Shown here: in pieces, positions 1-64,000 of the stretch | Numbering within the stretch: the stretch's first letter is position 1 | Layout of the letters: each line of letters starts with the position of its first letter | Source: Chthoniobacteraceae bacterium | Lineage (GTDB): Bacteria; Verrucomicrobiota; Verrucomicrobiia; Chthoniobacterales; Chthoniobacteraceae | DNA length: 64,000 nt | Assembly (NCBI GenBank): GCA_947476045.1 | Contig: CANJNZ010000013.1 | Location: 1 to 64,000, forward strand | Reading direction: 5' to 3' | Notes under the pieces: generated by a model | Told to the model about the DNA's origin: nothing | Seen by the model: the letters and a program-made list of their open reading frames with translations, nothing else | Database searches by the model: none | Translations under genes and position numbers: made by a program

Positions 1-897
1 AGCGGCTACACGGACATGGCGCTGGGGGTGGCCGGGCTGCTGGGTTACGAACTGTGTGTGAACTTCAATTTTCCGTATTTTGCGGCGAGCATCACGGATT
101 TCTGGAGGAGGTGGCACATGAGTTTGAGTTCGTGGCTGAGGGATTATCTCTACATTTCGCTGGGAGGAAATCGCGGGTCGAAACTTTTCACTTACCGTAA
201 TTTGATGCTGACGATGTTGCTGGGCGGGTTGTGGCACGGGGCGTCGTGGGCGTTCATGTTGTGGGGCGGGTTGCATGGCATCGCGCTCATCTTTCATCGC
301 GAATGGGTGAGGCTGGCCGGAGCGCGGATGATTTCAGCGGCGAAGTGGATCGCAATGCCGCTGACTTTTCTATGGGTGCTGCTCGCCTGGGTGCCTTTCC
401 GCGCAGGGGATACTTATGTGGGCGTAAAGATTCGGATTGGGGACAAGGAAACCCTCGGAGATATCGACATGCCTTCCATTGCCAAAAAACCAATCCGAAT
501 GCTTGGCGACGGTTTTTATGATCAGCAGGGCGAGAAACTTCTCATTCGTCGTGATGCCGTGCAACGCGACCCAGTCACCGGCGATTGGAGCATTGCCGGC
601 CAGTCGGGAAAAATTGTCGCCGAACGGCTTGCAGGTAGTTTCTCCAATACGCTCACTGTCTGGAAGTCCCTTATATCTCCCCAGACTGGCGGGCAAAAGA
701 GCGTTTGTGGCTATGGTGCCCTCATTATCATTGTCATCCTCGCATCCGTGCATTGGTTGAACTTCCATGGTTACCTCAGCCAATGGTGGCGATCCATCCC
801 AGCCTATTGCTTCGCTTCTTTCATGGGTGCCGGAGCCGCTCTTGCGATATTCATGAAGCCGGTGGTCTATAAAGCATTCATCTATTTTCAGTTTTGA
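1..897 (+). CDS. MBOAT-family O-acyltransferase, C-terminal part (5' end outside window)
   Basis: The frame is open from base 1, so 298 C-terminal residues of a longer gene are visible. The opening SGYTDMALG, then FWRRWHMSLSSWLRDYLYI and GGNRG, followed by GGLWHGASW, are the hallmark segments of the AlgI/DltB/PatA branch of membrane-bound O-acyltransferases; the His in LWHGAS is the presumed catalytic residue. Family members move acyl (often acetyl) groups across the membrane onto exported polysaccharides. Several hydrophobic helices are present, and a polar stretch of about 85 residues (roughly 140-225) precedes the last two helices, longer than in typical AlgI. The acceptor cannot be told from this fragment. 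The missing N-terminus and any AlgX/AlgJ-like partner would lie upstream. Confidence 0.88.
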   Translation, partial: SGYTDMALGVAGLLGYELCVNFNFPYFAASITDFWRRWHMSLSSWLRDYLYISLGGNRGSKLFTYRNLMLTMLLGGLWHGASWAFMLWGGLHGIALIFHREWVRLAGARMISAAKWIAMPLTFLWVLLAWVPFRAGDTYVGVKIRIGDKETLGDIDMPSIAKKPIRMLGDGFYDQQGEKLLIRRDAVQRDPVTGDWSIAGQSGKIVAERLAGSFSNTLTVWKSLISPQTGGQKSVCGYGALIIIVILASVHWLNFHGYLSQWWRSIPAYCFASFMGAGAALAIFMKPVVYKAFIYFQF

Positions 898-963
898 TGC
901 CGGACTGAATTTCTTTAGAAAAAGCTACGAATGCGTAGCGATTCTCAATAATAAACGAGAAAG

Positions 964-1025
964 TTATTCACCGATCAAAGCATCATAGATAGGCCTCAGA
1001 GAGGAGTTATTCACAGTTATTCACA
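964..1025. promoter_or_regulatory. Cluster of DnaA-box-like 9-mers
   Basis: Two identical 9-mers TTATTCACA lie at 1007-1015 and 1017-1025, spaced exactly 10 bp, and a third, TTATTCACC, is at 964-972, all in the same orientation. They fit the TTATNCACA DnaA-box pattern. The surrounding spacer (898-1143) is AT-rich compared with the coding DNA around it and holds no gene. No dnaA, dnaN or parAB is in the window, so this could be an origin-related, DnaA-titration or DnaA-regulated site, or chance. Confidence 0.35.
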
Positions 1026-1044
1026 TTATCTGTTAAAAAAATAG

Positions 1045-1074
1045 TTGCACGCCTGTGCCGAATTTTGCTATTTG
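1045..1074 (+). promoter_or_regulatory. Candidate sigma-70 promoter for the porin gene
   Basis: TTGCAC at 1045-1050, an 18-base spacer and an extended -10 (TG, one base, TATTTG) at 1066-1074 precede the porin start by about 70 bases. The leader after it is A/C-rich and has no Shine-Dalgarno sequence. Confidence 0.35.
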
Positions 1075-1143
1075 CCGTCCGTCGCCATAACAGGCACAAA
1101 ACTAAAACACCAAGACACCACCTAAACTAAAACAAAAAACAAC

Positions 1144-2049
1144 ATGACCAAACGCACAATCGCTACGTTATCGGCCTTCGCAGCAGCAGCCTTCATCGGC
1201 AGCACTGCCTACGCTGGAACTCCCGTTAAAGCCAAGGACAGCAAGGCGACTAAAGAAGTCGTCAAGGAATCCTGCATTACCGGTGACCTCGGCGTGGACT
1301 TCACGTCGAACTACATTTCCCGCGGCGTGCCGCAGGAAAATCAGGGCTTCATCAGCCAGCCTTACGCCGATCTTTACTTCAAGATCTATGAAGGCAGTGG
1401 TGCGCTTACCAAAGCGACCATTAACCTCAGCGCATGGAGCAGCGTGCATAATCACCGCAGCCCGTTTGCCGGCTCCACCACTTCGCAGTGGTATGAGTTC
1501 GATTATTCCGCTGGCGTCACGCTCCAGTTCGGCAAGCTCAGCATCACGCCGAGCTTCCTCGCACTTCTGAGCCCGAATGATTCGTTCGCGGACAACTACA
1601 ACGCCAACATCAACTTTTCGTATGATGACAGCGATTTGCTCGGCGCTTTCGCCCTGCATCCTCATGTCACTGTGATGATTGAGCTCGACGGCAAAGCCGG
1701 CACAGGCGCTGAAGAAGGCATCTACTACGAAGTGGGTGTCGCTCCTAGCTTCCAAGCTGGTCCTGCAACCATCAGCCTTCCGATCAATGTCGGTCTCGGC
1801 AGCAATGGATTCTACGGCAACCCAGTTACCGGCACCGGAGATGATACCTTCGGTTATGTCTCGGCTGGCGTGGCAGCGGAACTCCCGCTTCACTTCCTGC
1901 CCGAGTGCCTCGGACAGTGGGCCCTCAAAGCCAACGCCACTTACTATCACCTCGGTGACAACGCGGCCGCCTCTGGCGTGACCAACGGAGTTACTGATGG
2001 CGACAAGGATCAATGGTCCTTCGGCGGCGGAATCGTCGTCCGCTTCTAA
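1144..2049 (+). CDS. TorF-like putative outer-membrane porin (Gcw_chp family)
   Basis: The 301-residue product starts with a signal peptide (Lys-rich start, hydrophobic core, cleavage near AYAG). The mature part begins with GDLGVDFTSNYISRGV, the signature seen in the TIGR02001/Gcw_chp (TorF) family of beta-barrel proteins. Alternating amphipathic strands continue to the end, and the protein ends in an aromatic residue (VVRF), as outer-membrane barrels usually do for BAM recognition. It probably forms a general or solute-specific pore; the substrate is unknown. It is monocistronic, with a candidate promoter upstream and a strong terminator downstream. The A/C-rich leader and strong terminator suggest high expression (inference). 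Confidence 0.85.
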   Translation: MTKRTIATLSAFAAAAFIGSTAYAGTPVKAKDSKATKEVVKESCITGDLGVDFTSNYISRGVPQENQGFISQPYADLYFKIYEGSGALTKATINLSAWSSVHNHRSPFAGSTTSQWYEFDYSAGVTLQFGKLSITPSFLALLSPNDSFADNYNANINFSYDDSDLLGAFALHPHVTVMIELDGKAGTGAEEGIYYEVGVAPSFQAGPATISLPINVGLGSNGFYGNPVTGTGDDTFGYVSAGVAAELPLHFLPECLGQWALKANATYYHLGDNAAASGVTNGVTDGDKDQWSFGGGIVVRF

Positions 2050-2076
2050 GCTCTAACGAGTAAAGATTACAACAAG

Positions 2077-2111
2077 GGCCGGGTAGCGTTTGCTGCCCGG
2101 CCTTTTGTTTT
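2077..2111 (+). terminator. Rho-independent terminator after the porin gene
   Basis: An 11-bp GC-rich stem (arms 2077-2087 and 2092-2102, one G-T wobble) closes a GTTT loop and is followed by a T-rich tail. Confidence 0.85.
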
Positions 2112-2201
2112 CCGTAGATGGTTAAAGCTGAGCATTGGAAGCTTTGGGGATCGTGGCACGGGCAGTGCTAATTCACGGGTTGAAAACGGCCCATATTACA
2201 A

Positions 2202-2606
2202 ATGAACTTCCTTGTTGTTGACGATAACCGCCTCCTAAATCGCTTTCTAACCACCTACTTGCGTAGCAAGGGCCACGGCTGCTCCTCGCTCACTGATAGC
2301 TCGAAGGTTTTGAGTTGGTTGGATTTGAATGCCTGCGACGCCATCATCCTCGATATCGGGATGCCGAAAATTGATGGCATCAGCTTGATTTCCATGATTC
2401 GGGAAAAACTCCCGGCATTGCCTATTGTGATGTTTACCGGCCTTGGCTACGATGAGGATGCGATGCAGGCAGCGCGCAAGGCGGGTGCGAATGGCTACGT
2501 GAGCAAGGGGCTTGGGCCCTCCGAGATTTATTCGGCGTTGATGCGTGTTCTTAGTCAGACGCAGCCAGCCACACCTCCAAAATCAAACGAGGCAGCGGCA
2601 GCATAA
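2202..2606 (+). CDS. Single-domain response regulator (receiver domain only)
   Basis: The 134-residue protein is one CheY-like receiver domain with an Ala-rich tail. The acidic pocket is D7/D8, the phospho-acceptor is D51 (in AIILDIGMP), the switch Thr is T79, the aromatic switch position is Y99 and the invariant Lys is K102, so the domain should be phosphorylatable. There is no DNA-binding or enzymatic output domain, so it would act as a phosphorelay shuttle or bind a partner protein. No histidine kinase is nearby. It converges on aroD with only 7 bases between the stop codons. An ATG start right before the MNFLVVDDN core fits the family exactly. Confidence 0.9.
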   Translation: MNFLVVDDNRLLNRFLTTYLRSKGHGCSSLTDSSKVLSWLDLNACDAIILDIGMPKIDGISLISMIREKLPALPIVMFTGLGYDEDAMQAARKAGANGYVSKGLGPSEIYSALMRVLSQTQPATPPKSNEAAAA

Positions 2607-2613
2607 GCTTTGA

Positions 2614-3339
2614 TTAGATCTGCGAGATCAACTTTTTGAGTTCCCGCGCCTCCCATTGACCAGGGGCATTAGGCTTATCCAAATAGCCGTAATTGAGGAC
2701 GGAACCAGCTTTAGCCAAAGTGAGGCGTGAGACTTTTCCAAAGACGCCCATACCCATCACGGCGCGTGGGCGCGGTTTATTTTGCGAGATGAAATCGAGC
2801 AGCGCGGTGAAATCGCAGACCCTTGTTGTGTTCGTGGCGAGTTTGAAAATATCAGCGCCTGCTTGAAAGGCCGCGCGTTCTCGTTTCAACAAATTCGCAA
2901 GTGGTGGTGTCTTCCCAAAGTGATGATCCGAAACCACCACTTTCACCCCGCGCGATTTTGCAGCAGCGATAACATCAAGAAACGATTTTACGGAACGCAA
3001 TTCCACATCCACCAGCAAGGCTAACGGCTGCAATCGCATTAGCAGCGAACGGCGCGTTGCGAGGGTGAGGCGATTCATTCCACCTTCAGCGGGATGCCGT
3101 GCTGTCAACAGGGCTGGCACTTTCAGTGAGCGGAGTATGTCTTCAATTTCATCTACACGTTGCACCAACGCATCGAGCCGGAATTCTATGATATCCACAT
3201 CTCCGCTCACCAAATCGGTGGCCATGCGCAGGCCCTTTTCTGTATGAACAGTTGCCACTACGTTCGGGCGATTCATAGCGATAGCCGCAATTTTTCTCGC
3301 TCTTTGTGTGGCTTGCGCGGCTATCTTGTGTGACTTCAT
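2614..3339 (-). CDS. aroD: Type I 3-dehydroquinate dehydratase
   Basis: This is the shikimate-pathway enzyme converting 3-dehydroquinate to 3-dehydroshikimate through a Schiff base. Visible family blocks are DIIEFRLDAL, LLTARHPAEGG, the His-containing VVVSDHHFGKTP, the Lys block ADIFKLATNTT and the C-terminal VLNYGYLDKPNAPGQW. The most distal start would run deep into the divergent sugar-transferase gene. The ATG at 3339 (241 residues) or the one at 3276 (220 residues, MNRPNVVATV) suits the family's 220-260-residue range; I chose 3339 with modest certainty. Neither has a clear ribosome-binding site. No other aro gene is adjacent. Confidence 0.88.
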   Translation of the reverse strand: MKSHKIAAQATQRARKIAAIAMNRPNVVATVHTEKGLRMATDLVSGDVDIIEFRLDALVQRVDEIEDILRSLKVPALLTARHPAEGGMNRLTLATRRSLLMRLQPLALLVDVELRSVKSFLDVIAAAKSRGVKVVVSDHHFGKTPPLANLLKRERAAFQAGADIFKLATNTTRVCDFTALLDFISQNKPRPRAVMGMGVFGKVSRLTLAKAGSVLNYGYLDKPNAPGQWEARELKKLISQI

Positions 3340-3349
3340 CCCAAGCAGA

Positions 3350-4741
3350 ATGATCGGACGCCGCCAGGAACTCAATTTACAATTCCTCCAAATCGTGGAC
3401 GCGCTCTTGCTCGCCTTCGCATTTTGGAGCGCCCACACCCTGCGTTTCATGGGTTACGACTGGCGTCTTTTTGATACGGTCATCGCGCCATTCCGCGAAT
3501 TTCAGTGGCTGCTGTTCGTGCTGGTTCCCTTCGGCCCTATTTGCATCGAAGCTCAGGGATTCTATGAGCACCCCACGCGCAAGACATTCGCCAAATCGCT
3601 CGGGCAGCTAGGGCGCGGGGCGCTCGTTGTCGGTCTCATCATCGCTGCTTCCTCGTATTTTTTGAAACTCAACCTTGAGAGTCGTGCAGTCATGCCGCTC
3701 TTTGCTCTCTTTGCTGCGACCCTGATACTGTTTCGCGAGAGGGTCACTATCTCTCGCTATCGCAGGCGGATAAAAACGGGAGCGCTTCGTGAGCCTATCA
3801 TCCTCGCTGGAAGTATCGCTGACATGCATGATTTCCGTCATGCTTTTACCGCAGACCAAGTGATGGAGATCGAGGTAACGGAGGAGATTGATATCCAAAA
3901 GCAAAGTGCGAACGATCTAATCGCGGCACTTCATAAGCATACGGTCGGGCGCGTGATTTTTGTTGGCGACCACACTCAGCTTGGCCGCCTGCAAGAGCAC
4001 ATTGCAGCCTGCGAAATTGAAGGCGTTGAGGCTTGGCTTAGCGCGGACTTTCTTCGCACAGCAATTGCACGTCCTGATTTCGATGCGTTTGGTAACAAGC
4101 CGATGCTCGTATTCCGCGCAGCTCCCAGTGTTTCCTGGGCGCTGTTCATCAAGAGTCTGATCGATCGCGGCATCGCTCTTGTCGCCATCATTCTTCTCTC
4201 ATGGCTCTTTTTGTTGATTGCTCTGATCATCAAAATCACATCTCCGGGACCCGCGATATTTCGACAGTCACGCGGAGGAAAAAACGGGCGCCCATTCCAA
4301 ATTTTGAAATTCCGCACAATGGTGACGGACGCAGAGATGCAGCGCGATGAGCTTGCGCGCATGAATCAAAATAGCGGCCCGGCTTTTAAAAGTGATCGCG
4401 ACCCGCGCATCACTCGGATCGGAAAATATCTACGCAAAACATCCCTCGATGAACTTCCCCAGCTTTGGAATGTTTTTCTTGGCGATATGTCGCTCGTTGG
4501 TCCGCGGCCGCTACCCATTTATGAGGTCGAAAAATTCGAGACCACCGCGCAGCGCCGTCGTCTGAGCATGAAGCCGGGTATCACCTGCCTTTGGCAAATT
4601 TCCGGACGTAGCAACATCACAAGCTTTGAGCGATGGGTGGCCCTTGACCTTGAATACATTGATAACTGGTCCATCTGGCTGGATATCAAAATTCTGTTCC
4701 GCACCATCCCTGTCGTTCTCTTTGGTCGCGGAGCGAAGTAG
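3350..4741 (+). CDS. Exopolysaccharide polyprenyl-phosphate sugar-1-phosphate transferase (WbaP/WcaJ type)
   Basis: The 463-residue protein has four N-terminal membrane helices, a central Rossmann-like segment (about 130-260), a fifth hydrophobic helix near 265-300, and a C-terminal bacterial sugar transferase domain (PF02397). That domain shows [41 protein letters not shown] and [14 protein letters not shown], the standard catalytic blocks. Such enzymes start glycan assembly by loading a hexose-1-phosphate onto undecaprenyl phosphate at the inner membrane. The ATG at 3350 is preferred because it begins just before the first helix and clears the divergent aroD start; an in-frame ATG at 3308 is possible. 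It may belong with the MBOAT gene at the left edge in making an acylated polysaccharide (inference). Confidence 0.9.
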
Positions 4742-4851
4742 CGGGAAAAATCTCCCGTTGCACATAGCGTGAGAAAGTCATTGCCCGATGCGGGAGAGCC
4801 TGCTTTTCTCCGCCGCTCTCGAAATCAACCTCTTAAACTCAATTACCACGA

Positions 4852-4956
4852 ATGGGCTCCATCAAGAAGCGCCGCAAATCGAAAATCAATCGGCACAAAC
4901 GTAAAAAGCGGATGAAACTCAACCGCCACAAGAAGCGTTTGCGCTACAAGAGCTAG
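4852..4956 (+). CDS. 34-residue highly basic protein, AURKAIP1/COX24-like
   Basis: An ATG at 4852 opens a 34-codon frame ending in TAG at 4954-4956. About two thirds of the residues are Lys, Arg or His. The pattern MGSIKKRRKSKINRHKRKKR followed by a second RHKKRLR block resembles the very short AURKAIP1/COX24-domain proteins found in Bacteroidota and Verrucomicrobiota, related to a mitochondrial small-subunit ribosomal protein. It is probably ribosome-associated (inference). It lies between the sugar transferase and the TPR gene, 18 bases before the latter. No Shine-Dalgarno is visible. Confidence 0.72.
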   Translation: MGSIKKRRKSKINRHKRKKRMKLNRHKKRLRYKS

Positions 4957-4974
4957 GCGCTAGGCTGTCGCGCC

Positions 4975-6891
4975 ATGAAGAGGTTTCGCTTGCCCGCAAA
5001 TTTCCGCTGGCTGCGGAGAACGTTTCTATTCGCTGTGTTTTGCACGGCGACCGGTTCTCTTCTATCAGCGCCCAAATCGGCATCGAAAAAATCCGACGCG
5101 AAAACCGCGGAGCTTCCTGTTGCCAAGACGCAGCGTCCACCGGCTACCGACGATTTATACGAGGGGTCTGCGGCAGCGAAGCCGGTGCAGCAAAAGCCCG
5201 TAGTGCCTGCGGAGAATAAGCTCGAAGCGACCATTTCTCCCGGGCCGAAATATGCGGACGCATGGCCGTCCGAATACCGGAAAGCAGAGGCCGATTTGCA
5301 ACTCACGGCGGAATCGGAAAATCGTGCAAACGCGATGGCGGAGTTTGTGCGGGGGCAGGTGGCGAGTGCGAAGGGAGAACCGGATGTTGCACTTGAAGCG
5401 TGGAAGCGCGCTAGTTCGCTCGAACCTGCGAATGCGGATTTGGCGGTGAAGGTTGCTTTTGAACTCGCGAAACGCAACGAGCCGGGTGAGGCCATCCGTA
5501 TTCTCAAAGACAGCATCGCTGCTGCACCAAAGGAGCCGAAAACGCATATCTATCTTTCGCAGATTTACGAAAAAAATCTAAACAAGCACGAACTCGCGAT
5601 TGCCGCAGCGTTGAAGGCCACGGAGGTTGCGCCGGATTATTTTCCATCGTGGGCGGCTGTTTATGAATTGCATGATGGGGCGGGTGACAAAAAGAAAGCG
5701 GCGGATGTCATGGAGAAAGCGTTAAAAAGCCCGGCCAAGAGTGCGGAATACTGGCTGCAGTTCGGCGGGTTTCTGAGGAAAGTTTTTTTGAAGGATGATG
5801 GCACTGCGTCGCCGGAGGAATTGCGACAGATGGAAACTGTTTTTCGCAAGGCCGTGGAATTGAAGCCGGACGATGCAAGTGTGCTCGCGCAGGCAGGCGA
5901 CTTTTTTGCGCTAGCGAGAAACAACAAAGAGGCTCTCGATTTTTACGCGCGCGCGGTGAAGCTGAATCAAGCGCCGACTGACGAGGCGACAAAAAATCTC
6001 CGCGAAAAACATATCCGAGCCCTGCTCGCCAATGATCGCAAGGCGGAGGCGCTACCTTTGCTCGAACAACTCGCGCGCGACCCGGCCACGTCCATGCGGG
6101 GTGACTTGTATGAGTTTCTTGCCGAGCTTTACGAGCAGGCTGGGCAGGTGGATAAGGCGCTGGAGCAATACAAGCAGTCCCTCGTGCTCGATGTGAGCGC
6201 TCCATCGAATCACATCCGCCTCGCGTTTGCGCAAATTCGCGCGAAAAAATTCGACGATGCAATTGCTACGCTCACGAAAGCGCGCAAGAAGTTTCCCAGC
6301 CGACCCGAGATCACCGCGCAGCTTGCCTCTGCGCTGAGTTCCGCCAAACGCCACGCGGAGGCGCTCGCGATGTTTGAAAAAGCTGAGGGGGAAGTGCGAG
6401 GCCGCAACGAGTCGTTATTGAGTGCCAGTCTTTTTGAAATGTGGGCCTTCGCAGCGGAGCGCGCGGGACAGTTCGACAAGGCGGTCGAGCTTTTGAGAAA
6501 AAGCATCGAGAGCAATCCCGACGCGCCCGGTGCTTACAACGATCTCGGCTATATGTGGGTCGAGCGCGGCCTGAATCTCGAAGAGGCCGGCAAGTATATT
6601 AAAAAGGCCATCGAACTGGATGACGACAATGCCGCATATCTCGATTCGCTGGGCTGGTATTTTTTCAAGACTGGGAAATTTGAAGAGGCCAAGCGGGAAT
6701 TACTGAACGCGCTCAGCAAGATGAAGGAAGAGGACGCCACGGTGCTGGAGCATCTCGGCGACACATACGAGCAGCTCGGTAATTTGCGCGAAGCGCTGAA
6801 TCACTGGCAGCGAGCGCTTAAACTCGAACCCGAGAACCCGGATAAGCTGCGCGAGAAAATCGAGGCAGCCAAAAAGAAACAGGGTGCTTGA
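4975..6891 (+). CDS. Exported tetratricopeptide-repeat protein
   Basis: The 638-residue product begins with a basic stretch and hydrophobic core (signal peptide, roughly residues 1-32, ending near LLSAP) and then a Lys/Ala/Pro-rich linker. From about residue 110 to the end it consists of TPR-type helical hairpins; clear units include AYNDLGYMWVERGLNLEEAG, AAYLDSLGWYFFKTGKFEEA and VLEHLGDTYEQLGNLREALN near the C-terminus. The final three repeats resemble those of outer-membrane-biogenesis TPR proteins. It presumably scaffolds protein complexes in the periplasm; no enzymatic domain is seen. The start at 4975 is the one directly before the signal peptide. Confidence 0.85.
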   Translation: MKRFRLPANFRWLRRTFLFAVFCTATGSLLSAPKSASKKSDAKTAELPVAKTQRPPATDDLYEGSAAAKPVQQKPVVPAENKLEATISPGPKYADAWPSEYRKAEADLQLTAESENRANAMAEFVRGQVASAKGEPDVALEAWKRASSLEPANADLAVKVAFELAKRNEPGEAIRILKDSIAAAPKEPKTHIYLSQIYEKNLNKHELAIAAALKATEVAPDYFPSWAAVYELHDGAGDKKKAADVMEKALKSPAKSAEYWLQFGGFLRKVFLKDDGTASPEELRQMETVFRKAVELKPDDASVLAQAGDFFALARNNKEALDFYARAVKLNQAPTDEATKNLREKHIRALLANDRKAEALPLLEQLARDPATSMRGDLYEFLAELYEQAGQVDKALEQYKQSLVLDVSAPSNHIRLAFAQIRAKKFDDAIATLTKARKKFPSRPEITAQLASALSSAKRHAEALAMFEKAEGEVRGRNESLLSASLFEMWAFAAERAGQFDKAVELLRKSIESNPDAPGAYNDLGYMWVERGLNLEEAGKYIKKAIELDDDNAAYLDSLGWYFFKTGKFEEAKRELLNALSKMKEEDATVLEHLGDTYEQLGNLREALNHWQRALKLEPENPDKLREKIEAAKKKQGA

Positions 6892-6953
6892 TTCGTGGTT
6901 AAATAGCCGCTTCGAGAAGTTGAACGATGGCTTCAAAAAAGCGGAAATTCGTT

Positions 6954-6981
6954 TTGACACCCTGATAGCGACTGCTAGTTT
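6954..6981 (+). promoter_or_regulatory. Candidate strong promoter for the tRNA-Thr/tuf operon
   Basis: A consensus TTGACA (6954-6959), a 16-base spacer and TAGTTT (6976-6981) are followed at once by the G/C-only discriminator GCGCGCCCG. GC-rich discriminators are typical of stringently controlled tRNA and translation operons. It lies about 135 bases before tRNA-Thr. Confidence 0.5.
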
Positions 6982-7115
6982 GCGCGCCCGCTTTTCAAAA
7001 AAGGGCGCGAATTTTCCCTGCTCAATTCGGCACCACAATGGCCGCCGCATGGGGCAGGGGTTTTCGTTCTTTTGAAGGGAAGCGCCGGCGCAAGCCGGTC
7101 GTTCTTTGGCACAGT

Positions 7116-7191
<76 letters not shown>

Positions 7192-7269
7192 TGCTGACGG
7201 CAGCGGCGAATGGCCGCGCGAAAGAGCGTCAATTTCAACTAAACACAACACACACACAACTCATCCATC

Positions 7270-8469
7270 ATGGCAAAGGAAGCATTCAAACGCGATAAAC
7301 CCCACGTTAACGTCGGCACCATCGGGCACGTTGACCACGGCAAATCCACACTCACAGCGTCCATCGTTCACGTTCAGTCCCTCAAAGGACTTGCGCAGCC
7401 GATCAGCTACGCAGACATCACCAAGGGCGGCACCGTTCGTGACGACACAAAGACCGTCACCATCGCCGTCTCGCACGTCGAATACAGCAGCGACAACCGC
7501 CACTACGCGCACGTTGATTGCCCCGGACATGCCGACTACGTGAAAAACATGATCACCGGTGCTGCGCAGATGGACGGAGCAATCCTCGTCGTCTCCGCTG
7601 CTGACGGCCCAATGCCTCAGACCCGTGAGCATATCCTTCTTGCCCGTCAGGTCGGCGTGCCTGCGATCGTCGTTTTCCTGAACAAGGTTGACCTCGTCGA
7701 GGACGTGGAACTGCTCGAACTCGTCGAGATGGAAATTCGCGACTTGCTCAACAAATACGAATTCCCCGGCGACACCACGCCAATCGTCAAAGGCTCGGCT
7801 TCGAAGGCTCTCGCTTGCGGCGACGCCGGTCACGCCGATGCGCAGTGCATCACCAACCTGCTCAAGGCAGTGGATGAATTCATCCCGCTTCCCGAGCGTC
7901 CGATTGACCAGCCTTTCCTCATGCCCGTCGAAGACGTGTTTAACATTGAAGGTCGCGGCACTGTCGTCACCGGCCGTGTCGAGCGCGGCATCCTCAAGAA
8001 GACAGAGGAAGTCGAAATCATCGGTCTCCGCGATACGCAGAAGACCATCGTCACCGACATTGAAATGTTCCGTAAGCTTCTCGACGAAGCCCGCGCTGGT
8101 GAGAACGTTGGTGTTCTTCTCCGCGGGATCAAGAAAACCGACGTCGAGCGTGGTCAGGTTCTGGCCAAGCCCGGTTCGGTCAAGCCGCACAAGAAGTTCA
8201 AAGCCGAGATCTACGTCCTCTCCAAGGACGAGGGTGGCCGTCACACGCCGTTCTTCTCGAACTACCGCCCGCAATTCTATTTCCGCACCACGGACGTGAC
8301 CGGCTCGGTCACACTCCCTACCGGTGTGGAGATGGTGATGCCCGGCGACAACGTCGGTGTTGAAGTCGAACTCATGAGCCCTGTCGCCATGGAAAAAACG
8401 ATGCGCTTCGCCATCCGTGAAGGTGGCAAGACCGTCGGCGCAGGCCGCGTGACCGACATCATCGCCTAA
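7270..8469 (+). CDS. tuf: Translation elongation factor Tu
   Basis: The 399-residue GTPase delivers aminoacyl-tRNA to the ribosome. All GTP-binding motifs are intact: GHVDHGKST (residues 19-27), [14 protein letters not shown], and the SA-type motif as GSASKAL. The domain II/III blocks [13 protein letters not shown] and [18 protein letters not shown] are present, and the length fits the family (about 395). The leader between tRNA-Thr and the ATG is almost purely A and C with no Shine-Dalgarno. It lies between tRNA-Thr and tRNA-Trp in an order also known from Chlamydiae. It is the only tuf copy in the window. Confidence 0.98.
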
Positions 8470-8489
8470 ACAACCACTTGCCGAAAACG

Positions 8490-8523
8490 GCGCGTGGTGG
8501 AGTATTTCTCCACCACGCGCTTT
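8490..8523 (+). terminator. Perfect 13-bp hairpin between tuf and tRNA-Trp
   Basis: The arms 8490-8502 and 8508-8520 are exactly complementary around a TATTT loop, followed by only TTT. The short T tail suggests partial termination or an RNA-processing site separating tuf from tRNA-Trp/secE, rather than a full stop. Confidence 0.5.
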
Positions 8524-8541
8524 CGGTTACAAAAACCTGAT

Positions 8542-8617
8542 ACGGCGGTAACTCAATTGGTAGAGTAGCGGTCTCCAAAACCGCCTGTTGGGGGTTCAAG
8601 TCCCTCCCGCCGTGCCA
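8542..8617 (+). tRNA. tRNA-Trp(CCA)
   Basis: Acceptor ACGGCGG/CCGCCGT, D-stem ACTC/GAGT, anticodon stem GCGGT/ACCGC around CTCCAAA (anticodon CCA) and a TTCAAGT T-loop are all visible; the 3' CCA is encoded at 8615-8617. It is placed just before secE, as in many bacteria. Confidence 0.96.
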
Positions 8618-8634
8618 ACCAAAATATTTAGCCC

Positions 8635-8850
8635 ATGTTTGCAAAAATCGCCACCTTCGCCCGCGAAGTAAAAACCGAGTTGCAGAAAGCAACCTGGCCG
8701 TGGGACCCGAAGGAAAAAGCCTTCGGCGCGAAGTATAAGGAGCTCATTGACTCCACGGTCATCGTGATCATCGCCATGATTCTCCTGTCTGCCTTCGTTG
8801 CCATCGCCGACTTTGCATTGCTGGGCATCAACAAACTCCTTTTTTCCTAA
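8635..8850 (+). CDS. secE: Preprotein translocase subunit SecE
   Basis: The 71-residue protein has the short-SecE layout: an amphipathic N-terminal region containing EVKTELQKATWPW, then a single membrane helix (about residues 44-66). The KxTWP block is the conserved cytoplasmic signature. SecE clamps SecY in the inner membrane. Only 3 bases separate it from nusG, so the two are co-transcribed. Confidence 0.94.
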   Translation: MFAKIATFAREVKTELQKATWPWDPKEKAFGAKYKELIDSTVIVIIAMILLSAFVAIADFALLGINKLLFS

Positions 8851-8853
8851 TCC

Positions 8854-9423
8854 ATGACTGAAGAGCAAAAACGCAAACAGTGGTTCGTTGTCCACGTAAT
8901 GTCGGGACAGGAAAACAAAGTCCACGACAGCCTCGTCAAACGCATCAAGACAGAGGAACTCAGCGACTACATCTACGAAATCGTCCTTCCCACCGAGCGT
9001 GTGAGCGAAGTGAAACGCGGCAAGAAAACTGAGACCACCCGCAAATTTTTCCCCGGCTACATCATAGTGAACATGTGGCTGATTGATGAAAACAAGCAAC
9101 TCGTGGACAAGACTTGGTATTTCATCAAGGACACTCCCGGCGTGCTCGGATTCGCGGGCACCAAAGACAAGCCGATGCCCATGCTCCAAAAGGAAGTGGA
9201 CGAGATGCTCGCCCAAGTCCGTGCGAGCGACGAAAAGGCGCGTCCAAAAATCGAATTCACCGTTGGCGAAATCATCAAGGTTTCCGACGGCCCATTCCAA
9301 AGCCAGACCGGCGTCGTGCAGGAAATCGATCCCGAGCGCGGTAAGCTCATCGTCATCGTCAGCATCTTCGGCCGCGAGACCCCCGTGGATCTCGAATACT
9401 GGCAGGTCGAACGCAACGTCTAA
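8854..9423 (+). CDS. nusG: Transcription termination/antitermination factor NusG
   Basis: The 189-residue protein shows the NGN domain start WFVVHVMSGQENKVHDSL, then RKFFPGYIIVNM and a T(K)PGVLGF-type segment, and a C-terminal KOW domain (GEIIKVSDGPFQSQTGVVQEI). It binds RNA polymerase and couples to ribosomes or Rho. Length and domain order are standard. It is followed after 63 bases by rplK. Confidence 0.96.
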   Translation: MTEEQKRKQWFVVHVMSGQENKVHDSLVKRIKTEELSDYIYEIVLPTERVSEVKRGKKTETTRKFFPGYIIVNMWLIDENKQLVDKTWYFIKDTPGVLGFAGTKDKPMPMLQKEVDEMLAQVRASDEKARPKIEFTVGEIIKVSDGPFQSQTGVVQEIDPERGKLIVIVSIFGRETPVDLEYWQVERNV

Positions 9424-9486
9424 CACTTTACGCACTAACTCAACCCAGGGCGCGAAGCCTCTCGTGCCCGACAAAACAAACTCATC

Positions 9487-9912
9487 ATGGCAAAAGAAAT
9501 CGTAGGACAAATTAAACTCCAAATCCCCGCCGGTGCAGCGAATCCCGCTCCGCCAGTCGGCCCCGCACTCGGTCAGCAAGGCGTGAACATCATGGCCTTC
9601 TGTAAAGAATTCAACGCACGGACTGCCAAGCAGTCTGGCGACATTCTGCCGGTCGTCATCACCGTCTATAAAGACAAGAGCTTCACGTTCATCACCAAGC
9701 AGCCACCGTCGAGTTCGCTCATCAAAAAAGCGCTCAAGATCGCCAGCGGCAGCAAGGAACCGAACAAGGTGAAAGTCGGTAAGTTGTCCAAAAAACAGCT
9801 CCTCGACATCGCCAAGCAAAAGATGCCCGACCTCAATGCTCGCGACGAAGCCGCAGCGATGAAAATCATCGCTGGCACCGCCCGCCAAATGGGCGTCGAA
9901 GTCGAAGCGTAA
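9487..9912 (+). CDS. rplK: 50S ribosomal protein L11
   Basis: The 141-residue product matches the L11 length and has its core motifs: [48 protein letters not shown] and the C-terminal [23 protein letters not shown]11 forms the GTPase-associated centre with 23S rRNA. The usual partners rplA, rplJ, rplL and rpoBC do not follow; a terminator comes 24 bases downstream and then malate dehydrogenase. Confidence 0.97.
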
Positions 9913-9936
9913 CCAACGCGGAGCACCAAAGATTTG

Positions 9937-9979
9937 AAGCCCGGACGAGGGAAACTTCGTCCGGGCTTTTTCGTTTTTT
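9937..9979 (+). terminator. Strong Rho-independent terminator after rplK
   Basis: A perfect 12-bp stem (9937-9948 with 9957-9968) and an 8-base loop are followed by TTTTCGTTTTTT. It closes the tuf-rplK operon. Confidence 0.93.
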
Positions 9980-10048
9980 GAATCGAAGTGACGCCGCGCT
10001 TGCGTGGAAGCGAGTGAAATGCTGTCCTTCGCGCCCTTTTTAAATCCT

Positions 10049-11035
10049 ATGAAAACACCTATTCGCGTCGCAGTCACCGGAGCCGCAGGCCAAATCGGCT
10101 ATTCACTTCTTTTTCGTATCGCTTCAGGCGCGATGTTTGGGCCGGAGCAGCCGGTCATTTTGCACCTGATTGAAATCGAGCCTGCATTGCCAGCGCTCGG
10201 CGGCGTCGTGATGGAATTGGATGATTGCGCATTCCCATTGCTCAAAGGCGTGGTGCCGACAGCAAGTTTGGACGAAGGATTTTTGGGCGTAAACTGGGCG
10301 CTGCTCGTGGGCAGCGTGCCTCGCAAAGCCGGTATGGAGCGCAAGGATTTGCTCGGCATCAACGGCAAGATTTTCATCGGTCAGGGCAAGGCGATTGAAA
10401 AGAACGCAGCAGGCGATGCTCGCGTGCTCGTCGTGGGAAATCCCTGCAACACGAACTGCCTGATCGCGATGAGCAATGCGCGAGGAATTCCGGGTGACCG
10501 TTGGTTTGCGATGACGCGCCTCGACGAAAATCGCGCGAAATCGCAGCTCGCGAAGAAGGCGGGAGTGGACGTGACGGCGGTGAGCAATCTCGCAATCTGG
10601 GGCAATCACAGCGCGACGATGTATCCCGATTTTGCGAACGCAAAAATCAATGGTAAGCCAGCTACCGAAGTGATCACGGACACGGCGTGGTTGCAGGGCG
10701 AATTTCTCACGACCGTGCAGCAGCGCGGCGCGGCAATTATCAAGGCCCGCGGCCTGAGCAGCGCGGCGAGCGCGGCAAACGCGGTGGTGGATACCGTGCG
10801 TTCATTGACGACAACGACGTCCGCAGGCGATTGGAACAGCGTGGCCGTTTGCTCGCCCGGAGATTACGGATGCGAGAAAGGACTGATGACATCTTTCCCA
10901 ATCCGCAACACATGGAATGGTAAATGGGAAATCGTGAAGGGCGTGCCAATCAGCCAATTCAGCCGCGCAAAAATTGACGCGACGCTGAATGAGTTGAAGG
11001 AAGAGCGCGCGATGGTGAGTGAACTGCTGCCATAG
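10049..11035 (+). CDS. mdh: Malate dehydrogenase (NAD-dependent, cytosolic-type)
   Basis: The 328-residue enzyme interconverts malate and oxaloacetate in the TCA cycle. The Rossmann motif [12 protein letters not shown] is at residues 9-20; VGNPCNTNC, the substrate-binding [13 protein letters not shown] and the catalytic-His segment [12 protein letters not shown] follow in order, as in type-2 bacterial and plant cytosolic MDHs. I placed the start at the ATG at 10049 (MKTPIRVAV), because the frame upstream of it does not match the family and overlaps the region just after the rplK terminator. It is likely monocistronic. Confidence 0.95.
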
Positions 11036-11239
11036 CCGGACGCACGAGGGCGGAGAGGGTGCTTGGTTGCCGGGCGTGGAGTCCATCGCGTCCATGCTCG
11101 CCAAAATGCCACATTCTTTCGCCGCCTCCACTTCGGATCGCCACGGACTGCCTTTACAATTGATTGCGTAGCACTCGCGTGCGGCACCCCAATATCTTGC
11201 GTTTTCCAGCGAAAAATACCCTAAACAGGAGTTGCGTGA

Positions 11240-13840
<2,601 letters not shown>

Positions 13841-13881
13841 TCCCCAAACACGCCCAACCTTTCCCGATCCCGCTACAACCG

Positions 13882-16443
13882 ATGTATCACCAAAACGAAA
13901 AAGTCCTGCCAATCAATGTCGCCGAGGAGATGTCGAAGTCGTTCCTCGACTACTCGATGTCCGTCATCATTTCCCGCGCCCTGCCGGATGCCCGCGATGG
14001 GTTGAAGCCTTCGCAACGGCGCATTCTTTTCGCCATGTCCGAACTGGGCGTGGGTCCTTCGCGCAAGCCACTCAAGTGCGCGAAGATCGTCGGTGAGACG
14101 ATGGGTAACTACCATCCGCACGGCGACCAGGCGATTTATCCGACGCTCGTCCACATGGCGCAGCATTGGGCGATGCGCGAGATGCTCATCGAGGGGCAGG
14201 GGAACTTCGGCAGCGTCGAAGGCGACCCGCCAGCTTCCATGCGTTACACCGAGGCGCGATTGCAGCACCTCGGCGCGGCGCTGATGGAGGACATGGACAA
14301 GGACACCGTGGACTTCGTGCCGAACTATGACGAGACGCGTCAGGAGCCGACCGTGTTGCCGGCTGCTTTTCCAAATCTCCTCGTGAATGGCGGCACCGGC
14401 ATCGCCGTCGGCATGGCGACGAACATGCCCCCGCACAATCTCACCGAAGTAATTGACGGCGTGTGTGCGCAGATTGACGACCCGGACATCACCATCGAAG
14501 GACTGATGAAATACGTCAAAGGCCCGGACTTCCCGACGGGCTGCGAAATCCTCGGCTCCTCGGGGATAAAGTCATATTTTCACACCGGCAAAGGTGCCGT
14601 GCGTGTGCGTGGAAAAATCGGCGTCGCCGAAGTGAAGGGCGGACGCGAGCAGCTCATCATTTCCGAAATTCCCTACAACGTGAACCGCGCAGTGCTCGTC
14701 GAGCGCATCGCGGACTTGGTGAATGAAAAAGTCATCACCGACATCAGCGCCATCCGCGACGAGTCGGACGAGCAGACTCGCGTGGTCATTGACCTCAAGC
14801 GCGACGCGAACCCGAAGGTCGTCATCAACAACCTCTTCAAGCACACCGCGCTCGAATCGTCGTTCTCCGCCGCGATGCTCGCGATTGATCGCGGCAAGCC
14901 GAAGCTGCTTTCGCTCAAGGACGCCATCGGCTGCTACATCGAGCATCGCCGCGACGTTGTGCTGCGGCGCACGCGCTTCCTTCTGCGCGAAGCGGAATCA
15001 CAGGCCGAGCGCCTCGAAGCGCTGCTCATCGCGCTGAACAACCTTGATGACTTCATCAAAATCATCCGCGACTCGCAGGACCGCGACGACGCCCGCGCAA
15101 AGCTCATGGCGCTCGCTTGGACAAAGAGCAGCGTGGAGCAAATCGGCATTCTCATCCGCGACGGCGCACGGCTCGTGGACGGCAAATATAAATTCAACGA
15201 ACGGCAGACCAACGCCATCCTCGACCTGCGCCTCTATCAATTGACCGGCCTTGAACGCGAAGCCATCAAGACCGAATACGACGCGCTGCTGGAAACCATC
15301 AAAGACCTGCTCGACATCCTCGCGAAGGAGGCGCGCGTCTTCACCATCATCAAAGAGGAACTCGCCGTCATCCGCGAAAAATACGGCAACGAGCGCAAGA
15401 CGCAGATCGTTCCCGACGAAGGCGAAATCAACATCGAGGACCTCATCGCCAACGAAGGCTGCATCATCACCATTACTCACGGTGGCTTCATCAAACGCAC
15501 CGCAGTCTCCGCTTATCGTGCACAGCGCCGTGGCGGCAAAGGTGTGAAAGGAATGGTCACCCGCGAAGGCGCGACCGAGGAGGACGATGACGATTTCGTC
15601 GAGCATCTCTTCACCGCGACCACGCACGACTACCTCGTCTTTTTCACCAAGAGCGGACGCTGCTACGTCGAGCGCGTCTATGAAATCCCCGAAGGCTCGC
15701 GCGCGTCGAAAGGCCGCAGCATCGCGAATCTGCTGGAGCTTCGCGGCGAGGAAAAGATCGCAGCCACCATCCGCGTGCAGGGTCAGAAAACCGACGAGGA
15801 GACGTGGACGGACAAGCTGTTCATCGTCTTCGCGACGAAGAGCGGCATCGTGAAAAAGACGAACCTTGGCGACTTCAAAAACATCCGCAAAGGCGGCATC
15901 ATCGCGATTCAGATCGAGAAGGACGACGAGTTGATTGATTGCAAGCTGACCAACGGCACGAACGAAATTGTGCTCGTGACGCACGACGGCATGAGCATCC
16001 GTTTCAACGAGGAAGAAATGCGCGACCAGGGGCGCAACAGCATCGGTGTCTGGGGCATCCGGCCCGACAAAGGCGATTTCGTCATCGGCGCAGCGCTCGT
16101 GGACAACGAATGCCGCCTGCTCGTCGCGGGCGAGAACGGCATCGGCAAGCGCACGCCGTTCGAGGACTACCGCGTGCAGTCGCGCGGCGGCAAAGGCATC
16201 ATCACGATGAAGACCGGCGACAAGACCGGCAACGTCGTCGGCGCGCTCACCGTGCGCGAGAGCGACGAACTGATGCTCATCACCAACAAAGGCCAGATGG
16301 TGCGCACCCGCGTGAGTGAAATCCGCGAATGCGGAAGAAACACGATGGGCGTGAAACTCATGGACCTCAAAGGTGCCGAGAAACTCCAGGCCATCGCCCC
16401 CGTCGTAGCCGACGCCGAAGAAGAGCCGGCCCCCGAGGCCTAG
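13882..16443 (+). CDS. gyrA: DNA gyrase subunit A
   Basis: This 853-residue subunit cuts and rejoins DNA. YSMSVIISRALPDARDGLKP starts the winged-helix domain, and the catalytic Tyr is Y122 (in SMRYTEARL), the same position as in E. coli. In the quinolone-resistance region the sequence reads HPHGDQAIYPTLV, with Asp and Ile where E. coli has Ser83 and Ala84-like residues, so quinolone response may differ (inference). The C-terminal beta-pinwheel carries the GyrA box QRRGGKG near residue 549, which marks true gyrase with wrapping ability. It ends in an acidic tail. Confidence 0.96.
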   Translation: MYHQNEKVLPINVAEEMSKSFLDYSMSVIISRALPDARDGLKPSQRRILFAMSELGVGPSRKPLKCAKIVGETMGNYHPHGDQAIYPTLVHMAQHWAMREMLIEGQGNFGSVEGDPPASMRYTEARLQHLGAALMEDMDKDTVDFVPNYDETRQEPTVLPAAFPNLLVNGGTGIAVGMATNMPPHNLTEVIDGVCAQIDDPDITIEGLMKYVKGPDFPTGCEILGSSGIKSYFHTGKGAVRVRGKIGVAEVKGGREQLIISEIPYNVNRAVLVERIADLVNEKVITDISAIRDESDEQTRVVIDLKRDANPKVVINNLFKHTALESSFSAAMLAIDRGKPKLLSLKDAIGCYIEHRRDVVLRRTRFLLREAESQAERLEALLIALNNLDDFIKIIRDSQDRDDARAKLMALAWTKSSVEQIGILIRDGARLVDGKYKFNERQTNAILDLRLYQLTGLEREAIKTEYDALLETIKDLLDILAKEARVFTIIKEELAVIREKYGNERKTQIVPDEGEINIEDLIANEGCIITITHGGFIKRTAVSAYRAQRRGGKGVKGMVTREGATEEDDDDFVEHLFTATTHDYLVFFTKSGRCYVERVYEIPEGSRASKGRSIANLLELRGEEKIAATIRVQGQKTDEETWTDKLFIVFATKSGIVKKTNLGDFKNIRKGGIIAIQIEKDDELIDCKLTNGTNEIVLVTHDGMSIRFNEEEMRDQGRNSIGVWGIRPDKGDFVIGAALVDNECRLLVAGENGIGKRTPFEDYRVQSRGGKGIITMKTGDKTGNVVGALTVRESDELMLITNKGQMVRTRVSEIRECGRNTMGVKLMDLKGAEKLQAIAPVVADAEEEPAPEA

Positions 16444-16444
16444 G

Positions 16445-16551
16445 AAAACGCTGATACAAGCCCGCGAAACAGACAAAAGGCCGCGAAAGCGTTTTTACTA
16501 TGACGCTGCAATGTCCTCGACTTGGTTTTCGTGATCTTTCGCGGGCTTTTC
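16445..16551. terminator. Nested inverted repeats between convergent gyrA and HAD genes
   Basis: A 12-bp perfect inverted repeat (16458-16469 with 16537-16548) is followed by TTTTCTTT on the plus strand and spans a 67-base loop. A second pair, 16445-16452 with 16488-16495 (followed by T and ACT), interleaves with it, so the two stems are mutually exclusive. Either can act as a terminator, and the outer stem could serve both strands. Confidence 0.55.
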
Positions 16552-16591
16552 TTTGATTGAATCAGCCGTTCATTAAATTGCGATGTGCGGC

Positions 16592-17212
16592 TCAAACTCC
16601 CGTGCGGGGGCAGGGGACCAGCACGCTCGCCATGCCGGCGGCGGTGGCGGCTTGGATGCCGGTCGTCGTATCCTCGAAGACGAGACATTTTTCGGCGGTC
16701 ACGCCGAGACGACGCGCGGCTTCGAGGAAAGGATCGGGGTGGGGTTTGCCGCGCGAGTAGTCTTCGCTGCAAACGATGGCGTCGAAAAGATGGCAGATGC
16801 CGAGTGCCTTGAGGGTGTTGTGGACGATGCGCCGGTGCCCGCCACTGGCGACGGCGAGCGGTTTGCGCCCGTGCCATTCGCGGGCGAGGGCGACGACCGG
16901 CTCGATGGCTGCGATTTCCACGCTGAGTTCGAGGAAGAGCTTCTCCTTGTGCTCCACAGTCTCATCCACCGGCAGGTTGTAGCCGTGGCGCTCGTTGAGA
17001 ATTTCCACCACGCGCGCAGTGGGCACGCCGCCGAGCATATAAAACATCGCTTCCGGGAAATCATTAGCCGCACTGCCGAGCGCGATTTGCCACGCCTTGA
17101 AATGCGTGGGCATCGTATCGGCAAGCGTCCCGTCGCAGTCGAAAATGAACGCGTCAAATTCACCGGCTGGCAGTTCGAGGGAGAACGAACAATGTTTCGT
17201 CTGTTCGCTCAC
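16592..17212 (-). CDS. HAD-superfamily phosphatase/phosphoglucomutase-like hydrolase (subfamily IA)
   Basis: The 206-residue protein has the HAD motifs in order: DAFIFDCDGTLADT (nucleophile Asp and acid Asp), PLAVASGGHRR (motif II), RGKPHPDPF (motif III Lys) and CLVFEDTTTGIQAA (motif IV). An alpha-helical cap with KAWQIALG sits between motifs I and II. The pattern resembles the YqaB/beta-phosphoglucomutase group, which dephosphorylates sugar phosphates such as fructose-1-phosphate; the true substrate is not readable. The start codon is GTG. It converges on gyrA. Confidence 0.85.
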   Translation of the reverse strand: MSEQTKHCSFSLELPAGEFDAFIFDCDGTLADTMPTHFKAWQIALGSAANDFPEAMFYMLGGVPTARVVEILNERHGYNLPVDETVEHKEKLFLELSVEIAAIEPVVALAREWHGRKPLAVASGGHRRIVHNTLKALGICHLFDAIVCSEDYSRGKPHPDPFLEAARRLGVTAEKCLVFEDTTTGIQAATAAGMASVLVPCPRTGV

Positions 17213-17551
17213 AAGGCGCGGGAAGATGCCCGTCTTTTCAGAAATGGCGAGCGCGATTTATTTTCAACAGCATGGTGCTCCCGTAAAGGGCGGCATGGTT
17301 TTCATCCGCAGATTCCGCTGAGCCGCGCAGATTTTTAAACGAAATTGCGATGCTGCTTCTTTCTGCGCGCTCTGCGGAAAGGCTGCCTTCTCCAGATTTC
17401 ATCAGTGGGTTCCAAATGTAGTATTAGGGGCTGGCGAGGAGGCTATGATTAAAGCTAAAATAACTATTGACGCACCACAATTAGAGTCCGATAAGCGAAT
17501 ACAAGTTCCCCTACTCACAACGCAGAACAATCACCCATAACGAAAAAACCC
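17213..17551 (+). promoter_or_regulatory. Intergenic spacer with a candidate promoter
   Basis: The spacer holds no gene. TTGACG (17467-17472), a 17-base spacer and GATAAG (17490-17495) form a plausible promoter for the LamG PEP-CTERM gene, about 55 bases before its start. The leader is A-rich and lacks a Shine-Dalgarno site. Confidence 0.4.
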
Positions 17552-18544
17552 ATGAACAAAAAAACTAAACGTTACTCCGCGCTTGCCCTGCTTCTCGCAG
17601 GCGTGAGCATCACGCCACACGCCGCCAAGGCGGATTACACCAGCTACATTCAAAGCACCAATCCAGTCGGATGGTGGGGCATGAATGAAACATCTGGAAC
17701 GACAACCGCCGACCTCTCCGGTTCATTCGGTGCGGCGAATAACCTGACTGCCGGTGGAACCTTTGGTGGAACCGCCGTCTATCCCGGTGGAGTTCCTGAT
17801 CCTCTGGGTGCACGAAACATCGACCTCACCTACGGGCCAACTGCTAGTATTAATCAGTCGGGTTTCGGCGGTGCTGGGATGGCCGGCTCCAATAAAGCGT
17901 CGTATTTCGCTGGTGCTGCCAACGCCGATCCGAACCCTACAGATTCAGTAGCCTTCGGGCATGGGCCCGGCCCGGTTACTCTAGGTAATTTTAATGCCAC
18001 CTCGGGTGCCATCTATCATTACGATGGTCAGACTGGTTTCACAGGTATGTCTATCGAAATCTGGGCGAAACCAGATGGATTCACTGGTCAAGACTCTGAG
18101 CGTTTTATCGGGAACCGCCTTTGGTTTTTTGGCTTTACGAGTGGTGGCACTTTGCATTTCACCACAGCAGCAAAACAAGACTACTTTGGTGGTGCAGCGC
18201 CTAATGATGGCAACTTCCACCAGTATGGCGTCTCGTGGAATGCAGCCACTGGAAATGCTGACTTCTATGTTGACGGTGCCCCAGCGGGTTCGTCTGGCGG
18301 TGCCACGAATCTGTTTACAATTAACCCAGCATCGCCAAACAACGCGATCGCTGTTGGTGGACGCCCAAATGGTGGACAGGCTTTCAAAGGGTGGATCGAT
18401 GAAGCCGTGATCTGGAATCAACCCCTCACCGCGACTGATTTTGCCAACAGCTACTCAGCTGCAACGACAGCTGTTCCCGAGCCGGGATCGCTTGCACTGC
18501 TTGGCGTTGGCGCACTCAGTTTGGTTCGCCGCCGCCGCAAATAA
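17552..18544 (+). CDS. LamG-domain PEP-CTERM secreted protein
   Basis: The 330-residue protein has a signal peptide (residues 1 to about 27, ending in KAD), one concanavalin-A/LamG-like domain (about 30-305) and a C-terminal PEP-CTERM sorting tail: VPEPGSLALLG, a hydrophobic segment and RRRRK. Such tails are processed by exosortase and link proteins to extracellular polysaccharide production. The LamG-3 features FTGMSIEIWAK, GVSWNAATGNADFYVDG and FKGWIDEAVIW are visible. The whole domain reappears, highly similar, inside the giant protein at 32814-38426. A candidate promoter precedes it and a terminator follows. The ligand is unknown; glycan binding is likely (inference). Confidence 0.9.
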   Translation: MNKKTKRYSALALLLAGVSITPHAAKADYTSYIQSTNPVGWWGMNETSGTTTADLSGSFGAANNLTAGGTFGGTAVYPGGVPDPLGARNIDLTYGPTASINQSGFGGAGMAGSNKASYFAGAANADPNPTDSVAFGHGPGPVTLGNFNATSGAIYHYDGQTGFTGMSIEIWAKPDGFTGQDSERFIGNRLWFFGFTSGGTLHFTTAAKQDYFGGAAPNDGNFHQYGVSWNAATGNADFYVDGAPAGSSGGATNLFTINPASPNNAIAVGGRPNGGQAFKGWIDEAVIWNQPLTATDFANSYSAATTAVPEPGSLALLGVGALSLVRRRRK

Positions 18545-18571
18545 AGCGGGGCTTTCCAAAGAAAAATCAAC

Positions 18572-18608
18572 AAAGCCGCCCGACCTTCCGAGGTCGGACG
18601 GCTTTTTG
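18572..18608 (+). terminator. Rho-independent terminator after the LamG PEP-CTERM gene
   Basis: Arms 18572-18586 and 18591-18605 pair with one internal C/A mismatch around a TTCC-like loop, ending in TTTTT. Confidence 0.88.
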
Positions 18609-18701
18609 CTGGCGCAAGCAATGTTGTCGTCACGGCACCTTGCCAGTGGGACGTTGAACGCAACGACTTTTCCGAAGACCCGGACATTGGGTCAGACGTG
18701 A

Positions 18702-20894
18702 TTAGAACGGTAGCGGGAATTTTTTCGTGAAGGTGCGGACTTCGTCGCGGATGGCTGTGAGGGCGGTGGGGTTTTCGCGGGCTTCGAGGGCGCGGTGGAT
18801 GAAGTCGGCGATGTCCATCATTTCGTCCTCGCGCATTCCGCGCGTGGTGACGGCGGGTGTGCCGATGCGGATGCCGCCGCCTTTGCTGATCGGCTCGGTG
18901 TCGAACGGGATGCCGTTTTTGTTCACGGTGATTCCGGCGTGATCGAGCACGGTGCTGGCGAGTGCGCCGTTGAGTCCGCGCGGGCGGAGGTCCACGAGCA
19001 TGAGGTGATTATCCGTGCCGCCGCTGGTGATGCGGTAGCCGTTGTGTGTCATGCGTGCGGCGAGCGCCTTGGCGTTGCTGACGACTTGTGCGGCGTAGGC
19101 TTTGAAGGACGGATCGAGCGCCTCGTGGAAGCACACGGCTTTCGCGGCGATGACGTGCTCCAGCGGGCCGCCCTGAATGCCGGGGAAGACCTGCGAATCA
19201 ATGGCCTTCGCGTATTTCTCTTTGCAAATAATGATGCCGCCGCGCGGGCCGCGCAGGCTCTTGTGCGTGGTGGTGGTGGTGAAATCGGCGAGGCCGCAGG
19301 GGTTTGGATGCTGTCCGCCCGCGACGAGTCCGGCAATGTGCGCCATGTCCACGAAAAGATACGCTCCCACGCTGTCGGCGATGGCCCGCATCCGCTCGAA
19401 ATCAATGATGCGCGGATAGGCGCTCGCTCCGGCTGTGATCATCTTCGGCTTCACATCGAGGGCGAGTTTTGCGAGGGCGTCGTAGTCAATGCGCTCGTCT
19501 TTTTCGCTCACGCCGTAGTGCGTCACTTCATAGAAGCGCCCGCTGAAATTCGCCTTATGGCCGTGGGTGAGATGGCCGCCGTGGGCGAGGTTCATCGTGA
19601 GGATGCGGTCGCCGGGCTGGAGCACGGAGAAATAGACGGCGGTGTTTGCCTGCGAGCCGGAGTGCGGCTGGACGTTCACGTGCTCGCTGCCGGGGAAGAG
19701 CTGTTTCGCGCGGTCAATCGCGAGTTGCTCGATGACGTCCACATTTTCGCAACCGCCATACCAGCGGCGGCCGGGATAGCCCTCTGCGTATTTGTTCGTG
19801 AGGCAGGAGCCCTGCGCGGCCATGACGGCCGCGCTGGTGAAATTCTCGCTCGCGATTAATTCGATGCCCTCGAACTGCCGCTTGTGTTCCTCCTCGATGG
19901 AGTGAAAGACCGCGCTGTCCGTCTCCGCGAGCGAGCGGCCTGCGCCACCCGCGCAGGCTTCGATTTTTTCCACGCGCAGTGTGTGGCGTCCGCCTTCGAA
20001 TTCCGCGCCGAGGAATGCCTCGACGATGGCACCGCATTGATTTGGCGCGACGTTCACAGAGCCCATGCAGAGCACATTTGCGTTGTTGTGCAGGCGCGTG
20101 GTGCGCGCGTCGGCTGCGTTCGTGATGAGCGCAGCGCGGATGCCTGCGTGGCGGTTGGCCGAGATGCTCATGCCGATACCCGTCTTGCACATGAGGATGC
20201 CGAAGTCCGCCTCGCCCGAGGTGACTTCCTTGCAAACAAGTTCGGCAAAATCGGGATAGTCCACGGACTCCGCGGAGTTCGTGCCGAGGTCGTGCACGAT
20301 GTAGCCGTGCTCCTTCAAAAAGTTGCGGACGGTTTGTTTCAACTCGACGCCGCCGTGGTCTGCGCCGATGGCGATGCGGAGTGTTTTCTTTGTTTCTGTG
20401 GGGGCCTGTGTGGTGGCTTTGGTTTCGGACATGGTGGAATCAATGAATGAAATGAGACTCGGAATGGCTTTCTGCAAATGATCGCGCGTAGCGATGTAGG
20501 CGTGCATGCCCATGCCGATGGGGTCCGGCACTTCGGGGCGCGTGGCGAGCTGCGGCTCGAATTCGCATGCGAGCCACACCTTATTTGCGGACTCGGGGAA
20601 AAACGTAAGGATCGCGTCGAGATGCGAGCGCGTCATCGCGAAAATGTGCGTCGCCCACGCGACGAGTTCATCGCTCATCGGCTGCGAACGGATGTCAGAA
20701 ATATCAACACCCCACTGCTTCAGCGCGACCACACCATTGTCGCTGGGTCGCTGTCCGAAGCCCGTCGCCACGCCAGCGCTCGCGACATCGTAATCTTTCC
20801 GCCCGCGCACCGCGTGCCGGAAAATGCCTTCTGCCAACGGGCTTCGGCAGATATTTCCGGTGCAGACAAAGAGGATGCGTTTTGGTTTCGACAC
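18702..20894 (-). CDS. Three-domain fusion: LMW protein phosphatase + ribose-5-phosphate isomerase B + serine hydroxymethyltransferase
   Basis: One uninterrupted 730-residue frame (GTG start) holds three enzymes. Residues 1-150 are a low-molecular-weight phosphatase with the P-loop CTGNICRS (Cys11, Arg17) and acid loop VPDPIG (Asp124). Residues about 170-310 are Rpi[11 protein letters not shown], catalytic-type Cys236 in [21 protein letters not shown], and [11 protein letters not shown]. Residues about 318-730 are Gly[25 protein letters not shown] and the PLP-binding Lys545 in [13 protein letters not shown]. All catalytic motifs are intact. An in-frame Met155 (20432) starts a polar MSETKATTQ linker that looks like an old N-terminus, so an RpiB-GlyA form may also be translated separately. 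The GlyA part would supply glycine and one-carbon units. Confidence 0.88.
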
Positions 20895-20951
20895 GATGAA
20901 GGGCGGGGAACGTATGGGCGGGAGAAAGCGAGGTCAAGCGGGTGGGGTGAA

Positions 20952-20983
20952 AATGACGAATTTCGGATGTCGAATGACGAATT
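20952..20983. repeat. 21-bp-period micro-repeat
   Basis: AATGACGAATT occurs at 20952-20962 and again at 20973-20983, separated by TCGGATGTCG-like sequence. Short iterations of this kind are common spacer repeats in related genomes (recollection, not checked). Confidence 0.5.
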
Positions 20984-21066
20984 CGCATGATTCCATCCAT
21001 CCGTTCATTTCCGCCGAGATAGACCGCCGGCTTGCCGGGCACGGCAGAGCGTGCGATCATCTTCGC

Positions 21067-21570
21067 GTGTCATTTCATCGCCTCTGTCTCTGCTTTCTCT
21101 CGCTTGGCCTCGCCGCTTGTTCGAGCTACGACTCGCGCTGGCGGAAGCCGCATTTCGCCGCAGGCGGAAAGGACAAGTTTGAGGGGAGCTACGTGGGCAC
21201 TTGGAAGAGCACGAGCCATTCCGGCACAGGCGGAAAGCTGTGGTGCATTATCACGAAAAAAACCGGCGACTCGTATCTCGCGGAATTCAAGGCGACATGG
21301 CACGGCGTGTTTTCTTCGGAGCACGCAGTCATTTTGAAAAAGACGGGCCGGGGGGCTTTCGCCGGCGAGACGGAGATTAAAATGTGGATCGGCTCTGGCA
21401 CTTATCGCTGCGTTGGAAGGATGTCTGGATTTGATCTCACGGCCAGCTACGACGCGACGTATGATCGTGGCACCTTCGTATTGAGGCGCCCTTTGAACTC
21501 CGCTCCGTGGATTCACGACCCGCCAGTGCCTGCCGCTTTCCAACAGACTCTTCACAGACTCTGCCATTGA
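21067..21570 (+). CDS. Hypothetical lipoprotein
   Basis: The frame is open from far upstream, but its first part reads through repeat DNA. The likely start is the GTG at 21067, which gives a compact signal peptide ending in a lipobox (LGLAAC) and a product of 167 residues. The mature protein (SSYDSRWRKPHF..., then GSYVGTWKSTSHSGTGGKLW) looks like a small beta-rich domain with a GxWxS-type start, but I recognise no family. It precedes another lipoprotein and the FHA-kinase gene in the same direction, 32 bases before the former. The start codon is uncertain, as no Shine-Dalgarno is seen. Confidence 0.6.
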   Translation: MSFHRLCLCFLSLGLAACSSYDSRWRKPHFAAGGKDKFEGSYVGTWKSTSHSGTGGKLWCIITKKTGDSYLAEFKATWHGVFSSEHAVILKKTGRGAFAGETEIKMWIGSGTYRCVGRMSGFDLTASYDATYDRGTFVLRRPLNSAPWIHDPPVPAAFQQTLHRLCH

Positions 21571-21602
21571 CTCAGCAACCACGCTCTCGCTAAACCGCCC
21601 TC

Positions 21603-21905
21603 ATGTTGTCCCGACCCGCATCCATTTTTGCCTCTGCCGCCGTGGTGGCCGTTCTCAGTCTCACCGCGTGTGAATCGACTTATAGCAACGTATATAGCTT
21701 TAAAAAGAACACCTTTATCGCACCGCCACCGCCCGAGCCGATCAAGCCGAAGGATCCAAAATCAGACGCACTGCCCGGCACTCAGACCGGCGCTCCTGTC
21801 CCAGGCGCTCTCGACCAGGGCATCCCCGGCATCCCGGGAGCTGCTCCTGCTCCTGGTGGCGTGCCCGGCCTCGCACCAGCTCCCGGCTCTATTCCCGGTT
21901 TGTAG
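21603..21905 (+). CDS. Small Pro/Gly-rich lipoprotein
   Basis: The 100-residue product has a signal peptide with lipobox LSLTAC (Cys at about residue 23), then a short polar part and a low-complexity tail rich in Pro, Gly and Ala (PGIPGAAPAPGGVPGLAP). The tail suggests an extended spacer at the cell surface or in the periplasm. No known family. It is 60 bases upstream of the kinase gene and may be co-transcribed with it. Confidence 0.7.
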   Translation: MLSRPASIFASAAVVAVLSLTACESTYSNVYSFKKNTFIAPPPPEPIKPKDPKSDALPGTQTGAPVPGALDQGIPGIPGAAPAPGGVPGLAPAPGSIPGL

Positions 21906-21965
21906 CGCAGTGTCTGCGGGTCACCTCCGCGCCAGGGCCTGCGTTTAGCTGCCGGATTTTCCATT

Positions 21966-24536
21966 GTGGCAAACGATCCAAGCGGCATCACCGATTCAGA
22001 CCTGCGAACTCCCTCGGCTATCCACGCCGAGGTGATCGTTTATGTTGGCGAGCAGTGTATTTCAAAATACTCGATCACCCACGGCGAATACACCATCGGG
22101 CGCGAGGGGAGCTGCCAGATCGGTCTGGATGTGGACGGCGTCTCGCGCCACCACGCGCGGCTCACTTTTCAAGGCTACGAACTCGTCATCGAAGACCTCG
22201 GCTCGGCCAATGGCGTCTTCATCCAGGGCGTGCAAATTTCACTCCCCACGCGTGTGCGGCCCGACCAGCAGATCGAGATCGGCAGCGCACGACTTTTCAT
22301 CCGGCTGAAATCCGACGCCGTCGAAATGCTCGCCGCCTCGTTGTGGGATCCGGATCTCGGGCTCACACCGGTGCGCGCCCTCCTCGAAGGCAAAAAATAC
22401 AAAGTGCTCGGAACGATCGGGCGCGGCGGCATGGGCGTGGTGAACCAGGCGCGCGACCTTCGCATCCACCGCACGGTGGCGATGAAAGTCATCAAGACAG
22501 CATCGCAATTCTCCCGCGAAAACGTGCTCCGTTTCGTGGATGAGGCGCAGGTCACCGGCCAGCTCCAGCATCCCAACATTGTCCCGGTTTACGAACTCGG
22601 CCTCGATGAGCACGGCGAGGTTTTCTACACGATGAAGTTCGTCAAGGGCATCACCCTCGAACAGGTCCTGCGCGACATCCGGCACGGCGATGTGGAGGCG
22701 ATTAAAAAATACCCGCTCGCCGTCCTGCTGACCGTCTTTTTGAAAATCTGCGACGGCGTCGCCTATGCACATTCGATGGGCGTCATCCATCGGGACCTGA
22801 AGCCCGACAACGTCATGATCGGCGAATACGGCGAAGTGCTCGTGATGGACTGGGGCCTCGCAAAAAAAATTGCGCACGGCATGGACGGCGAGCATCTCGG
22901 CGATACCCAGATGGAATTGCCTGCGCCCGATGCGCGAAACTTTCAGACTCTCAACGGCCTCATCGTCGGCACACCACCTTTCCTTTCACCCGAGGCTGCG
23001 CGCGGCGACCTCGATGAAATCGACGCCCGCAGCGACATCTATGTCCTCGGCGAAATCCTCTACACCATTCTCGCCCTCCAGCCTCCCTATCCCGGCAAGG
23101 AATTCGCCGAACTGATCGAGGTCATCGCCACGGGGAAATTTGCACATCCCAGCACACATAACTACCCGACAAAATCCAAATTCACGTCCCGAGACTACAC
23201 TCTCGACCATCTCCCCGGAAAACGCATCCCCGATGGCCTCGCCGCCATCGTCGTCAAGGCCATGTCTTACAAGCCCGGCGACCGCTACCAAAACATCGCG
23301 GATTTGCAGGCTGACATCACCGCTTGGCAAGGCGGCTTCGCGCCGAAAGCCGAACGCGCCGGTCTTGGCCGCCACATCATGCTTTGGGCCGGGCGCAATA
23401 AAGCGGGCGTCGCCATCTTCGCCTTTTTCTTCCTCGTCCTTAACGCAGCCCTCGTCCTCTTTTTCCTCTCGCTGAAACACGAGCGCGACAACGCCCGAGC
23501 CAGCGAACGCGCCGCCCTCGAAAGCAAACAGCAGCTCGCCGAGGCCATGCTGGACTTGCAAGGCGCTGCTCCGCTTTTTGCCGAGCAAGCGCGACAGCTC
23601 ATCCGGCAAAAAGACCTCGAATCCGCGCTCGACCGCATCGAAAGCGCGCTCCGCCAGCTCCCCAACAACGCCGACTACCACCTCCTCCGTGCCAACATCC
23701 TTCAAACCCTCCTCCGCTGGGACGACGCCGCTGAAGCCTACGAAACCGCCCTCGGCATCAATCCAAAACTCACCGCTGCCAAGGACAACCTCGACCTCAC
23801 CAAAAAACTCATCGCCGCCCTTGGCGAGGAACACGAACCCGGCCCCGCCCAACTTCGCGAACTCAACGAATCCCTTCTGCGCCAGGGGCGCATCCCCGAG
23901 GCTGGCATCATCTTCGACAAACTCGGTATCGAGCGCCCCCTCGCCGGAAAAGCCATCCGACAGGCCCTCGAAAACGATCCCGCATTCGCCCCCGTCCGTG
24001 AAATGCTTGATCGCCGCGAATTTCGTGGACGCATCCACCGTCAGCCCGGCGGCACCTTCAGCGCCAACTTCTCCGGCCTCCCGCTTGCCACTATCCTCCC
24101 ATTTTTCAAAGCACAGCCTGTCCTCGTTACCGGACTCACTCTCGACGGCGTGGACATCCCCGACCTCTCCATGCTTCAGGGCATGAAACTCATCCAGCTC
24201 TCGTTGAAAGGCTGCAAAAACATCACCAGCCTCACCCCTCTCGCGGGCATGAGCCTCCAGCGACTTAATCTCAGCGGCACCGCCATCCGCGACCTCGCTC
24301 CCATCGCCGGCATGCCCTTGGAAGAGCTGATTCTCTCCGACTGCGCCAAACTCACCGACCTCACCCCGCTTCGCGAAGCCCGCAAGCTCCAAACCCTCCT
24401 CCTCCCCGCCCAAGCCCGCGAAATCGGATTCCTCCGCAACATCAAGAGCCTGAAATTCCTCAGCTACCGCGATATCACCCAGCCCGCAGCCGACTTCTGG
24501 AAAGAGCGCGATGTCAGGACTCAGCCATCGCGCTGA
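21966..24536 (+). CDS. FHA-domain Ser/Thr protein kinase with TPR and leucine-rich-repeat extracytoplasmic region
   Basis: The 856-residue membrane kinase begins with an FHA phosphothreonine-binding domain (about 20-115; YTIGREGSCQIGL, VSRHHARL, LGSANGVFIQG). The Hanks-type kinase domain (about 145-455) shows the G-loop GRGGMGVV, VAMKVIK, VIHRDLKPDNVMI (catalytic Asp near 277) and the activation-loop start MDWGLAKK, where DWG replaces DFG as often in PknB-type kinases of this group. One membrane helix (about 478-499) follows, then a coiled segment, TPR-like hairpins (about 540-640) and leucine-rich repeats (about 710-830; LIQLSLKGCKNITSLTPL). The start is GTG. It may sense ligands outside and phosphorylate cytoplasmic partners bound through the FHA domain. 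Confidence 0.9.
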   Translation: MANDPSGITDSDLRTPSAIHAEVIVYVGEQCISKYSITHGEYTIGREGSCQIGLDVDGVSRHHARLTFQGYELVIEDLGSANGVFIQGVQISLPTRVRPDQQIEIGSARLFIRLKSDAVEMLAASLWDPDLGLTPVRALLEGKKYKVLGTIGRGGMGVVNQARDLRIHRTVAMKVIKTASQFSRENVLRFVDEAQVTGQLQHPNIVPVYELGLDEHGEVFYTMKFVKGITLEQVLRDIRHGDVEAIKKYPLAVLLTVFLKICDGVAYAHSMGVIHRDLKPDNVMIGEYGEVLVMDWGLAKKIAHGMDGEHLGDTQMELPAPDARNFQTLNGLIVGTPPFLSPEAARGDLDEIDARSDIYVLGEILYTILALQPPYPGKEFAELIEVIATGKFAHPSTHNYPTKSKFTSRDYTLDHLPGKRIPDGLAAIVVKAMSYKPGDRYQNIADLQADITAWQGGFAPKAERAGLGRHIMLWAGRNKAGVAIFAFFFLVLNAALVLFFLSLKHERDNARASERAALESKQQLAEAMLDLQGAAPLFAEQARQLIRQKDLESALDRIESALRQLPNNADYHLLRANILQTLLRWDDAAEAYETALGINPKLTAAKDNLDLTKKLIAALGEEHEPGPAQLRELNESLLRQGRIPEAGIIFDKLGIERPLAGKAIRQALENDPAFAPVREMLDRREFRGRIHRQPGGTFSANFSGLPLATILPFFKAQPVLVTGLTLDGVDIPDLSMLQGMKLIQLSLKGCKNITSLTPLAGMSLQRLNLSGTAIRDLAPIAGMPLEELILSDCAKLTDLTPLREARKLQTLLLPAQAREIGFLRNIKSLKFLSYRDITQPAADFWKERDVRTQPSR

Positions 24537-24607
24537 GGTATGGCGGATGCGAGGTTTCGTTTTTCAAATCTTCCCTATGACCGGTGCGCTGTGTTGATTG
24601 TTGTGCA

Positions 24608-26821
24608 ATGACATCGCACCCACGCACCCCTTCCACTGAAGTTCAATTGAAACTGCAACCCCGGTCACCGCTGAAAGGAGCGCGGCGTTATGTGCCGTTC
24701 GCGCTGGCTGCGATGCTGGGCGTGGCGGGTGTTGCTTTTGCCGTCGAGCCTCCTGCGGTGGAGCCAAATCCTTCCTCGGATTTCCGCAGCCCACAGGACG
24801 AGTTGAAGACGATCAAGTTGCCGCCGGGCTATCGTCTGGAACTGGTGGCGAGCGAGCCGATGATCCAGGAGCCGGTGACGCTGGCGTGGGATGGAAATGG
24901 CCGGATGTTTGTCGCGCAGATGCGCACCTACATGCAGGACGCGAACGGCACGAAGGAGAACGAGCCGACGAGTTGTGTCTCGATGCTGACGGACACCAAC
25001 GGCGATGGGAAAATGGACAAGGCCACTGTTTTTGCCGACAAGCTGGTGCTGCCGCGTCTCCTGCTGCCGCTCGATGGTCGTGTGCTGATCGGCGAGACTT
25101 ACTCGAAGAAACTCTACAGTTACCGCGATACAAAACGCGATGGTGTGGCGGATGAAAAGACGCTCGTTTACGAAGGCAATGCCATCAAGGTGGAGGGCAA
25201 TCTCGAACATCAGGACAGCGGCTTGATGTGGAATCTGGACAACTGGATTTACACTGCGATGAGCTGGCAGCGACTGCGTTTCACACGCGGCGCGATGGAG
25301 ACAGAGCCGAGCTTTAAGCATTTTGCGCAATGGGGTATTACGCAGGATGACATGGGCCGGATGTTTTATTCGTCCGCAGGGATGGAGGCACCGGCGTATG
25401 GATTTCAGATGCAGCGCGCATACGGGAATTTGAACCTCAAGGGCGAGTTGTCCGCGAACTTTCAGGACCCGTGGCCAATCATCGCGACGCCCGATGTGCA
25501 GGGCGGCCCGGGCCGCAATCGCCCGGACAAGACGCTGAATCATTTCACCGCATCGTGTGGACAGACCATCTATCGCGGCAACAATCTGCCGAAGGAACTC
25601 TACGGCGATCTATTCATCGGCGAGCCGGTCGGGCGTCTGATCCGCCGCGCGAAAGTCAGCAATGTGGATGGAAAAATCATGCTCGCGAACGCCTACGACG
25701 CGGAAAAAAAGGAGTTCATCGCATCGAGCGACCGCAATTTCCGCCCCATCCACCTGGCGACCGGGCCGGATGGCTGCCTCTACATCGTGGATATGTATCG
25801 CGGCATCATTCAGGAAGGCGCGTGGGTGAAAGGTTATCTGCGCGACCGCATCCTAGAAGCGGGGCTGGACAAGAACATCGGGCGAGGGCGCATCTGGCGC
25901 GTGGTGAGCACCACCACGAAGAAAACGGCTGCTCCGAAAATGCTCGATGAAAAGCCGGCGCAACTCGTCGTTCACCTTTCCCATCCAAATGGCTGGTGGC
26001 GCGACACAGCGCAGAAGCTGCTCGTTTTAAAACGCGACTTGTCCGTCGTTCCTGCGCTGAAAGCACTCGCGCGCACCGGCAAGGAACCGCTGGGCCGAAT
26101 GCACGCGCTCTGGACGCTGGAGGGGATGGATGTGATTGACGGCGATTTGCTCGGCGAAAAACTCCGCGATACCGACCCGCGCGTGCGCATTGCTGCGCTC
26201 CGCACTGGCGAGCGTTTGCTGAAAAATGGCGATGACAAATTCCTCGCAAAGATCGAACCGCTCGCCGCCGATCCCGATGCCAACGTCGTCGCGCAGGTGA
26301 TTCTCAGCGTGGGCTTCAGCCCGGCGAAAGATCAGGCGGTTGCGATTATCGAGAAGGCGAAAGCCGCAAAGGTCGCGCCCGACATTCTCGAAGCCTACGT
26401 GAAAAACAGCATGGGCCGTCTGAATGGACGCAAAGAGGTGGCGCTTTCCAAAGGTGCCGTGACCTACCAATCGCTGTGCATCAGTTGCCACGGTGCCGAC
26501 GGCAAAGGCGTGGACGCCGGGGCCGAAAAAATCGCCCCCGCGCTCGCTGGCGCAGCCATCGTGAATGGCGACAAGACACCGCTGATCAAAATCGTGCTAC
26601 GCGGCCTGACCGGGCCGATTGAGGGGAAAAATTACGTCGGCCAGATAATGGTCCCGATGGCACAGGAGTCTGATGAATGGGTGGCCGATGTGTTGACCGA
26701 AGTCCGAAAATCCTGGGGCAACACCGGCGACGCCGTCACCCCCGCTGAAATCGCAAAAGTCCGCGCCGCCACTGCGAACGTAAAGGAGCCTTACACGATG
26801 GAGAAATTACTCGGCAAGTAA
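24608..26821 (+). CDS. PVC-type membrane-bound dehydrogenase with CxxCH heme domain
   Basis: The 737-residue exported protein has an N-terminal membrane/signal segment (FALAAMLGVAGVAFAVEP), a six-bladed sorbosone-dehydrogenase-like propeller (about 60-450; LPPGYRLELVASEPMIQEPV, GPDGCLYIVDMYRG), a HEAT-like helical part, and a C-terminal cytochrome c domain with one heme site CISCH and a distal Met candidate in IMVPMAQ. This layout is characteristic of Planctomycetes and Verrucomicrobia, where many paralogs occur. The electron donor is probably a sugar-type compound (inference). The ATG at 24608 was chosen because it directly precedes the basic leader to the membrane segment. Confidence 0.9.
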   Translation: MTSHPRTPSTEVQLKLQPRSPLKGARRYVPFALAAMLGVAGVAFAVEPPAVEPNPSSDFRSPQDELKTIKLPPGYRLELVASEPMIQEPVTLAWDGNGRMFVAQMRTYMQDANGTKENEPTSCVSMLTDTNGDGKMDKATVFADKLVLPRLLLPLDGRVLIGETYSKKLYSYRDTKRDGVADEKTLVYEGNAIKVEGNLEHQDSGLMWNLDNWIYTAMSWQRLRFTRGAMETEPSFKHFAQWGITQDDMGRMFYSSAGMEAPAYGFQMQRAYGNLNLKGELSANFQDPWPIIATPDVQGGPGRNRPDKTLNHFTASCGQTIYRGNNLPKELYGDLFIGEPVGRLIRRAKVSNVDGKIMLANAYDAEKKEFIASSDRNFRPIHLATGPDGCLYIVDMYRGIIQEGAWVKGYLRDRILEAGLDKNIGRGRIWRVVSTTTKKTAAPKMLDEKPAQLVVHLSHPNGWWRDTAQKLLVLKRDLSVVPALKALARTGKEPLGRMHALWTLEGMDVIDGDLLGEKLRDTDPRVRIAALRTGERLLKNGDDKFLAKIEPLAADPDANVVAQVILSVGFSPAKDQAVAIIEKAKAAKVAPDILEAYVKNSMGRLNGRKEVALSKGAVTYQSLCISCHGADGKGVDAGAEKIAPALAGAAIVNGDKTPLIKIVLRGLTGPIEGKNYVGQIMVPMAQESDEWVADVLTEVRKSWGNTGDAVTPAEIAKVRAATANVKEPYTMEKLLGK

Positions 26822-26860
26822 GCCGGGTTTTTCTCCGCAAGCATAGCCGGCAGTCGCCGT

Positions 26861-27484
26861 TTAGTCGGTGATTTCGATCTGGCCGACCCAGAGGATGTTT
26901 GCACGATCGTCGGGGCCGCCTCCTTTGGGCTGGGCGATGCGGATGAAACTGAACGGCTCCTTCGGCAGCACGTAGCTGGAGACGATGGACTGGTTGTCCT
27001 TCACCCAGATGACGTTTTTCCAAACGCCGTCGGCCTTGTCCTTGACCTGGATAAGATATGAGCGGGAAATCTTGTAGTCGTCGTGGTCATACGCCCATGT
27101 GATCTGAAAGCGTCCGCCGCTCAGTGGCTTTCCGAACTGAATCTCGATGGCGTGGGTGTCGTCGTCCTCAATGGACGCCCAGGAGCCTTCCAGCCAGTCG
27201 AGTTCCTTGCGCTTTTTGATGCCGTCAATAACCGGCGCGAGTGTGTAGATGCCGTTGCAGGTAGTCGAAATCACTTTCGTGTTTTCGGGAAATCCGTTGA
27301 TTGCCTTTTTGAGCACGATGGCGCTAACGGGATCGAGCGTCACCTCGATCTTCGGCGCATCCTCCGCGTGGAGGAAAACGGCGGACGCAGCGGCGAAGGC
27401 GATGCCGGACACAATCACACGGCTGGCCTTGAAAAACCGCGCAATTCTGTGGATGAGCGAACGGTGAATGGGATGAGTTTTCAT
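26861..27484 (-). CDS. Exported F5/8-type C (discoidin-like) domain protein
   Basis: The 207-residue protein begins with a long basic leader and hydrophobic segment ending at LHAED (signal peptide). The mature part is about 165 residues with the galactose-binding-like pattern KLDW-type start (RKELDWLEGSWAS), AIEIQFGKPLSGGRFQITW and a final ILWVGQIEI strand. That is a plausible discoidin/coagulation-factor C-type domain, which commonly binds carbohydrate. The family call is by pattern only. The start at 27484 is favoured over an upstream Met because it sits at the beginning of the basic leader. It converges on the heme protein. Confidence 0.7.
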   Translation of the reverse strand: MKTHPIHRSLIHRIARFFKASRVIVSGIAFAAASAVFLHAEDAPKIEVTLDPVSAIVLKKAINGFPENTKVISTTCNGIYTLAPVIDGIKKRKELDWLEGSWASIEDDDTHAIEIQFGKPLSGGRFQITWAYDHDDYKISRSYLIQVKDKADGVWKNVIWVKDNQSIVSSYVLPKEPFSFIRIAQPKGGGPDDRANILWVGQIEITD

Positions 27485-28155
27485 GATGTGGGTTGGATCC
27501 TGTTGATGCTGCGGAGTAATTCTCACTAACAGACCGGAGAAAAGAAATACGATTCAAATAATGCTCCGCACAAAATGAAAGGCGGCCGGGCATTTTCAAG
27601 AAAGACCCGGAGCCGCATCATCTAACGGGATTTCATGCACGGCGCAGTCATGGCGTGTATGGATGCCGGGGGAGGGGCGAGCCGGCGAATTTGACGGTGG
27701 CGAATTCGCAACCGAGAAAGTCCCGAATGCATCCCGGGAAAGCGGAAAAGATATTTGTCAGCGACGGTGCATATGCGCGCCGTGCACCGATGTTTTATAC
27801 CATTTTCACAAGGAGATCGGTAAAATGGAGCGCGGGCATCAAGGAGAGGGGCCGTCCCGGCCCCTTGTGCCCCGCAGGGGCGCCAGCAAAATACGCCACC
27901 ACCATCAGCGTGCGACCCGCAGGGCACCCCTCCGGAGTGCAGTGGGCCGGGACGGCCCCCCTCCTTGCCAAAGCGCCAAATACGGAGTTCTAGCGAACTA
28001 TTCACACTTTTGGTATCAGTAGTAAAAAAGTGAAGAGTGGAGGAATAGGAAAAATATTTTAAAAAATGCTTGCTCATCTCAAGAAAATGCAAATATTCAC
28101 GCCCAGATTCCCCCTGCCACCAATGAACACTCCTAAAAATACCACCAAAACAACC
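27485..28155. repeat. Repeat-bearing spacer with a 16-bp GC-rich inverted repeat
   Basis: This 671-base spacer lacks a convincing gene. GGGGCCGTCCCGGCCC at 27848-27863 has its exact reverse complement at 27944-27959. The interval between them holds further short palindromes such as CCCCGCAGGGGC and CTCCGGAG. The fold resembles REP/MITE-like intergenic elements. The frames crossing it show no recognisable protein. The last part (28000-28155) is AT-rich and probably holds the promoter and leader of the next gene. Confidence 0.55.
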
Positions 28156-28938
28156 ATGAAAACCTCAGCAACCACACCCCTCACCCGTTCCATCAAACAT
28201 CTGTGCGCCGCTTCGGCCGCAGCCGTTCTCCTCTTCGGTGCCGCAACCGCAAAAGCCGATTTCAACATTTACTCACAGAGTTTTACTGGCATTGCCAATG
28301 GAACAGTAGCGGATGGAGGAGTGGGGGATATTTATAACTGGGATTACAATCCCAATAACGCCCAGATACAGGGAGAAAAACTTACCCTTTCGGGCTCCAC
28401 TGACCTACTCCTCGGCTTTGGAAGCGACTTATTCAGCCACGGAACTAATCATATCAAAATTGAATTCGATTTAACCTCGTATCAGCAACTTGATATCTTT
28501 TTTGCCCCTGGTGATGCTCCTGCCCACGATTTCGTCTATAATGCAACTGTGGGCTTTGAACATGGTTCTGATCGGCTTTATAACTTTAGCGGAAGCGGCG
28601 CTGATTACGGTTCCCAGCAGTTCACCGGTGTCTCGAATCCAATGACAAACCATTGGACGTTCGATTTCGTAAAGGCAGGGACTGATGTAACGTGGTTTGC
28701 CACCTTCGACAGCAACACATTGTTCGCATCTGGTGGAACGAAAACGTATAGCATCGCCGCCTACACTGCTGTTGGCTTGAATACGATGGAAATTAATCCG
28801 CTAGGTGGCGCGGGGACTACGCTGGACAACATCGTCGTTACCGGCGTTGTTGCAGTGCCAGAACCAACTTCCGCATTACTGATGGTAGCAGGCGGCGTCT
28901 CGCTGCTCGCCCGCCGTCGTCGCGAAAACAAGAAATAA
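28156..28938 (+). CDS. PEP-CTERM secreted protein of unknown function
   Basis: The 260-residue protein (from the ATG at 28156) has a signal peptide ending near AKAD and a C-terminal sorting tail: VPEPTSALLMV, a hydrophobic stretch and ARRRRENKK. The mature middle is beta-rich, with Gly/Asn/Ser (YSQSFTGIANGTVADGGVGD, NHIKIEFDLTSY) and resembles the concanavalin-like folds often found in this class, but no family is recognisable. In-frame ATGs at 28066 and 28123 exist; 28156 gives the most normal signal peptide. A strong terminator follows. Confidence 0.85.
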   Translation: MKTSATTPLTRSIKHLCAASAAAVLLFGAATAKADFNIYSQSFTGIANGTVADGGVGDIYNWDYNPNNAQIQGEKLTLSGSTDLLLGFGSDLFSHGTNHIKIEFDLTSYQQLDIFFAPGDAPAHDFVYNATVGFEHGSDRLYNFSGSGADYGSQQFTGVSNPMTNHWTFDFVKAGTDVTWFATFDSNTLFASGGTKTYSIAAYTAVGLNTMEINPLGGAGTTLDNIVVTGVVAVPEPTSALLMVAGGVSLLARRRRENKK

Positions 28939-28961
28939 CGCGCAAAGGTATCTCAAATCTC

Positions 28962-29001
28962 AAGACCGGGCCTGTATCTTTGCAGGCCCGGTCTTCTTTT
29001 T
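28962..29001 (+). terminator. Rho-independent terminator after the PEP-CTERM gene
   Basis: A perfect 13-bp stem (28962-28974 with 28983-28995), an 8-base loop and CTTTTTG follow the stop codon. Confidence 0.92.
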
Positions 29002-29106
29002 GCCCACATCCGGAAGCAAAGTGAGCCGCGACTCATACCGCTTGAAATACAGCGGAGCAGCCCGGAGGAAAATCAAACACGCTGCATGCTTGTGTGCGTT
29101 CAAAAC

Positions 29107-29497
29107 AAAAATGCTCCAGTATCGGTGGTGAAGAAGAACGCCAACGGTGTTCCGTCAATCAGCCCGGTGGTTGCGAGGCACGAGCTACCCCGGGTGTGCC
29201 ATAAAAAAATGCCAACAACCCTGAAAGGGTTGCAGCCATCGTGATTCGCCGCGCTGTGGGATGTAACCCTTTCAGGGTTTTGGTCTCATTTTATCAAACG
29301 TCCCATGGTAGACGGTTGCCAGCGCCCCCGGCGCTGCCCTTCGGGCTGCCTGCGGCAGGCTATGTCGCTCCGCTCCATTCGTTGTCGCGCCAACCATGGG
29401 CTGAATGATGGAACGCCGTTGGCGTTTTCACAGCCCAATTGTAAAGGCACGGACTCACGCTTGTATGTTTGCAAAAATAGAAACCAAAATGCTCCAG
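29107..29497. repeat. Repeat element flanked by a 12-bp direct repeat
   Basis: AAAATGCTCCAG occurs at 29108-29119 and 29486-29497. Just inside are imperfect inverted segments: around 29131-29160 (AACGCCAACGGTGTTCCG) and, in opposite orientation, around 29399-29430 (GGAACGCCGTTGGCGTT). In the centre two palindromic 15-mers, AACCCTGAAAGGGTT (29217-29231) and its reverse complement (29265-29279), form a hairpin. There is no transposase. The layout of direct repeat, inverted ends and internal hairpin resembles a decayed non-autonomous mobile element. The rest of the 740-base spacer (28939-29678) holds no gene. Confidence 0.55.
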
Positions 29498-29571
29498 CAG
29501 CACGGCGCGCTATTAAATTCCACGTCAACTTTCTGCGGAGGGTATCTCATTAATCTGCAGCTTTTTTAAAT

Positions 29572-29678
29572 CGCTAATCGGTCAGTAAATATCCAGTAAA
29601 CGTGCTTGCGAATGTGCGAATATTTTTCGATGTTGTAGTGCCGAATTTCATGCGCCCTCTTCCATCCCACTTCCCTCA
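29572..29678 (+). promoter_or_regulatory. Duplicated upstream region, copy A
   Basis: These 107 bases match those before the next paralog (32707-32813) at all but 7 positions with no gap. Two TGCGAAT heptamers spaced 9 bases apart precede an A/T stretch. The region must hold the shared promoter and leader; no Shine-Dalgarno is present. Confidence 0.65.
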
Positions 29679-32630
29679 ATGAAATTAAAACCACATCAGC
29701 ACCGCTTTATTAAAAAACGGATTTGCGCGTGGCCGCTGTTCACGATGTTTGCGGTGAGCGCATCCGCAGCGAATGTTTCGTGGACGAGGGAGATGGATGC
29801 CGTGTGGAGCACGTGGGAAAACTGGGCGGGCGGTCTTCCGGTCACCACGGATTTATCGGTGTTTGATGCACGTGCAGCAGCGAATTTAAACACGACAGAC
29901 GCGGCAGAGATTTCGATGCAGGATTTGAAAATCGCGACGCAGACCGGGCTGATTACCATCGGCGGAGCAAACACTCTGACGCTCGGTGCCGGCGGCTTCA
30001 GCATGAACAACGACACGCTGGGACTGGCGATGGAGGCGGTGGTTGCGATTGCGGTGGAGCAGGCGCGAAACGAGGCGTCCATGCAGAAGCTGGCGGTGAA
30101 AGGCGGGGCGGTTGTAAATTTAAACAGGATCGGAATGGGCGATTTGACTTTAAGCGGCGCGAATATGTTCGCCGCGACGAAGGTGATTGAAGACGAACCA
30201 TTGAATGTGCCCGCGAGTTTGAAAAGAACGAAGGTGGGGAAATTAGCGTTCACGGAATTTGGTTTGATGAGCACTGGAGCGGTGCCGAGGACGAGTCCCA
30301 GACTGGAGCCGGTTAGATTCAACAACGTCAGCGGAGTGGCGCAGTCCGCGAGTCGTGAAGGGAGGCGCACGGTGAAAATCACCGTGCGCGGCGCTGGCAA
30401 AGCGGGATCGGTCGTGAGGCCGGCGGATTCGGGAGGAACGGGGGAGGATTTTCGTGCGGCATTAGAGTTGCCGCATGGCGCGGGGCCTTTGCTCGCGCAG
30501 ATTAGGGCCGTGGAAATGTCGCTCCGCGATACAGGATCAGGTAATACGGACGCACGTGATTTGGCTCTCGACGAGGGTAACATCGTAACGGCGGGCAATC
30601 AGAATTTCGGGCACCAATATGCGACATCGAGATTGACCCCTCAGGTTTCCCCCCCTGCATCGGGCCTGCTCTCCGTCAGTTTTACATTCGGCTACGGCTT
30701 TCGCATGGAAAACGCCAATGGCTCGGGTCCCGGGGCGATTTCAAATAACTGGAATCACGTGAACGCGTATCCGATGCCGAATACGACTCTTCAGTTTAAT
30801 GACATTCCACCGCCACCCGCCCCTGCACTTCATTCAGAGTCATACTTTTTAAATGGATCCAATCGGGGAAATAACACCTTCAGATTTGCAAACGGCCATA
30901 TGGTGAGAAACATCGGCTGGGACAAAAATAACCTAAACACCTTGCTCAGCGACGGCACGTTTCTCACAACGCCGATGACGTTCTCCTACGACGACCCTGC
31001 CACGATCGGTGCGTTTGCACATAATGGCAGCTACGGCTCCGGCCCCGTCATTGAAGCGGGAACAGCCACCCAGCCATACAACCAACGACAGCTTCGTTGG
31101 ACAGCATCAGGCGACAGCGGAGGCTCCATCTCGTATTTTGAATTCGGAAATATCCCAGTCGATCGTCTGGGCGGCCTATACTCAGTATATTTGCAAGGCT
31201 CCGGTTTCGTTGTTCCTCAACTCACGAATTTAACGTCACCTACACTCCGCCTGCAGACTCCGGGCAAGGCTGGCACTTTAATCCTCTCATATATCCAGTT
31301 CGTAGCCGTCCCTACTACCATTTACTGGACCGGCGCTTCCACCCCCGCTGACGCGCTGTGGAGCAACTCCAACAATCTTTCCACAGACTCGGCAGGTCTG
31401 TTGCCATTGACAGTTCCACTAGCTAACTTCCATAGCGTGGTTTTCAACGCTGCGATTGCGGTGAATTTTCAAAACACGACCCTGGGCTCGGATCAAACGA
31501 TCCAAGCACTGAAATTTGGAAGTAACGCCACGACCCCTGTCAGTATCGGCGGAAACAACACCCTGACGATAGTCCCCACCCTGCCCACGACAGGAGTCAC
31601 CGTTGAGACACTTTCCGCAAATCATACCATCAGCACAAAAATTGCTCTCGGGGCGGCGCAGACATGGACGGTGACGGATGCGAGTCAGATATTGAATGCA
31701 AGCAGCGTGATCAGCGGGGGTTTTGCTCTGACCAAGGCGGGCTTGGGCACGTTGGTTCTCACCAACAGTAATACCTACACCGGTGCGACAACGATCAACG
31801 CAGGCACGCTACAACTGGGCGACGGGGGCACCACCGGCGCGATTTCCAAGGACAGCAGCGTCGTCATCAGCGGGACCGGCACCCTAGCCATCAACCGTGG
31901 CAACACTATGACACAAGGCGTGGACTTCGGCCTGATCGATGGCAGCGGCAGATTCACCCAATCTGGGAATGGCACCACGATCCTCAATCTCCCCAACACC
32001 TACACCGGCCAGACGACGGTGAATGGAGGGGTGTTGCTCGTTACCGGTGTGGGTTCGATTTCCGGCAGCACAACCGTGGTGAATGGAGGCGGCACGCTCG
32101 GCGGGACTGGAACAACTGGGAGTGTGACAGTGAACGGCGGAGTGATTGCACCCGGCGATCCCAGCGCGCCCGGCGGCATTGGTGATATGACCGTCAACGG
32201 TAATGTCAGCTTCAGCGGAAGCTCCGCTCTGAACATTCAGTTTGATTACGACATACCTGCCAAAGACCTGCTTAATCTTAATGGAACCGGCATCCTCACA
32301 ATTTCCAGTGGAGCAGTGCTGAACTTCTCTGTGAGTGTGTCTGATGCGGTAGAGATCGCCACTCCCTATATCGGGACACCGCTGACGATCATCGACTATG
32401 CCGACGGCGGTTGGACGAGCACCGGACCCGGGAACAATATGTTTGCCGGGATGAATGACGATCAGACGTTTATAGCGCCCTCAGGATTTACCTACCTCAT
32501 TTCCTACGATGGTGCTGGCGGGGTATCAGAGGTGACATTGACCTTGGTATCGATCCCCGAACCCGGTGCTGCGGTGTCGCTGCTCGGTGGCCTCGGTCTG
32601 CTGCTCGGCGTTCGGCGGCGCAGGGAGTGA
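29679..32630 (+). CDS. Beta-strand-repeat (autotransporter-associated repeat) PEP-CTERM protein
   Basis: The 983-residue surface protein has a signal peptide (MKLKPHQH... to ASAAN), an N-terminal region of about 300 residues (ENWAGGLPVTTDLSVFD, ANTLTLGAGGFSM) shared with the neighbouring giant protein, a unique middle (about 310-540), and a C-terminal set of autotransporter-associated beta-strand repeats (TLVLTNSNTYTGATTINAGTLQLG; TYTGQTTVNGGVLLVTG) that form a right-handed beta helix. It ends with IPEPGAAVSLLGG, a hydrophobic segment and VRRRRE. There is no autotransporter barrel, so export is by Sec with exosortase sorting (family knowledge). It probably contributes to the extracellular matrix or polymer binding. 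Confidence 0.88.
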   Translation: MKLKPHQHRFIKKRICAWPLFTMFAVSASAANVSWTREMDAVWSTWENWAGGLPVTTDLSVFDARAAANLNTTDAAEISMQDLKIATQTGLITIGGANTLTLGAGGFSMNNDTLGLAMEAVVAIAVEQARNEASMQKLAVKGGAVVNLNRIGMGDLTLSGANMFAATKVIEDEPLNVPASLKRTKVGKLAFTEFGLMSTGAVPRTSPRLEPVRFNNVSGVAQSASREGRRTVKITVRGAGKAGSVVRPADSGGTGEDFRAALELPHGAGPLLAQIRAVEMSLRDTGSGNTDARDLALDEGNIVTAGNQNFGHQYATSRLTPQVSPPASGLLSVSFTFGYGFRMENANGSGPGAISNNWNHVNAYPMPNTTLQFNDIPPPPAPALHSESYFLNGSNRGNNTFRFANGHMVRNIGWDKNNLNTLLSDGTFLTTPMTFSYDDPATIGAFAHNGSYGSGPVIEAGTATQPYNQRQLRWTASGDSGGSISYFEFGNIPVDRLGGLYSVYLQGSGFVVPQLTNLTSPTLRLQTPGKAGTLILSYIQFVAVPTTIYWTGASTPADALWSNSNNLSTDSAGLLPLTVPLANFHSVVFNAAIAVNFQNTTLGSDQTIQALKFGSNATTPVSIGGNNTLTIVPTLPTTGVTVETLSANHTISTKIALGAAQTWTVTDASQILNASSVISGGFALTKAGLGTLVLTNSNTYTGATTINAGTLQLGDGGTTGAISKDSSVVISGTGTLAINRGNTMTQGVDFGLIDGSGRFTQSGNGTTILNLPNTYTGQTTVNGGVLLVTGVGSISGSTTVVNGGGTLGGTGTTGSVTVNGGVIAPGDPSAPGGIGDMTVNGNVSFSGSSALNIQFDYDIPAKDLLNLNGTGILTISSGAVLNFSVSVSDAVEIATPYIGTPLTIIDYADGGWTSTGPGNNMFAGMNDDQTFIAPSGFTYLISYDGAGGVSEVTLTLVSIPEPGAAVSLLGGLGLLLGVRRRRE

Positions 32631-32813
32631 TCAGCGGAGGCGCGCCGCAAATATGGACGGCGACATTCCTGTCGCGCCATTGAACCCCGCGTCAACTTTC
32701 TGAACTCGCTAATCCATCTGTAGATATCCAGTAATCGTGCTTGCGAATGTGCGAATATTTTTCGATGTTGTAGGGCCGAATTTCACGCGCCCTCTTCCAT
32801 CCCACTTCCCTCA
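32631..32813 (+). promoter_or_regulatory. Spacer with duplicated upstream region, copy B, and a short repeat motif
   Basis: Bases 32707-32813 repeat the region before copy A with 7 differences in 107. Just upstream, GTCAACTTTCTG at about 32689-32703 is also shared with the copy A spacer, where about 38 extra bases intervene. The motif GGCGACATTCCTGTCGC at 32659-32675 is identical to the core of the inverted repeat at 61200-61324. Confidence 0.6.
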
Positions 32814-35800
32814 ATGAAATTAAAACCACACCAGCACTCCTTTTCTAAAAAGAGGATTTGCGCATGGCCATTGGTGACGATGTTTGCGGTGAGCGCATCC
32901 GCAGCGAATGTTTCGTGGACGAGGGAGATGGATGCCGTGTGGAGCACCGGGGAAAATTGGGCGGGCGGTCTTCCGGTCACCACGGAATTGTCGGTTTATG
33001 ATGCATGCGCTGTGGCCAATTTGGACACAACAGGCGCGGCAGAGGTTTCAATGCAGGATTTGAAAATCGCGATGCAGACCGGGCTGATTACCGTCGGTGG
33101 AGCAAACACGCTGACGCTCGGTGCCGGCAGGTTCAGAATGAGCAACGACACGATGGGACTGGCGATGGAAGCGGTGGTAGCGAGCGCGGCGGAGCAGGCG
33201 CGTAATGAGGCCTCCATGCAGATGCTTGTGGTGAAAGGCGGAGCGGATGTGAATTTGAGCAGGATCGGAATGGGCGATTTGACTTTGAGCAACGCGAATA
33301 TGTTCGCCGCTACGAAGGTGATTGAAGATGAGCCACTGACTGTGCCCGTGAGTTTAAAAGAGATGAAGGCGGGGAAATTAGCGTTCACGGAATTTGGTTT
33401 GATGAGCGCTGGAGCGATACAGATGCTGGAGTCGGTGAAGTTTCGCGGAGACGCTGGTGTGGCGAGAGCCGCAAATCGTGGCGGCAGGAATACGGTAAAT
33501 GTTTCTATTCGTGGTGCACGTAACGAGGGATCAAAGGAGAAAATTGTGATCACCAGCGACAGCACTCCCCAGCTTGAGGCAGCGTTGAAGCTATCACATG
33601 GCACTGGGCCCATGTTTTTCGCTGGGGCTCACGAGACGTCGTCGCAAACCAAGGAATTGGTCTCCGTGAATGACGGCTCGCTGGGCAATATCACTGGGAC
33701 CAATACCAGCATCCAGCCGACCATTCGCGTCCCAAAATCTGCGCGCAATCTTGTCGCTGGTGCTGTTATAGGCAATCAGGGTCCGGACTATGCAACTTAC
33801 ATCGCGAGCACCAACCCGGTTGCTTGGTGGGGCATGAATGAATCCGACGGAACAACCACTGTTGACCTCTCCGGTGCATTTGGTGCGGCGAACAACCTGA
33901 CAGCAGGGGGGCTTTTTAATGGGACTGCAGTTTATCCAGGTGGTGTTCCTGACCCATTAGGCGCTCGAAACATCAATCTCAAATATGGCCCGACTGCCAT
34001 TATTAATCAGCCGGGTTATGTGAGGGGCACTTCCAATAGAGCGACATATTTTGCTGGTGGTGCCAATGTCGATCCAAACCCTACCGCTTCCGTAGCCTTC
34101 GGACATGCACCCGGCCCGGTTACCACTGGTAATATGGATGCCCCTAATAACGCTTACTTGGGTGCAATATATCATTACGATGGGCAGACTGGTTTTGCAG
34201 GATTATCTCTCGAAATCTGGGCGAAAACAAATGGGTCTACTAGCCAAGACTCTGAACGCTTTATCGGGAGCCGCGCTTGGGGATTCGGCTTTCAGGCTAA
34301 TGGCGGTTTTGGAGGCCTTCATTTCACCACTTTTGGCAAGCAGGACTACTTTGGTGCCGGTATGCCCACAGATAACGACTGGCATCAATTTGGTGTCTCG
34401 TGGACTGCAGCAACTGGAAATGTTGCTTTCTACATTGATGGTATTCAGACGAGCACATCAACCGGAGCGGTAAACATGCTTGCGATAAATCCATCTTCGA
34501 TAAACAACGCGATCACTGTTGGTGGACGCCCAAATGGCGGGCAGGCTTTCAAAGGGTGGATTGACGAGGCCGTGGTCTGGAATACTCCCCGCACCGCTGC
34601 GGATTTCAACGCCAGCTATCTTGCTGCACTGACTCCGCTGACCACGGCTTACTGGATCGGCGCGATAAGCGGAGTTTGGAATGCCAACGTTAAAAACTTC
34701 GCCTTCAATATCGAGGGGACGAATTACGCCAAAGTGCCGGTGTCCAGCATTACCGATGTGATTTTCAACGCTAACGTGGCGGCGAATTTCGGAAACACAA
34801 CGCTCGGGGTGGATACGACGATCAAATCGCTGACGTTTGCGGGCTACACGACTGCGTCGGTGGGCATCGGAGGGGGAAATACACTGACCATTGCGCCTGC
34901 AACAGACAGGACTGGTGTGACCGTGGAGTCGGGCTCCGGCACTCATACCCTCAGCACGAATGTGGCGCTGGGTGTAGCGCAGACATGGACGGTTAGCGAC
35001 GCCAGCCAGACCCTCAACATGAGCGGGGTGATCAGTGGTGCGTTTTCGTTGTTCAAGTCCGGAGCCGGCACGCTCGTGCTTGCGGGCAACAACATTAACA
35101 CCGGCGGAACAACCGTGGCGCAGGGGACGCTGGCTTTGGACTACACGACGGTTGGGAGTAAGTTGACAGACGCTGGTGTTTTGACCTTCGCAGGCGGAAC
35201 TGTGGATCTCAGAAACGGTGCCACCACGCATAACGAAGTGGTCGCCTCGACGACGATCTCCGGCGGCTTGAGCAACGTGACGCGTAGCAGCGGCACATCG
35301 GTGCTGCGCCTCAACACCATCACCCCCAGTTTGGGTGTGCTCAATTTCGGTGCCGATAACATCGCCGACACAGACAACACGAACTCCAACGGCATCCTCG
35401 GAGGCTGGGCCACAATGGGGCGCACGGACTGGGCGACGAACTCCACCAACGCAGCGGACGGCCCGATCACGGCTTACAGCGGCTACACGGACATCAATGT
35501 GCGCGGGGCGAGCACCATTGCCGACGGAGCGACAACGAATGTGCGACTGCTCGGCGACGGCACTAGTGGCAGCATCACACTCGGCAGCGTGAGCACGACG
35601 GTGAACACACTGCTGCAAAGCAACGCGAATTTTGCGGGAACAGTGGATACCGCGGGCAGCGCATTGGCGACGAACGGCATCATGATCGGCCTCGGTAAGC
35701 AGGCTCTGACCATCGGCGCGACCGCTGACAGTGGAATGTTGAAGTCAGCCACACCGGGCGGCGCGATTTTTCTGAACAACTTCAGCACGACCAACACACT

Positions 35801-38426
35801 GACGGTGAACGCGGTGATCGCCGATAATACTTCCGCATCGGGCCTCGGAACTGTGGGCGTGGTGATTTTAAACGGAACAAATACTTACACTGGCGCGACG
35901 ATAGTGGACTCGGGTGTGTTGAGCGTCCGCAATAGCGCGGGGCTCGGTGGCGTGGCGGGCGGCACCTCGGTGCAGTTTGGAGCGGCGCTGGAACTGCAGG
36001 GCGGTGCAGGCCTTTCCATCGGCGCTGAATCGCTGACGCTCAGCGGCACCGGCATCAACAGTGGAGGTGTGTTGCGCAGCATCAGCGGCAACAACACATG
36101 GACAGGAACAGTCACGCTCGCCGGTGATGTGCGAATTAACTCGGATGCCGGCAGCCTGACGCTGAACGCCGCCAGCAGCATCACCGCAATCGATCGGAAT
36201 CTGATTCTCGGCGGGGCTGGCAATGGCGCTGTCACGGGTTCGATTTCCACGGGCGCAGGCACACTGACCAAGGACGGCTCCGGCACTTGGACGCTTTCCG
36301 GAGCCAATACTTACACCTGCGAGACGAAGCTGAGCAACGGCACGCTGAGCGTTGGCGCGAATGTAAATTTAGGAAACGGCGGCGCGCTGATTTTTGACGG
36401 CGGCACTTTGAAATACACAGGTGCTAGCGACACCGCGAATCGAGTTCTCACAATCAACGCAGGAAAAATCGCGATCTTCGATATCACGCAGGCTGGTGCG
36501 AATCTGACAGTCACCGGAGCATCACCAGCGACGACTGGCGCGCTTACCAAAAATGGCCCAGGCACGCTCACTCTCACAGGAACACAGGGCTATACCGGCG
36601 CGACCAACGTGAACGGCGGCACTTTCTCCTTTGGAGGAGGCAGCACGCTGCCCACACTCGCATCGAGCGCCATCACCCTTTCCAACAACAGCAACGTGGC
36701 ATTCAACCATTCCGATACCGCCACCTATAGCAAGGCGATCACCGGCACCGGTTCTTTCACCAAGAGTGGAACAGGCACGCTGACATTGAACGTCGTGCAG
36801 AGCTACAGCGGAGCGACCTTCATCGATGGCGGAACATTGAAGCTGCATTCCGAGCCGTCGTATCGCTACTACAGGTTCTCCATTTACAGCCTCATCAATT
36901 CAGACCTGGCCCAGATGTCTGAACTGGCCTTCTATTCGAGCGGCACGAACAACGTCAACGGCACGCGTGTTTTCCCGACCACCGCTACAGGGGATGGAGG
37001 AAACTACGGTGACCAACTCATCCCCTCGCTTTCCGATAACAACCTAAACACCAAGTGCACTTACAATGGATTGCCCAGCAGCACCCAGTTTGGGCGCTAC
37101 ATAACGTTCGATTTCGGCGCGACCACAGTGCTTTCCGGTTACGACTGGAGCACTGCGAATGATCAGACACCCAATCGGAACCCGAATAATTTCACTCTGT
37201 TCGGCAGCAACGACGGCACCACTTTTACAGTGGTCAACGCCCAGACCAACGCAGGCAGCACACCCACCACTACTTTCACATGGGCTCCCGGCTGGGCTAC
37301 AGGACAGATCAGTAATCCCCTGCCAATTACGACCGATCTCACCATCTCCAGCACAGGAACTCTGGCGCTCGACGGTGTAAATCAGCAGGTCACTTCACTC
37401 AGCGGCGCGACCGGTGCCCGTGTGACCAACAGCGGGGCGACCGACAAAACCCTCACGATCAGCGGCACATCCATCACCAATTTCAGTGGTGTCATCAGCA
37501 ATGGCGCGACGAATAAAATCAATCTGCTGAAGGCTGGTAACGGCACGCAAATCCTCACGGGCACAAACACCTATACCGGCACAACGACAATCAACGCAGG
37601 CACGCTGCAACTCGGCAACGGCAGCACCACTGGCGCGATATCCAAGGACAGCAACGTTGTCGTCAACGGAACCGGCACCCTCGCCATCAACCGCTCCAAC
37701 ACTGCGACACAAGGCGTGGACTTCGGCCTGATCACCGGCACCGGCGGATTTACCCAGGCTGGAAGCGGCACCACCATCTTCAGCCTCGTCAATACCTACA
37801 CCGGCCAGACGACGGTGAATGGAGGAGTGTTGCTCGTCACCGGTGTGGGTTCGATTTCCGGCAGCGCAACCGTGGTGAATGGAGGCGGCACGCTCGGTGG
37901 CACTGGAACAACTGGGAGTGTAACAGTGAACGGCGGAGTCATTGCGCCCGGCGATCCCAGCGCACCCGGTGGCATTGGTGATATGACCGTCAACGGTAAC
38001 GTCAGCTTCAGCGGAAGCTCCGCTCTGAACATTCAGTTTGATTACGACATACCGGGCAAAGACCTTCTCAATCTCACGGGAACCGGCATTCTCACTATTT
38101 CCAGTGGTGCAGTGCTGAACTTGTCAGTGAGCGTGTCTGATGCGGTCACGATAGCTGCTCCCTATATTGGAACACCGTTGACGATCATCGACTATGCCGA
38201 CGGAGGTTGGACGAGCACAGGACCCGGCAACAATGTATTTGCCGGGATGAATGACGATCAGACGTTTATAGCGCCCTCAGGATTTACCTATCGGATATCC
38301 TACGATGGCACTGGCGGGGTTTCAGAGGTTACACTGACTTTGGAGGCGATCCCCGAACCCGGCGTGGCGGTGTCGCTGCTCGGTGGCCTCGGCCTGCTGC
38401 TCGGCGTCCGGCGGCGCAGGGCGTAA
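32814..38426 (+). CDS. Giant modular PEP-CTERM protein: LamG domain, beta-strand repeats and discoidin-like insert
   Basis: The 1870-residue surface protein has a signal peptide and N-terminal region nearly identical to its neighbour (5 changes in the first 60 residues), then a LamG domain (about 322-605) that matches the one encoded at 17552-18544, a long series of autotransporter-associated beta-strand repeats (about 610-1340; NTYTGATIVDSGVLSVRN, GTLTKDGSGTWTLSGANTYT), a discoidin-like domain (about 1342-1492; YRYYRFSIYSL, QFGRYITFDFGATT) inserted between repeats, further repeats, and IPEPGVAVSLLGG plus VRRRRA at the end. The last 280 residues are almost the same as in the neighbour. It looks built by duplication and domain insertion. 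A glycan-binding extracellular role is inferred. Confidence 0.88.
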   Translation: MKLKPHQHSFSKKRICAWPLVTMFAVSASAANVSWTREMDAVWSTGENWAGGLPVTTELSVYDACAVANLDTTGAAEVSMQDLKIAMQTGLITVGGANTLTLGAGRFRMSNDTMGLAMEAVVASAAEQARNEASMQMLVVKGGADVNLSRIGMGDLTLSNANMFAATKVIEDEPLTVPVSLKEMKAGKLAFTEFGLMSAGAIQMLESVKFRGDAGVARAANRGGRNTVNVSIRGARNEGSKEKIVITSDSTPQLEAALKLSHGTGPMFFAGAHETSSQTKELVSVNDGSLGNITGTNTSIQPTIRVPKSARNLVAGAVIGNQGPDYATYIASTNPVAWWGMNESDGTTTVDLSGAFGAANNLTAGGLFNGTAVYPGGVPDPLGARNINLKYGPTAIINQPGYVRGTSNRATYFAGGANVDPNPTASVAFGHAPGPVTTGNMDAPNNAYLGAIYHYDGQTGFAGLSLEIWAKTNGSTSQDSERFIGSRAWGFGFQANGGFGGLHFTTFGKQDYFGAGMPTDNDWHQFGVSWTAATGNVAFYIDGIQTSTSTGAVNMLAINPSSINNAITVGGRPNGGQAFKGWIDEAVVWNTPRTAADFNASYLAALTPLTTAYWIGAISGVWNANVKNFAFNIEGTNYAKVPVSSITDVIFNANVAANFGNTTLGVDTTIKSLTFAGYTTASVGIGGGNTLTIAPATDRTGVTVESGSGTHTLSTNVALGVAQTWTVSDASQTLNMSGVISGAFSLFKSGAGTLVLAGNNINTGGTTVAQGTLALDYTTVGSKLTDAGVLTFAGGTVDLRNGATTHNEVVASTTISGGLSNVTRSSGTSVLRLNTITPSLGVLNFGADNIADTDNTNSNGILGGWATMGRTDWATNSTNAADGPITAYSGYTDINVRGASTIADGATTNVRLLGDGTSGSITLGSVSTTVNTLLQSNANFAGTVDTAGSALATNGIMIGLGKQALTIGATADSGMLKSATPGGAIFLNNFSTTNTLTVNAVIADNTSASGLGTVGVVILNGTNTYTGATIVDSGVLSVRNSAGLGGVAGGTSVQFGAALELQGGAGLSIGAESLTLSGTGINSGGVLRSISGNNTWTGTVTLAGDVRINSDAGSLTLNAASSITAIDRNLILGGAGNGAVTGSISTGAGTLTKDGSGTWTLSGANTYTCETKLSNGTLSVGANVNLGNGGALIFDGGTLKYTGASDTANRVLTINAGKIAIFDITQAGANLTVTGASPATTGALTKNGPGTLTLTGTQGYTGATNVNGGTFSFGGGSTLPTLASSAITLSNNSNVAFNHSDTATYSKAITGTGSFTKSGTGTLTLNVVQSYSGATFIDGGTLKLHSEPSYRYYRFSIYSLINSDLAQMSELAFYSSGTNNVNGTRVFPTTATGDGGNYGDQLIPSLSDNNLNTKCTYNGLPSSTQFGRYITFDFGATTVLSGYDWSTANDQTPNRNPNNFTLFGSNDGTTFTVVNAQTNAGSTPTTTFTWAPGWATGQISNPLPITTDLTISSTGTLALDGVNQQVTSLSGATGARVTNSGATDKTLTISGTSITNFSGVISNGATNKINLLKAGNGTQILTGTNTYTGTTTINAGTLQLGNGSTTGAISKDSNVVVNGTGTLAINRSNTATQGVDFGLITGTGGFTQAGSGTTIFSLVNTYTGQTTVNGGVLLVTGVGSISGSATVVNGGGTLGGTGTTGSVTVNGGVIAPGDPSAPGGIGDMTVNGNVSFSGSSALNIQFDYDIPGKDLLNLTGTGILTISSGAVLNLSVSVSDAVTIAAPYIGTPLTIIDYADGGWTSTGPGNNVFAGMNDDQTFIAPSGFTYRISYDGTGGVSEVTLTLEAIPEPGVAVSLLGGLGLLLGVRRRRA

Positions 38427-38558
38427 TCAGCAAAGACGCCGCGCATTCAAAATAATTTTTCCGCCCATGGTATTGCGCCTGGCAGCAGTGTTTTCGAGGT
38501 AACCGGGATCGTAAAACGTTAGCCCGAAACCCTGATAAGCACAGGGGGGAAGGGGGAG

Positions 38559-38641
38559 TGGGCAGATCTGGATTCGAACCAGAGAAGGCGTAAGCCAGCG
38601 AATTTACAGTCCGCCCCGTTTGGCCACTTCGGTATCTACCC
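38559..38641 (-). tRNA. tRNA-Tyr(GTA)
   Basis: Read on the minus strand, the 83-base gene starts GGGTAGATACCGAAGTGG, has the anticodon GTA within the loop CTGTAAA, a long class II variable arm, a T-loop TTCGAAT and the matching acceptor 3' strand TCTGCCC. The acceptor pairs with one G-T wobble. CCA is not encoded, unlike in tRNA-Thr and tRNA-Trp here. Confidence 0.93.
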
Positions 38642-38726
38642 TTTATGTTTGGGGCGCGCCTTATACGCATCTCCCCGCTGGCACGCAAGGGGGTTGAATG
38701 TTTTTTTTCGCGGGGTGAAAATGATT

Positions 38727-38942
38727 GGCGCGTAGCGCCAGCGACAACGGTAGCCGTGTGCAATGAGCGAAGCGACGCAGCCCACGGAACCGACGCAGGT
38801 ATCCATGCACCGCGTAGGCGGTGCGACAGACGGTGGCGCGTGCATGGTCGCGCCGACTACGCGGCGCTTTGCGTTCTCCTTCCTTTCCGTGGGTTTAGCT
38901 GCGCTTCACCCACGGCTACTATAGTGGCTGGCGCTACGCGCC
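38727..38942 (-). repeat. ~215-bp palindromic-ended repeat, copy 1
   Basis: The element starts GGCGCGTAGCGCC and ends GGCGCTACGCGCC, so each end is palindromic and the two ends are inverted relative to each other. Read in reverse complement it aligns along its whole length with 56336-56549, including the inner segments CGTAGTCGGCGCGACC and TACGCGGTGCATGGAT. It encodes no plausible protein and lies between tRNA-Tyr and the cyclophilin gene. With the following spacer it fills 38642-38974. Confidence 0.85.
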
Positions 38943-38974
38943 ACGTGGCGGCCTGTCTGCAGGTTCCACGGCGG

Positions 38975-39625
38975 CTACCAAGGCCACAGTCTGCGCCAGA
39001 AGGGACGCTGGCCTTTTCCGGGTGGGACGGAGCCGGGCTTGGTCGCTACTGCGGGTGCGGGGAGTTTTTCGCGGGGGATGATTTTGATGTGGCGCACTTT
39101 GATGCGTTCGATGGGGTAGTCGTTGGTGTCGGTGGGTTTTTCGGAAATGAGGTTGAGCACGTCGAGGCCCTGAATGACGTTGCCGAAGACGGTGTATTGG
39201 CCGTCGAGCTGCGACTGCGGTGCGAGGCAGATGTAAAACTGGCTGCCGTTGCTGCGGCGCTGGGGGTTCACTTTGTCGCCGAGGCGGGCGGCGGCGACTG
39301 CGCCCTTGGTGTGCTTTGCGCGAATCTCGGCGGGAAGTGTATAGCCGGGGCCGCCTGTGCCGACTTTGTCGCGCGAGGATTTTTTGCTGAGTGGGTCGCC
39401 GGTCTGGACGATGCGTCCGGGGATGGCGCGGTGGATGGCGCAGCCGTTGTAGTAGCCGTCGTCGGCGAGTTTTTTGAAATTGGCGACGGTGGCGGGCGCG
39501 TCTTTTTCGCGGAGTTCGATGGCGACGTTGCGTTTCACGCCGTCCTCGAAGCGGAGTTCGATGAGGGCGACGTCGTCGGCGCGAATTGTGGCGGTGGCGA
39601 GGGCGAGCAGGATGAGTTTTTTCAT
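38975..39625 (-). CDS. Cyclophilin-type peptidyl-prolyl cis-trans isomerase, exported
   Basis: The 216-residue protein has a short signal peptide (MKKLILLALATATIRAD) and a cyclophilin domain (about 20-185): APATVANFKKLADDGYY, the catalytic Arg block IHRAIPGRIVQTGDP, NGSQFYICLAP and YTVFGNVIQGLDVL. It speeds folding at prolyl bonds in the periplasm. The C-terminus carries a Pro/Lys/Trp-rich extension ending in WRRLWPW. Its start overlaps the ygfZ stop by 4 bases (ATGA), so it is the last gene of a three-gene operon. Confidence 0.93.
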   Translation of the reverse strand: MKKLILLALATATIRADDVALIELRFEDGVKRNVAIELREKDAPATVANFKKLADDGYYNGCAIHRAIPGRIVQTGDPLSKKSSRDKVGTGGPGYTLPAEIRAKHTKGAVAAARLGDKVNPQRRSNGSQFYICLAPQSQLDGQYTVFGNVIQGLDVLNLISEKPTDTNDYPIERIKVRHIKIIPREKLPAPAVATKPGSVPPGKGQRPFWRRLWPW

Positions 39626-40545
39626 GGGATAAATGGCAGTGTGTGAATGGCGACAGGCACGGGCGCATCGGGTGCCTCCGCGCTTGCGGCGAGGAGTGAT
39701 TCGTGCGGTGTGTCACGGCGGAGGTAGCCGAGAGCGATGTGGCGGTCGAGGGCGAAACTGAACGCGGTGCTGGTGAGGCGCCCCAGTTCTTTGTCCGGTG
39801 CGTCGGCGGTGAAAATGCGCGAGCCGCGTGCGAGCGGGACATTATCGCGGGAGACGAAGCCGTGGAGCGCGCGGTTTGCGTGGCCGACGCTCTTGATGCG
39901 CGAGATGACTTCCTGGCCGATGTAACAGCCTTTGTTGAAATCCACGTGCGTGCGGTCGAGTCCGGCTTCGGCGGGGAGCGTGTTTTCATCCAGCTCGAAG
40001 CCCCAGCGCGGGACGCCGTGTTCGATGCGGATGAGTTCGAGCAGTTCGTCGGAGAGCACGGGGAATTGCGCGGCGAGCTGTTCCCACACGGGTGCGAGGT
40101 CTTTTCGGAAAGGAGGAAAGTAATCGTGCCCGACGATGCCGTAGCGATTGGAGGGGATGAATTTTTCGCGCAGCGATTCGGGTGGCGTGCCGATGAGGTG
40201 GACGATGGCGATGGTGTTCGTGGCGTCCTCCATCGTCACGTCGTCGGCGATGATGTAGCGCTCGAGTCGTGCGGGAAGTGTGTCGGCGACGGCTGCGTCG
40301 GCGTCCACGAGGATGCCGCCCGGGCCGAGGCTGGCGCGGACTTCGGCGCAAAGTTTTCCTTTCGCAGTGGTGACGCACGCGGGCAGGACGCCGGGATTTT
40401 TTGCGGCGGCGATGTTTGCGGTGAGCTGGCCGTTGAGGTAGCGCACGCGGTCTGCGCCGGTGAAGAGGAGTTTCACGCGCGAGGCAAGGTCCACCATTCC
40501 CCCGCGTTCGCGGAAGATGCGATATTCTGCGCCGAGGGCGCTCAT
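39622..40545 (-). CDS. ygfZ: Folate-binding Fe-S cluster maintenance protein YgfZ (GcvT-like)
   Basis: The 307-residue protein carries the YgfZ signature KGCYIGQEVISR in the GcvT-related fold, with an N-terminal LLFTGADRVRYLNGQLTANI block and the DFNKG segment. YgfZ uses tetrahydrofolate to help repair or assemble certain Fe-S enzymes. The catalytic residues of true aminomethyltransferase GcvT are not apparent and there is no glycine-cleavage gene nearby. It overlaps both neighbours by 4 bases, in the order dehydrogenase, ygfZ, cyclophilin. Confidence 0.9.
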   Translation of the reverse strand: MSALGAEYRIFRERGGMVDLASRVKLLFTGADRVRYLNGQLTANIAAAKNPGVLPACVTTAKGKLCAEVRASLGPGGILVDADAAVADTLPARLERYIIADDVTMEDATNTIAIVHLIGTPPESLREKFIPSNRYGIVGHDYFPPFRKDLAPVWEQLAAQFPVLSDELLELIRIEHGVPRWGFELDENTLPAEAGLDRTHVDFNKGCYIGQEVISRIKSVGHANRALHGFVSRDNVPLARGSRIFTADAPDKELGRLTSTAFSFALDRHIALGYLRRDTPHESLLAASAEAPDAPVPVAIHTLPFIP

Positions 40546-41411
40546 TGCGCGGCGCCGTTCTGGTAGGCTTTGGCGACGGCGGCGAAGTCCAGTTCGCCCC
40601 AGCCGCGGGTGACGGCATTGAACATGGCTCCTGCGACCGTGCCGGTGGCGGGGATTTCGACTGCAAATTTATTGGCAAGCTGGATGCCGAGTTGCACGTC
40701 CTTAAACATGTGCTTGAGCGAAAAGTGGGGCTCGTAATCGGCGGCGATCATTTTCGGTAATTTCAGATCGGTGACGCCGCTGCGCATGGCGTTGTTTTCT
40801 ATGGCTTCGATGAATTTCTCCGGCTGCACGCCAGCTTTGCTCACGATGGCGAGCGCCTCGGCGAGCACTTGAGCGGTTGCGGCGCTGATGAGGTTCGTGG
40901 CGACTTTCACCACGGCGGCCTGACCGATGCTGCCGATGAAGACGATGGATTTGCTTGTCGCCTCGAGCACGGGTTTTACGCGCTGGAAAGTCTGCTCGTC
41001 GCCGCCGATGTAATAGGAAAGCTGGCGTTTTTCCGCCGCAATTCTGCTGCCGGTGAATGGCGCATCGAGAAACTGCGCGCCGCACTGTTGAACGCGGCGC
41101 GCGGCTTCCAGTGTGCCTTCCAGGCCGATGGTGCCGTGGCAAAGGATGACGTGCTCCGGCGTGAGCGCGTCTTTCATCGCCTCGATCATTTCCATTGTTG
41201 CGTCGGCGTCGGCGACGAAAAGTTGGATGATGTCGCACATCTGAGCGACTTCGGCAGGCGAGCCGAGGAAGTTGGGGGCCGGTTTCGCTGTGCGATTCCA
41301 GACGAAGGCGTTCCAGCCTTCGTGCCGGAGGTTTGCTGCTACGCGTGAGCCGATGATGCCGAGGCCGATGACCCCGATGTTTTTGCTGCGGGAATTTCGC
41401 GGTTGAGCCAT
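40542..41411 (-). CDS. NAD(P)-dependent beta-hydroxyacid dehydrogenase (HIBADH/GLYR family)
   Basis: The 289-residue protein starts with a Rossmann motif GVIGLGIIGSRVA and follows the 3-hydroxyisobutyrate/tartronate-semialdehyde/glyoxylate reductase pattern: FLDAPFTGSRIAAE for the substrate-binding loop, then IGQAAVVKVATNLISAA with the catalytic-type Lys, and an all-alpha C-terminal domain. The substrate cannot be assigned; succinic or glyoxylic semialdehyde reduction is typical of relatives. The ATG at 41411 starts shortly before the Rossmann motif. First gene of the three-gene operon. Confidence 0.88.
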   Translation of the reverse strand: MAQPRNSRSKNIGVIGLGIIGSRVAANLRHEGWNAFVWNRTAKPAPNFLGSPAEVAQMCDIIQLFVADADATMEMIEAMKDALTPEHVILCHGTIGLEGTLEAARRVQQCGAQFLDAPFTGSRIAAEKRQLSYYIGGDEQTFQRVKPVLEATSKSIVFIGSIGQAAVVKVATNLISAATAQVLAEALAIVSKAGVQPEKFIEAIENNAMRSGVTDLKLPKMIAADYEPHFSLKHMFKDVQLGIQLANKFAVEIPATGTVAGAMFNAVTRGWGELDFAAVAKAYQNGAAQ

Positions 41412-41508
41412 GTGTGCGCGCAATTCAGCAGACGCATGCGATGGGAGCAAGCAGGCACGTCTGCCAGATGCGTTTTATTCCGGTCCCGAAAACTGCAAGC
41501 GATGACGC

Positions 41509-42690
41509 TTATTTTGCCGGTGGCGCGCTGACGGGCGGCGTCGTTGCTTCGACGGGCTTCTTCTCCGCAGCAGGCTCCGGCTCCGGTGCCGGTGTGGCGA
41601 TCTCGATTTTTGATTTTGTGCGAAGATCGGCGATGAGCATGTCGATGGCCGCGCGTTTTTTCTCGTTGGTGAGGTAGCCGAGAATTTTCGCCTTTGCGTC
41701 ATCGAGTGATTGTTTGCTGCCGGCTTTACGGTCGGTGGCCTTAATGACGTGGTAGCCAAACTGCGTGCGCACGGGCTCAGCGGTGACTTCGTCTTTCTTG
41801 AGCTTGAACGCAGCCTCGGCGAACGGCTCGACCATCATGCCTTTGCGTGGGAAAAAATTGAGATCGCCGCCCCGTTCCTTCGCGCCGGGTTCCTCGCTGA
41901 GTTCTCCGGCGAGCTTTGCGAAGTCTTCCGTCTTGGCGCGCACGATGGCGGCTTCCGCCTTCTTCATGGCTGCGGTGACTTGCTCCGGCGTGGCATCGGC
42001 TTTTGCCATGAAAAGGATGTGACTGGCGCGCACCTGCTCCGGTTGCTCGAAGTGCTGGGGATTCTTTTCGTAGAACTCCTTTGCGTCGGCGTCGTTGGCG
42101 TCAGCAACCTTGCCTTTGATTTGGGCTTCCATCCAGTTGCGCTGCTGCATTTGCGCGCGGAGGTCTTTTTTGACGGACTCGATGCTCATGCCCATTTTTT
42201 CGAGTTCTTTTTTGATTTCCTCATCGGTGCCGCCGCGTTGTTTGCGGATTTGGGCGAACTCGGCGTCCACTTGCTCGTCGCTGACTTTCGTTGCGGCGGA
42301 CGCTTTTACGATGATGCGCTCGGTGATGAGGTTATCGAGAATCATCTGGTAGGCCTGTTTCTTTTGCCCGGGAGGCATTGCGTCGGCTGGCATGCCTTGC
42401 CGTGCCATGACTTGCTGGAAGGTCTGCTCGACAACCGCACTCTTAATTGGGTCGCCGTCAACGGTGGCGAGGACGCCTTCGGGGAGTTTCACTGTGGGTT
42501 TTGCTTCAGCGGTTGCTGGAGCGGCTGGTTTTTCCTGGTTTTTCACAGCTCCTGGTTTCGCCTCGGCTTTAGCTTCCGCAGGTGCAGCCTTAGCGGGTTT
42601 GTCTTTTTTGGGAGTCGCATCAGCGCCGATTGCGGCGGAGGCGGCGAATGTAATGGCTAGAGCGAGTGGGCGAGTGAGATTGTTTTTCAT
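41509..42690 (-). CDS. SurA/PrsA-like parvulin-type peptidyl-prolyl isomerase
   Basis: The 393-residue exported chaperone has a signal peptide (MKNNLTRPLALAITFAASAAIGAD), an Ala/Lys/Pro-rich linker, a SurA N-terminal-like helical region (about 85-200) and a parvulin domain (about 220-330): VRASHILF, AKLAGELSEEPGAKERGGDLNFF and EPVRTQFGYHVIK. The C-terminus is a Pro/Ala/Glu tail. It probably escorts outer-membrane proteins such as the porin and the large secreted proteins (inference). The ATG at 42690 was selected because it begins the signal peptide. Confidence 0.92.
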   Translation of the reverse strand: MKNNLTRPLALAITFAASAAIGADATPKKDKPAKAAPAEAKAEAKPGAVKNQEKPAAPATAEAKPTVKLPEGVLATVDGDPIKSAVVEQTFQQVMARQGMPADAMPPGQKKQAYQMILDNLITERIIVKASAATKVSDEQVDAEFAQIRKQRGGTDEEIKKELEKMGMSIESVKKDLRAQMQQRNWMEAQIKGKVADANDADAKEFYEKNPQHFEQPEQVRASHILFMAKADATPEQVTAAMKKAEAAIVRAKTEDFAKLAGELSEEPGAKERGGDLNFFPRKGMMVEPFAEAAFKLKKDEVTAEPVRTQFGYHVIKATDRKAGSKQSLDDAKAKILGYLTNEKKRAAIDMLIADLRTKSKIEIATPAPEPEPAAEKKPVEATTPPVSAPPAK

Positions 42691-42792
42691 GCAAAAGGGG
42701 CGGGAAGCTGCCACGGTCATTTGTGGCTGGCGAGGGGTTTTGTAGAAAATTTTTGCCATTCTTTTACGTGCCGCCGGAGGAACTCCTGAAGG

Positions 42793-43464
42793 CTACGAGC
42801 GTTTGTAGTGCAGGCTCAGTGTGTGAAAGGTCTGCTCGCCGGTGTTCGTGCTCACGTTGAAATAGATTAGCTCCACCGCCGTGTTGTTCTTGTTCCATTT
42901 GTAGCCCACGAGTGTCTGCGAAGCATTGCCGTCGGGCGTCGGTGCCGTGTTGCGAACGATTTGCTGGCCTTGTCCATAGAGCCGTTCGAGCATCTGGCGT
43001 TTGTCGCCGAGGCAGGCTCCGTAGCGTTCTTCGTCCCAGCCGTCCTGCTCGTATTGCAGTTCCACCTCGACGAGCTGGCCGCCAGTCAGGCGCTCGGCGA
43101 TTTTTCCATCTTTCCCTTTGTCTTTGGATAGTTGCCCGCCCAGAAAATAAAACATCACCCTTCGCAACTCGGGTGCCTTGGGTGCGTTTGGGTCGGATGC
43201 GTCCGGCTTTTTAAAACCCGTCACCGTGGCTGCCCAGCGCGCGCCGATTTTGCGCCGCTCGACGATATTGAGCTTCGCCGTGTTGATCTTGTTCTCAAGA
43301 CGATCCGAGGGTTCGTGCCATGTGAGGCTGAAAGGAGGGGAAATTTCATTTCCGCTCGATGCCGGCGGCAGCGGAGCGGGCGACGCGCCTTTCTGCGCAA
43401 AGACAGAGGTCGCCTGTGCGAGGAGCAGGGCCAGCGTGAGCCGGAGTGCCGGTTGGAAATTCAT
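42793..43464 (-). CDS. Exported hypothetical protein
   Basis: The 223-residue product begins with a signal peptide (MNFQPALRLTLALLLAQATSVFAQ) from the ATG at 43464. The mature part has a Pro/Ala-rich start, then a beta-rich region (FSLTWHEPSDRLENKIN, ELRRVMFYFLGGQLSKDKGK, WDEERYGACLGDKRQMLE) with one Cys. I recognise no family. It is divergent from the binding-protein gene across 100 bases that must contain both promoters. Confidence 0.7.
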   Translation of the reverse strand: MNFQPALRLTLALLLAQATSVFAQKGASPAPLPPASSGNEISPPFSLTWHEPSDRLENKINTAKLNIVERRKIGARWAATVTGFKKPDASDPNAPKAPELRRVMFYFLGGQLSKDKGKDGKIAERLTGGQLVEVELQYEQDGWDEERYGACLGDKRQMLERLYGQGQQIVRNTAPTPDGNASQTLVGYKWNKNNTAVELIYFNVSTNTGEQTFHTLSLHYKRS

Positions 43465-43564
43465 GTGCCGCATACGAGCGTGGAGTGTGGGTATTGGGCA
43501 ATCGTAAAGACACGTGCGCAAGCCCGGGCTTCCCAATCCATTCATTCTGCGGCATCTCAGCGCC

Positions 43565-44323
43565 ATGAAATCGCTGCTCCTGCTTCTCCTCTCGTGCCGC
43601 CTCATCGCTGCGGAGCCTCTGCGCGTGGGCATGGACATGAGCTATCCGCCCTTCGAAATGCGCGATGAAAAAGGACAGCCCGCCGGAGTGAGCGTGGACC
43701 TCGCTCGGGCGGTCGGCGAAAAAATCGGACGCCCCGTGGAGTTCGTGAACATGCCCTTCGACGGTCTCATCCCTGCGTTGCGCACCAACCGCATTGACGT
43801 GGTTCTTTCCTCCATGACGGCGACGCCCGAGCGCGCGCAGAGCGTGGATTTTACCGAGCCCTACCTGCGCACCGGCCTCTGCCTGCTCACGCCTGCGACG
43901 AGCGACATCCAAAGTGTGTCCGACCTCGACCGCGCGGGGAAAAAGGTCGCCGTGATCAAAGGAACCACCGGTCATCTTTGGGCGGTGCAAAATCTCAAGC
44001 AGGCGCAAGTGCTCGTCCTCGCGAAAGAAACCGCCGGTGTGCTCGAAGTCACGCAAGGCAAGGCGGACGCTTTCATCTACGACCAAATGTCCACGCTGCG
44101 AAACTGTCTCGGCAACCGCGACAAGACGCGTGCCGTGCTGAAACCATTCAAAGAGGAAGCGTGGGCCATCGCATTGCGCAAAGGCAACGACCCGCTCCGC
44201 ACGCAGGTGAACGCGGCACTCGCCGAGTTGCGGAAGGATGGATTTTTCGACCGCTCCGCCGACAAATGGCTGAAGGAACAAAAAGCGGAGTTTGCCAAAC
44301 TGGGTGTGCCTTTCGTTTTCTAA
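43565..44323 (+). CDS. Periplasmic amino-acid-type substrate-binding protein (SBP_bac_3)
   Basis: The 252-residue protein has a short signal peptide (to about residue 17) and the family pattern [56 protein letters not shown] and AIALRKGND. It should bind a small amino-acid-like ligand for import or sensing. No permease or ATPase gene follows; instead an acetyltransferase gene starts 4 bases later, so the transporter parts must be elsewhere or the protein acts without an ABC partner. Confidence 0.92.
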
Positions 44324-44327
44324 AACT

Positions 44328-44924
44328 ATGAGCAACGTCCGCGCAGACCGCACCATCGAGCATGACTGGTCGCCACGCAAAATTCCCGAGGGAGTCGTGT
44401 GGGGCGAGGGATTTTACTGCGAGAGCGCGCAGTGCTTTTTGCATTTTAAAGGCACGCGCAATCCGGCGGTGGAAATCGGAAATCACGTGAGCGTCTATGC
44501 CGCCAGCCAGTTCGCTGTCGCGAAGGATGCCCACGTGCGCATCGGCGATTTCACGCTGCTCGTCGGCGCGCTCATCACTGCGGAGACAAGCGTGGAAATC
44601 GGCTCGCACTGTCTCATCTCGTGGGGCGTCGGCATCGCGGATAGCGACTTTCATCCCGTCTCCGCCGCCGCCCGTCGCGTGGACGCCGAAGCGCTCGCGC
44701 CCTACTACGAAGGCAAGCCCGAGCGTCCGCTCGAAGCGGTGCGCTCGCGTCCCGTCCGCATCGGCAACAACGTGTGGATCGGAATGAACGCGATTGTTTT
44801 GAAAGGCGTGACCATCGGCAATGATTGCGTGATCGCCGCCGGCGCCGTCGTGACCAAAGACGTGCCGCCCGGAACAATCGTAGCTGGCAATCCCGCCCGT
44901 TTTGCGAAACGAGTGCCCGAGTGA
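44328..44924 (+). CDS. Left-handed beta-helix (hexapeptide-repeat) O-acetyltransferase
   Basis: The 198-residue protein has the hexapeptide pattern in its centre and end ([55 protein letters not shown]), with the usual His-containing loop SDFHPV and a C-terminal IVAGNPARF. Relatives acetylate sugars, typically cell-surface glycans. The ATG at 44328 lies 4 bases after the binding-protein stop. Confidence 0.9.
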
Positions 44925-44976
44925 TGAATTCTCCAACGTGCTTGCCGACATACAGAGCGGCTGAAAGGATGCGCGC

Positions 44977-45495
44977 ATGACGGCAATGGATGCGTTTGAA
45001 CAAATCACCCACGGAGGCGGCAACGATTTTGCCGACGTGGTGCAGGTGCTCGCGGCACACGGCCCGTGGTGCCTCATCGGCGGCCTCGCCGTGAATGCCT
45101 ACGTCGAGCCCGTCTATACGCTGGATGCCGACATCGTCGTCGTCGTTCATGCCCTGCCCGCCATCCGTGCCGATTTGGAGCGGCTCGGTTTTAAAACAGA
45201 GACCTTCCCGCATTCTCTCAATGCACGACGCGGTGCGAGCGATCTGAGCATCCAGTTCAGCACCGACCCACGCTATCAGGATTTCATCGCAAAGACCGAA
45301 CGCCGTTCCGTGCTGGGAATCGAAGTGCCGGTCGCCACGCTCGATAATCTCGTGCGCGGAAAAGTCTGGGCGTGGAGCGATCCGAATCGCCGCGCGACAA
45401 AACGGAAAAAGGACGAGCTGGATCTTCTGCGCATTGCCGAGGTCTATCCATCCATGCGCGGGATCATCCCCGCGGAAATCATCGCGCAGCTTTAA
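44977..45495 (+). CDS. Nucleotidyltransferase-fold protein (MNT/AbiEii-like)
   Basis: The 172-residue protein shows CLIGGLAVNAYVEPVYTLDADIVV, the Gly-Gly then D-x-D metal motif of minimal nucleotidyltransferases, and a helical C-terminal part (KRKKDELDLLRIAEVYP). No HEPN or antitoxin partner gene is adjacent, so a toxin-antitoxin role is not supported here. A clear AAGGA Shine-Dalgarno lies 7 bases before the ATG. The stop codon TAA overlaps the next start by 1 base. Confidence 0.7.
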   Translation: MTAMDAFEQITHGGGNDFADVVQVLAAHGPWCLIGGLAVNAYVEPVYTLDADIVVVVHALPAIRADLERLGFKTETFPHSLNARRGASDLSIQFSTDPRYQDFIAKTERRSVLGIEVPVATLDNLVRGKVWAWSDPNRRATKRKKDELDLLRIAEVYPSMRGIIPAEIIAQL

Positions 45496-46667
45496 TGAGC
45501 AAAAAACGCATCGTCGTCATGGGATTCATGGGTGGCTGCCCCATCGCGGGAGTCATCTGGCAGCATATTCATTACATCGTCGGTCTCCAGCGGCTCGGCC
45601 ACGACGTGTATTACATCGAGGACTCAGCGCGCTATCCCTACAACCCCGTCACCTACGAGGAAAACGAGAACTACACCTACGCCGCCGAGGTGCTCGGAAA
45701 ACTCGCCGCGCAATTCGGTTTCGAGGGCCGCTGGAGCTATTGCGCGCGCTTCCTCCCCGACGAGCCCACCGCCGGACTCCCGCTCGCAAAAGTGCGCGAA
45801 CTTTACCGCACCGCCGATGCCATCCTCAACGTCTGCGGTGCGCAGGAATTCAACGCCGACCTGCTCGTCTCGCAAAACATTCTCTACGTCGAAAGCGACC
45901 CTGGCGTGGAGCAGATCCGGGTGGACAAGGGCGATGAAAAAACCCGCGCCTACCACGGTCGCCATCGCGCACTCTTCACCTTCGGCGAAAACGTCGGCAC
46001 CGAACTTTTCCCTGTGCCTGTGCATGGCGCTCGCTGGCTGCCCACGCGCCAGCCGGTCATCACCGATTTTTGGAAAATGGACGCGCCCGCCGCGGGCGAC
46101 GCCGTCTTCACCACCGTCGCAAACTGGAACACCAGCGGACGAAAAGACATCGAGTGGCGTGGCGAGAAATATCACTGGAGCAAGTCGCTGGAGTTTCTGA
46201 AATTCGTCGAAGCCCCCGCGCGCTGCGGCGAGCCTTTTGAAATGGCGACCAACATCGGCGATCCCGCCACCCGCTCACGCTTCGAGCAAAACGGCTGGCG
46301 TCTCGTCGAGCCCGACCAGCCGAGCATCAAGTGGGATTTGTATCGCTCGTATCTGCAAAATTCACGCGGTGAATTCACCGTGGCCAAGGACCAATACGTG
46401 CGCCTGAACACCGGCTGGTTCAGCGACCGCACCGCCTGCTACCTCGCCTGCGGACGCCCCGCCATCACGCAGCAAACCGGCTTCACTCGGCTCTACGGCG
46501 GCGAGAAGGGCCTCCTCGCATTCACCACGATGGAAGAAATCGTCGAGCATACCCGCGCCATCCGCGCCGACTACACCGCCCACTGTCGCGCCGCCTACGA
46601 AATCGCCGCCGAGCATTTCGAAGCCACCAAAGTCCTCGCCGATCTCCTCGACCGCGCAGGCGTGTAA
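45495..46667 (+). CDS. Glycosyltransferase-like protein (GT-B type, CgeB-like)
   Basis: The 390-residue protein begins with a Rossmann-like strand (RIVVMGFMGGCPIAGVIWQ) followed by GLQRLGHDVYYIEDS, and near the C-terminus has WFSDRTACYLACGRPAITQQTGF with a following acidic segment, the arrangement of GT-B glycosyltransferases or CgeB-like proteins. No well-known activity can be assigned. It starts inside the stop of the nucleotidyltransferase gene (TAATG), so the two are translationally coupled. It converges on ispE with 1 base between stop codons. Confidence 0.65.
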   Translation: MSKKRIVVMGFMGGCPIAGVIWQHIHYIVGLQRLGHDVYYIEDSARYPYNPVTYEENENYTYAAEVLGKLAAQFGFEGRWSYCARFLPDEPTAGLPLAKVRELYRTADAILNVCGAQEFNADLLVSQNILYVESDPGVEQIRVDKGDEKTRAYHGRHRALFTFGENVGTELFPVPVHGARWLPTRQPVITDFWKMDAPAAGDAVFTTVANWNTSGRKDIEWRGEKYHWSKSLEFLKFVEAPARCGEPFEMATNIGDPATRSRFEQNGWRLVEPDQPSIKWDLYRSYLQNSRGEFTVAKDQYVRLNTGWFSDRTACYLACGRPAITQQTGFTRLYGGEKGLLAFTTMEEIVEHTRAIRADYTAHCRAAYEIAAEHFEATKVLADLLDRAGV

Positions 46668-46668
46668 T

Positions 46669-47496
46669 TCACACAGTCTTGGCGAGGGCTAGCCAGAAGC
46701 CGGGGCCGAATTCGGAGGTGGTGCGCTCGGCAAGGGCGGGACCTTGGGATTTTTCGCGGAGGACGGCGAAGACGGTTGCGCCGCTGCCGGACATGAGTGC
46801 GCCTGCCGTTTCCGGCTGGGCGAGGAGCCATTGTTTCAGTTCGGCGAGCTGGAGGTATTTTTCAAAAACGGGGCGATCGAGATCGTTCACCAGTTCGCCC
46901 CATGCAAAGGGCTGCGGTGCGTAGCGAACGCCGGGGATTTCCAGAGAGTCGCGCCAGTTTTTGTAGGCCCACGGAGTCGGCACGCCGAAGGGCGGTTTGA
47001 TGAGCAGCAGCGGGAGCGACGGCATCGCGGACGGCTCTACAATCTCCCCGCGACCACGGCACCATGCGGCGCTTTGATGGATGAAAAATGGAACGTCGCT
47101 CCCCAGCTCTGCTGCAAGTTGCGACAGTTCTTTGCATGGGAGATTTGTTTCAAAAAGTTGATCGAGCGCGAGCAGCACCGTTGCGGCATCGCTGCTGCCG
47201 CCGCCGAGGCCTGCGCCGTGGGGGATTTCTTTGTTCAAGGCGATGCGCACGTGCGGCTCGTAGCCGAACTTCCCACAGAAAAGTCGGGCGGCACGGACGG
47301 CGAGATTTTCATCGCCCGTTGGCAACGCGGCATCGCTGCACGTGAATTGCAAACCTCCCCCCGCCCGCCGCTCGATCTCCAGCGTGTCGAAAATCGAAAT
47401 AGGTGCCATCAAGGTCTCGATGTCGTGAAAGCCGTCATCCCTCCGTCGCAGCACGCGGAGCGAAAGATTCACCTTGGCTGGCGCGAGGAATTTCAC
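46669..47496 (-). CDS. ispE: 4-diphosphocytidyl-2-C-methyl-D-erythritol kinase
   Basis: The 275-residue GHMP kinase phosphorylates CDP-methylerythritol in the non-mevalonate isoprenoid pathway. PAKVNLSLRVLRRRDDGFHDIETLM opens the protein, the ATP-binding GHMP motif is IPHGAGLGGGSSDAA, and the C-terminal LMSGSGATVFAV is the second GHMP motif. It is the last gene of a four-gene operon (fba, PepSY-like, rhodanese, ispE); its ATG lies 2 bases after the rhodanese stop codon. Confidence 0.94.
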   Translation of the reverse strand: MKFLAPAKVNLSLRVLRRRDDGFHDIETLMAPISIFDTLEIERRAGGGLQFTCSDAALPTGDENLAVRAARLFCGKFGYEPHVRIALNKEIPHGAGLGGGSSDAATVLLALDQLFETNLPCKELSQLAAELGSDVPFFIHQSAAWCRGRGEIVEPSAMPSLPLLLIKPPFGVPTPWAYKNWRDSLEIPGVRYAPQPFAWGELVNDLDRPVFEKYLQLAELKQWLLAQPETAGALMSGSGATVFAVLREKSQGPALAERTTSEFGPGFWLALAKTV

Positions 47497-47498
47497 GG

Positions 47499-48032
47499 CT
47501 ACGGTGCGCGGTGTGCGACCTTTAGCAGATACGCGTATTTGGAATTTCCAGGTTTCACTTTCCCCGAGCCTCCTTCGATGGCGCGTCCTTCATTCGCCCA
47601 CATGAAAATTCCGCCTTCCAGAATTTGCACATCCTTATAACCGCGCAGACTCAAACTTGTGGCGACTGAGGCGGAATCAAATCCCACGCTGCAATAGAGC
47701 ACGAATGGTGTCTTTATCTTTTCTTCAAAACCAATTTCCGAGGGCGTTACATCAGGGCTGAGGTGTCGTGCTCCCGGTAGATGGCCGGCATCGAACTCGG
47801 CCTGCGAACGGACGTCCAGCACCACAGGCAGGGCTTTGTCTTTTGCAGTGAACCATTCTGCAAGCACAGCGCCATCAATATGCGCCACGTTGGGATAACT
47901 CGCGCGCACGGAGTCCCTCACTTTTCCCCAGCGCCATGGATTGTAGGCCATGTAGAGCGCGGTAATCACCACCGCCGCCATGACGATCTGTGTGATCGCG
48001 AAGGGCGAAAAATTTCGCGCGCCCTTCTTCAT
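47499..48032 (-). CDS. Membrane-anchored rhodanese-like protein
   Basis: The 177-residue protein has one N-terminal membrane helix (FAITQIVMAAVVITALYMAY) and a rhodanese domain (about 60-165): VVLDVRSQAEFDAGHLPGARHLS and the Cys loop VLYCSVGFDSA. The loop, CSVGFDSA, keeps the active-site Cys. It probably transfers or binds sulfur or phosphate at the periplasmic face; the substrate is not known. Confidence 0.86.
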   Translation of the reverse strand: MKKGARNFSPFAITQIVMAAVVITALYMAYNPWRWGKVRDSVRASYPNVAHIDGAVLAEWFTAKDKALPVVLDVRSQAEFDAGHLPGARHLSPDVTPSEIGFEEKIKTPFVLYCSVGFDSASVATSLSLRGYKDVQILEGGIFMWANEGRAIEGGSGKVKPGNSKYAYLLKVAHRAP

Positions 48033-48035
48033 TGC

Positions 48036-48398
48036 TTAGCGGATTTGGTAGGCGGCTGGAGTCCGCTTGGAAACGGAATGCGAGTCTTCGACAAGGCGGG
48101 CAACGCTTCCATCCGGCCTCACCCGCAGGCCCACTTCGCGCGCTTTGCCCGATCCGATTGGCGCGGACCAGCGCACCACCCACGAGTGTTTCACGTTCAG
48201 CACTGTGCCGTTGTCGAGAGTGATGCTCACGATTTCAGGAGCGCCCGCGCCTTGTTTGGCGAGATAGTCTGTGGCGATTTTTGCCACGCGCAATGCGTCC
48301 ACTTTTTCAGCAGCTTGCAGCGGGGATGTGGCAAAAGACATCATCGCCAGCGCGGCGAGGAGGAGCAGTGATTTGGAGCCGAGGTTTTTCATGATCAT
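48036..48398 (-). CDS. Small exported protein, PepSY-like
   Basis: The 120-residue product has a signal peptide (cleavage near LQAAEK) and an alpha/beta domain of about 75 residues (VAKIATDYLAKQGAG, VSITLDNGTVLNVKHSWVVRW, VGLRVRPDGSVARLVED) that looks like a single PepSY-type unit; this is a pattern match only. Its ATG overlaps the fba stop by 4 bases (ATGA). An internal ATG two codons later (MKNLG) is possible. Confidence 0.65.
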   Translation of the reverse strand: MIMKNLGSKSLLLLAALAMMSFATSPLQAAEKVDALRVAKIATDYLAKQGAGAPEIVSITLDNGTVLNVKHSWVVRWSAPIGSGKAREVGLRVRPDGSVARLVEDSHSVSKRTPAAYQIR

Positions 48399-49357
48399 AG
48401 GGATTTGCGAATCTCTGCGAGCGTTCCTGCGCTGCCGAGCTTCTGGTTTTTGTGTGCGATGAATTTCGCGTATTCAGTCTGGAAAGTAGTTCCCGGCGGG
48501 CGGAAGTCGAAATCGCCCGGCTTGTCGCGGAAGAACTCGCGGTGAACGCGTGTCCACACGAGGCGGCCATCGGTATCAATGTTCACCTTCGTCACGCCTA
48601 GCCTCGCGGCGGGCAGATACTCTTCTTCGTTCACACCGCACGCGCTCGGGTCGAGCGTGCCGCCGGCTGCGTTGATGCGCGCAACCTCTTCCTTCGGCAC
48701 CGACGAGGAGCCGTGCATCACGATTGGGATCGGCGCATGGCCCGCCGCTTTCAGCTTGTCGCGGATTCCCTCGATCACCTCGAAATGCAGCGACTGCTGG
48801 CCGCGAAATTTATACGCACCGTGCGAAGTGCCGATGGCCGCCGCGAGCGCATCGCAGCCCGTGCGCTCGATGAATTCCACCGCTTCGTCGGGATTCGTCA
48901 GGCACGCGTTGCCCTCGTCCACCGCGATGTCCTCCTCCACGCCGCCGAGCATCCCGAGTTCCGCCTCGACTGTGATGCCCTTTGCATGAGCGCGATCCAC
49001 CACGCGTTTGGTGATGGCCACGTTTTCCTCAAACGGATCGTGCGACGCATCAATCATCACCGAGGAGTAAAAACCGGAATCAATGCAGTCGTAACAAGTC
49101 GCCTCGTCGCCGTGATCGAGATGCACCGCAAAAATCGCATCGGGAAAAATCTCCGACGCGCTGCGGATGATCGCCTCCAGCATCCGCTTGTCCGTGTATT
49201 TGCGCGCGCCTTTGGAAATCTGGATAATGAACGGTGCCTGGCTGTCTATGCAGCCCCGAAAAAGCCCCATCGTCTGCTCGGCGTTATTGATGTTGTATGC
49301 GCCGACGGCGAATTTTCCGTAGGCGACTTTGTATAGTTGTGCGGTCGTGACAATCAT
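48395..49357 (-). CDS. fba: Class II fructose-bisphosphate aldolase
   Basis: The 320-residue zinc enzyme splits fructose-1,6-bisphosphate in glycolysis. The family blocks are VGAYNINNAEQTMG, FAVHLDHGDEATC (metal-binding His), VEAELGMLGGVEED, AIGTSHGAYKF and IVMHGSSSVPKEE, and the C-terminal VTKVNIDTDGRL. The ATG at 49357 (MIVTTAQLYKVA) matches the family start. It heads the operon leading to ispE. Confidence 0.93.
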   Translation of the reverse strand: MIVTTAQLYKVAYGKFAVGAYNINNAEQTMGLFRGCIDSQAPFIIQISKGARKYTDKRMLEAIIRSASEIFPDAIFAVHLDHGDEATCYDCIDSGFYSSVMIDASHDPFEENVAITKRVVDRAHAKGITVEAELGMLGGVEEDIAVDEGNACLTNPDEAVEFIERTGCDALAAAIGTSHGAYKFRGQQSLHFEVIEGIRDKLKAAGHAPIPIVMHGSSSVPKEEVARINAAGGTLDPSACGVNEEEYLPAARLGVTKVNIDTDGRLVWTRVHREFFRDKPGDFDFRPPGTTFQTEYAKFIAHKNQKLGSAGTLAEIRKSL

Positions 49358-49429
49358 TGCACGCAGAGTGGAAGAGCAACAACCGCCCCACGGCAAGCGC
49401 AGAGTCACACTCGCCCATGGTCTGGTCGG

Positions 49430-50548
49430 CTAATTCAGCAGCCGATACCAGTTGTTCCGGCGGTGGGGTTCGTAGCCGACTTCGCGGATGAGGCGTTCGA
49501 TCATTTCGGAATTCAGGCGGAAGGTGGTGCCTGCGCTGGAGACGACGTTTTCCTCCATCATCACGCTGCCGAAGTCGTTTGCGCCGTAGCTCAGCGCGAT
49601 CTGGCCTATGCGCGGGCCTTGCGTGACCCATGAGCTTTGGACGTTTGGGATATTGTCGAGATAGATGCGGCTGAGCGCCTGCATCCGCAGATATTCGCCG
49701 CTCCCGACGGTCGGCGCGCGGAGCTTCGTGTGACCGATGCTGGTGGCCTCGTCTTTGATGTCCTGAAATGTCCAGCAGATGAACGCGGTGAAGCCGCCCG
49801 TTTTGTCCTGCTGGACGCGCAGGCGATCCAGATGCTCGATCCGGTCTTCGAGCGTCTCGACGTGGCCAAACATCATCGTGCAACTCGAATTCAGCCCGAG
49901 TTCGTGCGCGATGTGCATGACCTCCAGCCACTCGTCGGATTTGCATTTCAACGGCGCGATGCGGTCGCGCACGGAGTCCACAAGGATTTCGCCGCCGCCG
50001 CCAGGGATGCTGCCGAGCCCGGCGTCCTTGAATTTCGAGATGACCTCGCGCAGCGGCATCTTGAACACGCTGGCGAAATGCTGGAACTCCGGCGGGCTGA
50101 AGCCGTGGATGTTGATGTGCGGATACTTCGTGCGCACGTGCGAGAGCATGTCGAGATACCACTCGATGCCGAGCTTCGGATGATGCCCCCCTTGCAGCAA
50201 AATCTGCACGCCGCCGATGGCGGTGAGTTCGTCGAGCTTCTGGTCGAGCTGCTCGCGCGTGAGCACGTAGTGGTCGTCGTCCTTTTCTGTGCGGTAGAAC
50301 GCGCAGAACTTGCAATACACGTTGCAGACGTTCGTGTAGTTGATGTTGCGATCCACGATGTAGGTGACGATTTCGTTGCCGCGTCCGTCGTGATGATCGG
50401 CGTGGATGAGCTTGCGCCGGGCGTTCGCCAGTTCGCCGAGTTCGGGCAGCGGCAGGCGGTAAAGCTCGCGCGCGTCTTCGATGGTGATGCGCTCTCCGGC
50501 GAGAACGCGTCCGGCGAGTGTGTCGTCGAGAATGGCTGTGGTGCTCAT
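49430..50548 (-). CDS. mqnC: Radical SAM cyclic dehypoxanthinyl futalosine synthase
   Basis: The 372-residue enzyme cyclises dehypoxanthine futalosine in the futalosine route to menaquinone. The radical SAM cluster motif is CNVYCKFC (Cys75, Cys79, Cys82), followed by QILLQGGHHPKLGIEWY, INIHGFSPPEF, GAGLGSIPGGGGEI-type DAGLGSIPGGGGEI, and SSCTMMFGHVET. These match MqnC better than CofH. The ATG at 50548 lies directly before the family start. No other mqn gene is adjacent, but a UbiA-type prenyltransferase that could be MqnP is at 60359. Confidence 0.92.
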   Translation of the reverse strand: MSTTAILDDTLAGRVLAGERITIEDARELYRLPLPELGELANARRKLIHADHHDGRGNEIVTYIVDRNINYTNVCNVYCKFCAFYRTEKDDDHYVLTREQLDQKLDELTAIGGVQILLQGGHHPKLGIEWYLDMLSHVRTKYPHINIHGFSPPEFQHFASVFKMPLREVISKFKDAGLGSIPGGGGEILVDSVRDRIAPLKCKSDEWLEVMHIAHELGLNSSCTMMFGHVETLEDRIEHLDRLRVQQDKTGGFTAFICWTFQDIKDEATSIGHTKLRAPTVGSGEYLRMQALSRIYLDNIPNVQSSWVTQGPRIGQIALSYGANDFGSVMMEENVVSSAGTTFRLNSEMIERLIREVGYEPHRRNNWYRLLN

Positions 50549-50624
50549 GCGTCCGACACTATTGCTGCTCAAAGTTCACGCGTCCAGCGCGAGCAGGATC
50601 GCCATGTCAAAATGAGTGTCGGAA

Positions 50625-50903
50625 CTAGTCGGCTGGCTTTTCTGGAAAGAACTCGGAGATCGCGCGCTTGATGCCAGCGCCGGTAGGCAGAAGAGATTCT
50701 GCGGGCATACGAAGAGCCCGTGCGATGCACAAGAACTCGTAGTCTGTGACGCATCGTAAACGAGCTTCGATTTGGGAGAGCGTAGCGCGGCTGATGTCCC
50801 AGCCTTGTAGGCAGATGCGGGCACTCAGCTCGTTCTGGGTGAGACCCAGTTGGTAACGGAGCTGTCGGATTCTTGGACCGACGAGGTTCTGCCGGGCTTT
50901 CAT
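50625..50903 (-). CDS. Xre-family helix-turn-helix regulator
   Basis: The 92-residue protein is one HTH_3 domain: RIRQLRYQLGLTQNELSARI and WDISRATLSQIEARLRCVTDYE contain the two DNA-binding helices. The C-terminal part (FLCIARALRMPAESLLP) is the typical dimer helix. It is divergent from the DNRLRE gene, with a candidate operator between them, and is likely an autoregulator or local controller (inference). Confidence 0.85.
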   Translation of the reverse strand: MKARQNLVGPRIRQLRYQLGLTQNELSARICLQGWDISRATLSQIEARLRCVTDYEFLCIARALRMPAESLLPTGAGIKRAISEFFPEKPAD

Positions 50904-50940
50904 GCTCTCGGCTGAAGCTGCCAGTCTTGGCGCGCTCGGA

Positions 50941-50965
50941 TGCTACGTTATCATAGCACTATAAA
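50941..50965. promoter_or_regulatory. Candidate operator and -10 between the Xre gene and the DNRLRE gene
   Basis: TGCTA at 50941-50945 and TAGCA at 50954-50958 form an inverted repeat, and TATAAA at 50960-50965 follows. The site could be the operator of the divergent Xre regulator over the promoter of the plus-strand gene. Confidence 0.35.
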
Positions 50966-51037
50966 CTTGCCTGTTTAGATGAGCCGTCTTGAATCCCATT
51001 CACCTCCACCCACCAAAACCAGCGGAAGGAAACACAC

Positions 51038-52336
51038 ATGAAAATCCACGTTACACTCGCCATACTTGCCGCCTCTTGCTCCGCAGCATTTTCGATTTCG
51101 TTACCTGTGAGCGAGGATACCTCATCCACTGCGGGACGCAGCGGTTTCACAATCAGCGCAGTTAGTGGGCGCGCAGCTACACTTGCTGTCAGCCCGAAGA
51201 ACAAAGCGTTTCTCTATTTCGATCTTGATGGTCTTCCCACAACAGCCACGGCGGCGAATGTAATCAGCGCGCGGTTGCGGCTCTACATCGGCACGGTGCG
51301 AAAGCCCGGCACCATTGAACTGCGCGAAGCCACAGCCGATTGGACAGAAGATCAGATCAAATCAGTCGCTGAGCCGGGTGTTGTGGTTGCGGGTCAGCCC
51401 ATCGCGCAAATCCAAAACATGATCCGCAAGCGATTCGTAATCGTGGACGTGACGGCGACGGTGAAGAACTGGCTCGCTAATCCAGCCTCGAATCACGGCT
51501 TTGCTATCGTTGCGCCTGCCGGACAAACAACGAGTGTCCTACTTGGAGCAAAGGAGGGCAGTGGTAGCGGTTATCCGGCTGAGTTGGAGATAGACACGAA
51601 TCCCATTGTTCCGCTTTTCACTGACGGCGATCCAACAAGCGGCCTACTCAACGGCGCGAAAATTGCCACTGGCACCATCAGTTCATTGCAACTCGGCGCA
51701 GGCAGCGTTGGTAGCAGCGCGCTTGTGGCGGAAGGTGTCGGCACGCTTAATCTCGCGGATGGCAGTGTTACTGCACCGAAACTCGCAGCAGGCGCAGTCG
51801 TAAACAGTATCAGCGACGGAGCTATCACCAGCGCCAAACTCGCCGACGGAAGTGTGACGCTTGCAAAACTCGCCCCAGACGCTGTGTCACCGAATTCAAG
51901 TATTTCTGTGCCTGCGGTGCGAGTTACTGGAAGCGTCACGCAGACGCTCGTTAGTAATGCCGAGAACGTTTTACAATGGAATGTGGAGATATATGACGCG
52001 GTTGATTCTCATAGCAATTCGGTAAATAACTCTCGGCTGTATGCCTCTCTTCGGGGAATTTATCTTGTGCATATTACAGAGTCCATGCAGCCATCTGGCT
52101 TTGCGCAGTATACACTTTCTCTGTGGAAGAATGGAGTGAGCACTGGAATAAGGGTTTCAGATGCACCTATTGGCTCATTATCTTCATCTGCGTATAAGGT
52201 AGCAGCCTCACAACTCGTTCAGATGAACGCCGGAGATTTTATCGAGGTTAGTGCAAATGCTGGAGGAGGCTTGGATAGAACGGTAGATCGTAGCCAAAAC
52301 TCATTCGCAATGGTTTTTTTGGCCCCGCTTCCTTGA
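51038..52336 (+). CDS. Exported DNRLRE-domain protein with C1q/TNF-like C-terminus
   Basis: The 432-residue protein has a signal peptide (MKIHVTLAILAASCSAAFS), a DNRLRE-type carbohydrate-binding domain (about 20-190; AFLYFDLDGLP, ISARLRLYIGTVRKPG, VDVTATVKNWL), a middle of short repeated units (GSVTAPKLAAGAV, GAITSAKLADGSVTLAKLA) resembling phage-tail-like collar repeats, and a C-terminal jelly-roll of C1q/TNF type (about 300-432; SLRGIYLVHITES, LVQMNAGDFIEVSANAGGG). It probably forms a trimeric surface structure (inference). A strong Shine-Dalgarno GGAAGGA is at 51024-51030, unlike most genes here. Confidence 0.8.
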   Translation: MKIHVTLAILAASCSAAFSISLPVSEDTSSTAGRSGFTISAVSGRAATLAVSPKNKAFLYFDLDGLPTTATAANVISARLRLYIGTVRKPGTIELREATADWTEDQIKSVAEPGVVVAGQPIAQIQNMIRKRFVIVDVTATVKNWLANPASNHGFAIVAPAGQTTSVLLGAKEGSGSGYPAELEIDTNPIVPLFTDGDPTSGLLNGAKIATGTISSLQLGAGSVGSSALVAEGVGTLNLADGSVTAPKLAAGAVVNSISDGAITSAKLADGSVTLAKLAPDAVSPNSSISVPAVRVTGSVTQTLVSNAENVLQWNVEIYDAVDSHSNSVNNSRLYASLRGIYLVHITESMQPSGFAQYTLSLWKNGVSTGIRVSDAPIGSLSSSAYKVAASQLVQMNAGDFIEVSANAGGGLDRTVDRSQNSFAMVFLAPLP

Positions 52337-52343
52337 GGATTTA

Positions 52344-52916
52344 ATGCCCGAACAGATATTTCCGAATAGGCCGAACCCGATGAAGAATCCTGAGAATTTC
52401 GCGCAAATACTCCATGTCTATGGTGCCCGCTTGAAGCACTGGATTTACGATCATTGCTTCGCCATATCACTGATCGTCATTCTCGTCATGGTAATCCCTT
52501 GTGCTTTCTCCGAGGATGCAAGGACGATGAAATACCTCGCGTGGGTAGGCGGCATCGGCGGCGGGCTTGTGTTCTTTGTTCTCAAATTTCATTTGGAGGA
52601 AGTGAAGATGTTCAAGGAGTTGTTCGACAAGTTCAACGCCGCCTACACCGAGATGAATGAGGCTTTGAACGCGATCCGCAATAGTTCCGCTGAAACAGAT
52701 CTAACTAAGGAGGAAGTGGACACGCTCAACGACTACTTCAATCTCTGCGGCGAAGAATACCTCTACTTCAAGAAGGGTTTCATTTACCCGGAGGTTTGGG
52801 AGGCATGGCTGAATGGCATGAGGATTTTCTACCGTATCGAACGCATCCGAAATCTGTGGATCGAGGAACTCCGCAACAATTCCTACTACGGCATGAACTC
52901 CGATATGTTTTCCTGA
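52344..52916 (+). CDS. Hypothetical two-helix membrane protein
   Basis: The 190-residue protein has two hydrophobic helices (about 37-55 and 66-85), then a cytoplasmic helical region with an acidic and aromatic pattern (LNDYFNLCGEEYLYFKKGFIYPEVWEAWLNGMRIFYRI) that recalls DUF4760-like proteins. No function can be assigned. It has GAGGA 4 bases before the ATG and follows the DNRLRE gene closely. The internal ATG at 52380 is a second candidate start. Confidence 0.65.
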   Translation: MPEQIFPNRPNPMKNPENFAQILHVYGARLKHWIYDHCFAISLIVILVMVIPCAFSEDARTMKYLAWVGGIGGGLVFFVLKFHLEEVKMFKELFDKFNAAYTEMNEALNAIRNSSAETDLTKEEVDTLNDYFNLCGEEYLYFKKGFIYPEVWEAWLNGMRIFYRIERIRNLWIEELRNNSYYGMNSDMFS

Positions 52917-52988
52917 TGCATCCGTCAGTGGCTACTGCGTCGAGATTCGGCATCCGCTGAAAATCGTCGCGGCAGTTGATGTGTCAGT

Positions 52989-54383
52989 TTAGTCCAGCGC
53001 GAGCAGACCGCGCAGCGGGATGTCGAGCCAGCCGGGGCGGTTGTTGATTTCGTAGAGGATTTCGTAGAGCGCTTTTTCGAGCAGGAAAAGACGGAGCAAT
53101 TCCGCATCATTGGGCGTCGCGATGAGCGATTCCGAAATCGCCGCGCGCCATGCGGTCAAAAATACCTGCTGCGATCTGCGCGCCCAATGCTCGGTTTGTC
53201 CGACTGTCACGCTGGCGTCCGATTTTCGCCCGGCGTGTGCGGCGTAGTGAAACGAGCGCAGCATCCCGGCAACATCGCGTAACGGTGGATGTTTGGCGCT
53301 GCGCTCATTGAGCGTGCGCGAGGGTTCACCCTCGAAGTCTATGATCACAAAATCATCGCCCGTATCGAGCACCTGCCCGAGATGGTAGTCGCCATGCGTG
53401 CGCGTCTTTACACCGCCGATTCCGCTGGCGACAGGCATGGCACGCACTCCGTTTTGCAGGACTTTCTCAGCGAGCAATCGCGTTTCACCTTCGAGAGAAT
53501 CCAGACGCTCGCGCAGCAATGCGATCACTCTTGCCGCAAGCTGCGTCACGCCTTCAGCCACGCGCGCTGTGTCCGCTTCTTCGAGACGCTCGGGTGCAAA
53601 TTCAGGCACAGACGTATCACTTGCCAGCGCGAGGTGCATTTCGCCCGTGCGAAGGCCGAGCAAATAGACGCGCGTGGTCCAGTCGGCAATCGCGTCCGGG
53701 TCTTGGATGCAGTGTGAAAATTCACGCAGCGCGAGCGACCACGCGTTGCCGTGATTTGGCACCACGGCAGTCGCCAGCGCAAGCGACGCGCCCGCCCATT
53801 CGATGGCTCCGCCGAACGCTGCGACGTGTTTAAATTTCGCCCGCTCGCTGAGAAAGCGCGTGATTTCCGCGTCGGGATTTATGCCCGCGCTCAGCTTGCG
53901 GTAGAGCTTCACAAAAAGCCGCTCGCCGTAGATGAGCGACGTGTTGCTCTGCTCCGCATCGAGCACGCGCGATTCCGGCGCATCGCCATCGGGAAACATC
54001 GCCGAGAGAGCACTGCCCGCCTCGCTGTTCAATTCGCCATCACGTCCGCCGCGCTGGAGCAATTGGAAGAGCGCTGCGCGAAATTCCACATCGTGCGTGG
54101 CATCGAAAAGCACGCCGTTTTCCAATCGCGCCACGACCGCTCCCGGCTCAGCGCCCGCACCAATCGCGAGCGGCACCGCGTATGTTTCCGAATCTCCCTC
54201 CGCGTAGCTCACCTCGACAGCCAGCACTTGCGCCGGGCCAATCACGACCTGCCGGACGATGCGAAACTCACGCCCCGCCCGCGCCTTTCCCGCAAACCAG
54301 CGCTGGCCAGGCATCCACGCAGGCAGCAGTTCCGCTTCGAGTCGGCGCACTCCGGCGGGTGTGGTGAAAAGAGGATCGTTCAT
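52989..54383 (-). CDS. Maltokinase-like aminoglycoside phosphotransferase-fold kinase
   Basis: The 464-residue protein has the Mak/Pep2 layout: an N-terminal domain starting LLPAWMPGQRWFAGKARAG, then a kinase domain with QSNTSLIYGERLFVKLYRKL (ATP-binding Lys), the catalytic THGDYHLGQVL and the metal-binding VIIDFEGEPSRTL. In the GlgE pathway such kinases make maltose-1-phosphate from maltose. No glgE, treS or glgB is in the window; the isolated location leaves the partner enzymes to be found elsewhere. The ATG at 54383 (MNDPLFTTPAGV) suits the family. Confidence 0.86.
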   Translation of the reverse strand: MNDPLFTTPAGVRRLEAELLPAWMPGQRWFAGKARAGREFRIVRQVVIGPAQVLAVEVSYAEGDSETYAVPLAIGAGAEPGAVVARLENGVLFDATHDVEFRAALFQLLQRGGRDGELNSEAGSALSAMFPDGDAPESRVLDAEQSNTSLIYGERLFVKLYRKLSAGINPDAEITRFLSERAKFKHVAAFGGAIEWAGASLALATAVVPNHGNAWSLALREFSHCIQDPDAIADWTTRVYLLGLRTGEMHLALASDTSVPEFAPERLEEADTARVAEGVTQLAARVIALLRERLDSLEGETRLLAEKVLQNGVRAMPVASGIGGVKTRTHGDYHLGQVLDTGDDFVIIDFEGEPSRTLNERSAKHPPLRDVAGMLRSFHYAAHAGRKSDASVTVGQTEHWARRSQQVFLTAWRAAISESLIATPNDAELLRLFLLEKALYEILYEINNRPGWLDIPLRGLLALD

Positions 54384-54478
54384 GAATGCGCAGCGTATGC
54401 AGAAAAGCAGCGTCACGTCCGCATATTCCGCGAGTCTCTGTTTGCGTTTGGCGGCAGCTGCATTAGAAATCGCGCACT

Positions 54479-55117
54479 ATGTCACGCGGACTTCTCATCG
54501 GCATCTCCCTCATCGTCATCCTCATCATCGGCGGTTGCTCCAGTTGCAGCAGCTACAACTCGATGAACTCGCTCAAACAAGGCGTGGATAAAAGCTGGGC
54601 CGATGTGCAGAACGTCTATCAACGCCGCGCAGACCTCATCCCGAACTTGGTGAAGACCGTCGAGGGCGCGGCAAATTTTGAAAAGTCCACGCTCACCCAA
54701 GTGATTCAGGCCCGGCAGCAGGTGACGAATCTCAAGGTGGACCTCACCAGCGCGCCGAATGATCCCGAAGTGCTCAAACGCTTCCAAGCCTCGCAGGAGC
54801 AACTCAGCGGCGCGCTCTCGCGACTGCTCATCACGGTTGAAAAATATCCCGAGTTGAAAGCGACGGCCGGCTTCCGCGATTTGCAGGCACAACTCGAAGG
54901 CACGGAAAATCGCATCACCGTGGAGCGCGGACGTTTTAACGAATCAGTGATGACTTACAACACGAAGGTGCAAAGCATGCCCGCCCGACTCTACGCAGGC
55001 TTCTTCGGTTTTGCTCCCAAGCCCTACTTCACTGCGCGCGAAGGCAGCGATGTGCCGCCGCCCGTCAGCTTCGACTTCGGCAACAAGCCCGCAGGCACCC
55101 CGGACGCCACGAAGTAA
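54479..55117 (+). CDS. lemA: LemA family protein
   Basis: The 212-residue protein starts with a membrane helix that ends in a Cys-rich stretch (IGGCSSCSSYN, possible lipobox), followed by the LemA signature SWADVQNVYQRRADLIPNLVKTVEGAANFE. The remainder is coiled-coil helical with VTNLKVDL and FNESVMTYNTKVQSMPARL, and it ends near the membrane. Function is unknown; LemA often precedes TPM-domain genes, exactly as here. The next gene starts right after its stop codon. Confidence 0.92.
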   Translation: MSRGLLIGISLIVILIIGGCSSCSSYNSMNSLKQGVDKSWADVQNVYQRRADLIPNLVKTVEGAANFEKSTLTQVIQARQQVTNLKVDLTSAPNDPEVLKRFQASQEQLSGALSRLLITVEKYPELKATAGFRDLQAQLEGTENRITVERGRFNESVMTYNTKVQSMPARLYAGFFGFAPKPYFTAREGSDVPPPVSFDFGNKPAGTPDATK

Positions 55118-55871
55118 ATGACCATCCAAAACTGCCTGCTGCGCTTCTGGCTCTGGCTTGCAGTGGTTGCAGGTGCCTCAGCGGCGGAAGTGATGCCGCC
55201 GAAACCGGCGCAGTGGTTCAATGATTACGCGGGCGTCGTTTCCTCCGACCTCGTCTCGCAACTCAACGCGAAGCTCCAGCAGTTCGAGCGTGATACTTCC
55301 AATCAGATCGTCGTCGCCGTCTGGCGCGACATGCAGACGGATACGTCGGTTCAAGACTACACGTTCCGAATTTTTCAGCAGTGGAAGCTGGGGCAGAGCG
55401 ATAAGAAAAACGGAATCGGCCTGTTCGTTTTCATCAATTCCCGAAAGATGTTCATGCAGGTGGGCTATGGACTCGAGGGTGCGATGCCGGACGCGCTCGC
55501 CAAGCGTATCATCGAGGACGAAATCGCGCCGCAGTTTAAAAAAGGCGATTACGGCGGGGGGGCTCGCGGCTGGTGTGGATGCAATCCTTGCCGCAACGAA
55601 GGGCGAATACAAAGGCAAGGGGAACACGAGCGCTGATTCCGAAGGCATCCCATGGATGTTTTGGATCATCCTTGCGTTCATCCTCCTCAACGTGGTGAGC
55701 AGAATCATGCAATTCAGACGCGGTGGTGTTCTGTTTACAGGAAGTGGGTTTGGCAGCGGAATTTCATTTGGCGGCGGAGGTGGCTGGAGTTCGGGTGGTG
55801 GTGGAGGTGGGGGCGGTTTTAGCGGTGGTGGCGGAAGTTCCGGCGGCGGCGGCGCAGGAGGGAGCTGGTGA
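55118..55871 (+). pseudogene. TPM-domain (YgcG-like) protein with a +1 frameshift at a G7 run
   Basis: The first frame (55118-55636) codes for a signal peptide and a TPM domain (VMPPKPAQWFNDYAGVVSS, QIVVAVWRDMQTDTSVQDYT, IGLFVFINSRKMFMQVGYGLEGAMPD), then goes out of register at the G run 55556-55562 and stops early. In the next frame the same gene goes on as GLAAGVDAILAATKGEYKGKG, a membrane helix, and a Gly/Ser-rich tail ending GGSW at 55871. Removing one G gives a 250-residue typical YgcG-like protein. It may be a sequencing error, a true mutation or a slippage site. It lies between lemA and a second TPM gene. Confidence 0.82.
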
Positions 55872-55872
55872 T

Positions 55873-56307
55873 ATGAACGCGAAAGAGTTTCTCGACAAAT
55901 TGGATCAGGAAAAAGTTGTCGCAGCGATTGCGGAGGCTGAGCGGCAGACCTCCGGTGAGATTCGCGTTTACATTTCGCGGCGGAATCGTGCGGACGGGCT
56001 TGCCGCTGCGCAGGTTCGCTTCAAAAAACTCGGGATGCACAAGACGCGTGAGCGGAATGCCGTGCTGATTTACGTGGCTCCGGTTGCACAGACATTCGGC
56101 ATTGTCGGCGACGAAGCGGTGCATACGCGCTGCGGAGAAAAATTATGGCAGGATGTGCGGGATGCGATGGCGGCGGAACTCAAGGCCGGGCGTTTTACCG
56201 AGGGAGTCGTGGCGGCAGTGAATCTAGTCGGAGCCGAGTTGCAGCGCCATTTCCCCCACCACGCTGACGACAAAAATACACACTCGAACGAAATAGATAT
56301 CGAGTGA
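55873..56307 (+). CDS. TPM-domain protein (TPM_phosphatase-like)
   Basis: The 144-residue protein starts at the ATG at 55873, 1 base after the preceding stop (TGATATG). It shows the TPM fold pattern: AIAEAERQTSGEIRVYISRRN, KTRERNAVLIYVAPVAQTFGIVGDEAVH and LKAGRFTEGVVAAVNLVGAEL. There is no signal peptide or membrane helix, so it may be cytoplasmic. It forms a three-gene unit with lemA and the frameshifted TPM gene. Confidence 0.88.
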   Translation: MNAKEFLDKLDQEKVVAAIAEAERQTSGEIRVYISRRNRADGLAAAQVRFKKLGMHKTRERNAVLIYVAPVAQTFGIVGDEAVHTRCGEKLWQDVRDAMAAELKAGRFTEGVVAAVNLVGAELQRHFPHHADDKNTHSNEIDIE

Positions 56308-56335
56308 TGCGATTTCTAACGTCAGGCCGCCCTGT

Positions 56336-56549
56336 GGCGCGTAGCGCCAGCCACTACGGTAGCCGTGGGTGAAGCGTAGCGAAACCCACGGAACGATTCA
56401 CAAACGGCAGGCGCCGCGTAGTCGGCGCGACCCTTACGCGACACCGATTGTCGCACCGCATACGCGGTGCATGGATGCCTGCGGCGATCCGTGGGCTGCG
56501 TCGCTTCGCGACTTGCACAAGGCTACCATTGTTGCAGGCGCTACGCGCC
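56336..56549 (+). repeat. ~215-bp palindromic-ended repeat, copy 2
   Basis: This copy begins GGCGCGTAGCGCC and ends GGCGCTACGCGCC like 38727-38942, and aligns with it in the reverse orientation. The left half holds CCGTGGGTGAAGCGTAGC, and the inner palindromic segment contains CGTAGTCGGCGCGACC and GCATACGCGGTGCATGGAT. It lies between the TPM operon and the convergent hrpB gene. It fills most of the spacer 56308-56604. Confidence 0.85.
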
Positions 56550-56604
56550 ACATACTTCGAGCAATGTGATTGTAGAAACCGTATGAACCGGCCTTTTCGA
56601 AAAT

Positions 56605-59136
56605 CTACCGCCACTCGTGCTTCGGATACTTTCGTGAAAGCTCCTGTTTGATTTTCGGGTAGCTCTCCTTCCAGAAATTCGCGAGCGACGTGGTGATTTG
56701 GATCGGGCGGTAGTTGGGCGCTAGCACCTGAATGACGAGCGGGATTTTTCCTCCACCGATTCGCAAGTCGTGCGTCACGCCGTAGAGATCCTGAATACGT
56801 GCGCCGAGCGTGGGCTGTGCGTTTTCTGCGTAGGTGATTTTAGCGCGCTTGCCGTTCGGCAGTTCGAGTCGCTCGGGTGCCTGATCCTCCACGAGTTGCT
56901 GCTGCATGGGAGAAAGCCACGATTTCACCACGGGCCACACGGCGCGTTCCTTGATATCGCGATAGCCGCTCGCGCCGAGGCAGAGTTGCTCGACGAGCAC
57001 GTGGCGGTCGGCGGTAGTGAGCTTCGGCAGTTCGTATTCGGGGCACCAGTCGGCGAGTTGGTTGAGACGGAGAATCCACTGCTCCACGTCGTGATTCCAA
57101 TTTTCCAGCTTCAGCCGTCCGGCCTCCACTTCCGCTGCGAGAATGGCGGCGGCCTGCTCGGTCGGCACGTTCTCCGTGCGTTCGGCTCGGATTTCCAGAT
57201 CGCGGAAACGCGTCACCTTTCTCGCCATCACGCGGCGCTGTGTGGTGTCGTAAAAAACCTCCGTCTGCTGGCTAAACGCCTCGGGGAACATTTCGCGCAG
57301 CCAGTCTTCCTGCACAGCGGTCGCGAGCGTGAGCAGCGTCTGCACATCGTCGCGTGACTCGACCTCGCGCACTTCGCCGACGACGAGCAGCGCGGCATCC
57401 TGCACCATGCTCTCTCGCGCCAGCACGCCGCGCCGTCCGTGGACGAGTTGCACGCGGAGTGTCCCGCGATCCAGTCGCACGCCGACGTGATCCGGGAAAC
57501 CAGCGAGGATGCAGCGCGCGAGTGCTTCGCTCGATGTATCGCGCGGCTCGCAATCGAGGCCTTCGTCTTTTGCGATGGAGCGAAACTGCTGGGCGAGTGC
57601 GCTGGCCTCGCGTGCAGCGATACCGTTCACGCCGAGCGGGCGGAGGCGCTGGGGATTAAAGCTCGCCTGTTCCGCGTGGCGAAGCGCACGCAGGAGGACG
57701 AAGAAATCGCTCGTGGCATCGCCGCCAAATAAATCCTCGCGGTCAGTCTGCTGTTGCTTGCCCGTCGCGCGCGGGAGTAGCGATTTTCCCTGCGTGAGCG
57801 CGGCGACCTGACAAATGGCGGGCACGCAGCCGCGCTCATGCGCAGCGAGCAGCATCCGTGCGTAGCGGGGGTGCGCGGGGAAGGCCATCATGCGCCGCCC
57901 GAGTTCGGTGATTTTTCCATCCGCGCCAATCGCCCCGAGATCGAGCAGCAGCGTCTCGGCGAGCGCGAGGGATTTGGGATCGGGCGCTTCCAGCCATCGG
58001 AAAGCGGCAACGTTTTCGACTCCGCTCGCTTTCAACGTGAGCACGACTTCCGCGAGATCGAGGCGGCGAACTTCGGGCGTCTCCTGCGCAGGGCGGTTGG
58101 CGTGTTCGTCCTCCGTCCAGAGTCGCAGGCACACGCCAGGTGCGGTGCGGCCTGCGCGGCCTGCGCGCTGGTCGGCGCTCGCGCGGGAGATGCGCTCGAT
58201 GAGCAGCGTGTTGATGCCGCGGTTCGCATCGAAGCGTGCCACGCGGGCGAGGCCGGCGTCTATCACCACGCGCACGCCGTCAATCGTCAGCGAAGTCTCC
58301 GCCACGTTTGTGCTCACGATCACTTTGCGGGCATCGTAGCGCGCGATGGCGGCGTCCTGCTCGCTCGCGGGTAATTCGCCGTGCAGGGGCAAGACGACAA
58401 ATTTTCCGCCCAGTCGTGCGCGCACCGCGCTGATGGTCCGCGAGATTTCATACGCGCCGGACATGAAGATGAGCACATCGCCCTCGGTCGTCGGTGCGAG
58501 GCGCTCCAGTTCCTCGGCGGCGGCGTCCCACACGGGATATTCGTCGGCGCGCAGCGACTTCGGCAGGTATTCGATCTGCACGGGAAAAGTCCGTCCCGCG
58601 CTCGTGAGCGTGTCGCAGGGCGCGAGATATTTTCCGAGCGTCGCAGTTTCCAGCGTCGCGGACATGACGACGAGCCGGAGGTCGGGCCGCGCGCTTTCCT
58701 GAAGTTCCAGCGCCTTTGCGAGCGTGATGTCGCCATACAGATGACGCTCGTGAAATTCATCGAAAATAATCACCGCCACGCCGCGCAGTTGCGGATCGCC
58801 GAGCATCTGCCGCAGCAACACGCCCTCGGTCACAAAGCGGATGCGCGTCTTCGCCGAGCACACGCGGTCCAGCCGGATTTGATAGCCGACCTCGTCGCCG
58901 AGTTTGCATTTCCGCTCAAACGCCACGCGCTGCGCGAGCATCCGAGTCGCCAGCCGGCGCGGCTGGAGCACCACGATTTCGCCTACGTCCGCGAGTCCGT
59001 GATCGAGAATCATCTGCGGCACCTGCGTGGATTTCCCCGAGCCCGTGGGCGCTTGCAGGATGAGACGGTTGCTCTTTTTCAAAGCGGCGACCAACTCATT
59101 GTCGAGTTCGTAAATCGGCAGGTCAGTGTTCGGCAC
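56605..59136 (-). CDS. hrpB: ATP-dependent RNA helicase HrpB
   Basis: The 843-residue DEAH-box helicase has the P-loop LQAPTGSGKSTQ (about residues 28-39), VVLQPRRLATRML, the DEAH-type box IIFDEFHERH, the SAT motif VVMSATLE, the second RecA domain (VLIFMSGAYE, VSTNVAETSLTIDGVRVVIDAG, QRAGRAGRT) and the HrpB-specific C-terminal half (FPAHPRYARMLLAAHERG, LQDLYGVTHDLRIGGGKIPLVI-like). The start is the GTG at 59136 (PNTDLPIYELD), because the upstream frame has no homology and would run through the divergent gene. Family length is about 810-850 residues. RNA substrates are not known. Confidence 0.92.
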   Translation of the reverse strand: MPNTDLPIYELDNELVAALKKSNRLILQAPTGSGKSTQVPQMILDHGLADVGEIVVLQPRRLATRMLAQRVAFERKCKLGDEVGYQIRLDRVCSAKTRIRFVTEGVLLRQMLGDPQLRGVAVIIFDEFHERHLYGDITLAKALELQESARPDLRLVVMSATLETATLGKYLAPCDTLTSAGRTFPVQIEYLPKSLRADEYPVWDAAAEELERLAPTTEGDVLIFMSGAYEISRTISAVRARLGGKFVVLPLHGELPASEQDAAIARYDARKVIVSTNVAETSLTIDGVRVVIDAGLARVARFDANRGINTLLIERISRASADQRAGRAGRTAPGVCLRLWTEDEHANRPAQETPEVRRLDLAEVVLTLKASGVENVAAFRWLEAPDPKSLALAETLLLDLGAIGADGKITELGRRMMAFPAHPRYARMLLAAHERGCVPAICQVAALTQGKSLLPRATGKQQQTDREDLFGGDATSDFFVLLRALRHAEQASFNPQRLRPLGVNGIAAREASALAQQFRSIAKDEGLDCEPRDTSSEALARCILAGFPDHVGVRLDRGTLRVQLVHGRRGVLARESMVQDAALLVVGEVREVESRDDVQTLLTLATAVQEDWLREMFPEAFSQQTEVFYDTTQRRVMARKVTRFRDLEIRAERTENVPTEQAAAILAAEVEAGRLKLENWNHDVEQWILRLNQLADWCPEYELPKLTTADRHVLVEQLCLGASGYRDIKERAVWPVVKSWLSPMQQQLVEDQAPERLELPNGKRAKITYAENAQPTLGARIQDLYGVTHDLRIGGGKIPLVIQVLAPNYRPIQITTSLANFWKESYPKIKQELSRKYPKHEWR

Positions 59137-59217
59137 GCGCGGTGTGTAGCGGCGGAGCGTGGCTTTGCAAAGCGCAGCGCGGTTGACGCGCACTTTTCCC
59201 GCTGGCAATGCAGGCGC

Positions 59218-59820
59218 GTGGGAAAGACCGCAGACGAATTTCAGCAAGTCACGCCGTCGCTCTATTTCTGGCAGGCCTACGAGCCTGCGGTGAAATGCGA
59301 CCTCTCGTCCTGCGCGCTCATCACACCGGCGGGGATGGTGTTCGTGGATCCCATCCCGCTCGTCGCTCCTTCGCTGAAAGAACTCACTGCGCTCGCGAAA
59401 CCAGCGGCCATTTTGCTGACCAATGGCAATCACGCCCGCGCCGCCGCCGACTATCGCACGCGCTTTGGTGTCCCGATTTTTGCACACGCCGATGCCGCGC
59501 AGGAACTCGGCATCACGCTCGATGGCACGCTCGCCGATGGCGATATTGCGCCCGGCGGTTTGCGCGTGGTTTCGTTGCCCGGCGGCGGGGCGGGGGAGAT
59601 TGTATTTGTCGGCGAGGGTGTCGTGTGCGTGGGCGATGCGCTCATTCACGTCGAGCCAAACGGCTTTGCGATGCTGCCCGCGAAATACTGCGCCGATGCG
59701 AGGCAACTGGCGCTTTCGCTGAGAAAACTATTGTCATTCGATGTCCGCATCCTGACTTTCGCACACGGCACGCCGCTGACTGCAAACGCGCAGCAACGGC
59801 TCACCGCACTTCTCTCATGA
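59218..59820 (+). CDS. MBL-fold-like hydrolase with degenerate metal motif
   Basis: The 200-residue protein starts at the GTG at 59218 (MGKTADEFQQVTPSLYFWQ), 81 bases from the divergent hrpB start. The pattern is metallo-beta-lactamase-like: CDLSSCALITPAGMVFVDP, ILLTNGNHARAAADYRTRFGVPIFAH, VVSLPGGGAGEIVFV and VGDALIHV, but the usual HxHxDH is replaced by NGNHARAA, so canonical metal binding seems lost. Function is unknown. It is the first gene of a small operon with an exported protein and a UbiA prenyltransferase; the next start overlaps its stop by 4 bases. Confidence 0.7.
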   Translation: MGKTADEFQQVTPSLYFWQAYEPAVKCDLSSCALITPAGMVFVDPIPLVAPSLKELTALAKPAAILLTNGNHARAAADYRTRFGVPIFAHADAAQELGITLDGTLADGDIAPGGLRVVSLPGGGAGEIVFVGEGVVCVGDALIHVEPNGFAMLPAKYCADARQLALSLRKLLSFDVRILTFAHGTPLTANAQQRLTALLS

Positions 59821-60341
59821 AAATCATCACCGCATTCATCCTCGGCCTCACCATCGCCGCTCACGCTCAAGCGCCGGCCAAAGCCGCGCCGAAGCAACCC
59901 GCGAATCCTCCCATCATCAGCACCGAGGCACCCATCGAAGCCGCCGCCGAGGGGGATTCGCCGGATAAAATCATGTCGCGCTTTTTCGCCTACCTCCAGC
60001 GCCGCGAGGTGGATCAAGCCTACGACCAGCTCACGCGCGGCACCAAAATCGCCGAGCGCGCCGAGGATGTGAAAATGCTCAAATCGAAAACGAAGGACGC
60101 GATTGCCGTGTTCGGCGCGATGAATGGACATGAAATCGTGACGAAGAAAAGCGTGGGCGACCGGCTCATCAGCTACACCGTCATCTCGCTCGGCAAGGAT
60201 TTCCCGCTCCGCTGGCGCTTCTATTTTTACAAGCCCGTGGATGTCTGGAAGCTGATTGATTTGCGAGTGGACGACCGGCTCGCCGCGATCTTCGACGAGC
60301 CCGAGGATCCCCGCGCCCGCGAAGGCCAGCCGCAATTATAG
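59817..60341 (+). CDS. Exported NTF2/DUF3887-like protein
   Basis: The 174-residue product has a signal peptide (MKIITAFILGLTIAAHAQ), a Pro/Ala-rich linker and a domain of about 120 residues (IMSRFFAYLQRREVDQAYDQL, VTKKSVGDRLISYTVISL, WKLIDLRVDDRL). It has the helical start and final strand of small NTF2-like folds; the family is uncertain. It overlaps the MBL-like gene by ATGA and precedes ubiA by 17 bases. Confidence 0.7.
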   Translation: MKIITAFILGLTIAAHAQAPAKAAPKQPANPPIISTEAPIEAAAEGDSPDKIMSRFFAYLQRREVDQAYDQLTRGTKIAERAEDVKMLKSKTKDAIAVFGAMNGHEIVTKKSVGDRLISYTVISLGKDFPLRWRFYFYKPVDVWKLIDLRVDDRLAAIFDEPEDPRAREGQPQL

Positions 60342-60358
60342 GCGACGCCGGAGTTTCG

Positions 60359-61195
60359 ATGATTGCCGACGCTCTGCGCTTCATCCGCTTTTCGCACACC
60401 GTCTTTGCGCTGCCGTTTGCGCTCGGCGCGATGCTCGTCGCGGCGGGCGGATTGCCTTCGGTGAAATTGTGCGGGCTGATCGTGCTGGCGATGGTTTTTG
60501 CGCGCACTGCGGCGATGCTTTTCAACCGGATCGCCGATTGGGAAATGGACAAGCGCAACCCGCGCACAGCCGGTCGTCACAAGCTCCTGCCGAGGCCTGT
60601 AGCGATTTCGCTGCTCGTCTTGAGCACGGCGGCGTTCGTGGTCACGGCATGGCAAATCAATATGCTCTGCCTCCTCCTCGCGCCGGTCGCGCTCGCGATG
60701 ATTTTCGTCTATTCGCTCACGAAGCGTTTCACGCACTACAGCCACTTTTTCCTCGGCTTCGCGCTGGCGGTCGCGCCGGTCGGCGCGTGGCTCGCGGTGA
60801 CGGGTGCATTTGCGTTGCCACCGCTCGTGCTGGCGCTCGGCGTGGTGCTGTGGGTCGCGGGCTTCGACATCATCTACGCCACGCAGGATCACGACTTCGA
60901 CCGTGTCGAGGGATTGCACTCATTCGTGGTGAAAATGGGCATCCCGCGCGCGCTCACGCTGGCCAAAGTTTTGCACACTCTCGCGTTCGCGCTGCTCGGC
61001 GCTTTCGGCTGGTTCGCCGAACTCCACGCTCCCTACGCCATTGCACTCGTGCCCATCGCCGCTGCGCTTGTCTATGAGCACCGCAGTGTGCGTCGCATGG
61101 ATGTCGCCGCGATCAACCGCGCATTTTTTCTGAGCAACGCCTTCGTCGGAGTGATCTTCGTAGTCGGCGTCGTGAGCGACGTTTTCCTGCGCTGA
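60359..61195 (+). CDS. UbiA-family prenyltransferase, likely for menaquinone (MqnP-like)
   Basis: The 278-residue integral membrane enzyme has about eight helices and both Asp-rich motifs: NRIADWEMDKRNPRTAGR and DIIYATQDHDFDRVEGL. These bind the prenyl diphosphate through Mg2+. Because the genome has mqnC, this is best read as the prenyltransferase of the futalosine pathway (MqnP type), though a 4-hydroxybenzoate prenyltransferase cannot be excluded from sequence alone. It starts 17 bases after the exported NTF2-like protein. Confidence 0.85.
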   Translation: MIADALRFIRFSHTVFALPFALGAMLVAAGGLPSVKLCGLIVLAMVFARTAAMLFNRIADWEMDKRNPRTAGRHKLLPRPVAISLLVLSTAAFVVTAWQINMLCLLLAPVALAMIFVYSLTKRFTHYSHFFLGFALAVAPVGAWLAVTGAFALPPLVLALGVVLWVAGFDIIYATQDHDFDRVEGLHSFVVKMGIPRALTLAKVLHTLAFALLGAFGWFAELHAPYAIALVPIAAALVYEHRSVRRMDVAAINRAFFLSNAFVGVIFVVGVVSDVFLR

Positions 61196-61199
61196 AGCC

Positions 61200-61324
61200 C
61201 AGGGAGCGGCGACATTCCTGTCGCCGTTCACATCTGCGCAGAGCGCCTCACATCTCTTGTGCGCTCATGAAAGTATGGCGCTGCGCGCATTGCAGGTCGG
61301 CGACAGGAATGTCGCCGCTCCCTG
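61200..61324. repeat. Inverted repeat with 27-bp arms
   Basis: The arms 61200-61226 and 61298-61324 are perfectly complementary (27 bp). Each arm contains the palindrome GGCGACATTCCTGTCGCC; the same 17-base core, ending CGC, is at 32659-32675. The loop is about 71 bases and has no gene. It lies between the convergent ubiA and molybdopterin oxidoreductase genes and may also stop transcription. Confidence 0.85.
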
Positions 61325-61342
61325 CGCAAGCGCCGATGTGAA

Positions 61343-63559
61343 CTATAGCGATTTGGTTGTCTCCACGCGCACAGTCGCGTTGTAGTCGGGCACGCCGCCG
61401 CCTGCGTCCACGACGCCGCGGCGGATGATTGTGTTTCCCTCAGGCCACATGACTTGCAGGTTGCCCGATGCGATGTCTGCGAGAAAGACGCGGCCTTCGT
61501 AGCGGCCCAGTTCGTTCACGAGCGCAATGGGATCATTATTTTTCACGCCGAGCTTTGTGGCGTCTGCCTGCGACATGAACACGGCGTCGCGATCCGCGCC
61601 GGTGAGCGGGTCGGTCTCGGCGTAGATGAGCGTGTTGAATTGCTTGCCGCGCCGCGTGCTCACGTGGAAGCAGCCCTCCGTGTGGCCCGCCGGGACTTCC
61701 GGCGCGCTCAGGTGCGCCTTGTGATCGCCCGTCTCGAAAACTCCGCCCGCGCAAAGGTGCGCGCCGCCGTATTGGAAGGAGTCGCCGATTTTTTTCAAAT
61801 GCTGAACGCCATCGTAAAACGGCACGACGCGGGCGATTTCCTCGCGCATCGCCTGTCCCGTCTCACAGCCGAAAAGATGCGCGCGCTCGGGGAAAGTCGC
61901 GGTGGCGATTTGGCGGAGGATTTTCCACTCCGCGCGACATTCGCCGACCTGACGGGTGAGTTCCGGCGAAAACATCACGCGGCGCTCGGTGCTCGTCTCG
62001 GTGCCGCCGTCGTCCTGCTCGTAGCGGGTCTTCGCGGGCAATAAGAGCACTTCCTCGCGGGCTTCGATGAACATTTGATCCGTGAGGATGATGTCCTGAT
62101 GCACGCGCAGCGGGACATTCTCCATCGCGCGCGCCACGTAGTCCGGCTCTGGCAGCGTGCGGAGGAAATTGCCGCCGAGATTGTAAAAAACATCCAGTTC
62201 GCCGCGTCCGCACGCGTCCACCATGTCCACTGCCGTCATGCCCGGCCACGATGGAACATCGAAGCCATACTCGCGCGAAAGCCACGCTGCGTTCTCGGCG
62301 TTCACGGATTTCACGCCGGGGAATGCGGTGCAATATGCGCCCATCTCCGCGCCGCCCTGCACGGACGAGTGACCGCGAATCGGCATCACGCCGCATTTGT
62401 CGCGTCCCACCCAGCCGCGTGTGAGCGCGAGATTCAGGATCATCTGCACACCGTCCGCGCCGTGCGGATGCTGCGTGATGCCCATGCTCCACACAAAGAC
62501 GCCCGTCTTCGCGGCGTGCATCATTTTTGCAAACTCCTCCATGCTTGCGCGCGGCAGCCCCGCGCGCTGTTCGAGCATCGGCCAGTCGAGCGATTCCACT
62601 TTCGCGCGCACCGCGTCCCATCCGGTGCAGCGTTCGCGCAGAAAAGCCTCGTCCATCCAGCCATTCGCGCACGCCACTTTCAGCACGCCGTAGATGAAAG
62701 CGATGTCGCCGCCTTGTGCGACGGGGAACCAGTAGTCCGCGATGTCCGTGCCGAAGAGCGCGCTGCTCACCGTGCTTGGCACCCAGTAGCGTTTCATGCC
62801 GGGCTCGAGCAGCGGATTTACGAGCACGACTTTCGTGCCGAGTAGTTTTGCTTCGTGGAGGTATTTGGTGGAGACGGGCTGGTCGTTTGCCGGGTTGCTG
62901 CCGAAAAAAACGAGCAGGTCGGTGCCATACCAATCCTTATAGCTGCAAGTGCTCGCGCCCACGCCGAGCGTCTTCTTCATCGCGGCGCCGGACGGGCTGT
63001 GGCAAAGGCGCGCGGCGTTATCAATGTGGTTCGTCCCGAGGAAGCGAGCCGCCTTTTGCGCCATGTAGTAAATCTCGTTCGTCACCCCGCGCGACGTGAC
63101 AAAAAACGCCACGCGCTTTGGATCGGCCACGCGGATGCGCCGCGCGACGCGCTCGATGGCGTCGTCCCACGAAATGCGCCGGAAGCCTTTCGCCCCGCGT
63201 TCGCGCACCATCGGAAATGCCAGCCGCCCCATCTCACGCAGCTCGTCGTTGCGCTTGTTTTTCAAAAGGGACACGTCTTCGAGCAGACGGTGATCGAGCG
63301 CGGGCGCGGTATTCAGCCGGAGCAGATTCAGCCGTGTCATGCAAAGGTGCGGGCCTTTGATCGTCCAGTCGTGCAGCCCCGCAACTCCGAGCGCACAGCC
63401 ATCGCAAACGCCCTTCGTGATCACCTTGTAGGCGTAGGGGAGATTGTCGCGGTTTTTCCAAATGATGCCGAGCATATCCCGGAAATGCTTTGGCTTGATC
63501 TCGCCGAGACCGAAAGGAATCAGGCGGCGGAGAAAACTGGTCTTTGCAACAGCAGGCAT
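61343..63559 (-). CDS. FdhF/YdeP-type molybdopterin oxidoreductase
   Basis: The 738-residue protein belongs to the molybdopterin oxidoreductase superfamily. Its N-terminal VCDGCALGVAGLHDW, FRRISWDDAIERVARRI, NHIDNAARLCHSPSG, FFGSNPANDQPV, FVWSMGITQHPHG, RDKCGVMPIRGHSSVQGGAEMG and a C-terminal molydopterin-binding domain resemble the YdeP/Fdh-alpha-like group (TIGR01701). The Cys sites near the N-terminus are CDGC; a complete [4Fe-4S] motif is not obvious. The substrate is unproven; formate is only one option. The ATG at 63559 has GGAAAGG directly before it. No fdhD or moa gene adjacent. Confidence 0.88.
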   Translation of the reverse strand: MPAVAKTSFLRRLIPFGLGEIKPKHFRDMLGIIWKNRDNLPYAYKVITKGVCDGCALGVAGLHDWTIKGPHLCMTRLNLLRLNTAPALDHRLLEDVSLLKNKRNDELREMGRLAFPMVRERGAKGFRRISWDDAIERVARRIRVADPKRVAFFVTSRGVTNEIYYMAQKAARFLGTNHIDNAARLCHSPSGAAMKKTLGVGASTCSYKDWYGTDLLVFFGSNPANDQPVSTKYLHEAKLLGTKVVLVNPLLEPGMKRYWVPSTVSSALFGTDIADYWFPVAQGGDIAFIYGVLKVACANGWMDEAFLRERCTGWDAVRAKVESLDWPMLEQRAGLPRASMEEFAKMMHAAKTGVFVWSMGITQHPHGADGVQMILNLALTRGWVGRDKCGVMPIRGHSSVQGGAEMGAYCTAFPGVKSVNAENAAWLSREYGFDVPSWPGMTAVDMVDACGRGELDVFYNLGGNFLRTLPEPDYVARAMENVPLRVHQDIILTDQMFIEAREEVLLLPAKTRYEQDDGGTETSTERRVMFSPELTRQVGECRAEWKILRQIATATFPERAHLFGCETGQAMREEIARVVPFYDGVQHLKKIGDSFQYGGAHLCAGGVFETGDHKAHLSAPEVPAGHTEGCFHVSTRRGKQFNTLIYAETDPLTGADRDAVFMSQADATKLGVKNNDPIALVNELGRYEGRVFLADIASGNLQVMWPEGNTIIRRGVVDAGGGVPDYNATVRVETTKSL

Positions 63560-63973
63560 CCTTTCCGTGTAGTAAGCCGCACGCGCTGCCGCAAGCACGG
63601 CGCTTGTCGGGAGTATAATTTGGAGCGAGCAAGTATTGTTCTGTAAAAGAGGCGAGAGTCAGATGGAGGGCGGGAGGCGATTCGAACTCGCCACACGATT
63701 CGTTATTCAGGCCATAGCGTTTTTCTTCGCTCCTTCGTTTCTTCGCGCTTCATCAATGTGCTTGAACCGCGAAGCGACAAAGCAGCGAAAGAAGCAACAG
63801 AGCTCCCCCGTGAAGAGCGCACACTTCAATCCGAAATCCCCTACCGCCGCCCGCCTCCCTCCATCGGATTATTTATTTTAAAAAACCCTTGCCATTGCTT
63901 TAGCCCCCCCCCCATTCTCCGTGAAACTACTGCGCCCCCTTATTCAAAAGCGCAGCTTTTCTCCACCAATCCT
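63560..63973. other. Intergenic region with no clear gene
   Basis: This 414-base spacer has a run of ten C (63906-63915) and an AT-rich patch (63868-63890). A short tRNA-Ser-like fragment around 63664-63692 does not extend into a cloverleaf. The frame crossing it reads FATKQRKKQQ-like low-complexity sequence with no known domain. I see no other feature. Confidence 0.6.
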
Positions 63974-64000
63974 ATGAACTCCACCCATCCGAATACCGGG
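63974..64000 (+). CDS. Possible start of a gene cut by the window edge
   Basis: ATG at 63974 opens nine codons (MNSTHPNTG) up to the last base. The preceding AATCCT resembles the leader of mdh. Too short to identify. Confidence 0.25.

Follow-up and report, generated by a model that had tools for sequence, protein, structure and literature searches.

Two neighbouring genes of a Spartobacteria-type verrucomicrobium, A and B, very probably belong to a family of giant surface proteins with beta-helix repeats, whose dispersed genes evolve as mosaics with ends copied between paralogs, as judged from comparison with the genes of a sister genome. By the same comparison, gene A is a chimera with a front of the B type, a middle of the type found in the sister gene A5 and a C-terminal end that is that of neither ortholog. 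The C-ends of A, B and an unlinked gene on contig 47 (the C47 gene) show the sequence pattern expected of concerted evolution through gene conversion or recombination.

Gene Order at the A-B Locus

The window, a stretch of 64,000 nucleotides, lies on contig 13 of a draft genome of 4.37 Mb in 123 contigs. The sister genome belongs to the same genus (MAG uncultured Spartobacteria bacterium Umea_bin-08385, a draft of ~300 contigs). Genes A (29679..32630, 983 aa) and B (32814..38426, 1870 aa), both open reading frames for mosaic PATR/PEP-CTERM-type surface proteins, stand in tandem, and all genes and gene parts of the window described here lie on the forward strand. As a syntenic anchor we used gene P (28066..28938), which encodes a 290-aa PEP-CTERM-type protein (PEP_CTERM domain 22.5 bits, cut-off 16) and is 90.6% identical in nucleotides to its sister ortholog P5 (dS 0.23). 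The local order is P - A - B, and in the sister genome A5 - P5 - B5 (contig CAIYUV010000189.1).

Directly 3′ of P, at 28962-28995, a hairpin with perfect 13-bp arms and a T tail resembles a terminator, suggesting that P and A are probably separate transcription units. Between P and A, ~360 bp at 29039-29400 are missing from the corresponding sister intergenic region. With its imperfect inverted arms of 34 and 44 nt and a palindromic motif, AACCCTGAAAGGGTTG, this segment resembles a small insertion or repeat element, and it matched nothing in the other fetched loci. The sole match in an Rfam scan of the region was a tRNA.

The Shared Ends of A and B Have Sharp Edges

A sequence-only reading had described A and B as paralogs with conserved ends and fully different middles. 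On the N-terminal side, homology runs over 29558-30281 and 32693-33416 at 89% nucleotide identity and comprises 121 bp of upstream sequence (29558..29678 for A, 32693..32813 for B, the latter a copy of the former) together with ~200 codons (29679-30281 and 32814-33416). The 7 differences counted in a 107-base upstream stretch and the 5 changes within the first 60 residues proved exact, but the conserved N-end is shorter than the 300 residues proposed, at ~210; residues 201-300 agree at just 32 of 92 aligned positions, and A 218-271 and B 214-267 are 41% identical. The upstream region has been copied between the genes along with the N-end. Neither upstream region yielded a sigma-70-like site when scanned for promoters, and the suggestion that a common promoter serves to generate surface-protein variety is a guess.

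On the C-terminal side, homology covers 31770-32650 and 37566-38446 at 88% nucleotide identity, from a PATR repeat to ~20 bp past the stop. The last ~280 residues are indeed shared, although 29 changes in 281 residues (~90% identity) make them less than almost exact copies. At both ends the identity in 60-nt windows climbs from 0.25-0.45 to >0.8 within ~60 bases. The middles have distinct ancestries, yet are not fully different: A 546-698 and B 610-760 form a homologous module with 54% amino acid identity and a saturated dS of ~2.4. Synonymous divergence between A and B is 0.36 at the N-end and 0.37 at the C-end versus ~2.4 in this homologous middle, so that even divergence along the whole length is rejected and the sharp edges of identity stand. 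Purifying selection to preserve the signals for anchoring and export could keep the ends alike while the middles drift, with no recombination involved, and the low dN of the C-ends (0.03-0.06) is what it would produce; it has practically no chance of being the explanation, since dS jumps at the edges too, from 0.31-0.36 to ~2.4, which protein-level selection alone cannot explain, and since orthologous C-ends differ between the species by a dS of ~1.3 or more.

Bodies Follow Orthology and C-Ends Do Not

In a whole-gene mosaic scan of the two genomes, the upstream region and N-end of A align to the P5-B5 intergenic region, to which the A upstream region is orthologous, and to the N-end of B5; A5 matches the middle of A, and B5 the body of B. 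The middle of A (residues 319-690, 30633..31748) is 89% identical in amino acids to A5, an ortholog of the same length, with a dS of 0.31. The N-end of A (~residues 1-213, 29679..30318) is of the B type, with a dS of 0.36 to B, 0.30 to B5 and 1.07 to A5. Body dS values are 0.24-0.47 for A/A5 and 0.47 for B/B5, and two ordinary housekeeping genes gave 0.45 and 0.47 between the genomes.

The C-ends behave in the opposite way. Within a genome, their dS is 0.31-0.33 for A/B, 0.18 for B/C47 and 0.69 for A5/B5 in the sister, versus 1.62 for A/A5 and 1.39 for B/B5 between orthologs. In five ortholog pairs recognised by their bodies, the C-ends are without exception only 52-61% identical between the species, whereas identity within a genome is 91-94% among A, B and C47 and 68-93% among seven sister genes; the C-end of B5 was matched at ten other places in the sister genome (64-86%). 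That C-ends are far closer within a genome than between orthologs points to concerted evolution, in which the A C-end would have been homogenised with B and, over its last ~190 residues, with C47, and the B C-end with A and C47, leaving it unlike its ortholog B5.

Site patterns, i.e., positions that divide the four genes two against two, favour A+A5 over A+B in the body (52:1, 24:0, 23:0) and A+B in the C-end (18:0, 37:0, 24:0, 34:0), with the switch between residues ~665 and 785. Trees and AU tests gave the same division. The C-end tree unites A, B and C47 in one group (support 100/100); A5, B5 and the other main C-ends of the sister genome fall in a separate clade. Neither A+A5 (p 3e-5) nor B+B5 (p 2.5e-8) survives an AU test. 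In the module tree, A groups with A5 (97/100) and B with B5 (100/99), and A+B is rejected (p 9e-82). In the N-end tree, A, B and B5 group together (100/99), and A+A5 is rejected (p 1.4e-4).

Duplication followed by module exchange, with ends kept alike by conversion or by recent origin, had been proposed from the two genes by themselves. The sister comparison upholds the exchange and the copying of the ends, but not plain duplication with a swapped middle, as the middle of A comes from a separate, older A5-type gene. If B had recently been duplicated in tandem, with one middle replaced once and the ends alike from youth alone, A and B would be equally diverged at both ends, as they are, and the repeated unit does take in 121 bp upstream and ~20 bp downstream. 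We nevertheless consider this improbable: the C-end is equally common to the unlinked C47, which is closer to B than A is, and for the C-end this refutes the idea; one duplication cannot render both C-ends unlike those of their orthologs; and in the sister genome the middle of A corresponds to an orthologous gene of equal length.

As the two genomes are fragmented drafts, the junctions in A and B depend on the assembly. Repeats of this kind misjoin easily, and metagenome assembly might have fused reads of two paralogs into a chimeric A. This is very unlikely, because the ends of A differ by 10-12% from every other copy and occur once, the 983 codons remain open across both junctions, and the division into two C-end clades is upheld by many contigs of two independent genomes. 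Copying of ends between paralogs remains our preferred reading.

Timing and Position of the Exchanges

The N-end dS values are star-like (A/B 0.36, A/B5 0.30, B/B5 0.37; range 0.30-0.37), which places the copying of the N-end near the species split without placing it before or after. Judged by synonymous divergence, the sharing of C-ends is lineage-specific and is younger than the N-end copying, or continuing, with the B/C47 value as the lowest case. The copying may have gone by conversion, by crossover or by import from a strain outside the sample, and in either direction. Counted from the end, C-end similarity splits mostly at ~190 and ~280 residues, close to PATR repeats: the A/B split falls exactly at the start of a PATR repeat (TYTG...), and pairs with C47 split ~20 residues after one. 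In proteins made up of repeats, such nearness may be trivial.

Domains, Predicted Fold and Anchoring

PATR repeats (PF12951) score above the curated cut-off of 27 in both proteins (A 55.1 bits, B 108.3 bits), and A also matches the autotransporter passenger repeat TIGR02601 at 58 bits. The PEP-CTERM model TIGR02595 passes in B (17.2 bits, cut-off 16), and the PF07589 scores (A 15.8, B 14.2 bits) lie below the cut-off of 20.7. The motif is visible in the tail as IPEPG..LLGGLGLLLGVRRRR, laid out as IPEPG, a hydrophobic stretch and RRRR at the C-terminus. The genome encodes a single exosortase (PF09721, 159 bits, contig 15:56746-57486), and a C-terminal autotransporter beta-barrel (PF03797) was found neither in A or B nor in the genome. 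AlphaFold predicts a beta-helix of moderate confidence for the C-half of A (pLDDT 63). Among solved structures, the autotransporter Ssp and a metagenomic beta-helix resemble it best, and pertactin does so more weakly. For the middle domain of A, two sequences yielded no usable fold (pLDDT 28). A and B are therefore probably exosortase-anchored beta-helix-repeat surface proteins, their location and cleavage being predicted.

B carries two further modules. Its LamG (ConA-like) domain (residues 325-607, 33786..34634; Laminin_G_3 45.6 bits), which has no sequence match among solved structures, is 72% identical in amino acids to a stand-alone gene at 17552-18544. That gene encodes a signal peptide, a LamG unit as in B and a PEP-CTERM tail, and its homology to B stops at the edges of the LamG unit. 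The sister genome likewise has both a stand-alone LamG gene and a LamG-bearing B, suggesting that the cassette is probably ancestral. The second module (residues ~1331-1575, 36804..37538) is a weak F5/8-type-C match (F5_F8_type_C 25.5 bits, just under the cut-off of 28.2). It does not occur in B5, which instead carries a second LamG at this site (1404-1556), and its best match is a third sister gene, G5C1 (72% amino acid identity overall, 61-80% per window).

A Possible Mechanism and Related Systems

In our preferred reading, A combines a B-type front, an A5-type middle and a C-end common to unlinked genes. RecA-type homologous recombination or gene conversion could copy sequence between paralogs, finding its homology in the PATR repeats that recur in these genes and in the conserved N- and C-terminal cassettes. 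The constant front may serve in export and the start of the helix, and the constant tail as a cap and PEP-CTERM anchor; both would be held constant by the shared machinery of secretion and anchoring that they encounter. The middle, whether LamG, F5/8C or the middle domain of A, would carry the predicted binding specificity.

The closest parallel is provided by the adhesin paralogs babA/babB (and homA/homB) of Helicobacter pylori. In babA and babB, the 5′ and middle parts follow orthology between strains and the 3′ segments resemble one another inside each strain, a pattern ascribed to concerted evolution and gene conversion in which chimeric genes arise (PMC3960876). Here, too, the end segments are closer within a genome than between orthologs, and the bodies follow orthology, a likeness of sequence signature seen in the genes of two genomes. 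In contrast to bab and hom, the proteins are of the PATR beta-helix/PEP-CTERM type and come from a Spartobacteria-type verrucomicrobium, the C-end is shared over at least three loci here and about ten in the sister genome, the N-end has moved as well, and whole middle modules differ.

The tail layout, the many copies per genome and the one exosortase are as in proteins sorted by the PEP-CTERM/exosortase (EpsH) system, of which 65 were reported in Verrucomicrobium spinosum (PMC1569441). A and B depart from the norm in scoring under the Pfam cut-off (the NCBIfam model passes for B), and homogenisation extends far beyond the ~25-residue sorting tail. The repeats above cut-off and the predicted helix resembling Ssp and pertactin recall autotransporter passenger repeat proteins, but the barrel of classical Type V autotransporters is lacking from A, B and the genome. 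An open-access literature search found no paper on concerted C-end evolution in PEP-CTERM proteins, which is weak evidence of novelty, and none on Spartobacteria with PEP-CTERM.

Verrucomicrobia have many giant PEP-CTERM and PATR proteins, most of them, to our knowledge, with no known function. Tails evolving in concert over many unlinked loci, together with exchanged middles, would explain poor ortholog assignment and would carry a mechanism known from Helicobacter adhesins over to free-living bacteria. They also serve as a warning that trees built from whole proteins or from the conserved ends yield wrong histories.

Other Family Members in the Genome

A search of the genome for further copies gave 13 matches to the N-end and 41 to the C-end, in open frames that reach 7590 codons and are often clustered (contigs 9, 12 and 13). 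The C47 gene (1460 codons) is only 47% identical to A at the N-end; its middle is nearest to B (71% and 61% of amino acids in two stretches), and its C-end is 83% identical to A overall and >90% over the last 180 residues. Other members, e.g., on contigs 9 and 55, have a second C-end type, and this genome therefore holds more than one C-end pool. It is tempting to speculate that the giant PATR/PEP-CTERM genes form one recombining pool genome-wide, in which PATR repeats act as portable seams for swapping front, binding and anchor cassettes between unlinked genes, as a standing means of surface-protein diversification; we regard this wider proposal as possible but doubtful.

Among the largest members of the family is the 7590-codon open frame on contig 9 (59272-82041), which has a related C-end and adjoins a 3201-codon relative. 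On contig 13, a further PATR/PEP-CTERM-type open frame of 1537 codons (63647-68257) starts at the extreme end of the window and continues beyond it.
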